64,000 nt of DNA, taken from the NCBI RefSeq assembly GCF_002999335.1, contig NW_020312700.1:124001-188000 (forward strand). Reading direction: 5' to 3'. The position numbers and the translations under genes are program-made. The DNA comes from Cyclospora cayetanensis (taxonomy: Eukaryota > Apicomplexa > Conoidasida > Eucoccidiorida > Eimeriidae). The notes under the pieces are model-generated. The model did not search any database, was not told the DNA's origin, and saw only the letters and a program-made list of their open reading frames with translations. Shown here one piece after another: positions 1-64,000 of the stretch. Numbering within the stretch: position 1 is the stretch's first letter; each line of letters starts with the position of its first letter.

Positions 1-1099
1 TTTACATATCTTATTCAGATATAACCAATGAAACAAAATGTGTTAAGTGCAACTGGTCCTTATATATGTTCTCCCCCTTTTTCAAAAATGACAGCCTTGT
101 GTGTCCTGTCTGTAGTTAGAGACTAGCCATGCACATGAAAGAAGAAAGGCTTCCGACCTGTTGCCGTTTTCCAGATGCAGAAGCATGGAATACCGTGCGC
201 ATAAGGATTATCGGTCAGGATCTACTCCCAAAAATAAAGTAATGGAGGGAATTATATTCATACTAGCTCCCAAACGAGGACCCAAACAAACATTACCTCA
301 GCGGCGCGAAGGCTCGGGCCGTAGGATCGCTGAAGTGTTTATGGCTTGTATTTCCACAAAACAGACTAAGAACTTCAAAGTAGATAAGAGAATATACTTG
401 TTCAGTAGTGTTGCCGCTTGTCAGAACAGCTTCTGCATGCAATTTAAGTTGGGTGCACGTCACATAGTCGACTTCCAAGCTTCGCAGGAGACATATGCAA
501 GCTACTGCGTTCACATCAGCTTGAAAGCCGGCGTCTCTCACCTCAACATGCACTGGGGCTCTATGAGCTTCCATTGCCAGAGAGTAGTTTTTCAGCCTGT
601 TGCAAATTAATTGGTTAATGTTCCAAGTGTCTTGATCAGAATCAGAAAGCTGTTGTAGGAAAATCTGGCATATTATTGCATCCAGAGGCGGCGGATTCGG
701 TGGAGTAAAGGTCTTCGGGACCACCCGGCACTACCGTGTGTAGCGATGCGGTCAGAGCCACCATGGGGAGACAGGTATCCACAAGCCGAATACAGAACAT
801 CTTTGAAGGCTACTGGGTGGATAATCAGCAGAGCTCTTCTTTCTATGACTTCACGCGTAAGGGCTTTGACATTATGGTAAAGCCACAGCTATGGTGCGCG
901 TTTCTGCACCCTCTAATAACACTCATTACTCACAGCTATATGCGCACACTAGCGGGCAAAGCTAAGACTCTAACACTTTCCACCACACGTGATATTTATT
1001 GATGAACTGCTGGAGAGTTACCTAAGTGCTATGTCTGTTAGTATCTCTAATGATTGCAAATTTCACAACTACACAAGAAGACAATATTGTGTGATGATG

Positions 1100-1225
1100 C
1101 CCCAGATGCTATGTGTTTTGAGCTGCGAGTGCTCGAAGTGCGTAGAAGATGCAGCTATGCCCACCTAGCTGTCTCCCTTCCCTCATGTAGGCAACTCTGA
1201 GGGGCGCATGCACGGGAATGAGAGA
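1100..1225 (-). repeat. Dispersed repeat family, copy 1 (minus)
   Basis: Read on the minus strand this segment has the family core CATGAGG, then GACAGCTAGG, then TAGCTGCA and a block ending in GCACTCGCAGCT, in the same order and spacing as the copies at about 6.6, 7.4, 32.3, 43.7 and 46.9 kb. Copies are diverged by substitutions and small indels. No terminal inverted repeats, coding capacity or target-site duplication were seen. Confidence 0.6.
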
Positions 1226-1519
1226 GGTCTTTCGGAAAACATTCAATGACTTTCTATCATGCTTGTGTTAAGTCGAGAGACACGTGTTTTTCTACGTGGA
1301 CCTAAGAAGGAGGGCGACACAGAGTTTAGGGCCTGTCGATCATGCAAACAAAATGAAGTATCATCGCATTGTATTACTTCTTTGCTGTACCCAAGGGGGT
1401 AGACGAACTGCGGAAACAAAGTACTCAACGCACTTCCACTAATTTGCAAACATTTAATGTAGCAGGAAAGTGCCCAAGCGGTGCTTACCACGTTACAAGG
1501 ACTACAAGCACCAGAGGGG

Positions 1520-1531
1520 GTGTACGTACAC
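1520..1531. promoter_or_regulatory. Perfect palindrome GTGTACGTACAC
   Basis: A perfect 12-bp palindrome in non-coding sequence. The identical 12-mer recurs at 8973-8984, inside the phosphatase gene, and a near copy with TGTATGTACACC lies at about 14791-14802. Its length and symmetry fit a dimeric protein-binding site, but its role is only inferred. Confidence 0.3.
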
Positions 1532-2361
1532 CTGAGGCGTTTCTTTCTCCCTATACTCTCGTGTACATAGAGAGTGCTCCTCAGAACTCCCGACGTATAC
1601 ATACAGTTGGGTCTCCTTGCCTGCATCTCTTCGAAGCAGAAAAACAAATCGCTGCCAGATTTGTAATGCAATTTCCACATAGCAGGTGGGACTAACAAGA
1701 GCAACTCAGGAGTATTGCCTTAAAATAAGAAAAAGCGGGGGCGTAAGAAATTTACTAAGGCAAGGACAGGCAGAGTGAGGGCCCCAGCCACCGTCCAGCT
1801 CCAAGATGGGGGGCCCCTAATCCTCAGCAGGTGCACACGGCCGTAGCTTTGCCGCCTTTGCTTTCCCACTAAAACTGCATTATAACCTTCTAGAGGTATC
1901 GGCGGCGTGTGCCAACAAACTTGCATGTAACACAGGGCCCCTATGCCCATCCGAGGGTACGACGGACGCAGCGCCTGTCGCATTCTCCTCCATGCTGCAA
2001 AACAGCATTCTCCCGTTGCTGCATTAGATATATACGCAGAACTGTAAGGCTAGAAGCTGAATAGCAGAGGGGCCCTCGGGCGAAACGCTGTCCTTAATTG
2101 CTGCGTGAATCTCCGGGGGAGCCCCCTAGAGCATTACTCTCCAAATCGGGGGGCCAGAAGGCTCGCCTCTATGACTCATAAGGGGCCCCAGGAGGGGCCC
2201 CGCGCGTCTGTCCACACCCTCAGGGGTTCGAATTTCGACCCCAGGAAGCTGGCTTTTGCAGCAGGGATATTTGCCAGGGGTCCCTCTGGATGTTGCAGCA
2301 TTCCCAAGGTCCTCCCACGCCATCAAGGAAACAGCTGTCTTTCCCCCAGACTTAGCACAAT

Positions 2362-5300
2362 ATGAGGCCAGCGACGGGGGCCCCTCTGCTGGCGGATGCG
2401 GGCTGTCTCTCCTCAGGCAGCCACCCCCCACAGGACCTCCATGGCTTGGGGGCCCTCTTGGTGCAGCACGTGGGAAGGGCCCATGGGTTTGAGGGGCCCC
2501 ACAACAGAGGAGAGGGGCCAACGCTCTCAGAGGGAGCGGCGAGGCTCATCTATGCAGCTGTGGAGGGCAGGTTGCTTCAGGTACGAGACGAGACATCTGC
2601 TGGGGTCGTGTTGCTAGTGTCGCTGTTGTTTCGGTTGCTGTTTCCGAAGAGCAGGGGCATAGAACACAGACAGCCTCCTGCTCCCGCAGACGCCTTCTCT
2701 GTCCAATAGTCGACTGGCCTTTGGGGCTTGGAGTTTGCTAGGATGTGTGCATGCGGGTGTGTGGACAGCTGGTATCTCTCGCATTGAAGCTGAGCCGCCG
2801 GAGTACACGCGTATCTGGACGTGGAGTCTTGTGCGTTTCCGACATAAAGGAGGCCATGAAGATTCTCAACTTCAAGGTCTGTTCGCGTGCTTTGAACTAC
2901 GGCTCCTGTTGCTCTTCAACTGGTAGTTCCTCGTATTTTCGCGTGATTGTTCTCCGCCCTTTGTTGCTGCAGTGCAGCAACAGCAGCAGGATCCTTTAGT
3001 TGTGTGTGTCTGCGCTCCAGCCCGTTTTGGGGTACGCCGGTGTATCCTGCTGCCGTTATATGGCGCTTCCCCGTCCTCTTAGCGGCAGCCGGCTGCTGCG
3101 GAGGCAGAAGGCGAGGCCCCCCGATCCGCTACTGCTGCTGCGGGAGCAGCAGCATCAGCTGAACGAGAAGCTCCATCACCGTCTGCAACAGCACATGCAG
3201 AGAGAACAGAAGCGGGAGCACCCGCAGCAGTCGCAGGAAGAGGATGACTTGCATGTCATTGCCAGCGGCCCCGCACTCGCCACTATGAAGACGGCCCCCC
3301 TCCCCACCAGCAGCGCATGCAGCAGCAGCACCACTACCACGACTGCATGCAGCAACATTAGGTGGGAGGAGTACGTGGATCTGGAGGCTCTAGCTATGAA
3401 TGACATGATGCTGCCTGCCCCAGAGACTCCCACCCTCGGCATTCACTGGCTGTCTGTCGAGGGTTGCCCACCAGCCTTGCCGCAAAACGAGCCCCCCCCG
3501 TGGTCTTCGCTTGCTGCAGCAGCAGCGCATGCAGATGGGCGGAGCGCAGCAGCAGCTGGAGCACACAGTGGCGCGCATGCAGCAGGAGTAGGTGCAACAG
3601 ACGAAGGGGGAGCTTATTCCGATGCAAAGAGGGCCCCAATGACGGAGTCGGCGGGAAAGGCTTTAGCAGAGCCAAAGCCCTACGGTGCCTTGCGGTTGTA
3701 TAAACGGGAGCCGCAGCAGCAGCAGCAGCAGCAGGTGCAACTGGATGACGAAGAGGAAGGGAGCAGCGATTTGTTGCCCGTCGAGGAGCTGTTGGTGGCA
3801 CCTAAAGTGAACTGCGTCCTTGGAAAGGTACAGCAACAGCGGCTAGCCGGCGGATCGGGTGTAGCTGAATGCCCGATGTCGCTACATTGGCGAGAAGCCA
3901 TCATCGTGTTCGCCTTGGTGCTGCTGTGGTGTCTTTTGCTGTGCTTGCATAGGAGCAACAGCTTTTCTTGACGTCTGTTAGTGAAGCCCTCGAGGCAGCG
4001 ATGGAGGAACGCGCTGGGATCGACAGCGGACGCGCGTTTAATAGAAGTGAGAGCTGGCGTTTGAGCTGTCGGCAGCCTCTCGATCAGCAGATCTACAGAG
4101 AAGCATTTCGTTTTTTCACGAGGGGGCACAGAGACTGACGGGGTAGCAGATCTACAGAGAAGCATTTCGTTTTCTCACGAGGGGGCAAGGAGACTGACGA
4201 GGGAAAAGAGAGGCTCACAATTTACGTTAATGGTGTATGCGATATGGTGCGTCTTGCGCATTTCAGCACTTGGGGTCCTCAGGAGTATATTCGCGATCGA
4301 GCCGCTGCTGCCCTTCCTTGGCCAGCTCTTTGCAACCCAGGTGCGCCTTGCGCTATCATTTAGCGAGGACTTCGTTTCTGTTTATGCCATTCTCGCTGGC
4401 TGTTCAGTTCTCTGCATGCATGCGCGACCTCCGCTTTGCGCGCGCCTGCGTCGATACCAAGTTGGTTTGTTGCCGTCGTTGCTGCTGATCTCTTGAGTCA
4501 ACCCCGTGTCTTTGAGGCTTCGAGGCCACTCTTTCCCTTGCCTGCTCGTGTGTGTTGCGATAATGCGCAGCTCCCCGCCTATCAGCACCTGCCACACCGG
4601 GCAACGCTGCTGCTCCAGCTGGGGCATGCGGTGTTGCAGAATCCTCACACATCAATCCATGCACATGTACCTTCTCCACCCCTGTTGCCACTTGTGCCGT
4701 TTGCCGTCGAAATAGAGAGCAGGCGTGAAGGCGCTGCCGCCTCACACAGCCGCCTAGCTTGCTGTTGCACGGCACATGAGACCGACTAGCCTCCACACGA
4801 GAGACTGCATGCTGGTTGCTCTTACACAGTGTTGGCAGTCTTGCTGTGACTGAGGCCGAAATCGGGGATGGTGGTACGAGTTTCTCTGAAGCAGAATCTC
4901 TCCCCTTCGTGTGCTCGTCGATATGAGCAGATTCACCAGTTCGTGATGCCGCTAATGGACTGTCTTCTAGCCCCCCTGTCACAGCCTTCTACAGCAAGGT
5001 CTTCGACATCGACAGCAGCGTCTGCAGCAAGAGGGGCACCCGATCTGTGTCTGGCGTTGACACCTCAGCAGCTGCGGCTACGTCGGCGAGCAGCAGCAGT
5101 GCTGGGGTCGCTCTTTGCCAGAGCACGGAGGCAGCGGGCAGCCTTGGAACCAATCGAAGAAGCTGCTGCTCTGCAGCTCTTGCGAGGGTTGCTTCAGCCT
5201 AGCAGCAGCCTGGAGACAGCCCTTGGCGCGGCCATTGGCATCAGAGCGCTTGGAAGAAGGGCAGTCCTGCTGCTCCTACTACCGCATGCACCGCTGCTGC

Positions 5301-6344
5301 TGCATGCACTTGAGAGGGGGCAGGAGCTGACCGAAATCCAGCGACTCGCCGTGAGCAGCGGCTCCGGCTGTCGCTGCCTCCACTGTCCCTGTCGTGTTTG
5401 CGTCACTTGGTGTTGCACTGCCTTGGGACCCTTGGAGCTGCGGAAACACTGACCGTGTTCAACAGAATTAGCAGTCCATCGTCGTGGTTGCGCTTGTGGG
5501 TCGTACAGATATCGTCCAAGCTGGTGAAGGGTTCCGTGGGCAACGCCGCTGCGGATCATCTGCTGCTGCAGCAACAAGTTCTCGATTTAAGGGACTTTTT
5601 GGCGAGATCGCTGCAGTCAGAACTACTGGTGCGTACGCTGCTGCTGCTGCTGCTTTTGGAGGTGCTGATATAGCCGCTACGACTGCTGTGGTTGCGGCAT
5701 GTGGTGTTGCTCGAGAAAAGTGTTTCTCTGCTGCTCCAGAGGCTGCTGTTTTGTTTGCCTGCAGGATGCTGCCGTGACTGAGCTGACAGAACAGCTCACA
5801 GAATCTCCACTGTATCCCTCGGAAGACGCGTCAAGTTAGTATTTTCCCAGTGCTGCTGAAGGTGCTGCAGCTGTGCCGGCGACGGTGGATGACCCTCCGC
5901 TAGGCATGCTGCGACTGCTGTTGTTGGTTTGTACTCTCAGTTGCGCTGGGCCACATATTTGCAATCCTCGGAGATGCTGATGACGGCTATAGAGACGCGT
6001 ACTGTCCAATCGTCGCTGCCGCGCTGCGACGTGCTGATCGAGCCGTAGCGGCTGCTACCACAGCACATGCAGCAGCAACTTGTTGCACGGGGTGGCCAGA
6101 GGGCATGCCGCAGCAGCAACAAAAGCCGCGGCAACGGCTTAAGCAGAAAGACGTTACGGACTTTGTGGCAAGAATAATCAAGCTTCTTGCCAAGGTGAAA
6201 CAGCAGGTACAAGAGCAGCGCAATCCGCAACAGCGCGAAGATTGGCAGCAGGAGCAGCAGCGGCTACGGGCGTTATCAGGCCAAAGTTCTCTAGAGGACT
6301 TTACAAAAGACAGCGGGCTTGTGTTACTTGAGATGGTCCTCTGA
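2362..6344 (+). CDS. TAF6: TAF6-like TFIID subunit (histone fold plus HEAT region), multi-exon
   Basis: TAF6 pairs with TAF9 through a histone fold and scaffolds TFIID at RNA polymerase II promoters in the nucleus. Exon 1 (2362-2580) and exon 2 (2769-2876) join in phase to give the long histone-fold helix 2 and the helix-3 motif VSDIKEAMKILNF. Exon 3 (3021-3827) continues with PVLGYAGVSCCRYM, a Gln-rich insert, and HWLSVEGCPPALPQN, which matches the family hallmark HWLSIEGCQPAIPEN. Later exons near 3962-4108, 4267-4340, 4571-4666 and from 4931 carry the conserved HEAT region, including GAAIGIRALGRRAVLLLLLP. Phases agree at the 2580/2769, 2876/3021, 3827/3962, 4340/4571 and 4666/4931 junctions. 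The 3' part (5.35-6.1 kb) is not resolved; the last exon probably holds 6105-6344 and ends in TGA. The start at 2362 is the first usable ATG but an upstream exon is possible. Confidence 0.8.
4086..4199 (+). repeat. 59-bp tandem duplication inside the TAF6-like gene
   Basis: Two near-identical copies start at 4086 and 4145 with AGCAGATCTACAGAGAAGC and run to GAGACTGACG; only a few bases differ. The period is 59 bp, which is not a multiple of three, so the second copy is read in another frame. It lies at the 3' end of the exon coding QPLDQQIYREAF, so it probably sits across an exon-intron boundary. Confidence 0.85.
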
Positions 6345-6539
6345 CCGTCTTTGGGCCCCCTTCGGCCGTCTTTGGTATCCCTCAGGACTTGAAGCTTCCC
6401 AGGAATCCTGGCTGTACACTTTGCATAGGTGGAAGAGGGTTCCTGTTGCTGTTCGTAACGCTTCATCAACTGACGGTGTGAATAGGGGACCATAAAATCT
6501 ACACACAATACAGGCGTACGAGAAAGTTGCTGAGCGGTT

Positions 6540-6725
6540 TTCTATAAGAGATTCTTTCCCTATTTTCTGCTCACATTCGTAGGGAGGGGTGAGCCAGCTA
6601 GGGCGCGCACTGCTGCACCCTTCAAAGCACTCCGAACATCCACAGCTACTTGCATGTAGCATCGAGCGTGTACACGTCATACGCACACAAGCATGCAGCG
6701 TTGACTCTTATTGTACTAAGGCTAC
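6540..6725 (+). repeat. Dispersed repeat family, copy 2
   Basis: Shares the layout of the family: a TTT-rich lead, a pyrimidine-rich block, a GAGG-like element, CAGCTAGGG, CTGCACCC, AAGCACT, CAGCTACTT, then CACACAAGCATG and TTATTGTA close to the end. It is diverged from the other copies but collinear with them. Confidence 0.6.
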
Positions 6726-7339
6726 CTTGTAGCAAAGCCCTACTCAACCCACCAACCCAAATAGTCAATTGTTTACTAATTCTCAAGTAGCCATGGCGCT
6801 AAGGAGTGCCACGGTGCAGCTCAGCCCGCAGTCCTGCGTGGCGAAGACGCTGCAGCAGGTTCCCCGTTCACGTTTGTGGCGGATTCATTCGGGAAAGAGA
6901 AGGCTGCTCGCGTTTGGGGGGCCCAGGAGCCTCGTCCTAGGAGAGAGGGGTTTTACTATGGCGCCTGTCGTGGCCGAATGGAACGCTCTGAAGTTTCCGG
7001 AGAGTTAGAGTTGTCGCTCCAAACTCAATAATAATTGATCAAAATCCTATTGGAAGTTTCTTACATAACTTCCTCCTTCCACTGTCCTCGTGTCGAGCGG
7101 GCCAAGCTTAACTAAACACTCTCTGCTACATTAGTTGTTCTTCACTGAGAATCATTGAAGAAAGGACTAACTGATTTGTCTGATCATGTACCTATTTATT
7201 GAAGAGTACAGTTACATTGCTATAAGCAGATGCAATGTTGTGCGTCTGTGAACACGACCATATGTGCAACTCTCTATGAAGGCTTGGAGGGTGTAGAGGG
7301 TGGAGCACGCACATAGCGTGTACTTCTTCAGCTTCCCAT

Positions 7340-7480
7340 AGACCGCTCGCCATGAGTCGACACGGGCAGCTGGGATGGGCGTATATATGTCCTCCAACAC
7401 ACAGATAGTCGCACATAGCATATGGCGCTCACGCAAACAACACAGCGTCCTTGGGCCAATTGTAGTCTGCAATAAAATAG
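7340..7480 (+). repeat. Dispersed repeat family, copy 3
   Basis: Carries CATGAGTCGACACGGGCAGC, then TGGGATGGGCGTATATATG, CCTCCAACACAC and CAAACAACAC in the family order. It is more diverged than copies 4 and 5, so its limits are approximate. Confidence 0.45.
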
Positions 7481-8017
7481 ACATTTACATAGACATATCA
7501 TTTCGTCAGTTCCTTGCTAATTAGTATGTAAATTTAACTACTGTAGGAGAAGCCGCGAAGGTGCATCCTGGCCCACAGGACGGTGCTCGTTCCGTCTCTC
7601 GTAGGTTTAGCGCCACTTTCGTTAGGGGCCCCAAGTAGGGTGCTCTGAGGGGGGCCCCGAAGGATATTCTTGTGCATACCCATGGAGCCTCACTTTAGTT
7701 AGAGTGTCCCACTGTAGGGGCCTCCGTTTTGGTTTGGGACAGCTCTGAGTCACATAGGACACTATTCCTGGAAACTCGTGGATTTGTAAAGCACCTAGTC
7801 CTCTAAGCTTCAGAAACCTCTCTTCGCAAGAAAAAATCGATGTCGAGAGGGCTTCTACACATACAGGAAAGCTGTTTCGCTGCAAAGGAAAGGTAGAGGG
7901 GCTCTCCGCTCGGAGGTGGCGGACTTACCATGGGATGACCTGCGAACCAGCAATGCATGGTCTACTTTCCCAATGGACGAACTAAGACTACACTTGAGTT
8001 GATCATCGAGATGATCT

Positions 8018-8378
8018 ATGCTGAATAACAAGTATGCGTACGTGGCTATTGCCTCAATTGTTGTGCTAGTGCTATTCGTGGTGCATCCCCGCCGGGGCCT
8101 CCTGCCTTTCTCGGGGCCCCCAGGCCTGTTGCACCAGTGGAGAAACCAGCCGATCTGCAATCACTGGCCCCTTTTTCTGTCCCCTTCTTATGAAATATCG
8201 AAACTAATCGGAAATTGGTGCCTCTGGGCCTGTCTATGTACAGGCTGCACGAGCAGCATGAGCTGCAGCACCAGCGAGCGCTAGACGTTACGCCTAGGGC
8301 ACGTTCCTCGTGGTTATGTCTTGGCCTCTTCTTTCTGTTGATTTTGATTATTAGCAGATTTTTGAAGGGCTAAGGCGG
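8018..8378 (+). other. Two short frames with membrane segments upstream of the phosphatase
   Basis: A frame from ATG 8018 begins MLNNKYAYVAIASIVVLVLF, a good transmembrane helix. A second frame from ATG 8236 is 45 residues and ends in a helix with the core CLGLFFLLILIISRFL. Neither has a recognised family. They may be short genes, 5' exons of the phosphatase downstream, or chance; nothing in the sequence decides between these. Confidence 0.25.
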
Positions 8379-8424
8379 CTGCTTCGCTACGTTGCAGTCT
8401 GCAGTCGCAACAAGGCAAGAAGGT

Positions 8425-10568
8425 ATGGAGGGGCCCGTAGGGGGCCCCTCTGAGGCAGCCTCTCCTGACATTGACGCGGAGTACCCAGGGGCTTCCCTGC
8501 TGCGTCTCGCTGTGTTCTTGTGGTTCGCCCTTTTCACGGTGACTGTCTTGATTCGCTATGCGCTTCTGGCCCAGCAGCAACACCTCCCTGGCACAATCTC
8601 TCCAGGGGGGCCTGCTGCGACTGCTGCTGTTGCTGTAGCGACAGTAACATCAGCCAAGGACGCCACTCGGATACAACTCTTCAAAATCCATGTAGTGCTC
8701 CTTCGCGCCGTTATTAGAGAAGTGCGTTGGTGGGACCTTCAAAGTGATACTTTATTCCGTGGAAACAGTGACAAGCAACAAAGTTAGAGGCACCAAGACC
8801 AAGAGCAAGTTCATGCGTGTGTGTGTGTGTGTCTGTGTGTCTATGGTTGTGTCTCTGTGTGCGTCTGTGTGTGGGTTGAATTAAGGTGATATGTAACTTT
8901 TTTGGAAAATGTTTGGTGACGACTCGCTGGGTTTTGTTCTGGGTGCTGTGGAAGGACAAGGACGGGCTTGAGGTGTACGTACACCGGGATCGCATATCCC
9001 TCAAAAGGGCTACGGTACTGCGAAGAAAGACCATTGTCTTCATTAGACATGGGTGAGGAATCGCTAAAGATGCCTGCAATCCTGAAATAGCTGCACTGGC
9101 CAGTGCTGCAGCTAGTGGTTGCTTCTCCAAAATCGCAGCGAACGCTGCTTTTGCGTCTTCTGCTACTCAGGGAGTCCATATGGAATTTGTGTTTTAACCG
9201 GGGTGTCTTGACACCAGAGTTTCCTCTTCGTTTGTTTCTCTTGGTGCTGTGCGAACTGCTGCTGCTGTGGGAGTTCGATTCGGTTCTGCTGGACTCCCCC
9301 CTTTCGTCTTTAGGGATTGAGCAAGCCCTTTCCATCCGTCAAGTCATTGCTTCTATCTTGCAGTCTGACTCGGCAGCAGCAGCAGAGGCAGCAGCAGCAG
9401 CAAATGCAGCGGCTGCTGCCGATACATACCCTGAAACGCCAGTAGCAGAGGAGCCGCTAAGGGGCCCCAAACACTTTGGAGCAGCCACTGCTATGCAGCA
9501 TCAGCAGCAAGATGCAGAGTCAGCACGGGTTGCAGCACTTGCTAATGCTTTGCCAGACGTGCAGCAGCAAAGAGTTCTCCTTTTGACGTCGAATCTCAGG
9601 TGGCCCCCGCCTTCCTGCCTGCTTCATATATATATATATACATATATATATACGTTTACCTCGCTCCTGTCTGCGAGCTGCAGCTATTGCTGACAGCATC
9701 GAATGCAGCAGCAGATGCCTCCACAAAAATGCGGTGTGTGGATTTTCTTGTTCCAGGCGCGCCTCTTCGACGCTACTCCTGGCTGCCGGATCTGTGCTTG
9801 CTTGTGGGAAGTGTTCAGCACGCGTGTCTTCTTGCCTCCACGTAGGCTCACATCCTAGTTGCTCAGTTCCGTTTGTTTTGAGCTGAGCGCTTTGAGGCCT
9901 CTCCTGCACCGAATAGAGTGGCAGCATGTGCTGAAGAGTAGAGAGGACAGCGAGGTACAGGCGGCAACTGGCTCTTACTTAGCGGGCCTGGCTAAAAAAG
10001 TCATGCTTTTGCAAATGCCAATCTTTCTCCCTTTGCTTTTCAGGAAACAACTCGCAACCCTGACGGCTTTCCTCTGGCCCCGGCTCTTCGAGTGCCTTCT
10101 TTATCGCGATTGGAAATCGCGCTGATGGGCTGTGGGGGCCCCATGGGAGGCTTTCCACGTGCATCAGGGGCCCCCCCACCCCGCACTGCACCCACGCTAG
10201 CAGCAGGAGGCGCTGCTGTTTCATCGGCAGCTGCTTCAGGTGTGGGCTGCGTAGACCCCGGAGGGAACAGGGGGCCCCCCAGTAGCAGCAGCAGACTGTG
10301 GAAGCGTCTGCTGCAGTTTGCAGAAGAGGCGATGGGAGTGCAGGAGGAAACAGTCATTGCTGTGGGGCACAGCAGGTGGATCCGTGAATTCTTTAGGGCC
10401 TTTTCGCTGGTACGACGCCGTCGATGGAGGTCGACAGAGACACTCCCATGGGATGTGAAGCACACACAGCACCCTCAGTCCGCACGGTTTCTATTCGAAA
10501 AGATGCTCTTAAAAGCGTGTTGTTTGGCCAGCTCTTCCTCTTGGAGGCGTTTTTCAGTTGCACGCTAG
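8425..10568 (+). CDS. Histidine phosphatase (PGAM-like) family protein with N-terminal membrane anchor
   Basis: Members of this superfamily transfer phosphate to a catalytic His in an RHG motif. The start at ATG 8425 (MEGPVGG) is followed by one transmembrane helix around residues 26-50. An exon ending at 9052 encodes KTIVFIRH plus two bases of Gly; after a 118-bp intron (9053-9170) the next exon completes RHGESIWN, the canonical active site. Exon 9171-9599 has DSPLSSLGIEQA, Ala and Gln runs, and ends in LTSNL plus two bases of Arg; exon 9757-9841 gives RRASSTLLLAAG, the usual Arg motif. Exons 9883-9954 and from 10044 continue in phase to ETTRNPDG and the second catalytic His in VIAVGHSRWIREFF. 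The last exon may end at a donor at 10409, in which case the true 3' end is unknown. Substrate cannot be told; the branch resembles protein or small-molecule phosphatases rather than glycolytic mutase. Confidence 0.8.
8815..8875 (+). repeat. TG-rich microsatellite
   Basis: An impure (TG)n tract of about 60 bp, lying in what is probably the intron before the RHG exon of the phosphatase gene. It could act as part of the polypyrimidine-like lead to the acceptor, but this is inference. Confidence 0.7.
8973..8984. promoter_or_regulatory. Second copy of palindrome GTGTACGTACAC
   Basis: Identical to the 12-mer at 1520-1531. Here it lies in the phosphatase coding frame and encodes part of EVYVHRD, so coding constraint alone could explain it. 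Confidence 0.25.
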
Positions 10569-11550
10569 GACTTGCCACATTTCACTGTACCAATGCGCAT
10601 GGCTTCCTTTCTTTCTCTCGGGGTCTCTTCTGGGAACGCGTGCGAAGTGCGACATTAACGCCCCATTTAGCCGTGTCCTCTAAGGGAAAGTTTGCGTAGC
10701 ACTCCACATTTTCACACGACTTAGCTTCTGCCAATCGCCCTTCTTTTATTGCGGCTCTTTTTTTCTGCTTCTGGTTGCTGCACAGCCGGAGGCAGATTTG
10801 CCCGCTTCCCGTCGGAAGCTCTCGAATTGCGGCGTACTGTCCCTCAGACTTGCTCAAATACAGGTGACCTTCAGCTCCACTTGACACCCTCTCCCATGCA
10901 TACTAGACCTCTTTTCATGAATGCTCTTTCTGCCCATGCCTCTGAGGCGGTTACTAGGATCTGCCACCATTCACTGCTCAACGGATAATAATGCAGGGGA
11001 TGTAGGTGTACTTAGCTCTATTGTACTGCTCCGTACCAACACCATGTCAGGCCTCCGAGTTTCAGCCCGGTGCTATGCCGTTTCTATGTTTTGACGCTCT
11101 CCATGTTTGTGAATGTGACTTTTCATGCAACCCTAGCTTATCGGACAACACGCATGCATGCGCCCCTTGCCCCGACTGACTCTAGAACCGTTTCACGCAG
11201 TTCGTGTACCCTTGTGCGTCTGCATGCATTATGTGGGTGATAGGATAATCATTCGCTGGTTTTCAAATGTTTGCCGGTGGTTTTTTCAGCATGAAGAAAC
11301 AGGCTCAGTGGATTACTGCATTGAGACGGAATCTGTGAGACTCTTGCATGGCAGTTTCTTGTAGAAGCTCACAAATGCTAATCTAGCCCTTGCCAATTGC
11401 AGCGCGTGCTGCAGCAGCATGGATGTTGATAGCAGTGCTGTGGGCTGCACAAAACATAAAGTGATTGCATCCTCAGATCCCTTGCGGGAACGGAGGACAC
11501 CGCAGTCCGGGTGGATTTTATATTTTACCCCGAAAGGAGCTTCCGGCGCT
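10569..11550. other. Intergenic region between convergent genes
   Basis: Sits between the 3' ends of the phosphatase and the minus-strand helical-repeat gene. TGCATGCA-type palindromes occur near 11152 and 11222. A minus-strand open frame at 10582-10887 has no family and no downstream partner. I see no supported gene or RNA. Confidence 0.5.
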
Positions 11551-14025
11551 CTAAAGACACGAAACTGTCTGCTGTTTCAATTGAAGTTTTCGGTGCGGCT
11601 GCCGGGGATCTTGCTGCTGCCAGGAGAGCCGCGTGCACGCTCGGTGAAGTGTCTGCCGCAATTGTAGCAGTACCTCTTGAGCTGCGTCGGCCTGTTGCTG
11701 GTGCTGCTGTTGGGTGCAACGAGGCTCCCCTGCAGCAGCACAAATCCCAAACGCTGCGGCAGCTTGTTGCAGTGTCTCCTCGAGCAGTTGCAGCTGCTGC
11801 CGCCGCACCTGAGGGGCCGCATGCGCCATCTGCTGCAGCAGGGGGGCGCGCTGGAGCGCTTGCAGAAGCTGCAGCAACAAAGAGAGCTCCCCCGCTGCTG
11901 CGTCTGCTGTTTTAGTAGACGTGAAAGTGTGCTCTTCATGCTCGCCTTCAGTCAGTTCCCCATCTCCGCAGTGGCCTTCTGCGACTGCGGGTACTGCCGC
12001 GCAGTCCGCAGTGACACACAACAGCAGCACGAAAGCCTTAGGCTTTAGGCCTGCCACAACGCTAGGGGCAGCGCATGCGGTTGCCCAACGTATTCGGAGC
12101 TGCCGCAGTAGCCAGTGCTGCTTTTGTAGCTGCTGCTGCTGTCGTTCCAAGAGCAGCGGGGTAAGAGATCGAAGTGCCTGCAGGGAAGAGGCAAGGGAGT
12201 GCTGCGGGAGGCTGCAGGGTCCTTTCGCTAGCAGCTGATGTAGCAAACGGGCGCAAAGCAAAAGCCGCTGCTGCTGCACGGCTGCGCCGAAAGACGCGCA
12301 GTTTACTGTGGAGAAGTACCGCAGCGTCGTACAGAGCTGGTCCCCTCGCATGTCCCCGGCAGCGGCAGCGGCTGCTGCATGCGGTAGCAGAGCTCTTGCA
12401 ACTAATGCTGCTTCTGCAGCTGTCAAAAAGGCGGGGGGCTGTCCTGCTGCTGCTTCTGCTCCTGCAGTTGGAGAGGCTGCATCTTCAGGGGGAGTCCGAG
12501 AACCTTCATCGGAGTGCTTGCTCTCGTGTTCCCGCTGATATTGCTGCTGCAGGCGGAGGTATGATGAAACAAAGAAAGCAGTGTCAGAAACAGCCTGAGC
12601 ACGCAGGAAGGCGGGCTGGGGTCGCTTACAATTCTGCTGTAACGGGGTACTGACATCAGCGGGGGGTCCAGCATCAGCAGCAGCAAGCGCAGCAAACAGA
12701 ATCACCCTAGCAGCCGGAAGGTCTAAGTGTTCTACAGCCGCAAGGGCCTTGCCGGCTGCAGCAAATTGTTCGGCCCGGTGCAAGACTTCGCGCTGCTGCA
12801 TTTGTTCTTCCTCCAGTTTTTTTTGTTCCTGCTGCATGTGTTCTTCCTCCGGATTTTTTTGTTCCTGATGCATGTGTTCTTTCTCCAGTGTTTTTTGTTC
12901 CTGCTGCACTTGCTCTTCATCTGAATCCAGGATGAGCTGTGTCAAGCGATATGTGAGGTGGATGTACACCGCAGAAGTCCGATGACCCAGTGCAGCAAGG
13001 GACACGAGAATAGCGGAGACTTCTCGCAGCGTTGCAGCTGTTGCTTTCCACTGTACCTCTGTTGCCGTCCTGTCCACCAATTCGTTCGCTGCTGGCGCTG
13101 CAGCAGCAGCAACTCCGTTGCGGCGAGCCAGCAACAGAGCATGCAGCAGCACCGACAAATCGGCAGCCAGAAAGCTCCTCAAACAGCGAGCGCTAAAGCG
13201 GGTTACAGCAGCGGCAAAAAGTAACTCGATGAGCTGTAGCGTCGTCTTTTGCTGGAGTTGCAGCAAATCCTCTGAGTTTCCTGGTTGTTCCTGCTGACAC
13301 TCTCCGTCCCGCGGAGGCTTCTGCTGTTGGATTGGGTAAGCGTGGGCAGCAAGGAGAAGGCAGTGGGTTGCAGTGGCTGCTGTTAGTGCGGGCAAGAAAT
13401 AAATGGAATCTACCAGACAAGCTCGCAGCCGTCTACTTGATGCAGTCCTGCTGCTGCTCTCCAGGTGCATCTGACCCTGCAGCTGCTGCACTGCAGTCCG
13501 AAACTCCCTGAGCAATTTGGTACCGTAATGCATGCTCGGCAAGCTTTCCTGTTGAAGCTGCATTGGTTTCTCCTGTAGGACGTGCAGCAGCTTTTGCTGC
13601 GCTTCCGTCAGGGGGTGCTGCAGCAGCAACAGACGGGCGAGCCACTGTCGCTGCAACGACTCCCGTGATGCCTCCATGAGCTTTCCCTTCCACCTTACGT
13701 CCTCCCGGTCTAAACGGCCGCTATTGCTACCTTTGCAAGCAGCCACCTTTCTGCTGGATTCCCTTGCAAGGGCCCTACCCCGCGCAGCCCGCTGGTTACA
13801 GGGAGGGAAGAGGATACGACACGTTGTTGTTGCTCTCGTTGTTGTTGCGTTGGTTGTTGCTCTGGCTGCTTCTAGAAGGTCCCCTAGGCTGTCAGCCGGT
13901 CGGTCCGGGGGAATGGTCGTGGTGTTGCTGCTGGGGGCCTTCCTGCCCGAGCCACTGCAAGTACTACTCCAGAGCCTCCGTGCTGTACGTACAAAGTGGC
14001 TGCGCCACAAGGCCGGTGGCATCAT
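11551..14025 (-). CDS. Gln/Ala-rich helical-repeat protein, probably mitochondrial (HPR-like)
   Basis: A single uninterrupted exon of 824 codons. I chose the ATG pair at 14025-14020 because the peptide from there, MMPPALWRSHFVRTARRLW, has the Arg-rich, acid-free amphipathic look of a mitochondrial presequence; the open frame extends 55 codons further upstream without an obvious signal. The body is almost all alpha-helical, with Leu/Ala-rich repeats such as LREVSAILVSLAALGHRT and a similar unit in the C-terminal half. These resemble the heptatricopeptide or OPR-like RNA-binding repeats found in apicomplexan RAP-domain proteins, but no RAP domain is visible. A 36-bp tandem repeat encodes a Glu/Gln-rich spacer. 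If the family call is right, it would act in mitochondrial ribosome or transcript handling. The family call is tentative; that it is a real gene is fairly sure. Confidence 0.65.
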   Translation of the reverse strand: MMPPALWRSHFVRTARRLWSSTCSGSGRKAPSSNTTTIPPDRPADSLGDLLEAARATTNATTTRATTTCRILFPPCNQRAARGRALARESSRKVAACKGSNSGRLDREDVRWKGKLMEASRESLQRQWLARLLLLQHPLTEAQQKLLHVLQEKPMQLQQESLPSMHYGTKLLREFRTAVQQLQGQMHLESSSRTASSRRLRACLVDSIYFLPALTAATATHCLLLAAHAYPIQQQKPPRDGECQQEQPGNSEDLLQLQQKTTLQLIELLFAAAVTRFSARCLRSFLAADLSVLLHALLLARRNGVAAAAAPAANELVDRTATEVQWKATAATLREVSAILVSLAALGHRTSAVYIHLTYRLTQLILDSDEEQVQQEQKTLEKEHMHQEQKNPEEEHMQQEQKKLEEEQMQQREVLHRAEQFAAAGKALAAVEHLDLPAARVILFAALAAADAGPPADVSTPLQQNCKRPQPAFLRAQAVSDTAFFVSSYLRLQQQYQREHESKHSDEGSRTPPEDAASPTAGAEAAAGQPPAFLTAAEAALVARALLPHAAAAAAAGDMRGDQLCTTLRYFSTVNCASFGAAVQQQRLLLCARLLHQLLAKGPCSLPQHSLASSLQALRSLTPLLLERQQQQLQKQHWLLRQLRIRWATACAAPSVVAGLKPKAFVLLLCVTADCAAVPAVAEGHCGDGELTEGEHEEHTFTSTKTADAAAGELSLLLQLLQALQRAPLLQQMAHAAPQVRRQQLQLLEETLQQAAAAFGICAAAGEPRCTQQQHQQQADAAQEVLLQLRQTLHRACTRLSWQQQDPRQPHRKLQLKQQTVSCL
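12805..12912 (-). repeat. 36-bp in-frame tandem repeat
   Basis: Three full units (12805-12840, 12841-12876, 12877-12912) plus a partial one. On the minus strand each unit encodes a 12-residue Gln/Glu/Lys/His/Met-rich stretch of the type HMQQEQKKLEEE. Units differ by a few bases. The period is a multiple of three, so unit number can change without a frameshift. Confidence 0.9.
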
Positions 14026-14694
14026 GGCCGCTGCTGCCTTTATGTGGGCGGTCCACATGCATGCCTTATTCCCCCCCCGCCCTTGCCGCAGCTGCAGCAC
14101 CAACGGCAACCATTGCTGCTGTTGGATGCTGGTTGAAGCGCCAGTTCTCACAGCTGGAAGGAGCGCGTCCGTCGCAGCAGTCAAAAGCAATCAGACCATA
14201 ATGCTCGGCGCAGGAATTCCATAGAAGCCGCTTAATTTGGTGGTGCTCCGCCACGGGTGCCCTGGAGGGCCCCCATCGTGGGAGCCGTGGGCCCTTCAAG
14301 GGCCTCCGCTCGGCCTGAGTGAGGAGCACTGCGTGCAGAATGCAGCAGAAAGCTGTGATTTCTCCCACCTGCATGAATAATTTATGTTCTTAAATCCTAG
14401 ATGCGTAGTAGCACGTGTGTGTCGACGCGAGAGCAGCAGTCAGGGGGAGTTGCATGTGTGGTGAGCAGAGTAGTCTAGCATGCCTGTTACCCTTGCTGAA
14501 CCAAGCGCCTGCGCCTCTGGCGCCAGTTAGTGGTCCGTATATACATTTTTCCGTGGGGTTCCATACTTCGCACGTAAGGCAGCTGCTAGCATCGCTGGCA
14601 CAGCCAAGGCACGAGCAGCAGGGCAGCAAGCCTACACCGAGCAGCGACTCCAGCAACAAGAGAAGCCACAACGCAGTGTGGTGCTAGTGAAGAA

Positions 14695-16072
14695 ATGGAA
14701 GCGCCAGAGGCTGCTTCTGGTGACCAAGCTGTCCTTACTTCCAGCGGCGAATCCGCGGCAACCGGGCCCTTGAGTCGGTGGGGCCCCGATGTGTATGTAC
14801 ACCCCGAGGCACACATAAATGGAAATGTACGTCTTGGTGCGGGATGCTGTGTCTGTGCCGCCGCAAAGATACAGGGGGGCGACGGAGGTATAGAATTCGG
14901 CAGGTACACGGTTGTGCGCGAACTGGCCACTATCTCCAACGCGTAAGCAAAAGGCCTCCTCGCTATGCAGTATCCCTTTTGCAGCGTTTTCTGATCTGCA
15001 CGTGATTCTTCTCGTCATTGCTGACCGTCCCACCCTCCGCCTCCTCAGCCTTTCGAAGGCTCCTGCGCGTTGAGCCATCAGGGTATCTCCTTCTGGCCCT
15101 TCGACTTCCCCCTGTGTTCTTGTTGAAGGCTTCCCACCCCAATGACTGTCGGCAGTTTCTGCCTCTTTGAAGAGGCATCCGGTAAGTCGACTGTGCTTCC
15201 ACTGTAGCCTCTTCGACTTCCGCCTATCGCCACGGGCGCTTGTCGTGCGTCGAGCCTGACACTGGCCGGCTTTCACCACGGATACAGCAAGGGCTGCTAC
15301 TGCCGCTAAAGTATGTGCCTGTCCATTCAGCTGTATACAACGTGTGCTCCATCAGAGACTTCGCGAGAGTCGGCACCAGAGGTAGAGAGAAGGACTTAAA
15401 AATGCCATACAGAGCCCTCCCTTCGTTAGCCCCCATGTTGAGCAGCGCATGGTATATATTTGAGGCCATTGACGTTCTCCCCTTTTGGTTTGTGGTTTTA
15501 CTTTCCCTGCATTGCAGCACATGTCTCAGGCTGCGACTGCCTTGGAGAGGGCAGCCGTATTGCCGCAAATTGTGAAGTGACCTCGGGAAGCCCCTCTGTG
15601 GGGCCCCAAGAAGTCGTTTATGGTCCATCCAAGAGGGCATATGACTCTAATGCTATAAGTGTGAGGTCCATGCCTTACTCCATGTGCCGTCCAACGCCGC
15701 TAGCAAGCTCTGTTCTGCATTGTTTGTAGGCCTTCGAAGCCTTCTGCATTTGCTCCTCCTACAGGGCCGAAGGGGGGCCTTCCGTGTTAGATGTGCCTTT
15801 AGAGTACCTTAAGGACGTCCATCGTCTAGGGTCTGAAGGTTCCTACAGCACGGAACTGGTTCAGATGCATCTGGGTGGTAGCTTTTTAGCGTGTGGAAAT
15901 AGAAAGGCCTAGCATGCACAGTACTTGCTACCTCCCTCTACCTCTGGTGTTTGTGTGCGTCCCCCCTGTCTGTCTCCTCTTGCAGAAACAAGCCCAATTA
16001 CTTGCCTATGATATTGCCGCACTGAAACGGCAATTGAAGCCTTTCGCGGATTACGAGTCTCATTCACACTAA
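14695..16072 (+). CDS. DCTN6: Dynactin subunit 6 (p27)-like left-handed beta-helix protein
   Basis: p27 caps the pointed end of dynactin with p25 and helps dynein choose cargo. Exon 1 (14695-14942) encodes DVYVHPEAHINGNVRLGAG and ends with IEFGRYTVVRELATISN, matching the p27 turns up to LIEEQALIIN. Exon 2 (15129-15181, 53 bp) gives PMTVGSFCLFEEAS, the counterpart of PMIIGTNNVFEVGCYS; exon 3 from 15528 gives CLGEGSRIAANCEVTSG and EVVYG. The exon 1-2 and 2-3 phases match exactly. An exon from 15765 encodes LDVPLEYLKDVHRLG, matching the p27 tail LQLDFLMKILPNYHHLKK, and the last exon (15986-16072) adds a helix ending KPFADYESHSH before TAA. The donors of exons 3 and 4 are not settled. Other beta-helix families (gamma carbonic anhydrase, acyltransferases) fit less well because of the C-terminal helix. 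Confidence 0.75.
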
Positions 16073-17809
16073 GGACCCTATCGTGTGGGCCGTATCCTCC
16101 GCTTGCGTTTTTTTGTATAAGGCCCATTGTCGTAACAGAGTCCTTGAAACGTTCCAAGATTCTCTTCTTAGGTCTTAGGAGAGACTCATAGGGTTTCTGC
16201 TGGCTCTTTCACCCCCCCTGTATATGAAAGCTACAGCCAACTGAAGAGATAGCAAAGTTTCGTTATGCTTGGGCATGTGCGATTGCAGAAGTCGCCTAGC
16301 AGACCCCGAAACATTTGGGAGTGGGTTTGGAGGAGTATACTGCTGCTTCGTTGTTACTCACTAGGGGTACTGCGAGGTACCGCTGGCGCGAAGGGGGGCC
16401 CTCAAAGCCAATAAGCTCTAATCACCTTTGCTGTAGCAGTGTGACCAGTGCAGTTGACAGATCCATGTAGAAGGAAGGAGGATGAAGGAATGCCCGTTTT
16501 CCTTCATACGCTGGTGAATGGAATGACACACACTGGGGAAAGAAAAGGGGGGAAGAGTAGGTGAGGGAGATGGCGGCCAGGGGCGGGGGCCTCAGCGACC
16601 CAAGGTCCAGTAAAGGCCTTTTCCTCAGATTTCCATGCAGTGCCATAGAGAAAAGAATGTATTTTTGGTAGAGGTCTGAGGCTCTGTGGGTGTTCATCTA
16701 CCCGCGAGATAGTCAGGTGTAGAGACCTACTCTGGCAGCTTGGATGTCCCCTGGACTGGTACTGTAGGCTGTCTTTGATCGTCTCTAGTGAGCTTTTTTT
16801 CTCATTTTACAGTAATGCATTCTTTTTTTATCGTTATTCACGCAAACTAAGTATCAGAAGGCTAAATGCTGGGCCCCTCAAGAGGGGGCCCTCTCCAGTG
16901 GTTTCCCGTGGTCTGAAGCCCCAGGCTCGTGCTTACAAGAGACCCCCGCCCACAAACGATTCCGCTGCTCCTACCGAAATCTTCCTTCAAAGAGGTGTTC
17001 CGTGGCTTGAGGCTCTCCAAGCCTTAAGGTCGCTTATGCTAGCAACTTTTGACAAGACCAATTGCCTGCACTGCCTTGCTGTGTGGTCATCGAAGGACAT
17101 TTTCATAGGCCTCAGGGATCCAGAAAAGCCTCTCTTGGGGCTTTGAGAGCCACCAACACCTCAAAACGCCCTAGTTAAAAGGGAGCTTTAACGGAATGAA
17201 GCACTACGTTTGATGAAACGGGCTCAAAAGGTGGCAGCAACACTCCTGTCGACAGCGAAAGAGTAGTACTAGAGACAGGGCGACATCTTCATTGACTTTC
17301 AAAAACAGAGAGACTGCCTGTCTGCCTTTCTCTGAACTCTGGAAGGGAGCCCGAAGGTGTCATTTGTGCCTTTCTAAAGTCGAACAGGATGCAGGCCTTT
17401 GGGGGCCCCTACTTTCTTGACGAGGAGCTCCCACCAGTTTCGCCTGTTTGCGTCTTCCACGGAGGACAGTAGGCCTCCTTTGGATGTGTATAAGAACTGT
17501 CTCCCTCTCTCTCTCCCTACCTGTGTGGTTGTGGCTCGCTGCACTCTTGTCTTGTAACGGATGCCTCCCTCTCGTTTACCTTACACTTTGGGGGTTCTGA
17601 ACATGAACAGTTGCACGAGTGCCCCCAGTGCAGTGAATCCTAAGCTGCTTTTCAAATGAGGCTCTGCTCTTGGTGTCACCCAAGCGTCCTGATATTTTCG
17701 AGACTCTGGTCTCTTGCGCTTTCCTACATGTGTGGTTTTCTGTGTTCCCTGCCTTCTCCGAGAGGCATTTTGACTTTCCTCCTCCGGGGGTCTCTTCACG
17801 GTTGCGAGA
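16073..17809. other. Intergenic region upstream of the potassium channel gene
   Basis: No gene supported. A plus-strand open frame at 16775-17146 ends with RDPEKPLLGL but shows no domain, no signal peptide and no clear splice partner. GGGGCCCC-type boxes occur at about 16875 and 17400, and the final 300 bp are pyrimidine-rich, as expected of a 5' leader. Confidence 0.45.
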
Positions 17810-20800
17810 ATGCCGCTTCAGCTGCCTCCCTCAGTCTTCACCTACTCTCGGTTGCTCCGATTATGCTTGGATCTGGCGGTTGTTCTTGCTCTCGTGGGTT
17901 CCATGATGTATGTCGCCCTGGATAGCAATACATGGGACTACGCGCCGGTTCGAATTATCCCCACAATCATCGGCTGGAGCCTCTTCGCACTCAGCTTGCT
18001 CCTCAGCGACAAGCTCTACCAGCTGTACAAAGAGTGGCTTCAGGGATGGCCTTCGTAAGCGCAAGATGACCTCGTAATCAATCACCAGCAAGTTCTGTTT
18101 GGGTTGGTGGCTTGGCACCGCGCTCATAGAAAAAAATTCATTCAGCCCTTAAAGCGCTGGTGTTTTTGCCCCGTTAAAGATGTTCCACGGGTATTCTCCT
18201 TGGACTTGCTGACGACGCTGAGGCTGGTGCCGCTGCGGCTGGCTGCTTAGGGGGCTAGGAACGCGTGGCGGCTCAATGTGCTGATACTGCGATTGTAGGC
18301 TAAACAGCTGGCAGACACTTTCCACCGAGTGTCGGTGGTGCCGGTCCTTCCGGAAGTGTGGAACGGAATCAATGGACTTCAAGCATCTCAACGCCAGCGA
18401 GACATACTTGGCCAGTCAGTTCCATCGATTTATGGTTAGGGGGGTTTACATGTTGGAGATTGGGGCCGGGGAAGTGGGGTTCAAGCGCTTACGGGCTGCC
18501 GTGCAATGCTATGCGAACGAGGCGTTTGGAGGGGAGCGCTCTGCGTTTAAGAAATGAAGGCGACGACAAACGCGGGAACAGATTGAATGCATTTCTAGCC
18601 CACATGCCTTCAGTATCCATCGTTGCCCAAAATGAATAGGGCATTTCGAAGGCTGCTGGTTTTTCTGGTCCGCAGGAGTGGTGAGATGGGTGATGCTGCT
18701 GCATGCCAACCTGAAGAATGGTATCCATCGCGTCTGTTCAAGGCCCTCTTTTAGGGCTGCTGCTGTTCTCTGGGCCATTGGCTTTTCCGTCACCTGGTGC
18801 AGTACCTTAGCGGATTGGAGAAGAGACAGCAACGAGGAGGTCTGGCTTCGCTGGCGTCGATGTGTGCATGCAGTATCAGAATGGCTTTGTATTCGGGTCT
18901 GGCTTCTTGCTGCAGCCATACGGCTTCAGCGGTCATAGGCATCCATGTATTGCTATCATGCCTTCCATAATCTGGGTGTTTCGGTGTCTCTGCACACCTG
19001 TCATTGCGTCGTAGTGTACTTTGAGTTTCTCCTTATGCAGTCGTGCCTTGATAATACAGGTGTCCATATAGGTATTCATGTAGCTGAATCCTTGACGTGC
19101 GGTGTGTTGGCCACCATATCTAACCAGTCTCTGCACTTATATGCACGCATGCATGCATATCGTATACATATATGCATCCATGTATGTCTGACGGCTGTAC
19201 GTTTCAGCGCTGGGACTTTGGGAATCTGAGTACTACTGAGTACGCGATCCAGGAGGTCTTCTTGGCGGCTGCAACTCTGGAGTTTATTCTTTCTTTTCTT
19301 CATCAGATGGAATTACTTTCCCTCGTGCTATCTCCGTCCTTCTGGGTAGAAGTGGCGACTCTGCCGCCCTGCATTGCAGCGGTACACTTTGCGTTTGGCA
19401 CGTTCTTGGGGGACTACAGGATCTCCCAGGTGCTGCTCCTCATGGGCTGCCTAAGGTGGCTAAAGTCTTTCGGTCAGTGCCCTACTATCCAGTCACTACT
19501 AAGACGCTAAATGCAATACTGAGAGTGTTTGAATCACTGGCTGTAGAGGTGTTTGTGAATCGCCCCGCAAAGTGCCGTCTATACGTTACTAGAGAGCATT
19601 TAACTGCTTATGCTTATGCAGCTTGACCTCCTTCCCATGCAGCGGTCGTTTCAATGACACATTTCTTCCTATCGTATCTGCATCTCTGATGTGGACTCGG
19701 CATGATGAACATATATATAGATTTATACGCATGAAACTGGCGTGGGTAGTCTCCCTTTTCTAATTTTATTGCCTCTGCAATCCGCGCTTGTCCCAGATTT
19801 CGCTCGGCCGTGACTTGTGCAAGTGCTGCAGTTTTCGCGCGGTTCGTGAGCAGCAGCAGAGTATGGGGAAGCAATACGAAGGGGCAGATTGTGCAACTGA
19901 TCATGGGAATCTCACTGTTGCTGCTGACCTTCGCCTCCGCAATGTATACGGCAGAGTCAGATCATCCATTCCATAGTACCCAGGCCCCCTCCAGCTTTGC
20001 TTTCTTTGGTTTTTGGAAGTATCTCTATTTTGGGATCGTTACAATGTCCACTGGTGCGTTGTGCCCCCCTCCGCAACCATAGTATGTATCATGTGCTGTT
20101 TGGACACCTCGATCTTCACGAACCAGAGCAGGAGCTCTTCACGGCTATTGGCACCAACTGCAGCCCTTTCTGCATATTTGCATTCCCTCGTCTGTAGTTT
20201 TAACTCTCAGCACCTCATCCAGCACGATAGCTCTCCCCCTTCTTGTCTTTTCTCATCTGATCACGTGGTTCTCTCGCACAGTCTAGACGGGTATAAATGA
20301 CGCGCCATCAATTCTGCGCTTTGTCTTCCGCCCTTCAAGTTTTCCCGCTCTGTGTCTTCTGGTTGTTTGCCTTCGTCTTCCTTGCGTCCTGCCATATTGT
20401 TGCGCCATGTTTCGCGGTTTTCGAACGGTTCTCTGTGTTTCGTGCCTCTACTTTCCTCCTCCGTGTATGCAGCTCAATTTTTCCACTCTGACGCTTTGCT
20501 TCCTGCTGCTTTCATATGCCTTTCTTTGTGCTCTCAGTTGGTTACGGCGATATTCATCCGACAACTTGGCTTGGTCAGGGCCTCTGCGCGGTGCTGATTG
20601 TTACCTCGTTGGTTTGGGTACCCCGAGAGTTTGCAGTACTGATTGAATCTTTCTCCTCCAGGAAGAAAATCCTTGGCAGCCTCCCTCTTAGATTCTTTGA
20701 CAGCAGTTTTATTCTCCTTGTTGGGGACGTCAGCCCTTCACAGCTCTCAGCCTTTATTCAGGTGCACCATTATTCCCTTGTGCACCCTTTTCTCACTGGC

Positions 20801-23800
20801 GCACTGCAAGCACGTGCTTGCTTCCTTTCACTCTATCTCCCCTTCCGCTTTTCTGCGTCAACCTCTGCCACTTTGGCAACTTTCTCATTCTACTTGTTCC
20901 CCCTGAAACACTATTGTCGCGGCATCTCCTTTTCTCCCGTTCCCTGTCTCTCCAGTGACCTTTCCTCCTCTTCAGCTTACTGCTTTTCCATTCGTTTTGC
21001 TGCACTGCTTAGCACCGTCTTCCTCTTACTCTACCCATGACGGAGAAGCCTTGTTTGCCGTTGGCGCACTCTCTGTGTGTGCATGTATGTCCGTGTTTGC
21101 GCACTTTGGGCATCCAGGTGTGGTTCTCCTTTGCCTGCTCTTCGCCACATTGGCTGTCTTACCTATTGCTTCGTGTCTGCCTCTGGCACCCGTCCTCCTG
21201 GCTATATGCTCATCCTTCCACGCTCTACGTGTTACCCTCCTCTTCCCCTGTTCTCCTGTCTTACTCTTGCCTATGACTCTCGGCCGTGTGGCGGCCCGTT
21301 GATGCCTACAGGAAACGCGACTGCGATGCGTCACTCCCCCGAAGCTGGTTGTGCTAACAGCGGAGAACCTGAATACTTACTCTCACCAGCTGCAGGAGGC
21401 ACAGCTGGGGAGAGTGCGCATGTGTATCGTAAGTGGAGAGGCTGGCATCGGCGGTGTACATGGAGATCTCACTCTCGTGAAGCCGACACACTCAAGGTAA
21501 CACGGAACCCTAGCAACGCTGCCCACTTCTGCCATGATAGCAGCACTTGCGGATAGCTGCAGAAGTAAAACTTTTGTGTCCCACGTTACGCGGGGCTGAT
21601 GCAGCTCTGAGCTTCCGCGGACTGTCGCATCGGCTTTTTTCACATGGATGAAGCTCCTACACATGTTCCGTTTGCGCTTCTTTCGGTGCATCTGCCTATG
21701 CGGAAACACCTCAGTGTCGGCGGTATAATTGTCTTGATCCTCGCACGTGGTTGGCTCTCCCGGCCACATTGCCACTCTGCTTCTGTTTGTATTTGCTTTC
21801 CTCTGTTTGGAGTCGTCTCCGCTCGCTCTGGGCTTTCAAGAACATGAGAAATTTTATTTCTCTGTGGTGTTCGTTGCGTTTCCCAAGGGTCTGAAGAGGT
21901 CTCGTCCCTACCTGACTCCCTGTCAATTTGTGCCGCCTGTTTATTTCTCAGGGGTGTCTTTGTCCTGTCTGCCCCGGCGTCTTTTAACGTTTTCTGTGAT
22001 AGACAGGTTCTCACACGTGTCGTCAGTGTTCTTAAAGAGGGTGTAGACCCAACTCGTTGCTGCGTGCAACTTGGCACCGAGATTTGCGCAAATGTACTCG
22101 CCACCATGGGGGTCACTTCATTCAGTACGCCTGCATTTCTTCCTCTAACCTTTCTCTAACCAAGCTTTTACTTACCTGCGCGTATCTATATATATATATG
22201 CCTGTGATCCCGTATATGCTCTTCCATCTTACATGCTCATCTCCTCTCTCGTACTTCTACGGTTTTCTTCCCTTTGTCTAGCTCATCGCTACCTCTTTCG
22301 CCTCACCCCCCCTCCCTCTCTTCTTGTCAATCGTCCATTTTTGCACTGAACGTCACGTAATGCTTCTGGTCCCATGTCCTTTTCCCAGCTCCCGAATTCC
22401 TGACCTTCCCCTCCACACACCTTTCCGTTTAGAGCGCCTGCTCACAGCTCTCTGTGTTGTCTGCGTTGCTTTTCCTCTTCTTGCCAGCCATCCTTAGCGA
22501 CCTAAAGATGAGCCTGATTTCGCGTTCCCTCTCGGACTGTCCAGGCATCATTCCTCTTATCACAAACCTGAGTGGCAGCGCCTACCCAGATGTGCCCTTG
22601 GGAGTTCTGCAATCCAGGTTCAGCCCCGAGGCCATGCAGCACATTGAAGCATATATCAGGGGAGCCAAGCATGCGCTCTACAGCTTTTCCGTCCCCCCCT
22701 GTATGTATGGGATGACGTTCGAGGTGGGTCATGTGCCTGGTGCTCCTTTTGTGCAGTATAGCGCCTCCTGTAAGGTTGGGGTACGCTCCTCGTTCTTCTA
22801 CCCACCTTTCTACTGCTGCTAGCGGTGCTGTTCAAAGGAGCTTTCTCTATGTCTCCCGTGTGACGTGTGTGGAACACACATTTTTTCAAGTGGGGCGCAG
22901 AGGGAGCTGCGCTGTCGCTGCACATACTATGGCCTTGGATGGGCACTTGGATTCCAGTGGCAGCCAGACTTGCGTGCATGTAGTTTAGTCCGTATGCGCA
23001 CAGCGGGGTTGTGCAAATCAAGTGCATGTGCGTGCATGTGTGTGTGTGTCTCTTGGACTGCAGGAAGTGACGGTCAATCTCTTTCGTGTTTCTGGTGTGA
23101 TTACAGTGGGCTTTCGGAGGGGCCAGACGCCTCTGCCAGGCCGTGGCATTAGTTGCGACGACGTCCTTTCGAGGGCTTGCGCTTGTTGTTTCCCTCGCCT
23201 TGCGGCGCGTCGCGGATGCATTGGAGCCTCCCTTTCCCTCATGAAGAGCTCCTCGCTCGGGGTCCTCCACCCCCCTAGTGGCTCCTCCACCACAACAAGA
23301 CCTTCTTACTGGCTAAATCCCTACGGGAACAACTGCGTTCTAGGAGCAGGCGACAAACTCATTATTATTGCTCCCTCCGTGGCAGTGGCAGAGTGTCTCC
23401 AATATGCAACGCGCCTCCCCTGGGCTAGGCCTTTCTTTCGCATGCGCACGCTCGTGTCCCACCTGAGGCAGGCCGGGGAGACGAAGGTCTCTTGCCTCGT
23501 AAAGCCCGACCTTTTTCACCGCAAGAGCCTCTCGAAAGTTGTGGACAAACGAGGAACCCGCAATTCTGCGTTCGCTCTGCGTCCTGCTGAGGAAGCGACT
23601 GGATTCGCGGCTGTATCCCCCACAGAGGAGCTCCCGACCATCGCCACTAATCCATTGGTGGCTGTGGAAGAGGCATCTCCGGCATTTGCAAACTCTGGGC
23701 CGTCAACAGGTGTGGACGAGCAGCACTCGGATTCTTTCTTTGCCTTGCTTTCTGCCCCGATCTCCCCTATGTGTGAACACGCAAGCTGCCCCCTCCAAGC

Positions 23801-26800
23801 CTACACGGTGTCCGCACGTAGGACGACTGGATGTGGATCTAACACCCCCTGTGATTTGTTTAGTGGCCTCGCAGGCGGGGCATCGGCTGGCGCTGCAATT
23901 CTTCAAAGTAGGTCTGGGCCTCGTGCCTTCTCCAGAAACCCGGAAACGGAGGCTGGCCCCTCTTCGCCAGCCCAGTCGAATTCCTCGTCGCGTAACAGCT
24001 CTACCCTTGAGGCTTCCATGCCTTCTCCACATACTTCCCCCACTCGGCCCTCGCACGGAGGGGTTTCCACCATAGCGGGAAAGGCCCCTGACACTTCACG
24101 CCGTTCAAGCCGATTTCTAGGGAAGAGCGAAGTACACGTCGGACATAAACTCGTGCAAGGCAGGCCTGCTGAGAGCCAATTGGTTTTGGATGCCAGCAAA
24201 ACTGCAGGGCTGCAACCCACACTTTCTCGGGTTCACTTTGAAACGGTGAGGCGTTCCGGGGGAGCCACCACGTCTGCGTGCTTACTGGGTGCTTGCGTGC
24301 ATGTGCCTCCACGTAATCGTGGATCGCTTCAGGATGGTCTGCTGTTGCCTCGACCCAGTCGTAAGAGGCTTTTGGCCGATTCGTTCCCCGTGGATTTCCT
24401 GAGACGCGGAGTGACTGTACCTTGTCCATGAGTGCAGGAGGCGGAGCCCGCGGTGCCACTGATCTGTAGTGATATCCTAAGCGAACCAGAAGGGCCCCAA
24501 GAGGAAGCAGCAGGCACGTTTCTCCTCCGCTTTCTGTCTTGTATCCTTTTCTCTCTCTCTCTCTCTCGTTTGCTCATAGAGCCTCTTTGCCTGTGCAGGC
24601 GGCAAGTGGTAGCCTGTTTTTGCGCCTACAGAGACGTTGCCTCACAAGGATGCATTTGCTCCCTTCCGGAGTCAGTGTTCCTTAGGCAGAGACAAAACCA
24701 ATTGTTAATTGCAAAGCCAAAAACCCGCTCCCATATCGAAAAGATCCGTTCATACACAGCAGGATCTAACGTTGTTTCTCTGTCTCATGCTCGCAGCCTT
24801 TCACGTGGAACGTCAGGGCTCTATCCTTTCTGAAGAGACATTCGATGATCTGGCCCATGCAGACACGAGCAAGGTTTGTGCCTTCGTGCAGTTTTGCAGC
24901 CGTAGTGTTGCTCATTCGCTTAATCCAGAGGGACCATTCTGCTTTTGTGGACGGGGTCCTCTCGAGAACACGATTGACCCCCTCAAGCTGACAACCCTCA
25001 ACAGGCCTTCGGTCACCCGCTGCCTCATCTCTTACTAACGGCAGTCTGCACATCATGGACCGTTGCCTACTTGTATATGTGTATATACATCTACTGGTTT
25101 TTTGCTCCGTCTTATCCCGCACGTTTGTCCCGTAGCTTACAACGGACAGCGTATTCTCTGTTGCATGGGCTTTCCCTTCCGTTCTTATTTGCCCCTCCTC
25201 CACAGTGGCCCTCAGCTGCTCTTTACATCGTCCCTCAGCATTTATGTGTCGCATGAAGCAGCAGTGTGCTCTCTTAGTCTGGTACATATCCACTCTTGGT
25301 CGCCATCCTCGCTCTGTGCATCTTCCTGTTTCCGGCACTCGACCTGGTCTCTTTATAGCAGTGTGGAGTCCCAAAGCCATTGTGTACCGCCGCTTCCCTG
25401 TGTATGTGCTTTCTTGTCATGAGTATTCTGACTAATGCTTCTTTTGGAGTGCTTTTTCCTGCTGCAGCTGTTTGTGAGCTCCGCTGCGGAGGCCTACGAA
25501 CGGAGCTTTGTGGATGCCACGAAGCCGCTGATTCTGGTTTGCGGTTGGCCCAAGTTCCTCTCTCGTCTCCTCAAGAAACTTTCACTGGGCAGCGGCAACA
25601 ACGTCATAGTGCTCGCTGCAGAGGTAATGCTGACTTTCGTCCTTGTTCATCTTGTTCGCTGCAGTAGTATTCCGTTTTTGTCTGCCTTTTACTGCTATAC
25701 CCCAAGTTTTTCTGCCCCTCTATCGGTACTTTCCGCTGATGTATTTTTCCCTAATCGATTGTATCAAGCCTCCTCAATTAGTAGCCTCTGAGTTCCAGGA
25801 TTGTAGTACGCAAAGGGCGACCTGTATTAGGGGGCCTCAATCTCATGCAACCGTATAGTCGGCCTTATCTGATTGCTTGCAGACGCCTCCCCCGTGGTCT
25901 GACTTGAAGATGCTGTTGCCTTATGCCTCATTCACGGCGATTATTAATGGCCAGCCACTTAATGAGGTCGATCTGATGCAGTGGGTTCTTGCACACCGTT
26001 TTAATCGTGGGCACTATGCCTTCCGAAGGCCTACCTGTCAGCCTTCTGCAACCAGTCACACCTATGGTAGGCACTTCTGTTCATTGTCTTACTCCGAGAA
26101 CTCAGAGGCCTAGTGGCTGTTTCTAGAGGTATGTGCTGCAGTTCAGGGCTGTTGGAGGCCCGATGTATATATATCTTCCCATTAGCTCTAGATGGCACCG
26201 TCTACGAGGGGACGCCCACCATACAGCAGCACAATGACAGAAACGCTATCCTGGTGTATCTGCAGATTCGTCATCTTCTGCTTCATGTAGGTCATAATCC
26301 GCCTATTCCCAAAGCCTAAAATCCAAACCCTGGTTGCCAAACCACAGACTGTCGGCAAAACACGGTGTATGTTTGCAAGCCTCATGCGCTCAAGCAACTG
26401 TGGGCGATGTCCCTAATCTCAGAAAATGGAAGTGCTGCAATCTTCTGGGGCTCGAATTAGCGATGGTTCGCCAAACGTTGGCAACGGTGCCTTGAAGTCC
26501 ATCAATGCCTTTGGCTTCTCCGGTAGTTTCTCGTCCAAGGGGCGGTGTAATGTGTCAGCGCGCCTCGAACCTCACCCTCTCCGTTGCAAACCCCCTGGAC
26601 CGGCTCCTTCGAGCGCTGGGCCCTCTCCTCCCCGCAAGAGCTTTTGGAGGCGGCGGGGGGCTGCATTCCGCCTCCAAAGGGGTCCAGTCAAAAGGAACAG
26701 CAGAGATGGTCCTTTCAAATTCAAAAAACCCTTCCTTTTCCGACGATTTGTTGGGGAGGAGCTTGTTATCATTGAGCTACAAGACCATGACAACTGGCGC

Positions 26801-28048
26801 TTCATTACTGATGCAGAATGGTACCCTTGAGGCGCGCGGTCGAATTGAAACTTGACGCGTGTGCGGGATGTTCAGAATGAGGGAGATGGTTCACAGGCTA
26901 GTTCCCGCCGATAGTTCGCCTCCAAAGATGCTCCAAAAGATGTTCAACTGGCGTTTCCCTTGACTTTTGTATTGATTGTGTTTGCTATTCGGGTTGCTGT
27001 CACTGCGCAGGATCGAAAAGGACTTGCGGCAAGCCCCCTGTTATTCTACTGCCTCTTATCTTCACTCCACGGCCTACATGAACGGCAGTTTCTTCTGCGA
27101 CCGCATGCTCTACAGCGTCATCACGCAGAACCCTACCCTTTCTGAATTTTCAGTCCCTCCCCAGTTGCTTGTCGAGCTCGTTGGGAACTCAATTGTCACC
27201 TCCGCTGTATGTAGAGCGAATCGAATACGGGAAACTTGCCCTATGGTTTAGGACCTTGTCCCCCTCCCCCAGCGTATGCCTGCTAGAGTGTAGGAGCCTG
27301 GAGTCTATTCGGTACTGTGTGATAATTGTTTCCTCACTATGAAGGACATGTAGGGGGTATTGTACTTTCGCCTTGTTGTGAATTGGCCACAGCCTTCTTG
27401 TCTACGAGTGTCTTCCCTAGTACTCGTATAGGCGTCCCTAGGGAGTTCTGTCAACATGTGCGTATGGGTTGCTTTGCTCATTCTGGTGTGTTGTGCAGCG
27501 TGGATTGCAGCTGGAGGATGTACCTGACTATGCATTCGAGGAGGATGGGACATTTGGTCGCCTATTTGAAACGATGCTCTTGCGCGACAAGATACCGATA
27601 GCGCTGTACCGACAGTGAGCTGGCACCGGTATGGGGCCCCTTCAATGTGCAGGCGGCCGTAATTAGCCCTCTTATTAGGGTATAGAATTGCATGTCAGTT
27701 AGACGATATATACCTCTGAACGTTTGACTGCACGGTCTCTAATCTACGGCGAGGCCCCAATGAACCAGGGATAGGAGCAGCCTCCTACTCCTGTCGCTAT
27801 TGTGGGTATTTCTGTCTCTTGTGGTGCGTGTCTCCTCAAGAGGTTTGGGGTCCCTAGAACACTACGTTGTCACATGCCCCCATAGGGAATGCCTGCTGAA
27901 ACGGACAGATAGGGTGTACATACTCCACCCCGGAACAGAGAGGATGAGTCTGACTGCAGATAGGGTGGTTAAGCGTATAAACGCGCACCTCGCCAAAAGC
28001 CTTCAATCCAAATCAAAATCCTCCTCTTCTCATCAACCAAGCAATTGA
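17810..28048 (+). CDS. Slo/BK-type potassium channel alpha subunit with two RCK domains
   Basis: A tetrameric K+ channel subunit of a cell or organelle membrane, gated in this family by voltage and ligands on the cytosolic RCK ring. Early exons (17810-18054, about 18299-18548, from 18676, 19208-19472) carry membrane helices, including LSPSFWVEVATLPPCIAA (S3) and a weakly charged S4. Exons 19832-20053 and 20538-20761 join as TMST-VGYGDIHP, the selectivity filter, then run into RCK1 (FILLVGDVSPSQL). RCK1 continues in 21312-21496, 21952-22124, 22488-22723 and from 23064 (NPYGNNCVLGAGDKLIIIA). After a Ser-rich linker of about 400 residues, RCK2 follows: 24797-24873, 25468-25623, from 25883, 26192-26286, to 26820, 27011-27206, 27499-27614 and 27841-28048. 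The end matches the Slo tail (TFGRLFETMLLRDKIPIALY, then YVVTCPHRECLLKRTDRVYI). Nearly all these junctions agree in phase. The calcium-bowl aspartates are missing. Exact S0-S2 exons are less sure. Confidence 0.85.
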
Positions 28049-28376
28049 TCCATCTTTACCATATTTCTCAGCAGCTAGAGCTTCCTAAACGTTTTTTTCC
28101 GAATAACATTTTGGGGGATGCTTTGAAGCATCAACTTTTGCGTTCCTTCAGGGTCGTCCATGATGGGTGAGAAGATTGTACGCATGTAAACGTTGCGGTT
28201 TAGCTCGCTCACCTGTCAACTGCCCACTCATAGGGGCAGCAGGCAAGGGAATAGATAGGCTTCGGTTTTCTCCCAGAGGCTGCCGCTGCTGCAACGGCGA
28301 ACGCGGATGCGGTGCCACTATATAAGGCTCTCACGGGTGTCCACATCTTCACATATTCATACCGCCAGTCTTCCTT

Positions 28377-30689
28377 CTAAAGCTTTGCGTTTCCAGTGGT
28401 AAGGGGCTTAATTTCCAGTGTGCCTCTGAGAACAACTGTGCCCTTGTTGGAGAGATCTAGAACTTGAAAGACGACAGTAGAAGTGTTTACGCCCCACATG
28501 CACACGCGGAGGCGGTCCCCTGGGGTAGTGGGCGCCGTGAAGCGACAGGATATACTTGCCACACGAGCGGGGTCTCCATCTAAGCATTCTTTAATGATAT
28601 CTGCAGGAAGTACACAAAGACCCCACTAGATATTGTCTCACGGTTGCTAAGAACTAAGGGCTTACGATTCAATGCTCAGGGCAGGCATGCACGCGCAGCA
28701 CTCTTATTTCTGTTGCAGGACATGGGGGTCTGTAAGTGTCCTGAACCCTTTGGTGTACTTCATGACCCTTCAGCACTTAATGTGGAATGTGGGACATAGA
28801 GGCCACGAGATTCTTTCCCTCCAAAACTCTGATGAGAGCGCTTACGCCTTGTAGCTATTCCCAAAGTGCATAGCCCATGGAGTATAGGCCTCGAGAAGCC
28901 ACCCATCTTTGCAAGGCCCGAATCCACCTGAGAGACTCAAGAGAAAACAAGTGCGCTACATTGTCTCCCTTTGTGGGTAGGCATACGGCACGACACGCGG
29001 AAGGAAAAGTATATCCTGGGGGGCCTTTCAGGAAGCCCTGTCCTCCACAGGCCACCGGGTTTTGGCGTGTCAGTGTCTCATTGCACAGATTACAAAGGTT
29101 ACAAGAATTATATATCTAGCAGAAATGGGAAAGGGCATAAAGAGGCCCCAAAGCTCGGAGCGCCCCCTTACATGCAGCGGGTTGTAGTCCCCTGAGAGTC
29201 GGTATACAAGAGCCAAGTTGGGCTGGGTCAGGATCTCAGCAATCTTCTCAGGCGCTCCCATCGGGGATTGAAAGGTAGCTATAGAGGCTCCAGAGGATGA
29301 TGGTCCTTCGCCAAAGTTACCTGGGAAACGCACAACCAACGCTCGCCAGGGGCCTTCTGCGGAGGTGTAATTCCTGCTTACTAAGTTGAGTTTTAGCTCC
29401 TGAGAGTGTTGGATCCGCGAATGGAGCACGTTTATGCATTTCTGTTTCAAAGAGTCTCTCTGGATCAGCCCCTAGCTCACCGATGCCTCTAATGAAGAGC
29501 TGGAAATCGTTAACACAAAGTAGGTCACCCCCGCAAAATGCTTCCACGCGGACGGCTACCAGGGCCCCCGACTGAGGCATTCCCACAACTACAAAACAGT
29601 GTGCTCACCGTCTATACCACCAGGAATGGCCTACAGAGCACTAGAGTTCGGGTGGGCTGAATGCCATGCGCATGACCAAAAGACGAAAGTGACTCTGCTA
29701 ACACCACGCCAACGCGCTCCTGGGAGGCGACTGCTAACCCTATGAACCGAATCTTTACACAGTAAAAAATTGGCCTCACTCACCCGTTTATCGAGAACAT
29801 CCTGAATCGCGGCACGACATCTCACTCTAATATCTGCTTGCAGAGGCTGGAATAGGGTCAACTTGTGCTCGCCGTGGAGCAGACGCATCGGGTTGAAGTC
29901 GGGAAGCCCTGGAAGCAAAAACCCCCATATAAGGTCCAAAGCTTGTGACATGGAAAGCGTAACCCTCCTCTGTAGGCCACATGACGACTCTAGGAAAAGC
30001 TCGTACCTAACATGTCAAGATTCAAGGTGCAGCGATCTGAGGCCCACAGAAAAGCCACTCCTCTTGTTTGACAGGATATGGTGCCATCATGTCAAACTAG
30101 TATTTTGCCTTTGCAAAACCCCAAGTGCCCTGTGTAGTGACAGTACGAAGAAAGAGGCACAACAAGAATGTCAGAGAGGTGGGTTGAGCCGTACAAACAA
30201 CTGACCAGGGCATTTGTCGAGGCCTTCAAAGATAGCAGCCACAGACATAAACGTCGTGGCGAATGTTGGTAATACAGAAAAACCTAGAGAGCTCCCCTCA
30301 TAGCAGTAACGGAGGTCTTTTTCGTCGAGAGGGTCCTGTGTCATCAAGTATGAGCAACTTACGAAGGTATTCACATGGGAGAGGTACGGCAGGGGCGGAA
30401 GAAATGAGATGAAAGTACACCACGAAACCGAGGGTGTGACATGGGAGGTCTTACAACGTCGCAACAGATATAAACTGTCCCAATGGTTGCTAGGGCCCTG
30501 AGTAAAGAGTAAGAAACAGGGAAAGGAGCCAATTCTGAAAAAGCTGCACTCTGTCAGAGGAGCGGCCTCCCCGGGCACCAAATGTACCTGACATGCAGCA
30601 GTCCCTAGAGCGTAAAGGATGCAATCGCGGGTGGTGACGTCCCTTTCCTCCTCCGCCAACACAAACCCCCGACACAAATCGGGGATTAC
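28377..30689 (-). CDS. Peroxisomal-type 2-enoyl-CoA hydratase 2 (MaoC double hot-dog), C-terminal AKL
   Basis: Matches the hydratase 2 part of peroxisomal multifunctional enzyme type 2, which hydrates trans-2-enoyl-CoA to (3R)-hydroxyacyl-CoA in beta-oxidation. Exons in order on the minus strand: 30689-30588 (DCILYALGTAAC), 30335-30206 (YEGSSLGFSVLPTF), 29908-29784 (LLHGEHKLTLFQPL), a 22-bp microexon 29630-29609, 29588-29382, 29320-29172 (RLSGDYNPLH), 28927-28846 (FSRPILHGLCTLG) and 28600-28377. Every junction agrees in phase. The catalytic Asp and His of SGDYNPLH are present. The protein ends GNAKL followed by TAG, a type 1 peroxisomal signal. There is no dehydrogenase or SCP2 domain next to it, so it is a stand-alone hydratase. 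The first coding exon lies upstream of 30689 and was not found. It converges on the channel gene with about 330 bp between stops. Confidence 0.85.
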
Positions 30690-32254
30690 CTGCACAAAGA
30701 CAGAAGGACACAACCCATGAGCACAGGCAAACAGTGTGGACAGGTAAATGGGCGTCCGTCAATAAAACCAGGTATGACAATATTCCTAAGATGATGATCT
30801 CCCCTTTTCCACCTGTTTTGAGGTGGGATGACCCCGCGCAGACAAGCGCCCAACACCCTAAAACTAGTGGTCAGAGCTGCCAATGAGTAGCTACGAGGAA
30901 ACAGGGTAGGGGGCTTCGTCGGAGAAACTCATGGCAAAGACAGAGATAAAACAGGATTTAGAAAAGAGGCTGAGAGAAGAGAGCTGGTACGGCATGGTGT
31001 TGATGCCGCTAACAATGCACGCGGTGTGCTGCAGGAGTATCCCATTGCTTATCAAATACACTTCTGCTATCGTGTCCTGAGTTCATAGCCCTATGGCGGC
31101 ACAAAGGGAGCCTGGTCCAGGACAGAATTGAAACATAGAGAAAAGGAAGCTGCAATTAGAGTCGAAGCTTGTCAGTAGGTGCTCGCCTTCTTTGGCTTCC
31201 CCATAAGACTCGAGGTGACCCTCTGCTGCCCCCTTTGTCTGCAAGGTATGGGACGGAAAAGGGGCTTAAATTATTATGACGCACACAAAGTAGACGAATG
31301 ATACCCTAACAAGGAAGATATTGTGTCTGCTATCTGGCTTCAAAAGCCCCAGGAGCAGTAGACCAGGGTCGTTCCGAGATTCCACATACCGCCACATTTA
31401 CATATGCATACACACAGTTAAATGCAGCCCCAGGCTGCTCCATTATTTTTGTATCCAGATGTAAAAGCCAATTACACCTGTCCAATACAAATCTATTTGC
31501 TTGCCTCCTCTACCCGCATTGCTCGGTTCCGGGGGAGGGGCACCAAAGAAACAAATCTTCAGGGGAGTAGACCCTCTAAACGTTAACACACAATACGGCA
31601 TCAAAGCAGAGCAAAGACAAAAAAAATCACAGATCCATAGTGAAGATAAGGAAGCTCTGTAAATTAATTAAAACAGGACGGAAGGAGCTTGGTCTTCTCG
31701 ATCTTGAAATACCAGAGGCGCAGAGTGCTCTTTACATACGTGCTCCTTTGCCAGAGAAGAGGTAGAGGCTCAGGCCTCTGAGTTGCTAGGAGAGTTCGTT
31801 ATTTATATCATTACTGCACATACGGAGTCTAGTGATCACGCAGCTTTGTTGCCTTTTGATGCATCTAAATTTGTCTCTTGTTTCAGGCCTCTCTACGGCG
31901 ATCGAGATAGATGTTCTTCAAGCCGGGACACAAATGAACGCTTTAAGTCACTAACATGCCTCTCGTGTGGCTATCAAGTGAGTTATGAGCAGCGAGAAAC
32001 GGGGGAGCCTACAGACTAACTATCCTCACCAGCTAGGACACCCAGAAGGGCACGCTGATTGCTTCCCTCCTATATCCGTCTTGTTCACTGTGTTCTTCCC
32101 TGGCAAGCACATACAAATACTAATTGAAAGAGCTAGACCTAGCAACATCACCGTTGGTGCAAATGAGATCCTCATGCGCTACACTTTGCAGTTAGGTAGT
32201 TGTACCCTTCCGCAGCCCCAACACAAAAAATAGTGGATAGTTAGTGAGTGGTTT

Positions 32255-32440
32255 CTCAAAATAGTTCCCTCGTTCCCCTGCCCCCGGCTCTGCGAGCTCT
32301 GTCATGAGGGGAGAGGGACGGCTAGGGAGGGTGTAGTTGCATTCTCTAAGCACTCCGGTCATTCTCAGCTATTTGTGAGTGGCATCTAGCGCACACTCGC
32401 ACAACATCGATCTTTATTGTATTAAGTTGATAATACTCCG
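32255..32440 (+). repeat. Dispersed repeat family, copy 4
   Basis: Contains the pyrimidine-rich lead, CATGAGGGGAGAGGGACGGC, TAGGGAGGGTGTAGTTGCA, AAGCACT, CAGCTATTTGTG, then TTATTGTATTAAGTTGATAA. Order and spacing match copies 5 and 6, so this is a good full-length example. Confidence 0.7.
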
Positions 32441-34979
32441 CCATACATGATAGATGCGAGTAGGCAATCAACTACTTAACTCTTTAATAATTTATTAGTG
32501 AATATAACGTGTAGCTTAGCCCACCACGCTTACCGCATAAAAGCCGAAGTACGACAACAATAAAAAATAGACAAACAACCCCAAAAGCATTTATTTTTGT
32601 TGCAAGTGGGTAGTCCTGAAGTAATATGCCTGCATCGCGAAAGTATTCATCATATGATGCATTCAGATTCCAGCAAAGGGAGTAGGAGCCCCTTTTTTTC
32701 AACTACATGAATAGGGAAACACGAAACGTTCTGCGTCGTAAGGCCAGTTAGGATGCAGGCATCCCGTAGCGTCACCATGAGACTTTGAAATGCCCTTAAG
32801 GTAGTCTGGGAGTAAATTTTCTTTCTACAATGCGGTTAAGGACTCATACAGCTCTTATTAGTAATTGAGCCTTGTTGAAGCCCAGATGAAATTATATGGG
32901 GCAACAAACACAGCAGCATGCCTCTTACAAATACAGGAAAGTTTTGAAACCTCCTGAAAGGGTCACGAAATTATACCTTGCAAGGAACAGCTGACTGCGT
33001 AAGTGTCACCGCAGACGCAGCAGGCATGTTAATTCACATATGTTCATTCTTCTAATAACAAATGCATTCATAAACCATAATAATCATACCACTGTCCTAG
33101 AAAACTTCTCACTGTTGCTCTATGTTAGCATCTACATCTGGCTGCGTTCGGAGACCCTATGAGTGTAGGCCATCAGGGAAGACAACTAAGAAGGTCATGG
33201 CAGCTGCACTTCCAGCACGTAGTAATATGGGGAAGAAAGTAGCACATTACTTTCGCCCGTGCTAAAGCCTGGTTGAATGGTAGTGTACTAAAATCCACAG
33301 TTTTTAAAAAAGCGCACGATAAAGGGACGTCCAAAAGAGGTGTGTGGCTGCCTGCTTCCCAGATATCTACGGCAATCGCTGCATAGCGTGTGGCTCAGTC
33401 CATTACAAAACAAATTGTTCCCTCCTATTACTAACCAGACTCTGCTGATTGTAATCTGAGCATATTTGACGGAAGTTCCCTTAGTCTGCACGGTTCCCTA
33501 CTTGTTTGCCTTCCCCTTACCTGAACTTTTCTCTTCTGAATGGTCCACGCTAGCTGCTTTTTTTGTCTTTCGTACTGCTTCATTATGCTTCCGGCTGTTA
33601 GATAGATGGCACGTAAAGAACGCTGAAGAAGAGCCTGCACAGTGCAATATCAAAATTAGCACATCCATTGCAGAGAGCAGCAGCCTTCTCACTCGAATCC
33701 TCTAGATAAGTTAACCTTCAAGCACAGTTTTGTGGCCTTCTTCGAATCATTTTAGGATATTGTGAACGTTGTCTGTGCGCCCCATGGGAGCTCATGCGAC
33801 TCCTCCGCCACCTGCATTGACTTAGTAATATTCATAGGCCTACATGCAAGGCTTTTTGCGGGGGCCCTACTGCGTACTGATATTTTCAATGCTTAAATAC
33901 TGTTTTACCCTACCTCTGGACGGTCGTGGTGAAAAGCAAGACTATGACTCTACGAATCGGGCTTTGAACAGTTCTGTGTCGGTCCTTTTGTACAAAGTAA
34001 AAGGGTGCTTTCAAATATCGTACCTGCACCTCTGGTTGCTGGGATCTACAAAGAGTGAAATGACCACTGCCTTACTTCAGCTGCTGAAGGGCAAGCATAG
34101 CTCACCGCTGCGCATTCTTCTTCGTTTTTTCCGCCTTTCATCACGTGCTGAACCACCCCCTTGAGACCCGCTATTTTAATTTCGCTAAATCTCCTGGGTC
34201 GTTTGATGGAGGGCTGGCAGCAACTAAAAGGCCAAAAGTGGAATCTCTACTTCCAAATTCACAAAGTTTGCGTTTACAGTCAATTGAAACATACGAGGAC
34301 GCTGGAATCGTCCATTAGGCGAGGCTAGAAAGAATTAAACCTTTACAATCTTACTTGGCGGATGAATAAGGTCAGGAAATAGGACATGCAGCGAACCGAT
34401 AAGCTCACAACAAGCCAATGCAGATATGAGTGCAAGATAAAATGGACGCTGTGGTCTGCAAGGTGCATAAGGTGTTTACTCTAGGGCATTGACTTACAAA
34501 CAAAGGACCCCACCCTTTTCTGTGCAATTTTTGTGGATTTATATGCATGGACTAGGCTTCAAATTTGCGGCAAGATTGACTTCGTTGGATCACGCGAAAA
34601 ACCAATAAATTTTGCTGTCGGAAGACCTATGGATCCTTAATTTCTTATGGGATTCGCTGCTTCTGTGTGCCTTTACGCATCTTATGACAAATAAAGGAGC
34701 TACAGATTGTCTGACAAGGTTCTACGGCGCTTTCAGGTGGTGTGAGTGATGTGGCTTCATCTTCTGTCGCTTCTATCCTATCCGGGCTGTTCAGAACGGC
34801 TTTCCTGCGTCCTAGGTAGGGCATATGGCCAGTCGAACTACCATGATATAACTTAAAACACATGCAGTAGCTAACCAGTTGTCTCTTAAGGTGACAACAA
34901 CCAAAAACAGACACACAATAGACTTGTATCTATTTCAGGACAGCCCAAATGCCTCTGTACCGCAGACATTGCTGTCTCT

Positions 34980-35330
34980 CTACATGAAACACACATGTTT
35001 CCACACAGCGAAGACCATGTGCTGCTCTACAGGCAGCACATAAGTTATCGGTAGAAGAGACTTGGATTTCTTGCTGAGGCTTCCAATGTCTCGAAGAGGG
35101 ACTCCCTCACCCCCCCCCCCAAAAGAAGGGTCAATGCTCGTTACCTTTCCTTGTACCCCGCGCTTGCGTAAAACACATAAAAATGTCAGGGCGAGACAAC
35201 ATAAGCAGGAGAAGCCACTGTAGTTCATCATATACTGCAAAAAATAAGATGGGGTCAGCCACAGTGAAACAGCCAATACTGGAGACAACAAAGTGCAAAC
35301 AACAAAACACAACACGGTCAGGCGCTTCAT
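34980..35330 (-). other. Short frame with hydrophobic N-terminus just 3' of the aminopeptidase gene
   Basis: From an ATG at about 35330 the frame begins MKRLTVLCFVVCTLLSPVLA, which looks like a signal peptide or membrane helix, followed by a second hydrophobic stretch, and ends at 34980. It starts only a few bases beyond the aminopeptidase stop codon, so it is more likely 3' untranslated sequence. No family recognised. Confidence 0.2.
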
Positions 35331-35337
35331 ATCTTTT

Positions 35338-38300
35338 CTACCCACTTGTTCTCCCTAAGGCGTCAGAGAGGACCTTACGAACGCCATCGGAGAGAGATCG
35401 ATCTTCGAGTAAGCGGGAGATTTGCTTCTGCATCAACAACTGTCTGCGTGCATCCATGTCACGCCATCCAAAGAACAGCTTCGCCCCGTTTAATGCTTGG
35501 AGGCTGTGCAACCGATCAAGCTGCACGCATACAGAGCAACCGCACAAAGCAACAGCAAACGGATGAAGCCGAGTAAAATGTTCCACCTAAGAAGAATTCC
35601 AACAAGGTACGCGGAACGGGGGCACGCGAAGGAACACACTTGGACCACTTTAAGATTCGGGCAAGGCAGACTACGAAAACCCATGCTTGCAACAAGAAGG
35701 AACAAACGTAAGACAGAGACATTCTAAGCGATTCCGTCTTAAACCGAGTGCAGTAATACACACCAAGACTGACAAGTGTAAACCTTTTCCCCTTTTCCTG
35801 CTTACTTCCACTATAGCATCTGCCAAGAGTTTGTAGCCCTCTCCATCTGTACGATGGAAGTGCACGTCATTCGTGTGCACGAAATCAAACAGAAGAGACC
35901 GGACATTGCTTGGGTTGGAGAAGGAGAACTCGCGGTGCTGCTGCAGCTGCCGCATTCTCTCCACTTGATCAGGCAGGTCGGCACTCGCCTGCACGCTGAA
36001 CCAACTGTTTACTAGGCGCTGGTTACCTAAGAGTAAAAATAAAGAGACCGACACAGGCTGTTGTACTGACGGAAAGCATCCTATGTACAACAATATCCCA
36101 CAGAAGGGAGGGTAAGAGTAGACAACAGAGGGGTATACACTACAAGAAGGAGAGGTTGCAGGTGCTGTGGGGGCTGGAAGTTTTCTGAGCAAACTAGTAA
36201 GCCAGCTTGTCAGAGAAAGATGACAAGTAAGATAGCTGGGCGCTGGTAGACGACTCTTCTACGATGGCTACACGCAAAATTGTATGAGTAACTATGTGGA
36301 GGTCGAGAACATGAAGAACAAACAGAAAAAATCTAGAGGGGCGAGAGAGCATGCTGCTCACCCTTGGCTTCCATATAAAAACGATCCAACGCCTTTTGTC
36401 TCAAAGGATGCTCCATGCCGGAGAGTGCTATAAGTGCGTGGTACTTGTCTGTCATGCACTGCGCATGAAAGAAGTATTTATAGGCCCTTTCTGCTGCCTC
36501 GCTATCTCTTGTCTCGGACAAATAGAACAACAAAGCGTTCTGCAGACGACGCCTGGACAGCTCCTCCCTGTCATGACAGTTAGCTCCAGGTGCAGAGGTA
36601 TACACCTCGTCAAAAAGAAAAACCAGTTCTTCCATCAAAGCAGCCCGGACTTCGCGGATAACGGAGCGACGGGCAAAATGCAGTGCATCGGGGTCCAAAG
36701 GGCGAAATTTCCTGGACAAATCCCTGACTTTGGGAACCATCAATGTGAGAGCCTGCAATCGCACAAAACAGAGGAATACGCCCTAATTGACAAATGCAGA
36801 AGGACGAATAGAACAATGCCCAAAATTCGTAGGTAAGTACAGATACACCGAATATACTTGCATTGGTAGAGATAAATCTACTACACAAAGTCAGAAGTAG
36901 ATGCCGTTGTCCGCGCGAATACACTTGCTATCAACATGGAATACAAGCAAGTATACACATCTTTTCACGTACATATTAGAACAACAGAGAGGTGCACGCA
37001 CACAAGCAAATATGTGTTCAAGAATGAACACAGATACGCATGCACATTCACCCTCCAAGGCCTTGTGAGCTATAGATGGGCAGTCGCATTTGTAGATTCT
37101 GTGCAGTTGCCGATGCTAAGCAAGGGTATTGCTCCAAGCCTACGCGTAGGACTTGCTCAAAAACATGCAAGCAAATGAGGACAGCCGCTCTTTGTTTGCT
37201 GTTTTCGAATGGACACCTTCATGTATTAAAGAAGACACAGGGGCAGGAAAGCGGCTCGCCTTTATGGAACCCGCAGTAGTTTCGTCTCGTAGAACGGTTC
37301 TCAGTGCTTCTATGAAATGTACGGGAAGAGGAGCGAAAACTGCATTGGGGTTTTGTCGGGCAAGAACCGCGCGTGATAGAATGAAGGACACGAAAAGAAC
37401 GTTTGCCGAGCGCCACTTGTTGACTGGATCGGTATCATAAGCAAGAAGAAAGGCTCTCTGCTCTTCCGACAGGGGTTCATAAAACTTCACGGGTGCAGCG
37501 AACTCGCGATGTACAGAGAGCACGCAGTCCTCCTCTACGTCCAACACCACCGTCGTCTTCTTTTCGCTCGTTAGTGCGAGAACCTGAAAATAATAGGAAG
37601 GCGAATGCAGGATATATTTCATGGATGTACCGCCCTAAATTCACCATAAGACAGTTCGGAATATACCAGAGCTCGAATCCAGCAATCGAGTCATGTGTGC
37701 TCAACAAAGAGGGTGCCGCATTGTGTACTTCCTTATCCACTGAGCTTGAAAGTAGATAAAACCACAAAGCAAGTGAGACACGGGTTCAAAAATAGCGGTC
37801 AAGAAGATAGCCTTGAGCCACATCTGACTTGGTGCATCTTGCCCACAGTCCAACTCGCCCTCCAAAGGAGGGAGAGACTCCATTCGCGCAGTAAGGCGGC
37901 CGGGTTAGCGGGGGCCTTGGAATTTAGAGCAGCGAAGACAGAGAGGCACTCAAAGGCGCACACAACAGATGAGCTTTGGTGCAAAAAAATACACGCGCAG
38001 CACTCGTTACCTATGCCGTACCATGGTGGGTGGGTCAAGGAGGTCCTTTTTGCTTATTTTACCGATGAGTCCAAACTTCATAGGTATCATCAGAGGAAGT
38101 TTGGTAGGCTGACTGCGGGTGGGGGGAGTATGCTGCGACAGGGTTAGTGTGAAGGTCTTGAAGTTTGGATTGTACGTCGCCTGCTCTACCCGCACCTCGG
38201 GTGTCCCCGCCTGAGCAAGCAGAAATATCCTCGAGACTCAAAATCCACGCATCTGGTTTCTTGCACCTCTTTCATCATGCGGTCTGGCAATTTCCAGCCT

Positions 38301-41300
38301 TCTCCCTGCCACCAACATGCCCAGCTCAGAGCAAATCAGAGATGAACAGGCACAAACCGAACTGCGATCCGGTAGCGCCTTCTGTCTTATGACGGTTGTT
38401 TTGTCTATCTACGGTCTCCCTGTCTCTCCTGTTTGCTTCTAACCTGAGAATACCAGCGGTTGAACTGCTTGAGGTCCAGACCGTTGGCGTCTTCCATGGC
38501 CTTTCGAAAGTCGTCTATCGTCACTGCCTCTCCGTCATGTCTCGCTAGATACAAAGAAAGACCGCGTCGAAACCCATCTTCCCCCAACAACGTTTGATAC
38601 CTGAACCCCGCAAACAACTCGAGAGGCTGCGTCAACCTCCTGGCTTCATTAAAATCCTGAGACTCTACCTGACCGGCGTTCTCTCTCTGATAACTTTGAA
38701 CCATCACTCTGGAGGCTTCTATGCCTGCCACTGTTCTCCTTCGTGTCCGATACTTTCTACACGCCGCCTAGCCAAACCTGCTCATCTCTATACAGGAGGA
38801 ACTGATAAGGGGATTTTCCCAGGTGCCTAGATAAGTTAATCCTTACGCGCGCATGACCTCGGCAGCCTTCCAGTGTAAGGCCGGGCTGTAGAGCTCGTAA
38901 ACGTCTCCATAGCTGTCGGGCCTCAGCGGCTTCGCCCTCGAACTTTGATCCAATCGAAAGATTTTCGAGAAAATGTAGCGCACACCGCTAACTCGACGGT
39001 CCCCTGGGGCAGCCATTGCTGCAGTGAAGAGAGATTCCCTTAACTTCGTCAAACCCTCGGTCAGGCTCAGCTGGAACCGGTCTCTGAAGAGACAATAGTA
39101 GACCATAAAGAAACGCGCTCATGCAAATACATTTGCACACGCCGAAGCCAGGCAATGCGAAAAATAATTTTGTCGCTGCGACCAACATATTGAACAAGGG
39201 CATACGCGTGGAGAGGATGACTGGAAGAGCAGGATAGCAGCCAGCGGAAAATCTAAAGAGGGACGAGATGTGCAGAAAGAGTTGAAGCGGAAATTTTAAG
39301 AGCCAAGACGCACCGCACTGCAACACGACTGCCTGCCCAGTTGCGGAAATATTCGTGTGCGACGGCGGACATGACTTTGTAGAGATCGGCGTCTGCGAAA
39401 AAAACAGCACCCCTTTCCCCCACTCTTCTCGGGCGCTTATTATCTGGCAAATAAAAGGCCAAGCGGGAAAACATACACGGTGGACTCCACCGCGTCCAAT
39501 CCCGAAGATACGGAAAAAGAAAAAGAGGTGCGGGGGGCACGAAGTAACAGAGAATGCAGATGCATTACACAACAAGACACGGCTACAACACCTGTAGGAT
39601 AGGGAAGCAAACACACCAAATTAATATGGAGCAACTGGAGGAATGAGCAAAACATGGAGAAGGAGTCAGCAACAAGGGGCAGAGAGCAGCAGGAGACCGT
39701 ACCAGTGTTCGTTTTGGGGTCCACAAGCAGAGCGTCGCAGTCGAAGATAAAGAGCCCTTTGTTTGCCATTTGGCCCCCAAAGTCCTCAACGCAAACAACG
39801 CTTAATAGATCCAAGTCATATTCAATGTTAAAATTTTCCTCGTCCCACCGCATACTCTTCTTTAGAGATTCAAGGGCCCAGTTCAACTTCCACACATCCG
39901 CCAGCTTGCTATAGAATTGGAGGGTTACCAGACGGCCTCCCTGAAAAGACACAGAACAGAAACGGCCACACCCAGTGAGAAGTAGCCGCTGCAGAGCAGC
40001 CACAGTCGGGGAACCGAATGTTTGAAGAAACACAGCCACGAAGTCATATTCAAGAAAGAGAGATATGACAAGCGGGCCCAGAGAAGGGGGCGGTGCGGGT
40101 TGGGGCGGAGGCAGACATCGATGGGAATTGCAAGAGCTAAAAAGCCCACAAGAAATAAACTGATATACCTTGAGCGGTCAAGGCGGCAGAGCCTTCAGAA
40201 CAAACTTGTACCCCACGAAAAGTGCTCCATTAAATCACGACTCAATGCATGCAATACTCAAGATGGCTTAAAGAAAGCTCGACAACCGGTCTCGAGAGTG
40301 TAGTGCCTCCACGGGTGCAGCTTTCGCAAAGGCTTCAAGGACATATTTGGACAAGTCTGCCCATCTGGCTTAAGTAATAACAAATTGACTGGAAACACGA
40401 TGAAGGCAGCAACAGCAGTGACTGGCCTGTGTCATAATTCCAGCCTTCAAAGCCCCAAAGTTCCCTGCAACAATTCCAAAGTAGTCGCAAGGCTTGGGAT
40501 GGGGATCGTCAAAGACCACGAAGTGCTTCCCAGGGGACCAGTCGATTGGGCCTTCCGCTACTTTATTTCCGTTGCTAAGAAGCACAGGGAACGTCTTCAT
40601 GTCTGCCTCAAGCTGCACCTGTACATACACCGGCAAACCAGCATCGATATGAAGCAATATCGTAGCAATATACAAAAGCTGCTGATCTACAAGAAAATTT
40701 CCCTCTGCAGTAGTATACGCATTCCTTCATTAGCTCCTGTGTCCTCAAAGGTCTACTCCTCTTCTCTTTCACCCGCTGCACTCTCCCCTCATGCGCCTTT
40801 ATGCTCTCTCCCACCTTCATAATCCCTCTCTGTGCAGCTCCCGCGCATGCCCCCCTCCCTCCGTCGTGCTCTTAGCTCTCTCAATATAGATACACAGATA
40901 CATACATATGCATGTCATCCCTCTACCTCCCTGAAGGCAGCTTCTCCATCCCTCTATTTCTCCCTGCCCATCATGCACGCGTACGTAGAATCTGGCTAGG
41001 ATGTCCGGTCTGTCCAAGAAAAAGGTGATCGCTCGAAATCCTTCAGGCTCGCACTGCGTAATGAGACTATGCTGTGAGATGAAGAGCCCCTTTCGCCACC
41101 GATTTTCCATCGGCTTCAGGGATACATCAATTAAGAGCTCGAACGGTGTATCTCCATCCCGTGGCAGGAGCTTCTGAGGGATTACCAACTGTCCTTCCTC
41201 CTGGCGAAGAGAAAAGCCATCAATTGGATCGGACAGCAACAACTTGCCGTTTAGAACCACCTGATCGAGTTCCAAGTCTTCCCCGTCCAACACGAGATCT

Positions 41301-42588
41301 TGGGGCGGTGCAGAAGGCGCACGGTGTAACACTAAGCGAGACAAGACCTGGCGAACCAAGACAGATAGGGATAGTGAGAAATTGAGACACTGCTGGAGTC
41401 CAGTGGGCCCGATACACAAATGCGTGCACAGGATGAGAAAGAGGCGGTCGGCTTTGCGGGAAACGATGCTTGGTTCAATGACAAACACAGACTACACGGG
41501 GTAGGCAGGCGATGAAGACGTGAATCTAGCTAGCTACACAAACTTCCGCCCAAGCTGTGTCCTTGTGCCTTCTACTTGAATGGCACCTTGCCATGTTTAC
41601 ACCCTCAGACACACATGGATTGAGGACTGTGCGTGCGTCGCTCCATGAAGAGAGCCCACCAAAATACACTCTCTGGTTCAATTGAAAAAGACGAAACCAG
41701 AAGCTGACTGTGCGGAGATAGGATACTTTTTGCATACTGGATGGGCGTACACCTCGTTGTCTCTATAATACTCGAGCTCACCTTGGTGTCGAAGAAATCA
41801 AGCTTTACGACTAGCTTCACAGAGTCCACCAGAAAGCTTGGGGGTGAGTAGCTCTCCCTAAAAACCTTAGAAGCATAGATATGATCCTCGTGGTGCTCGC
41901 GTAGTGGCAGCCCATTTCGCTCTTCCTCCCCTTCTTTCTCCTTCTGATCTAGAAGAATTTGGGGAGCTGACGCCTCGGCAAAGTCCAAATGTGGTAACTG
42001 CCACTGCAGAAGTTCTGCAGCTCGATCTACTGCTGCTGCATCCGTTGTGGGACTCTCCCGTCGCCACCTAGGGGGAGAAGAGGACAGCAGCTCCAGCAAC
42101 AGGGACCCCTGCCCCCCGTTTCCAAGTGCATCATGAGGAGAGCTAGGCGTACTTCGCGCAAGAACCACTGCAGAAAACCAAGCGCATCGAGCAAAAATAG
42201 TCCTGACGCTGACGCCCACCTGTGAACAGCACTGTTTTCAATGATCGGTCTGGATTGATCGGCAAATTTCACGGCCTCCCCAGCAGCAAATTGATGGGTG
42301 TCGAGGAAGAGGAGCACTGGGAAAGGAAGCCTCTCCACACGTGACGAAGGTGTACAGCAGACCCCCCTGAATGGGGCCTCATTCAACTCCCCCTCAACCC
42401 TGCCCCCCCATTAACAAGGTCTTCCTTTTCATTAGATGAATTTCGGGTGTTAGCAGCGTATGTGATGGGATGCTAAGGCGTCCTTTAGGCTCTAGCATAT
42501 CTGCCGTACCTGGGAAAAGGGGGCATGCCGAGCTCAGTAGTATGGGCAACAGTGCGATGCCGATAGCCGCACGGACGGCGATATTCAT
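35338..42588 (-). CDS. Secreted M1 aminopeptidase-family protein with lost catalytic residues (pseudoenzyme)
   Basis: The N-terminal exon from ATG 42588 encodes a signal peptide (MNIAVRAAIGIALLPILLSS), so the protein enters the secretory pathway. Exons that align with M1 alanyl aminopeptidases: to 41781, 41347-40985 (CEPEGFRAITFFLDRPDILA), 40618 onward (VVFDDPHPKPCDYFG), 39940-39703, 39392-39314, 39083-38847, 38600-38444 (LLGEDGFRRGL), 38210-38063, from 37583, 36752-36362, 36026-35806 and 35520-35338, ending VRKVLSDALGRTSG. Junction phases agree through almost all of this, and length fits the family. The active site does not: GAMEN reads GQMAN (Ala codon 39764-39766), HExxH reads HEYFR (Arg codon 39343-39345) and the catalytic Tyr is His (38873-38875). 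Only the first His, its Glu and the EGLT Glu remain. It is intact as a gene, so a non-catalytic role is likely. An extra exon near 40300-40380 and one near 37.85 kb are uncertain. Confidence 0.85.
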
Positions 42589-43599
42589 GGTGCAAACGTG
42601 CATGCTCTTAGCCCCATCCAATTTCGCATCATGCTTAGCCTGCCCTAACCAATAAGGGCAGTTCGTTGTGCGTCGAACTTGTACCCCTCGAGTCCCCCAA
42701 TACCGCGCATTCGCCCGACTCACGTCTGTGGGAGCTCCTTTCTATTGTGCCCCCGTTAGTGAATGGGTATATTTTGTTAATTTAAGCCGGCCTCCATTGA
42801 AGGTGCTTCAGGAGTCTCTCCGCGCTGCGGGTCCCTTGGGCGATCCTTGGCTACTGTACTGGCATGGGAGCTGTCGGCACTCCTGAGTGTAGTGTTTGGC
42901 TCCCCGTGTATGTTTGTTACTCTTCACCAATTCTATGCTCCAACTGATTCTGAATTAAATGCTTGTTGCATTACTTCGTGGGTGCAATACCAACCTTTTT
43001 TAGTCAAACCATGGGCTTGAGGACTAAGGGCGATGACGTAGCGCGTATAGTGCACTCTGCCAGGGAAGCATTCCGTAGAAGGCATAGTACGATTCAGCAG
43101 ACGGACACACAAAAAAGGATTCGTCATTGAGATAGAATGTTTCGCCGTCTTTATAATCTCTCAGGTGGTGAAGCTATTTAAATACTTCAACCACAATCTG
43201 CAATCCGTGTTAAGCGATCCCCAGCGGGCATAATGGACGAAGTTTACGGAGGAAACAGATACGCTTAACTCGTTTCCCGCTATACTAGTTGCATGGATCA
43301 ATAGCTAATCAGTGATCAAGTGTATGTTTTGCACGTACTGATGTCATATTTTCGCGGAGTCAGGTCATTACTAAGCCGAGTAAAAACACTGAGTGCACCT
43401 GCACAATTACTCCACATGGCTGTGTGTGGATCCTAGGACTGCTCAAACAGTGCAGCGACTTGCATCCCGTTTCGCCCAACTCCTATTTGGCCAGGTCCAC
43501 CAAACTTTTTGGGCAAGTAAATGAAAGGGCTATCAAAGGTCTTGGCACAGTGTCACCGAATTCATACTCAATACAAACATAAAACATAAGTGCGGAGTG

Positions 43600-43805
43600 C
43601 TTTTTACCAAAAATATCTCTCCTTGCTCCCCTTCTCGCGCCCCCGAAGCTTCCCACATGAGGACAGAGCGACAGCTAGGGTGCGTGTAGCTGCACCCTCC
43701 AGGCACTATGTGCTTCACAGCTACTTACACACAGTTTCCAACACACATGCGCACAGCACTGCCTCTTTTTGCATCGATTTGACAATGCTTTTCCCTAAAT
43801 AAGAG
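43600..43805 (+). repeat. Dispersed repeat family, copy 5
   Basis: Clear copy: CCAAAAATATCTCTCC lead, CACATGAGGACAGAGCGACA, GCTAGGGTGCGTGTAGCTGC, ACCCTCCAGGCAC, CTTCACAGCTACTTACACAC and TTTTGCATCGATTTGACAAT. With copies 4 and 6 it defines the family core. Confidence 0.75.
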
Positions 43806-46800
43806 GTGCGAACAGGCATAGCGATTAAGCTTTTCGTTACTAACGTATTTTAATCAAAAAAGGTACGAGAAAGTGCCAAACTGTGGCTTGGGCTGCTACA
43901 CCAATTGGGAATTTAGCTAGGGCTGAACTTACAAAAGACATAGGAGAATGGTAACGATATTAATGCCTTTTCTTTAATCCCTCTGTGTTTGCGCATGATG
44001 TACGAGGAGTATTGCCTGGCGTATGTGCCTGAACTTGCACGCTAAGTAGCTCGACATTGAGCAGTTCCACTCAGATCTTTGGGGAGAGCTATTATACCAT
44101 ACCTGTAGTGAAAGCAAGGCTGTTTTTCTGAAAGCATCTTGCGGGAGCGAGAGGCAGTTGTCTTGTTTCCTGCAGATGAAAAGAGCCCCTCATCCTTTAG
44201 CTGGTTTGGATTTCCGATTCGTAGATTTACGAAGGACGGTGGAACGGTAGCTGACAAAACATATTTTCAATCCCCAGAGCTTCGTAGCGTAAAGCCAGCA
44301 AAACAATCATATATGTCTTTGGCACTCTGTATGCTGTTTTAAAAGGTGAGTTTACCCGACCATTTTGTGCTGCCTCCTACTTATGCATGGTACAACCTTT
44401 CAACATCCAATATTTTCTAGATTACATAGTCAGTACAACTCAGTCCCCAATATATATGCCGAGAGTGCTGTAACTTACAGCTTCAGGTTCTAATTTTATA
44501 TCCAAAATGAGGTTGCGGAGATCAATTCTTGAATGTCAATTGGGTATGGTGTTGGAAATATCAGACAAGTCTATTACTAATCTAAAGTAAGTAAATAAAA
44601 CTGATACAACTCAAAAATCCAAATTATGGCCTGGATTAAATTCATTAGTAGGTACCACAAAGAGAATGGTCGTTGTAGCCCTAAATATGCCACACCCTCT
44701 CTGTCCTCGGCACGGAGGTCCTATGCCCCAAACTCAAAACCAAATTTAGCAGAAAGTAACCAGGTAACCATTATAGGAAACCTCTCTTTCTTGCCCACCT
44801 TCCATAGAGCTGCAACAGTAGGATATGGAGGCAGAGGGGATGCAAGCTTTTATACCTACTTCCGTGCTTTCCAAGCCTTTGCACGGTGCACGCAGCAGGC
44901 AAGCGTACAGGTACTCTGCGTTCATTCTTATTGCAAGGGCTAACTATGGGTTGAAGCAAGTGGCAGAAGAGAGCAGCCGATTTAATTAGTGCGCTCGTAT
45001 TTAATTCGAAGTCATATACTCTCAGTTTAACACGAAGAAATTACGCCCACACCCGGCAGCGGAGGTGCCGGAGGTATTGGAAGGCGACAGATAAGCATAC
45101 ATTGTACGGCATGAGCCTCCTCTATCCAGGCAATATGCTCCTGTTTTTGAAGTGGATACATATAGAGAGTATCGATCTGAGCACCTCGTGAAATAAAAGG
45201 TTGGTAATATGGTGAGACCCCATAAAACTTTCCAACCCCTTTGCCGTAGCACAGGGGTAAAGGCCTCGCCTTGTTCCTCAAATGTGCTAAATTTGGCTCA
45301 AGTTATGTACTACCTTCTGTTATCTTTTGGTGTCAACACCAAGTTATGTCCAAGCGCGGTGTGTAAATTCCTGCACTTTGCCTTCTTTGAAAGCATGTGC
45401 CTATTGCACTATCTCCTCCTCAAGCCGTGAATGGTTTCCATGCCACGAAGCATGGGGTAGACCTGACCGGGGGATTGGCTCAATGCACTGTACTGGATGA
45501 TTAGAAAGTGGCCAGGCTGCTTGTAGTTTACAGTAACTTATCATATCCGCGAACTCCTTGACCTTCGCTCATTAAATCGTTGCTTGGCAGAGCGTTGAAC
45601 GTCATTTTGCAAATATCCAACCAGTTGCTCAGCCACCGAGACAGGAAGCATTCTCACAGCCGTCTGATCTTTGCACTGCTGAGCCTCCCGCATGAAGACT
45701 CTGCCTCACCTTGTTGAGAAACCACCTCTACCCCGCTCATCATATATCAAGTAAATGTTATTAAAAACCAGATATTAATTCTTTCTAGCCCGTCCTGGCA
45801 AGCAAGCCTCCACAGGTGAACCTCTGTCTGCATAAATGCGCAGGTTCCCTCTAGCTTTTGCTTCTTGTCAGATTCGACTCTAAGCTACGGTCAGTTCGCA
45901 TGGCTTCAAGAACCGTGGGTTCTATATCCCGACTGCAATTTTCCTTTTAAATTAAGACTCAGGGGTTGCGCTCGTTTGATTGTTGAGCCTCAAGTAGTCC
46001 ATTGTATGCGAAGAGCCATTGGGAGCTTGCCTAAGCTCCCGGTTGTCTACCATCCCGAACCCACGTTTGGTGGCCTTCCGGGTAGGCCCGAAATAAAACA
46101 CTGATTAAGATATCATCCCTTTACATTGTCGCTTTTGCAGAGCCAAACTTTCACAGCTAAATATGTACCGATATACCAATAAATATTTGTGGCTTAGTCG
46201 TCTTAACAATCCCAAAGCTTCCTGCTAAGCTAATCTCCGCTCAGACTGATGAAAGAGGGAGTGTGTGAAGACTTTGGCTGCACTAATCCATGCAGGTAGA
46301 TACATTTCTCCACTTTAGTAGAGCTGCCATTGTAGCGTCTAGCTTTCCAATAACCTGCCACTAGGAGCACTCGCTTCTCTTTATCACTTCTTTCGTCTGG
46401 ATATACAAAGCGTGGCACAAGTCCAACGGGCTGCTGATACCTTCGAATACTTGCCTATTCTTTTTGGTCATAATATTTTTCTGGTCTTCATCATCTCATC
46501 GATGCATTCATGCGCGTTGTGTAAGGGAACGACTTATGCCTGTTCTCCAGTTGTGAAGCTGCTGCGTTCACGCCAGCTTTCCAAGGGGTGTCTGCCGCCC
46601 ATTGGCGTTTTGACATTGTCGACCTCCAGAGGCTTTATTCGTTCCAGCTTATTGCCGAAGCAATATAAACTATTGAAGTGCCAATAACGTATGAAGAAGA
46701 CAACTGTTGTAGGAAACCTGACATCTTACAGGTTTCGGTGCTACAAAAAATAACGCTTTACCTAGAGTATCGGCAGGCGAACACCTTCCCCTAGACTGAA

Positions 46801-46829
46801 TTCAAACTTGATAGAAACGAATTCTGCGT

Positions 46830-47020
46830 CTTTTTTCCAAAGATGTCTTCTTCCTTCTGCTGTTCGGGCCTTTCAAAGTTTCTGGTATGAGGACAGAAGG
46901 GAGCTAGGGTGTGTGAGCTACACCATCTCATAATGTTGAGCATTGACATCTAGCTGGCCAGTGCACCTGATGCACACAGAGCATCACTTCGTATTGTATC
47001 GAACTATCAGCACTCTTCAG
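46830..47020 (+). repeat. Dispersed repeat family, copy 6
   Basis: Contains TTTTTTCCAAAGATGTCTTC, a pyrimidine-rich block, GTATGAGGACAGAAGGGAGC, TAGGGTGTGTGAGCTACACC, then TTCGTATTGTATCGAACTAT. It is collinear with copy 5, which lies about 3.2 kb upstream in the same orientation. Confidence 0.7.
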
Positions 47021-48828
47021 CAAATGAATTATGCAAACGACCAAAATCATTAGGCAACTTCAAAAAAATATTCAAGTAAACACAGCTAGTATGGTTAAAA
47101 GTATCGAACTGGAGCGTAGCCCGCTGTGCTAAGGAATACCCATCCCCGTCCATTTGGCTTCAAGTGGCAAGTACTACACTCAGATGGCTTGTTTTACTAG
47201 TGCTATTGGTGCCCGTTATGCTCGGTTTCCACAGTGCATTTTTCATGAGGATAGAACAATTAGTAGTGAGAGATCGCCCTTACTTAAGCCTCTGCTCGCC
47301 GAAGTGGATGTATGTGGTGCATTGACTCAAACTTGCTCGCTTACTAGCAAACTCATTTGGTCTCAGTTGCTTCTTGTACTTCAGCGTGAGGCCAAATACC
47401 ACACATATTTCGCCTCATTGCCACGTATTTTATATGACGGAAAACAGTCGCAATGGCAGAATCACACGTGATTATGTTGAAGCACTTGGTAGGCACTTGA
47501 AACCTAATCCAAACATGGCGTCCCTTATTCTCTGCTTCGTCATTCGAGCTCTTCCGCTGATCCATGTTCTGGTAAGAGGGAGGTTTGCTACGAACTATGA
47601 AAGGAAACGGGTTTTAACGATTTGGGCATCTGAGAGGGCATAGAGTTAGGGAGAAAAAGAAGTCTATTTTTTGTCTCCCTCCGTCTGTCCGTTTTATGTT
47701 TGCCATAGTGGCCACAGACAGCAGTGCAAACTGCAGTAAGAATCAATGTCGTATCCTGAATGGAAAAGGCAGCCGACCGCCCGAACACTACCTCGGCAAA
47801 GTGGTACACCTCTGGATGGAACACACTTTAAAAAACTCTAAAGGCTAATCTTTATCGATCATGTAGTGCGTATCGCTCAGGCTTTGGCTCTCGACATCGT
47901 GGTAGTGGTCGCTCGCGCCGGCTTGAGGTTTACAACGATTAGAGAAAGTGGCGCCCAGAATATCGTTATTAGAGGCAAGACGAATGCATGAGCACGCAAA
48001 ATTTAGGGTCACTTGAAACAAAACACCCTCAATACCTTCTAAAAATAGAAGGGAAGTGGCTAAGGAAGTATCTGGTCCACCGAGTCCGGACCACGCAGCC
48101 ACAGACTCGGTCTGTGTGGTGCCTGTGCTTCTCTCTTCTGCCCCACAGAAGCCACGACGAAGCATCTGATAGTAACAGTTTCCTCATTTAGAATTTCTAG
48201 ATTTTGGTGTGGCGGCATTTTGGAGGGTCTCCAGTGGTCCCGCCGGCTTTCAAACCCAGCAGTCCGGGTGCAGACCGGCCCGAACGAATTTAAGGGAATC
48301 CACGAGAACTTTCATGCATCTCTTCTTTCTCATTGCATGAACTTTCCCATAAAACTGCGCAATACGTTGTTGGAGTGCGCAGAAGGCAGTGTTTAGCGCC
48401 AGAGGGCACACTGTGCCGATGCTCCCCAAAGGGCAGCTGGAGTATCTGCGCGCGCTCTTTCCCGACTCTGTCTGTTTCAGTCTAACCCTGATGGCTCAAG
48501 CGTAGCCTTCTTGGCGTCAGCTAGCAGCTTATCCTTGGCCTTCCGTGTGCCCTTCTCCACAGCTGTGTGAAAAGACAGTGGTCCCAGTGTGTGCAGACAT
48601 CTTGCAGCCCCGTAGTGGCTGTCACCTCGTGTGCTCTGCCCAGTGGCTCTTTCGTCTGACATAGAGGGCGACAGAATCTAAAACCCAGGCATTGGGGCCT
48701 CTTCACCGCTAAAAGGCACATCAGGGGCCTCCTGTCTGGCGCGGTCTCGCGTTTGTCTTGCCAAGGTTTTGGTCCTGTGCGCATCGTGCTTGCATGTCAC
48801 TTCTACACCTTGGGGTCACTTTCTCTCA

Positions 48829-51800
48829 ATGGCAGGCCGTACGCTATCGCCGTTGGTTCCCAAGGAGTACGTGCCAGGGCTGATGGACGAGGGGGGGCTG
48901 CCAGTGCGAGTGCGCCACATCTTCGCCCGCTATCAGAACTACATGGAAGATGCTCGGGGGGCCTCGTACCAGACCTTTGCATCGCGTTCAAGCATGCCAC
49001 TGGCTCAGACGCAAGTAGGATTGCTTGCGCTGCTAGCGCCACTCCATCATCACTCTCATCACTCCTTGCTGTCCCTCCCCGGGCACCCTAAGCGGCGGCA
49101 CTCAGAACTGCTGCCCTTTCCCCCTCTAGCACATCCTTTTCTTCGCCTTTCCTTTCCAGAATCTTCTTTATTCTGTTGGGCTTTGCTGCGCTTGCGTTTC
49201 CCGATATGTCTGCCGACGCTAGGCTGGTGGCTCCACAGTCCGACAGCTGGGTGGCTCTTCGCAGGGGCATCCCAGCGGTTACGGCTTACGGCAGGAGCGG
49301 CACATTTCCGCGACTGTGCCCTCCTGGGTGTCTCCTCCTCAGACATCCTCTCCGCTAACAGCACTTTCGTCCGTCCCGAGGACTCCCTATCCTTTGGAAG
49401 CGACAGAGTTGAACAGAGGAGCTGAGGCTATCGTTGACGGTAAGGAAGTGGGGCTACACAGCGCGAGCTGCTTTGAGCACAGTTAGATTGGGACCAGTCT
49501 AAGAGTCAGGATGGGAATGCTCCCAGGAGCACCAGAAGATTCGCTGTGCCGCCACTGTTTGGTGCACTTTTCACCCATCTTCTCTTCAGTCTTTCCGTCA
49601 TCTTGAGCAGTCTGATCTCTGCGACTTTTTGAGTTTCCATGAGGCTGTTTGGATTTGTCTTAGTGTCTTGCTGGGCATTATCTCCCAGCAACCCTTTCAT
49701 GATGCCGTTCCTCTTGGTCTCTATCCCAATGCGTGTTTGCTTCTTTTTTTCGTGCTGCTGGTTCGTTGGCTCTTTGACCTTCTGGCACTGGGTTAGCCCT
49801 GTAAAGGGACTGGACACCTTCTCTTCCTTTTCTGCGCATTCGCTCCACCTTCACTTCTATCTCCTTCATCCGCATGTCTTGGTCGCTGTCCGCATCATAC
49901 TGCGACTCCTCAGAAGGCCACTGCTTGTTGACTGAGGCGTATACGGGGGTCATGGAGGCCGGCAAGGAACAAGAATTCGCCCTTGTATTACTATCTCGAT
50001 CCCTTCCAGCTTCATCCTTATTTGTTTGCGTTGGTGAGCCTCTTACTCAGTGTCCCTTTTTGCTCGCACTCGCACTGTCTAAGGCGCAGGAGGCCCCTTA
50101 TATTCTTGGTCCACTAGCCTGTTGTATTGCCTCTCTACTGTCGATGCCTGCAGATCGGGATATTCTCTGCAAGGCATTTCTGGTGGGCCGCACACTTAGG
50201 GCCACAATTCCACCGCTGGATCCAGGGAGACACTCTGTGACAATCACAAACAGTCAGGGGGAAACTTACTTCGTTCAAGTTGGTGGCCTCCCTGGCAACA
50301 GCACCGAAAACTCAGAGACACAATCACTTCCCCTAGTTGTGGTGGCCTACCCTCCGAGCCGAAAGCAGCCAAGACTCTGCTACAGCGCCAAAGGGATGCG
50401 ACGTAGGCCAAACCGTGATGATGATGCCTCTTGTATCCAGCGGCCTTCATCTCTTCTATCTGTCTCTCGGGGTGCCTTTTCATGCCTCCTCCCGTGTCTC
50501 TTCTGCACTATAAAGTCCGCAGTGGCCTGTGGACATAGACACTTATTTCTTGTGGTTGATGGAGCTGGGCGGGGTGTATGCATGCATGCTTGTACGTGTG
50601 CAACGGCTTTGTTCACTGCTGCCCCCCTCTGCCCCCCGTTGCATGTTCGGTATATCCGTCTCGCTTCTAGACGTCTGGCGATTCGTCCTCCATTTCCCCT
50701 GCCCCCTCCCGCGTGTATATACACGCCTCCTCTGTCTGACTTTGCTTTTGCAGGGAGCTTTGAAGGCCCCTTCTCAGGTGCAGGGGCCTGTGGTCCTTAC
50801 ACGCCAGCAGAGCTAGAAGAGTTTGTTGCAGCCACAGAGAGACAGATGTGGGGGCCCAACAAGCCAGTGGTCCCCTTTAGTAACGCCTTGAGGAGTGATG
50901 TAAAGAAGGGCAAGAAGGCTCAGTCCTTCGATGACAGACTGCGGAAGTGCCTTCAGATGGCCTATGGCCAGAGAACAGCCCTCACGCGTCCAGCCGAAAG
51001 TGTCCCCTCATTTGGTTAGTCTTCCGTAATATACGTCCAGAGGAGCACTTCTTGATCCCTGCCTTCTCCTCACGTAGAGGGTTTAAATGACCCTTTATCT
51101 TCATCCCCTCAAAATTTGCCTCCAGTGCGGTTCCTCTTTCCTCTGCGCTTCGCTTTGCAGTCCCGGATGACCTTTCAGAGTGCCGCATACCCCTTGCGTT
51201 TAAGGCCTCTCTCTATGCTTCCTGTCAGCCTTCGACGAGGATGGCAATTGCCTCTTTCCATTCTCAGGTCAGTCGTACACTCTGCACATCTCTAGCGGCC
51301 TGGCAGCCGAAGGACTATGTGTCATGCCTCCTACATTGTTTAATTGTTCGGCTGTGTCTGCTACTGCATGCGTTCTGATGGCTAGTCGGCTTATTCCGCA
51401 TGCATGCAATGTGGACATGTGGGGTTGCAGATGTTCGAGTTCATGCCCTTTGGGGTTGTCTCGGCGCACATCTTCATGAAGTCGCATCCTTCAGATAAAA
51501 TAACTATCTTCGCCTTCACAATAACTCCGCCAGACAGCAAGAGTAAGCTGCCTCAGTGAAACTGCCCATTGTGTACCCATGCGAAACGCCCCTCTTCCTC
51601 TTTCCCATGCAGCTGTCTTTTTGTTTCTGCCTCCTATCCTGCCATGTGGGGGCCCCTGTCTCTCGATGTCGTACTCGTCGACCATTTTTCGTGGCATTAC
51701 TCGACCCCGCCCCTTTTCTCGCCACTCTCCATTTGTCCACTATGCTCTCTCTCTCTCTCTCTCAATTTTACTGCAGTGTCCGATTCAAACGCAGTAGCCT

Positions 51801-52818
51801 ACTATCCCTCCGTTGTCTCTGCATTCTCAGGCCGCACTGTTCCCGTGTGCTCCGAGCCTCCTAATGTAGCCTCTCTAGATCGCTTTGAGGCCTCCGAGAG
51901 ACTTTGTGCAGACACTCGCCACTGGAGACACGTAGATACGAGCGTTCCCCGGAAGAACGCAGAGGCCGCAGCCTACGTCTTTGGCACGTCAGGGGATTCC
52001 CAGTAAGCAGCCAAGCCAAGCTAAGGCCCCTATATATATGCCCGCTATCCACGCAAATTGCTACTTTAAACCCACCAACTACCACCCCAAATCTAAGGCA
52101 CTACAAGGCCGCCGCGGCGCTAATACCTGCACTGCCAGTTTTCCCATCAGAAAGCTGCTTGATGTAATATTCAGGAGTATCGTCCATGACCATGACCAGC
52201 TCTCTTCACACGCGCCTCCGCACTGCTAGCCCCTCCCTCCCTCTCTACCTCTGTGCATATGTGTCTGTCTTGCGCCTCTCCCCTCTTCTCCCCGTGAGGG
52301 CCCCCAACTGCACCCTATTTCCCCATGTCCTGTCTCGGCTCCTTAGGTGCCCGGTTCCCCAGTCTTTGAGATATTCGAAACACCCCCACAAGGAATACCC
52401 CGAGGGCATTGAGATTGCACCCTACGTCTTCCTGTACTTTGAGCCTTGGCCGGTAGCCGATCTCCCCATTCCAGAGCCAAAACTCCCGAAAATGAAGAGC
52501 GAAGGCGTGCATGGGCAGTCACCAGCTCCAAAGTCTGTCCCTGGCGGCACTGCAACAGTGAAGCCCTTAGGAACAACTGCTGCAGATGATTGTGCAGCAG
52601 ATGAAGGCCCATACTTCTCAGTTACCTTGTGCGTGGGCAAATACATTTTCTCGTCCGTTATAGGCGTGCACCGACGTGTGCTGTCCGCGATCTTCAACGA
52701 CTGGTTAAAGGAAGTGCCCCATAAGAAGGAAGCAGAGCAGCAATTGGTGAGGATGAAGCTCAAAGACGTCGTGAAACCGATACTTAACGGGGCATCTCTG
52801 GCAGGCAAGGCATTCTAA
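48829..52818 (+). CDS. Unrecognised multi-exon protein
   Basis: I do not recognise the family. Exon 1 (48829-49014) starts at an ATG in MAGRTLSPLVPKEYVPGLMD. An exon at 50154-50278 encodes a beta-rich stretch with RATIPPLDPGRHSVTITNSQ, and one from 50754 encodes a charged, helical segment. From there the structure is firm: 51161-51267, 51431-51542, 51777-52002 and 52347-52818 join in phase, giving MFEFMPFGVVSAHIFMKSHP, then YPEGIEIAPYVFLYFEPWPV, a Pro-rich linker, and a C-terminal segment with YFSVTLCVGKYIFSSVIGVH, ending GASLAGKAF. No signal peptide, membrane helix or catalytic motif stands out. Exons between 49.0 and 50.15 kb are not resolved. Compact introns and matching phases argue that it is real. 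Confidence 0.6.
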
Positions 52819-53579
52819 ATTAAGATTTTGATAGGAACTGGTTGCCTGTGTATATTGGAGGACAAACACGTGCCTCTACAGCAACCAGATACAAGGGTAC
52901 TAGCCCCGATAATTCAAATCTTAATCGTTTCTGTACAGCTGGAAAGTATTTCGGCTCTACCACAGTACACAATTAACAAATGGTGCAGAGTGATTAACAG
53001 AGTTCCCCCTCGCGATGGAGCCACTAAAACTATTCAATGTATAAAATAAGGCCATTTAAGCGGCCCCAGGAGAGAGCTGTCAGGCTGCTTAGCTAGCACG
53101 AACAAGCTTTCCAAACCTACAACCGCTGGGGTAGCCCGCAATCGAGTCTCAATCGGAGTTGAATAAAGCGAGGGTGTCATACTCCTGTGCGACCGTCTGT
53201 CAACAAATCCGTCTCTAGCGCATCAGGGTAGGGGGCTAGAAGCCTCAAGTTCTTGCAGGAGATGTCCAGAACCATTGAACAGGATGCGTCTAAGGGAAAC
53301 TGCGAGGATCTAGCAGTTGCTTCACAAGAAGTAGAAAAATCATGCCAAGATACCTGAAAAACGCTAAGGATTGTGGGTCCCCTCATGCAAATGCACGTTT
53401 GGAACGTACCACACTCAAGCGGGTTGTATGTACAGCTGACCATACCGTGCGCCTCGGGGGAGTAGACATCGATACCTCGAACTCTTTTCCATCTTATTTT
53501 ACACAAGGGGGACTTGTAAGCCCTTCGCAACGCATTCGATGCATTATGCTGCGGTTAGTGGCATTTGAAAGGTGGGCCC
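52819..53579. other. Intergenic region between convergent genes
   Basis: Lies between the stop of the plus-strand gene at 52818 and the stop of the minus-strand gene at 53580. No repeat, RNA or supported coding exon was found; a minus-strand open frame at 53177-53530 has no recognisable content. Confidence 0.5.
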
Positions 53580-55597
53580 CTAGGGTAATTCTGCAGGGTG
53601 CGCAGGGCCAGGCTTGCGGCTGACAGGGTGGTGTAGGCCCGACCAAAAGAACCTGCCGGACGGCTGCCCGCTGCTAGGCGGGGCCCCATAGGGGGTGTAA
53701 TGTTGCTGTCCATAGGGAACAGTCTGGTAGGAAGCAGAATAGCCAGGAGAGCGGCTGTTTTCCTGATAGCCCCTGAAGAATGAGGCATAGGTTTGGCTTA
53801 GTTTCTCCTGGGTATGGGGAATGTTCCCTAGGACTGTATCTTTGCTGCCCTCAACAAGGATCATGATACGGGCTGCGTCCACCTTTGCACCTTCCAAGAA
53901 GGCCTCCAGAGCAAGCTTGTTGCCCCTTAGAAGGTACTCGGCTTCCTGCTCGCCGGCGTCAATACCCTGGTCAAACTTGCACCTGTCTATCAAACAGGGG
54001 CACGAAGCGGGAGTTTACCTTCAGCCGGGCAACGGTCAAGGTGCTCCACACCGACTCTCACGGAGCTTGCAGCCTTCCCCATAATGAAGGTAAATTGCTG
54101 CACAAGCCCGTCGAGTTCGCGTGCAGACTCGTACAGTTTCCCGCAACCCACACTTCACTCTCTACTGGGGGCTGAGCGAGGGGTGTCGCTCTCCTTTCGC
54201 GGGAACGTTCACCGCAGCAACCGTTCTAATAACACCGCCAACTAGGCCGCTGATTAAGGTCGGTAGCTCTGCCAGCTTCGCGCAAAAAGTCAAGAAGAGG
54301 GCTAATGGTTAAGAAGCCAAGTAAAACACCCACAGGAGAGGCCTGGGATGGTAGCTGAGAGAAAAGAGGCGCAGAGAAATTTGCTCTACTGCTGAATAAA
54401 GCAGCTCTGCTGGGGACCAGGGGCCAGACTGAGAACGGAAGTCGGGAGACAGCAGCAGCTGCTTAGGGCGGCGCCCTTCAAGCTGCCTGGCACAAGCAAT
54501 GCTTTCGGCTGCAATGTTTAGCGATTTCCCCTCTTCTCCTTGTCCCTAGCTAATTGGTTGTACAGAGCTACCTGGACAAAAATAAATGGGTGCCCTCGTT
54601 TTCGCTTTCTGCCCATTACGCTTGATGCCCGTACCCGATCGGTGTCGGCCCTTGCCCCTAAGACACGGGAAGCTCGGACGCAAGACGCGGAACCCTTCCA
54701 TTTGCCCGTTTTTGCCTCTCCAGTCTTTAAATGTATTACTAACAGCAGCGCAGTTGTTACGAAGAAGAAGCTACGGATAACTAAGTGACAGGCAGCGGCT
54801 CCGTAGACCGGAACACAGACGACAGTGAGACCCTCCCTGTAAATAGACCATCCGAAACACGACATGCCATGTTAACGTGCATCAAGAAAGTTGCCCCTGG
54901 GAAACATAAATCAGAAAACACAGGATTTTACTTTTCATTAGTGTCTTTTGGTGGGAAAAGCCTTGGATAAAGAATTAAGGCTTGCGCTGAACTGGTACCG
55001 CGCCAGCGCTGCCTCCCCATTCAAACGCTTCCTCCTAAATCCCTCTCTGCTTTTGTGGTACACTTACAATTCGATTCATCCCCTTATTTCGCACATTTAT
55101 TATCTGGTCGGCCGGAGAAAATCTCGGTTTCCCTTTCAGCACCTCTGGTGTATGTAGCGGGATGTCCTTGGGGCCCTCTAGCAGAGCGGCTTTAGAGACC
55201 CTCTTCGGGGCAGATGTGCGTGACACCCGAATTCCAGCGCTGCTTCCGAATATAGGGTCTTTCTAAGGATTATAAGGCGGTGTAATATGGTGCGCTGACG
55301 CCGCAGCACTTCTGATGCTTCCCTGGTGTCTCTGTTTGAGTCACACATCGCTGGCGCTAGGGCCCCCTCGTCCTCTTCGTCCGCCGCTTCGGGTAGACGA
55401 GGATCTCGGTGCCCGTTAAAACTGCTGACTGCTTTTGTGGCCTCTGCCAGTCTTGACGACGCCTCTATCACAGAGACGACTCCCTGCGCTACGGAGGGGT
55501 CCAGAGGACGGACCCGGCTGGGGGGCCCCGTCCCAAGGGGCCCCAAACCCTCCCTGTATAGAGGCCCTCCATGAACTTGGCCTCTTGTGTGGCACAC
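53580..55597 (-). CDS. Unrecognised helical protein with Tyr/Gln/Pro-rich tail
   Basis: Family not recognised. The last exon (53986-53580) and the one before it (ending at 54019) join in phase as CPAED-RCKFDQGIDAGEQEAE; the segment continues NKLALEAFLEGAKVDAARIM and then a low-complexity tail with YGQQHYTPYGAPPSSGQP. Upstream minus-strand exons are likely near 54.15 kb (ARELDGLVQQFTFIMGKAAS), 54.25 kb (AKLAELPTLISGLVGGVIRT) and 55.2-55.6 kb (EASEVLRRQRTILHRLIILR), all of helical character, but their splice joints are not fully settled. The 5' end overlaps or abuts the start of the divergent membrane-protein gene at 55571, so the two may share a promoter. Confidence 0.5.
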
Positions 55598-58500
55598 GGA
55601 ATGAACAGCGCAAGCGAGCCCTCGCTGCTTCTCCCTCCGGGGGCCTCACGGGGCCCTCCCGAGGAAAGGGCCTACCGTCCAACAGGACTCGTACCATCCC
55701 CAGGAAACGCGCCTCAACATCAAGGCGTCTATCCGCCTCACCACTTCCAGGGAGCATGGGGGCCCTCTGCTGGCTCCCCATACTCCCCGTACTGGCCATA
55801 TGGGTCCGAGCAAGCCACCTGGGCCTCCACTCCGTCGGGGGCCCCTACCGGAGCGCCGGGGGCCCTCGGCGCATCGCAGGTGGCCTTGGAGAGTGAAGTT
55901 GCCTTGATACACTTTGTGGTGTACTTGGTGTGCTGCATCGGGTGTGTGTGCATATACTTGAACTACGTGGTGCTAGAGGCCCACATCTTCGCTCTGTTTT
56001 GGGCAGTGGTCTTCTCGATCCCCCTAAGGGCCGTTGTCTCCGCGATCGTTGGGCAGCCTGTTCAGCGATCCGCGCCTTCCGTCTCCAGTGTGTCGCCTTC
56101 TCCAGCTGCAGCTCCCCCCCCCCTGGCTGCAGCAGCCGAAAGGACTATTCGTGACCAGCAGGGGCCTCTGGGCCGGCTTGTGCCGCTGCAGGATCTGCAA
56201 AGGGCAGCAACAGTCCACCTGTTGCCCCCCTCCCCCTCAGCGCCCCCTTCTACCCTTCCCCTGCGGCTCCAGCAGCAGCATCTGCAGCCGCACAAGCAGT
56301 GTGAGAAGCGGGTGCGGTCCTCGTCTTCCCGACAGCCCCACAGCAACGGAGGGGCCCCCTCTGCGGCCGGCGAGGTCGCTGCGGGGGGCCCCCACGCGGC
56401 CCTCGGCGGAACTCCCAAGGACGGGGGGCCCCCAACTGCCGCTCACAAGAGGGCGATCCGGCTCAAGTCTTCTCGAGAGGCCGCATCAAGGCACTCGCAG
56501 CAGCAGCAAGGAGACGCGGACTCTCCCCCCAACAAAGGCGGCACGCAGGCTGCCACGGCCACATTGTATCTGGGAGTGACAGATGCCGCAACGCCAAGAG
56601 CAGCGCATGCAGCAGCGGCGACGGCCAATGCAGCGAGGGCCTCTATGCAGCGGGGCTCTTCGGCCCCTATGCGCGCTCCTGGCGAAGGGCATCTCCACCG
56701 CAGCAGCAAGAAACGACGGCAGCAGGATGACGGAGACCCCTCCGGGGACGGCGCTCCTCACGAAGCCTCCTTCCCCGCTTACCCCATACCCTCCTGTCCC
56801 TTCGGCAATAGCACCAGCAGGAGTGCGCGGCTCTTGCGGTGGCTGTGGCACCTTGGCGAAGGCATTCTGCAATTCGTAGGAAACTCCTTGTCCATGCGGC
56901 TTTCGCGATCGCTGCTCTCCTTTATGCTGGTGCCGATCTACGAGCTCGCGGGGCCACTGCCGGACCGGTGTGCTAGCAAGCCGTGGTTTGGCTTGCTCCA
57001 CCGCTGCTGCTTGCTGCTGCTGCTCTATCGTCTCTGTCTGGCCCCCTTCTCCCCGCAGGAAGTGCTGCATGCGGTGGGCGCCCTCCTCCTGCTATTGCTG
57101 CTCCTCGAGGTCTTCTTGCTGCCGCTCAGGGGACAGACGCTTCTCAAGAAGGGGTTCCTCCGCTGGTGAGACCTGCGCGCGCGGGGAAACAAATCGCGTG
57201 CTGAACGCTTCCCATTCTGCCTCGATCGCTTTGACGGCCGCACACAGAACGGCGGAGAGAGCCTTCGCATAAGAAAGGATATGTGGCGTTTGCCGGAGGG
57301 GCAAACAGAAAAGAGTCGGAATACTTCGCTCCGCTTTTCCACGCCTCGCTCAGTATCTGCACCTGTGCGTCTGTTATGTCTCTCTTCAGGTCCCAGCGAT
57401 TCGCGTCTCTGCGCCCTTCTTTGAGCATTTCCGCGGAGACAATGAATGCTTATGTGACTCCCCTTGTCTCCGTCTTTGTTATCTGCTGCTTCTTCTTGTG
57501 CGGCCTCCTCGTCACGGCCTTCTTCTGCTTCAATATATATAGCGAGCTCACCACGCTGTGGGAAACAGCTCATTCCCTTCTTGAGGTCTACGTTGTTCGC
57601 TCTGCCTCCTTCCAGGAAGCATACGCAAAGCTGTCTGCCCTGCTACAGCACCAACCCGACGGGGCTGCTGCTGCTGCTGCTGCCGCTGTGGAGGGAGTAA
57701 CAGCAGCATCAGAGACACCCAACACACTGGCTGGCTTTGTTGCTGCTGCCGCATCCGCTGTAAGGAGCACCGCAGCTCCCAGCGGGTCCAGTAGCGGCAG
57801 CAGCACTGCAACATTGTTGCTCGGAGGAAGTCTGGGTTGGTATTCGGACCTATGGAGGGCCATTCAGGAGCTGGCCTCTGCATCCTCCGCAGTAAATGCA
57901 GCGGCTTCCGCTGCTGCAGGTGCAGACAGCGCCTCCCTTGCGGCTCTGCAATGGACATCCACCACCGCTTCCTCGAGCCTCCACACGGAGGCCTCCCGTG
58001 CTCGCATTGGCAGTACAGAGGACCCCCCGCGTCTAGCGACTCCCAGCGCGGAATGGCCCTTGGCCGCTCCTGAGCCGCAGCAACAGCCTCAGCAGCAAAA
58101 GAGCCGTTTCACTCACCTTCACACCCCTCCAGACCCGCTGTTTTTCTCGCATGCCGAAACCTGCCCCCGATTCCTGGCCTCAGAGCCTCACGAGGTCGAT
58201 GTGGACCTCGAAGGCCATGCCTCAGCTGCGTGCTTCCTCTCTTCTGGAGGCTTACCGGAGGGGCTTTCTTCCTGCCAGGGAGAAATCGCCGGGTGGGACG
58301 CTACCAAGGCGGAAGATCTCACCAACCCCAGTTTGGAGGTCTCTCTGCTCCGTCTACACGATGGCGTGTCTCTTTCTTGCATCGATCCTTGGAGGCTCTC
58401 GGGGGGTGACGCCGGCAGCGCGCGGAGAGTCTTCCCCCTGGGGTTCGCCTGGCCCTCAACGAGCACTTCATGTCGACGGGAAGGCCTCCAAGGAAGCAGT

Positions 58501-60568
58501 TGGGCTGCATCCTTTCTCTCCCTGTTGCTTCCAGCTGGCTTGTGGAAGAGGTGGCCCAATACTGCGGAGTTGCTGGGTCACTTGAGAGAGGGCAACTTCC
58601 TCTTGGCCTTGAAACGGTCCCTTGAAGCCTCTCAAGAGGTCTACTCGCTGACCAGAGAGGCCTGGTGGAAGTACCTCTCGGAGCATGCGCACACACTCCT
58701 AGCTTGGGCCTTCAACAGCGGGCAAGCGAACTCTTACTCTTTTTGCACTAGCTTGCAACTGAGCCCAACAGCAATCCCTTTAAAGACTGGGTAGCGCTGC
58801 AAAGAGCGGTTCCACTGGGATGTTTAAAAAATGCACAGTCTTCGGGTTCTGCTGGTCGGTGGGTGCAGGTTTGGGGCCTGGAGGGTCCTCTGCTTTGTTG
58901 TGGCATTTCTCCTCCGCTTCTTTCTCTCAGCGTTTGATCTCCTCTTTCAAGTGAGTGTTCAAACGTTCGGCCTTTGGCGTTGCATGGGCCAGTATGCGTT
59001 TCAATTTGCGGCAGTGCAAACAGGATCACGGTTTGTGTATGTGTGTGAATGTATATATGTATGTATGTATGTGTATGTATGTGTGTGTGTGCATGTATGT
59101 ATATATATCTTGTAGATATACATATGAATATATATCTGGTGTGTGCTTCATTCCCACCCCAATCACAATGTTTGTTCTCTTCTTCCCATTCGCGATTGGG
59201 GCCTTATTTTTCCGGGCCTGTCCGCCTTCGTGTGCTGTCATGCCCTTACCCCTCAGTTTATCGTTTTTGTTGGGGCCCTGTATGCGCTGCTCTGCACCCC
59301 CAAGAGCTCCTTGGATTTGGTAGATGAGGTCCTCTGCGTTGTGGACCCCTCCGCAATCCTGTCTACATCAGTGAACGAGAAGATACGCGCCATTCTCTTT
59401 TCCTCCGTGAAGAAAGTGTGGTTCTACAGGTCGGCCTAGCCAACCACCCACTACAGGAAACCCCTTAAGCGCCTAGCCCCCCCAAAAACTGCAGCGCGAA
59501 GATCTCACAAGCCTTCTCAGGCCCCCATTCTGCAAACACGGAACACACCGGGTCGCCCTAAGCCCGTCAGATGCAGCAAATCCTTGAGCGCACAACATAA
59601 TGCTGAGCTTGGTTGTCAGACTGTTGGGATAGGGCGCTCCAGAGAGCTTGTGGCACAGGTTTTGCGCTTTTTCAGCCTCTTTACCTGGCTGATTTTTGAG
59701 AGCACCGGTATGCCGGTGGTATACGTGCCAACTGCCGTTTCGTCACTGCTGGCCCTCCTTCCCATCCTTCCCCCAGAAGTCGTCTCTCTCCTTCCCTCTA
59801 TTGCGCTTTGGCTGCATAAGGATGTTAGGGACTTTGGGGGCCTCTCTACAGGGGACGCTCAGACAGCAGAGGCATGGGGCCCTTGGCTGGCTGCCCCCCA
59901 TAGACTTGCAGCTCTTGCTGTCTGCGGAGCGAATGCGTATGTTCTGACCCCCAATTCCAAGTATTGAAGTCCCACCACCTGATTCCGCAGCAGGATGTAC
60001 ATGCAACAAGCCCGTACAGTCCCCCTACCCACCCTACGCATCGGCAGATGCCGGTCAGCTCGCTCCGCCTCTGTGAACAAAGAAAGTGATTTTGACGCGC
60101 TGCTTCTGTCCACAGGCTAGTCTGGTGGAATGTTACAACGTGCATATACCGAGAGATTCCGGATGCGAGCCCGTGGCTCGTAGGCCTATCCGCGGCCCTC
60201 GGGCTTTCAACCCTTGGCCTCAAAGGCATTATCCTTGGCAAGCGCGAACGTCCCACACCTGTCTCTAGATTCCCTTACTGCCTCTACAGCTTCATGAAGT
60301 CTTCTTCTCGCATCTCACTAAGGGACGCGCCTACGAGGATGTGCCGGCCCTCTGGCTGTGCATTTGGCGAAGCCATGAACTCTTCACTGCGCAACTCCCA
60401 AACCACCAGTCCTACAGACATGCAAAAATCCACGCATTCGGAATATAGGCTCTCCTTCAGATCTCCGAGTTTGGCTACCTGTGGCTGCCCACCCCTTTGA
60501 TGCACCTGTCCCTCTTGGCGTTGGTCCTCCTAGCATTCTATGACCTCTCCTGCGTTGGGTCCTTCTGA
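55571..60568 (+). CDS. TMEM245-like multi-pass membrane protein (AI-2E transporter family)
   Basis: TMEM245 proteins share the eight-helix fold of bacterial AI-2E exporters; their substrate is unknown. Exon 1 (55571-57165) opens with a Gly/Pro-rich tail, then two membrane helices (VALIHFVVYLVCCIGCVCIY onward), a long Ala/Gln/Ser-rich loop and a Leu-rich segment. Its phase fits exon 2 (57390 onward) at a shared Trp codon, leading to TPLVSVFVICCFFLCGLL and another low-complexity loop. Exon 59257-59429 joins exon 59676 onward as KKVWFY-SLFTWLIFES, the counterpart of the family segment KMAGFYGLYTWLTH, followed by VVYVPTAVSSLLALLPILPP. Exon 60116 onward has LVGLSAALGLSTLGLKGIIL, matching the conserved [20 protein letters not shown] region. 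The last helix is PLMHLSLLALVLLAFYDLS, with TGA at 60566. Donors at about 58.7 and 60.24 kb are unclear. The start could also be the in-frame ATG at 55601. Confidence 0.75.
59040..59130 (+). repeat. GTAT/TG microsatellite
   Basis: A run of TATGTATG- and TGTGTG-type units followed by TATATATATC, lying in an apparent intron of the TMEM245-like gene between the helix at about 58.9 kb and the exon at 59257. Confidence 0.7.
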
Positions 60569-61051
60569 GGGCCTCGAACAACTGTCATCGCTTGCTGTTG
60601 CTGCTCCTCTTGTTTCTTGTTGCTCTTCCTTGGTCTTCTAAAAGGCCAAGCGATACCTGATGCTCTGTTCATATTCTCCGAATTCTCGGGACTCCTTGTA
60701 ACTGCCAAGGCCCTAAATTTGTGGCTTTTTGGCTTCCCTTCATCACATGTCTTTGAGGTGTCTTGTCCTACTTTTCATAGTGTACATGTGCAGTCCCAAG
60801 CTTTTTCTGGCCTTCTGCCGGCCCTGTATATGCAGTTGGGGCGCCTTCCAGTCTCAGGGGTTCTGAGTCTTGTGCCGGCTCGGCATGCAGCTGGTGCTAG
60901 CGAACTAGATAAACATGCTTCGTGTCCATTTCTCTCGGCCGTCATGGCTTGCTGCATCCCTGTAGCCGCCCGCTCGTCTTTTTCTCTTCTGTGGACGCTC
61001 AGGCCCCGCCTTAGCAACTATGCCGCTCATTGTGGTTTCAGCAGCTTCCAA

Positions 61052-62196
61052 GTTCAATGAGCGGCACATTCGCACACAGGAGGCCCTAAGCCCCCCAGAA
61101 TTACTGCCACAGCAGCAACACGATCAGAGGCAGCAGGTGCCGCCGCAGGATGAGCAGCTGCACCAAGCGGGGGGCGCATCAGAGGCCCCTCCCGGCACTC
61201 CAAGCTTTCAACAGCCCGGCCTTTATCAGAAGGTAAAACCGGCGTCCCCTTTTTCCATGCGCAACTGGATTGCCCCGCCACTTCTCGCGTCCATGCTTCA
61301 ACTCGCAGGCGTCACAGCTAGTTCGCCACACATCTGAACGCAACTGTTGCTGTGTGTGTGTGTGTGCGCGCGCTCAGACAGTTCCTTCGCAGCGAGTTGA
61401 TGGGGTCCTTCAAGAGAAGCTCCATTCTACAGAGAACCTGGGACTAGCTAACAACGGGGCCCTTAGTAATGCAGCGTGGGGGCCACCGTGGGGACCTCTG
61501 CCAGCGGGTGGATTTGCCCTGGGAGAGTGGCGCTCTGGGCGAAAGTCCAATACGAATTTTTCCGTGGCCCCCCTCAGGGGGAGTTTTCACGAGGAGATTC
61601 CCTCGTTCCAAGCTCCGCAATTCCCTCTACAGTCGCCTGCCCGGACTATAGCAGCAACACAGGAGAGCGTTCCCCAGGGGTCCCTCCCACCCCCATTTCG
61701 GGACACACAAGCCTCCTCTGCCTTATTTGGGCTTTCTCAGGGGGTTACTGGTACGCCCCCCCAACAGGCGTTGGCTGTGCATTTTATTAAAAGCGCAGCA
61801 GACGCAATTCGGTGGGTGCTGCAGCGGCGGCGATCCGGCGTGGGGGCCTCCCCAGTACTTCCCTCCGTCGCACTCCCCGGGCAGTACCCGTGGGCCCCTG
61901 GAGCGCCTATCTTTGGAGGCCCTGTGCAACAGGTGCTCCACCAGTCACATTCCGCAAAACCAGTGGGTAGTAATAGTCCACGAAAGGCCATGTCCATGGG
62001 CGAGGCCCTCAGGACGCCAACCGATGAGGAATTATCCCCTTCTGTGCCTGCAGCTTCTTCTCCAGCCGCTGCACAATTGAGAGCCTATTCAGGTTTTCCT
62101 GCAGCGACTGTAGGGGATTCGGTTGGAACTTGCGCAGCAGGGCGTCGAGGCCCTTCCCTTTACCGGGGCCGTCGGCGCGCGCACTCGGGTCCATAG
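61052..62196 (+). CDS. Pro/Gln/Ser-rich coding region, tail of the TMEM245-like gene or a separate gene
   Basis: A probable exon from a CAG acceptor at about 61051 encodes SKFNERHIRTQEALSPPELL with Gln-rich sequence and ends at a donor near 61233. A following exon from about 61380 encodes SQRVDGVLQEKLHSTENLGL and a long Pro/Ser/Ala-rich stretch, ending RRRAHSGP before a stop at 62196. TMEM245 proteins have a disordered cytosolic C-terminus, so this may be its continuation, but a stop already follows the last helix at 60566. No domain is recognised. Confidence 0.4.
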
Positions 62197-62823
62197 AAAG
62201 GGCCCATTTTAGGTGGGGTCTCAAGGCAACTGCTTTTGGACTGCCTTTTTCTCTTTTCTCGGCCCTCCGCGTGTGCGGTGACGGTTCTCAAGCTCAGATC
62301 TCACAAAGGCTTCAACACGCTAGTGAACAGCAAAGAAGCCGCATAACTGTCACACAGATGGGCCCCGTAGGGTGACCCGAAAATCCACCCGCAAAGCAGG
62401 CAGTGCGACAGTCATGCATGCAAGGCAAACTAAGCGTGTGCCGCGCGACGTTACTACTATGGGTTTGCCGGCTCTTTTGGCTGCGCCTAAAACGTGGCCG
62501 CGCCAGGAAAGGCCGACAACCTACTCGAAAAAATGCAAAGGGGCACTACTTTACGAGCTGTAAGAGCTGGGAAATTACAAGGGGTGGGGTGAGGTGGAGT
62601 TGAGGCCCTTCAGGAGCATCCTCGCAGCCGCCGGTGCATTTGTGGGGTTGCACTAGTGCAGAGACCCCGTCTGACCCCGGCAGAGCGTACTCTCGCCGTG
62701 GTGTCAAACCGACCACGGAGCCTCCCTGCTACTAGACATTGTTGCTGGGACATCCCAAAGGGCAGCAGCAACTGGTGTGCCTGTAGATTTGCGTGGCTCT
62801 CTCTCTTAGGGTCCCTGGTTCAG
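62197..62823. other. Intergenic region
   Basis: About 630 bp between convergent genes. A TGCATGCA palindrome lies near 62415. No further gene, RNA or repeat is apparent. Confidence 0.5.
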
Positions 62824-63990
62824 TCAGGCACTTGTTTTAGGGAGCGTGAAGGCGGCGGCCTTGAGAGCCAGGGATACCAGTTGATCGAAGTGTGGAGAGT
62901 AGATGTCTTCTGGAGTCAATCGAGCATTTAGAGTAGCTTCTCCGTTCTTGAGCTCTTCATCAAGTTTGGCGATGTGGGTGAGAATAGCTTTGGCTGCATT
63001 CTGGCCATCACGCGGCTGCCCCAACGCTGAGAATGTCAAAGGGGAAAAGAGCCGAGGGAGCGCTAGCTGTCCGCGCATCCAGCTCACCAAGCGGACGGCT
63101 AGCTCTGCGAAGAAACGGTGATCGGGATGCGTCTCAAGTCTCTCCTTGACTTTCGCGAGGGCCTCTCCCATGGCCTTCTCTTCCTTCGTCAAGCTGAGCT
63201 TGTCTTGATCCAACAACATGGCAGTGACAGCGGGATCCCAACAGAAGGTCCCTAACCGCCTCAGGGCCTCACCCAGGATAGAGAGGGATGGTAGATTCCG
63301 TCTCTCCCAGAAATAACGCTCTGAGTGAATTGCTGCAACCTCCGCTACCTCCTTGCCTGCCTCTTGAGGAGGGACTGCCAGCGCCAGCTGCTGCTTCACA
63401 TTCTCTTTCGCAGTCAGCCCTGCAAGGGCCTCCTCGCGCATGAGCTGCAACGAAGTTGCAAAGAAGTGGCAGAGCAGCACCTGGGAGCAGACGCAGACTG
63501 CCGCTGCACTGACTGTGTTGAAGGGTATGGGGGGCCCCCCGTGAACGCGGGTAAGACCGCCCCAAAGGGGCCCCTGGGCATCGATGCAGTCGGTGAGCAA
63601 GTAAAGAAGCCCCCTGAGAGTTGCCGGGATGACGCAGAACCTGGTTTCTGTCACGCGATCTACAAGCTCCTTTAAAGGAGGGAATACCACATCGTCAGGG
63701 GCCCCGTTCTGTCCGCTGTGGGCCTCGCCCTGAGCAGCGAGAGCCCGCGTAAGAGCTCCCAAGGGGGCCCCCAGCATAGAGAAGAGCCAGCGGCGGTCTT
63801 CCATCAGCAGAAGGGGATGCGGAGGCAGCAACATGCTGTCGAGAAGCGGCGAAACGAGGGAGGCGGCGGAAAGGAACATCGACTCGGGCAGGTGGCTTAC
63901 AGCCTCCAGCTCAAACTGCGCACATTCGAAAGGAAGGCGCACGTATAATAGATCTACTCTCCCTTGACCCCGATGAGCCTGTTTTTCTTT
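62824..63990 (-). CDS. Unrecognised protein, partial at the right edge
   Basis: A long minus-strand frame that stays open to or near the window edge, so the 5' part is missing or begins at an acceptor near 63965. From the edge it reads VDLLYVRLPFECAQFELEAV and ends ALKAAAFTLPKTSA at 62824. It is almost wholly helical, with no membrane segment and few low-complexity runs, unlike its neighbours. A Leu-rich region around 63.5 kb and a conserved-looking C-terminal block (LTHIAKLDEELKNGEATL) stand out. I cannot assign a family. It converges on the plus-strand region ending at 62196. Confidence 0.55.
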   Translation of the reverse strand, partial: KEKQAHRGQGRVDLLYVRLPFECAQFELEAVSHLPESMFLSAASLVSPLLDSMLLPPHPLLLMEDRRWLFSMLGAPLGALTRALAAQGEAHSGQNGAPDDVVFPPLKELVDRVTETRFCVIPATLRGLLYLLTDCIDAQGPLWGGLTRVHGGPPIPFNTVSAAAVCVCSQVLLCHFFATSLQLMREEALAGLTAKENVKQQLALAVPPQEAGKEVAEVAAIHSERYFWERRNLPSLSILGEALRRLGTFCWDPAVTAMLLDQDKLSLTKEEKAMGEALAKVKERLETHPDHRFFAELAVRLVSWMRGQLALPRLFSPLTFSALGQPRDGQNAAKAILTHIAKLDEELKNGEATLNARLTPEDIYSPHFDQLVSLALKAAAFTLPKTSA

Positions 63991-64000
63991 GCTGGTGCAC

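What the first reader, a model, noticed from the sequence alone, without database searches (positions are those of the whole stretch)
35338..42588. Intact M1 aminopeptidase gene whose active site has been dismantled
The exon structure, fold signatures and length are those of an M1 alanyl aminopeptidase. Yet three separate catalytic elements are changed: GAMEN to GQMAN (no N-terminus-binding Glu), HExxH to HEYFR (one zinc ligand lost) and the transition-state Tyr to His. Reading frames stay open across all flanking exons, so this is not a decaying pseudogene. With a signal peptide it would be a secreted non-catalytic M1 protein, perhaps a peptide binder, a regulator of an active paralogue, or a structural component of a secretory compartment.
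Basis: partly seen in the sequence, partly recalled or inferred. Interest (0 to 1): 0.85.

Follow-up and report, generated by a model that had tools for sequence, protein, structure and literature searches.

The report
Dead aminopeptidase kept by coccidian parasites
A gut parasite of people carries a full-length relative of a peptide-cutting enzyme whose cutting site has been taken apart, and related rabbit parasites carry the same altered protein, so it was probably kept for another job and its database name as a working enzyme is probably wrong.

Summary
Confirmed and extended. The window is Cyclospora cayetanensis. The gene (minus strand, 42588-35338) is intact: 13 exons, 1012 aa, no internal stop, M1 fold. 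GAMEN is GQMAN, HExxH is HEYFR, the transition-state Tyr is His; one zinc His, the base Glu and the zinc Glu remain. No other exon in the locus restores a motif, and a protein record on a different contig has the same residues. Four rabbit Eimeria carry orthologues with the same three changes in every row that covers the site; the three covering the zinc Glu lost that too. The dead clade is monophyletic (100/100) and, in matched columns between Eimeria species, diverges no faster than two active paralogue types (a third type is slower). 21 of its 34 clade-specific fixed residues lie in the catalytic domain: remodelled, not decaying. The genome also has two canonical paralogues and, about 93 kb away on the same contig, a second, differently damaged full-length M1 (GMTKN, HAYFH, Phe) whose Eimeria relatives are canonical. 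Best reading: an M1 pseudopeptidase, probably secreted, that binds rather than cleaves. M1 pseudopeptidases are known elsewhere; my paper searches listed none in coccidia. Activity, ligand, expression and compartment are untested.

The parts
42510..42588 (-). Exon 1: start codon and hydrophobic, signal-peptide-like N-terminus (MNIAVRAAIGIALLPILLSSACPLFP)
   Evidence: placed by hand; a short exon 1 with a phase-1 intron recurs in C35 and C359b
41782..42167 (-). Exon 2: linker with LLLxxLL...WRR and QLPH segments, start of N domain
40979..41347 (-). Exon 3: N-terminal domain with QCEPEGF (aa 253-259)
   Evidence: alternative end 40985
40427..40612 (-). Exon 4; followed by a GC-AG intron (CAG|GCCAGT)
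   Evidence: alternative start 40618
39703..39940 (-). Exon 5: GQMAN in place of GAMEN (39775-39761)
39314..39392 (-). Exon 6: HEYFR in place of HExxH (39357-39343)
38847..39083 (-). Exon 7: zinc Glu455 kept (TEGLT, 39061-39047) and His516 in place of the catalytic Tyr (38875-38873)
38444..38600 (-). Exon 8: end of catalytic domain
38022..38210 (-). Exon 9: Ig-like domain
37260..37583 (-). Exon 10; followed by a GC-AG intron (AAG|GCGAGC)
36362..36752 (-). Exon 11: C-terminal helical domain
35806..36026 (-). Exon 12: C-terminal helical domain
35338..35520 (-). Exon 13 with stop codon
   Evidence: one search had used 35586

Best explanation
It is an M1-family pseudopeptidase of eimeriid coccidia. 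Shown by sequence: one copy of an M1 gene pair lost the GAMEN Glu, one zinc His and the transition-state Tyr before Cyclospora and the sampled rabbit Eimeria separated, kept the four-domain fold, and has since been held under purifying selection with a remodelled catalytic domain. Inferred: it enters the secretory pathway and uses the closed M1 chamber to hold a peptide or protein partner without cutting it, most likely sequestering or presenting substrates beside an active secreted M1 paralogue (C35 type), possibly in the gamete/oocyst compartment where other Eimeria M1 proteins are reported.
Against: No assay, zinc, ligand, expression or localisation data. Loss of the GAMEN Glu argues against simple capture of peptide N-termini. 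Cyclospora keeps His432, Glu433 and Glu455, so some metal binding is not excluded. The dead protein is less conserved than the C162-type enzyme (Cyclospora-E. stiedai 548/880 against 507/666 identical) and its catalytic domain a little less conserved than that of active relatives (129/156 against 136/156; 71/84 against 74/84). The bias of fixed changes to the catalytic domain is also seen in the canonical sister clade (11 of 15). No orthologue from chicken Eimeria, Toxoplasma or Cystoisospora was among the 120 hits listed (lossy, capped searches). Two GC-AG introns, against none among 33 introns modelled in three paralogues by a script that penalises GC donors. N-termini of the gene models disagree.
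Confidence: 0.62

Rival explanations
1. Regulatory partner: the dead protein pairs with, or competes with, an active M1 paralogue and tunes its activity, rather than binding a free ligand of its own.
For: Canonical paralogues C35 and C162 are in the same genome; C35 shares the short exon 1, the WRR and QLPH segments and the intron layout. Regulation of active cousins is a common pseudoenzyme role (PMC11266112, abstract start and passages).
Against: No interaction data and no oligomer modelling; M1 enzymes of the PepN type are not generally obligate dimers (recalled).
Confidence: 0.2
2. Residual or altered catalysis: the remaining His432, Glu433 and Glu455 with His516 or Arg436 still bind a metal and support slow or different hydrolysis.
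For: Cyclospora keeps two zinc ligands and the general base; His432, Glu433, Arg436 are in 4 of 4 rows covering them and His516 in 5 of 5.
Against: The three Eimeria orthologues covering the site also lost the zinc Glu; Tyr to Phe alone costs 1000-fold in PSA (PMC10343166).
Confidence: 0.1
3. Relic: a pseudogene or nearly neutral gene in which catalytic residues drifted.
For: Long stem branch (0.68); two GC donors; the sister gene C359b evolves fast (branch 1.34).
Against: Open frame in 13 exons, orthologues in four Eimeria, matched divergence equal to active paralogues in two species pairs, identical new residues fixed in all rows.
Confidence: 0.04
4. Artefact: sequencing error, or skipped alternative exons that restore the motifs.
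For: None found.
Against: Same residues in P0002 on another contig and in Eimeria orthologues; no alternative motif exon in the locus.
Confidence: 0.02

Closest known systems
Toxoplasma gondii aminopeptidase N TGME49_224350 (PDB 6oiu) and other canonical apicomplexan M1 enzymes
   Same: Same four-domain fold; 413 of 985 aligned residues identical; first by E-value in Foldseek
   Different: The T. gondii enzyme keeps GAMEN, HExxHx18E and Tyr; PMC5939537 (passages) reports both signatures in three T. gondii M1 genes
Tma108, yeast M1 pseudopeptidase
   Same: M1 protein thought to bind rather than cleave; the M1 example in the tables of review PMC11266112 (passages)
   Different: [quoted passage not shown] binds nascent chains at ribosomes
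C. elegans MNP-1, matrix non-peptidase of M1 type
   Same: Presumed inactive; lacks three of four essential zinc-binding residues (PMC10368266, passage)
   Different: Animal protein with roles in cell migration; its relation to the coccidian clade was not tested
Second degenerate M1 of the same genome (C359, about 259754-266030, +)
   Same: Full length, 12 introns of the same phases, signal-like N-terminus, catalytic elements lost
   Different: Other lesions (GMTKN, HAYFH, Phe for Tyr; both zinc His and zinc Glu kept); its Eimeria relatives are canonical

Membership tests
M1 peptidase family by descent | Peptidase_M1 domain with PepN-type N, Ig-like and C-terminal domains | tested here: met
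   PF01433 122 bits, PF17900 36.9, PF11940 75.8, PF17432 254.2, all above cut-off for the window protein (PF17900 falls just below it in P0003 and P0004); PepN/APN fold
Active M1 aminopeptidase | GxMEN motif | tested here: not met
   GQMAN, with one residue missing just upstream
Active M1 aminopeptidase | HExxHx18E zinc site | tested here: not met
   HEYFR-x18-E: second His replaced by Arg436
Active M1 aminopeptidase | Transition-state Tyr | tested here: not met
   His516 in ALHWKAAEV
Active M1 aminopeptidase | Measured release of N-terminal residues | not testable with these tools
   needs purified protein
Pseudopeptidase (non-peptidase homologue) | Fold kept while essential catalytic residues are absent | tested here: met
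   (fold by prediction)
Pseudopeptidase (non-peptidase homologue) | Maintained as a protein across species | tested here: met
   Cyclospora and four Eimeria, matched divergence; dN/dS not computed
Secreted M1 protein | Signal peptide | tested here: inconclusive
   Hydrophobic start in the window model, E. stiedai P0003 and E. intestinalis P0005; not in E. flavescens P0004; P0006 is truncated; no signal-peptide predictor was available

The most novel reading that the evidence does not exclude
The former active site has been rebuilt as a new binding site: 21 catalytic-domain residues, among them Arg436, Glu509 and His516 in place of the zinc His, an Asn and the catalytic Tyr, were fixed before Cyclospora and the rabbit Eimeria separated and then frozen, so the chamber now recognises a different ligand in the secretory route, and Cyclospora has begun a second, independent conversion in the sister gene.
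Probability: 0.3. Interest if true: 0.75.

Novelty: new member of a known kind. Interest (0 to 1): 0.55.

Why it matters
M1 aminopeptidases are studied as drug targets in Apicomplexa, and the two C. cayetanensis records of this gene are named as aminopeptidases. If the reading holds, two of the four M1 loci found in this human parasite are probably not peptidases, which corrects annotation and target lists. The family also offers a natural experiment: a lineage dead in every species sampled, a sister lineage canonical in Eimeria but degenerate in Cyclospora, and active relatives in the same genomes.

Tried and rejected
Exon 13 from 35586 was dropped for 35520, because relatives and P0001 lack the extra residues. 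The protein sent to the first homologue search was that older 1034-aa version. A first spliced alignment of C162 failed at its missing N-terminus, with stops and frameshift marks, and was redone with a shortened query, giving none; the missing part may lie on contig C168. The spliced alignment of the window gene to E. stiedai P0003 did not use my exon 1 and put a spurious intron in the variable N-terminal part.

dN/dS: not possible, no orthologue DNA in reach. Pocket geometry and a possible Arg436-Glu509 contact: not tested, no coordinates are released. A second structure job (E. flavescens P0004) was unfinished at each of six askings and is not used. PMC4135734 (E. tenella APN1) is not held. 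Eight answered paper searches listed no report of an inactive M1 in coccidia; subscription papers are mostly not held. Chicken Eimeria: no dead-clade orthologue among the 120 hits listed, but only about 8000 candidates are scored, so absence is not shown. Recalled, from no call: E. coli PepN residue numbers behind the labels E121 and Y381, and TAF2 as another M1-like inactive protein.

Full report
Identity and place. The window is C359:124001-188000 of a 43.2 Mb, 392-contig assembly. Protein P0001, named puromycin-sensitive aminopeptidase of Cyclospora cayetanensis, lies on a contig of the same length, 449,797 bp. C. cayetanensis belongs to the Eimeriidae.

Gene model. Thirteen exons on the minus strand, 42588 to 35338, give 1012 aa with no internal stop. 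Ten introns are GT-AG and two, after exons 4 and 10, are GC-AG; with these donors exon lengths match relatives. All 33 introns modelled in the paralogues C35 (13), C359b (12) and C162 (8) are GT-AG, by a script that penalises GC donors. The window gene and C359b share 12 introns of the same phases. P0001 uses the first GC intron but has two extra stretches, which fold with pLDDT under 50 (residues 496-512 and 845-862); P0002 lacks exon parts and carries further domains (PF13452, PF22622, PF01575) beyond the M1 part. Exon 1 was placed by hand; both records begin differently.

Active site. GAMEN is GQMAN, HExxH is HEYFR, the catalytic Tyr is His516; His432, Glu433 and Glu455 remain. All 26 non-degenerate rows that I chose for keep GAMEN, HExxH, the zinc Glu and the Tyr. 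No alternative exon in the locus offers the lost motifs.

Orthologues and tree. E. stiedai P0003, E. flavescens P0004, E. intestinalis P0005 and E. magna P0006 form one clade with the window protein (100/100). GQMAN is in 5 of 5 rows, HExFR in 4 of 4 that cover it (P0005 lacks that exon in its model), LHWKAAEV in 5 of 5. The zinc Glu is Ala in 3 of 3 Eimeria rows that cover it. The second Glu of QCExEGF is Gly in 3 of 3 Eimeria rows that cover it, but it also varies in canonical rows, so it is weak as a lesion. The sister clade (100/98) holds Cyclospora C359b and four Eimeria proteins (P0134, P0236, P0237, P0238): GAMEN in 4 of 4, HExxH in 3 of 4 (mispredicted exon in P0237), zinc Glu and Tyr in 3 of 3 that cover them. 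C359b has GMTKN, HAYFH and Phe for Tyr, with the zinc Glu kept. Parsimony gives two independent losses. C359b has a long branch (1.34), so its place is less sure.

Selection. In matched columns, identity for E. flavescens-E. intestinalis is 550/724 dead and 553/724 C35 type; for E. flavescens-E. magna 418/557 dead and 405/557 P0134 type; for Cyclospora-E. flavescens 539/873 dead, 518/873 C35 type (orthology of that pair is weakly supported in the tree) and 444/873 for C359b against P0134. Against this, the C162 type is more conserved (Cyclospora-E. stiedai 507/666 against 548/880 dead, unmatched columns), and the catalytic domain alone is slightly less conserved in the dead clade (129/156 against 136/156; 71/84 against 74/84; 139/211 against 146/211). 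Of 187 columns nearly invariant in 31 non-degenerate rows the window protein changed 35 and C359b 39. Thirty-four columns are fixed in the dead clade and rare elsewhere, 21 of them in the catalytic domain, which has 232 of 910 columns examined; two canonical control clades give 15 (11 catalytic) and 4 (0 catalytic). Their stems are shorter, so the counts are not directly comparable, and the bias to the catalytic domain is shared by the sister clade.

N-terminus. The modelled start is hydrophobic (12-residue mean 2.68 from residue 7), as in P0003, P0005 and C359b, but not in P0004. [quoted passage not shown]

Family size. A PF01433 search and a P0121 query place M1 exons in this genome at C35, C162 with C168 (perhaps one gene split between contigs), the window gene and C359b: four loci, two canonical and two degenerate. 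These searches give lower bounds. C359b begins about 93 kb from the window gene.

Function. This part is inference. Tma108 binds nascent chains (PMC11266112, passages) and MNP-1 is a presumed inactive factor (PMC10368266, passage). The title of Thompson et al. 2003, seen only in reference lists, says that active-site mutation made PSA a catalytically inactive binding protein. E. tenella aminopeptidase N1 is among upregulated gametocyte transcripts (PMC4345034, passage) and two aminopeptidase N records are among E. necatrix wall-forming-body/oocyst-wall proteins (PMC10729351, passage), which makes the gamete/oocyst secretory route a reasonable first place to look; neither concerns this gene. 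Because the GAMEN Glu is gone, a binder of something other than a free peptide N-terminus is favoured.

Literature. PMC5939537 (passages) gives three T. gondii M1 genes with both signatures and a short atypical fourth; PMC3770453 (passages) lists two E. tenella aminopeptidase N genes; PMC8621943 (passages) lists the Babesia microti M1 with its catalytic residues. The main texts held of the rabbit Eimeria genome paper (PMC12659853) and the C. cayetanensis genome paper (PMC4851813) do not contain the word aminopeptidase.

Noticed in passing
G000:C359, about 259754-266030 (+), locus L011: A second full-length M1 gene with a differently damaged active site (GMTKN, HAYFH, zinc Glu kept, Phe for Tyr), 12 introns, no frameshift, about 93 kb from the window gene on the same contig.
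   Followed up: partly
E. flavescens P0004 (Efla_006349) and P0134 (Efla_006367): Both are listed on a contig of 282,574 bp, so the dead gene and its sister appear linked in Eimeria as in Cyclospora (inferred from equal contig length).
   Followed up: no
window 40426 and 37259, minus strand: Two GC-AG introns in this gene against none among 33 modelled introns in three paralogues.
   Followed up: partly
P0001 and P0002, C. cayetanensis protein records: Gene-model faults at this locus: extra stretches in P0001; missing exon parts and extra domains (PF13452, PF22622, PF01575) in P0002. Both are named as aminopeptidases.
   Followed up: partly
E. media P0236 and P0237 (Emed_005017, Emed_005018): Consecutively numbered M1 genes of the sister clade, P0236 canonical; the small HExxH exon looks mispredicted in P0237.
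   Followed up: no
G000:C162 (contig end) and G000:C168:265-1023: A canonical M1 gene may be split between two contigs.
   Followed up: no
window 11554-14190 (-): A stop-free stretch of 879 aa, not identified.
   Followed up: no
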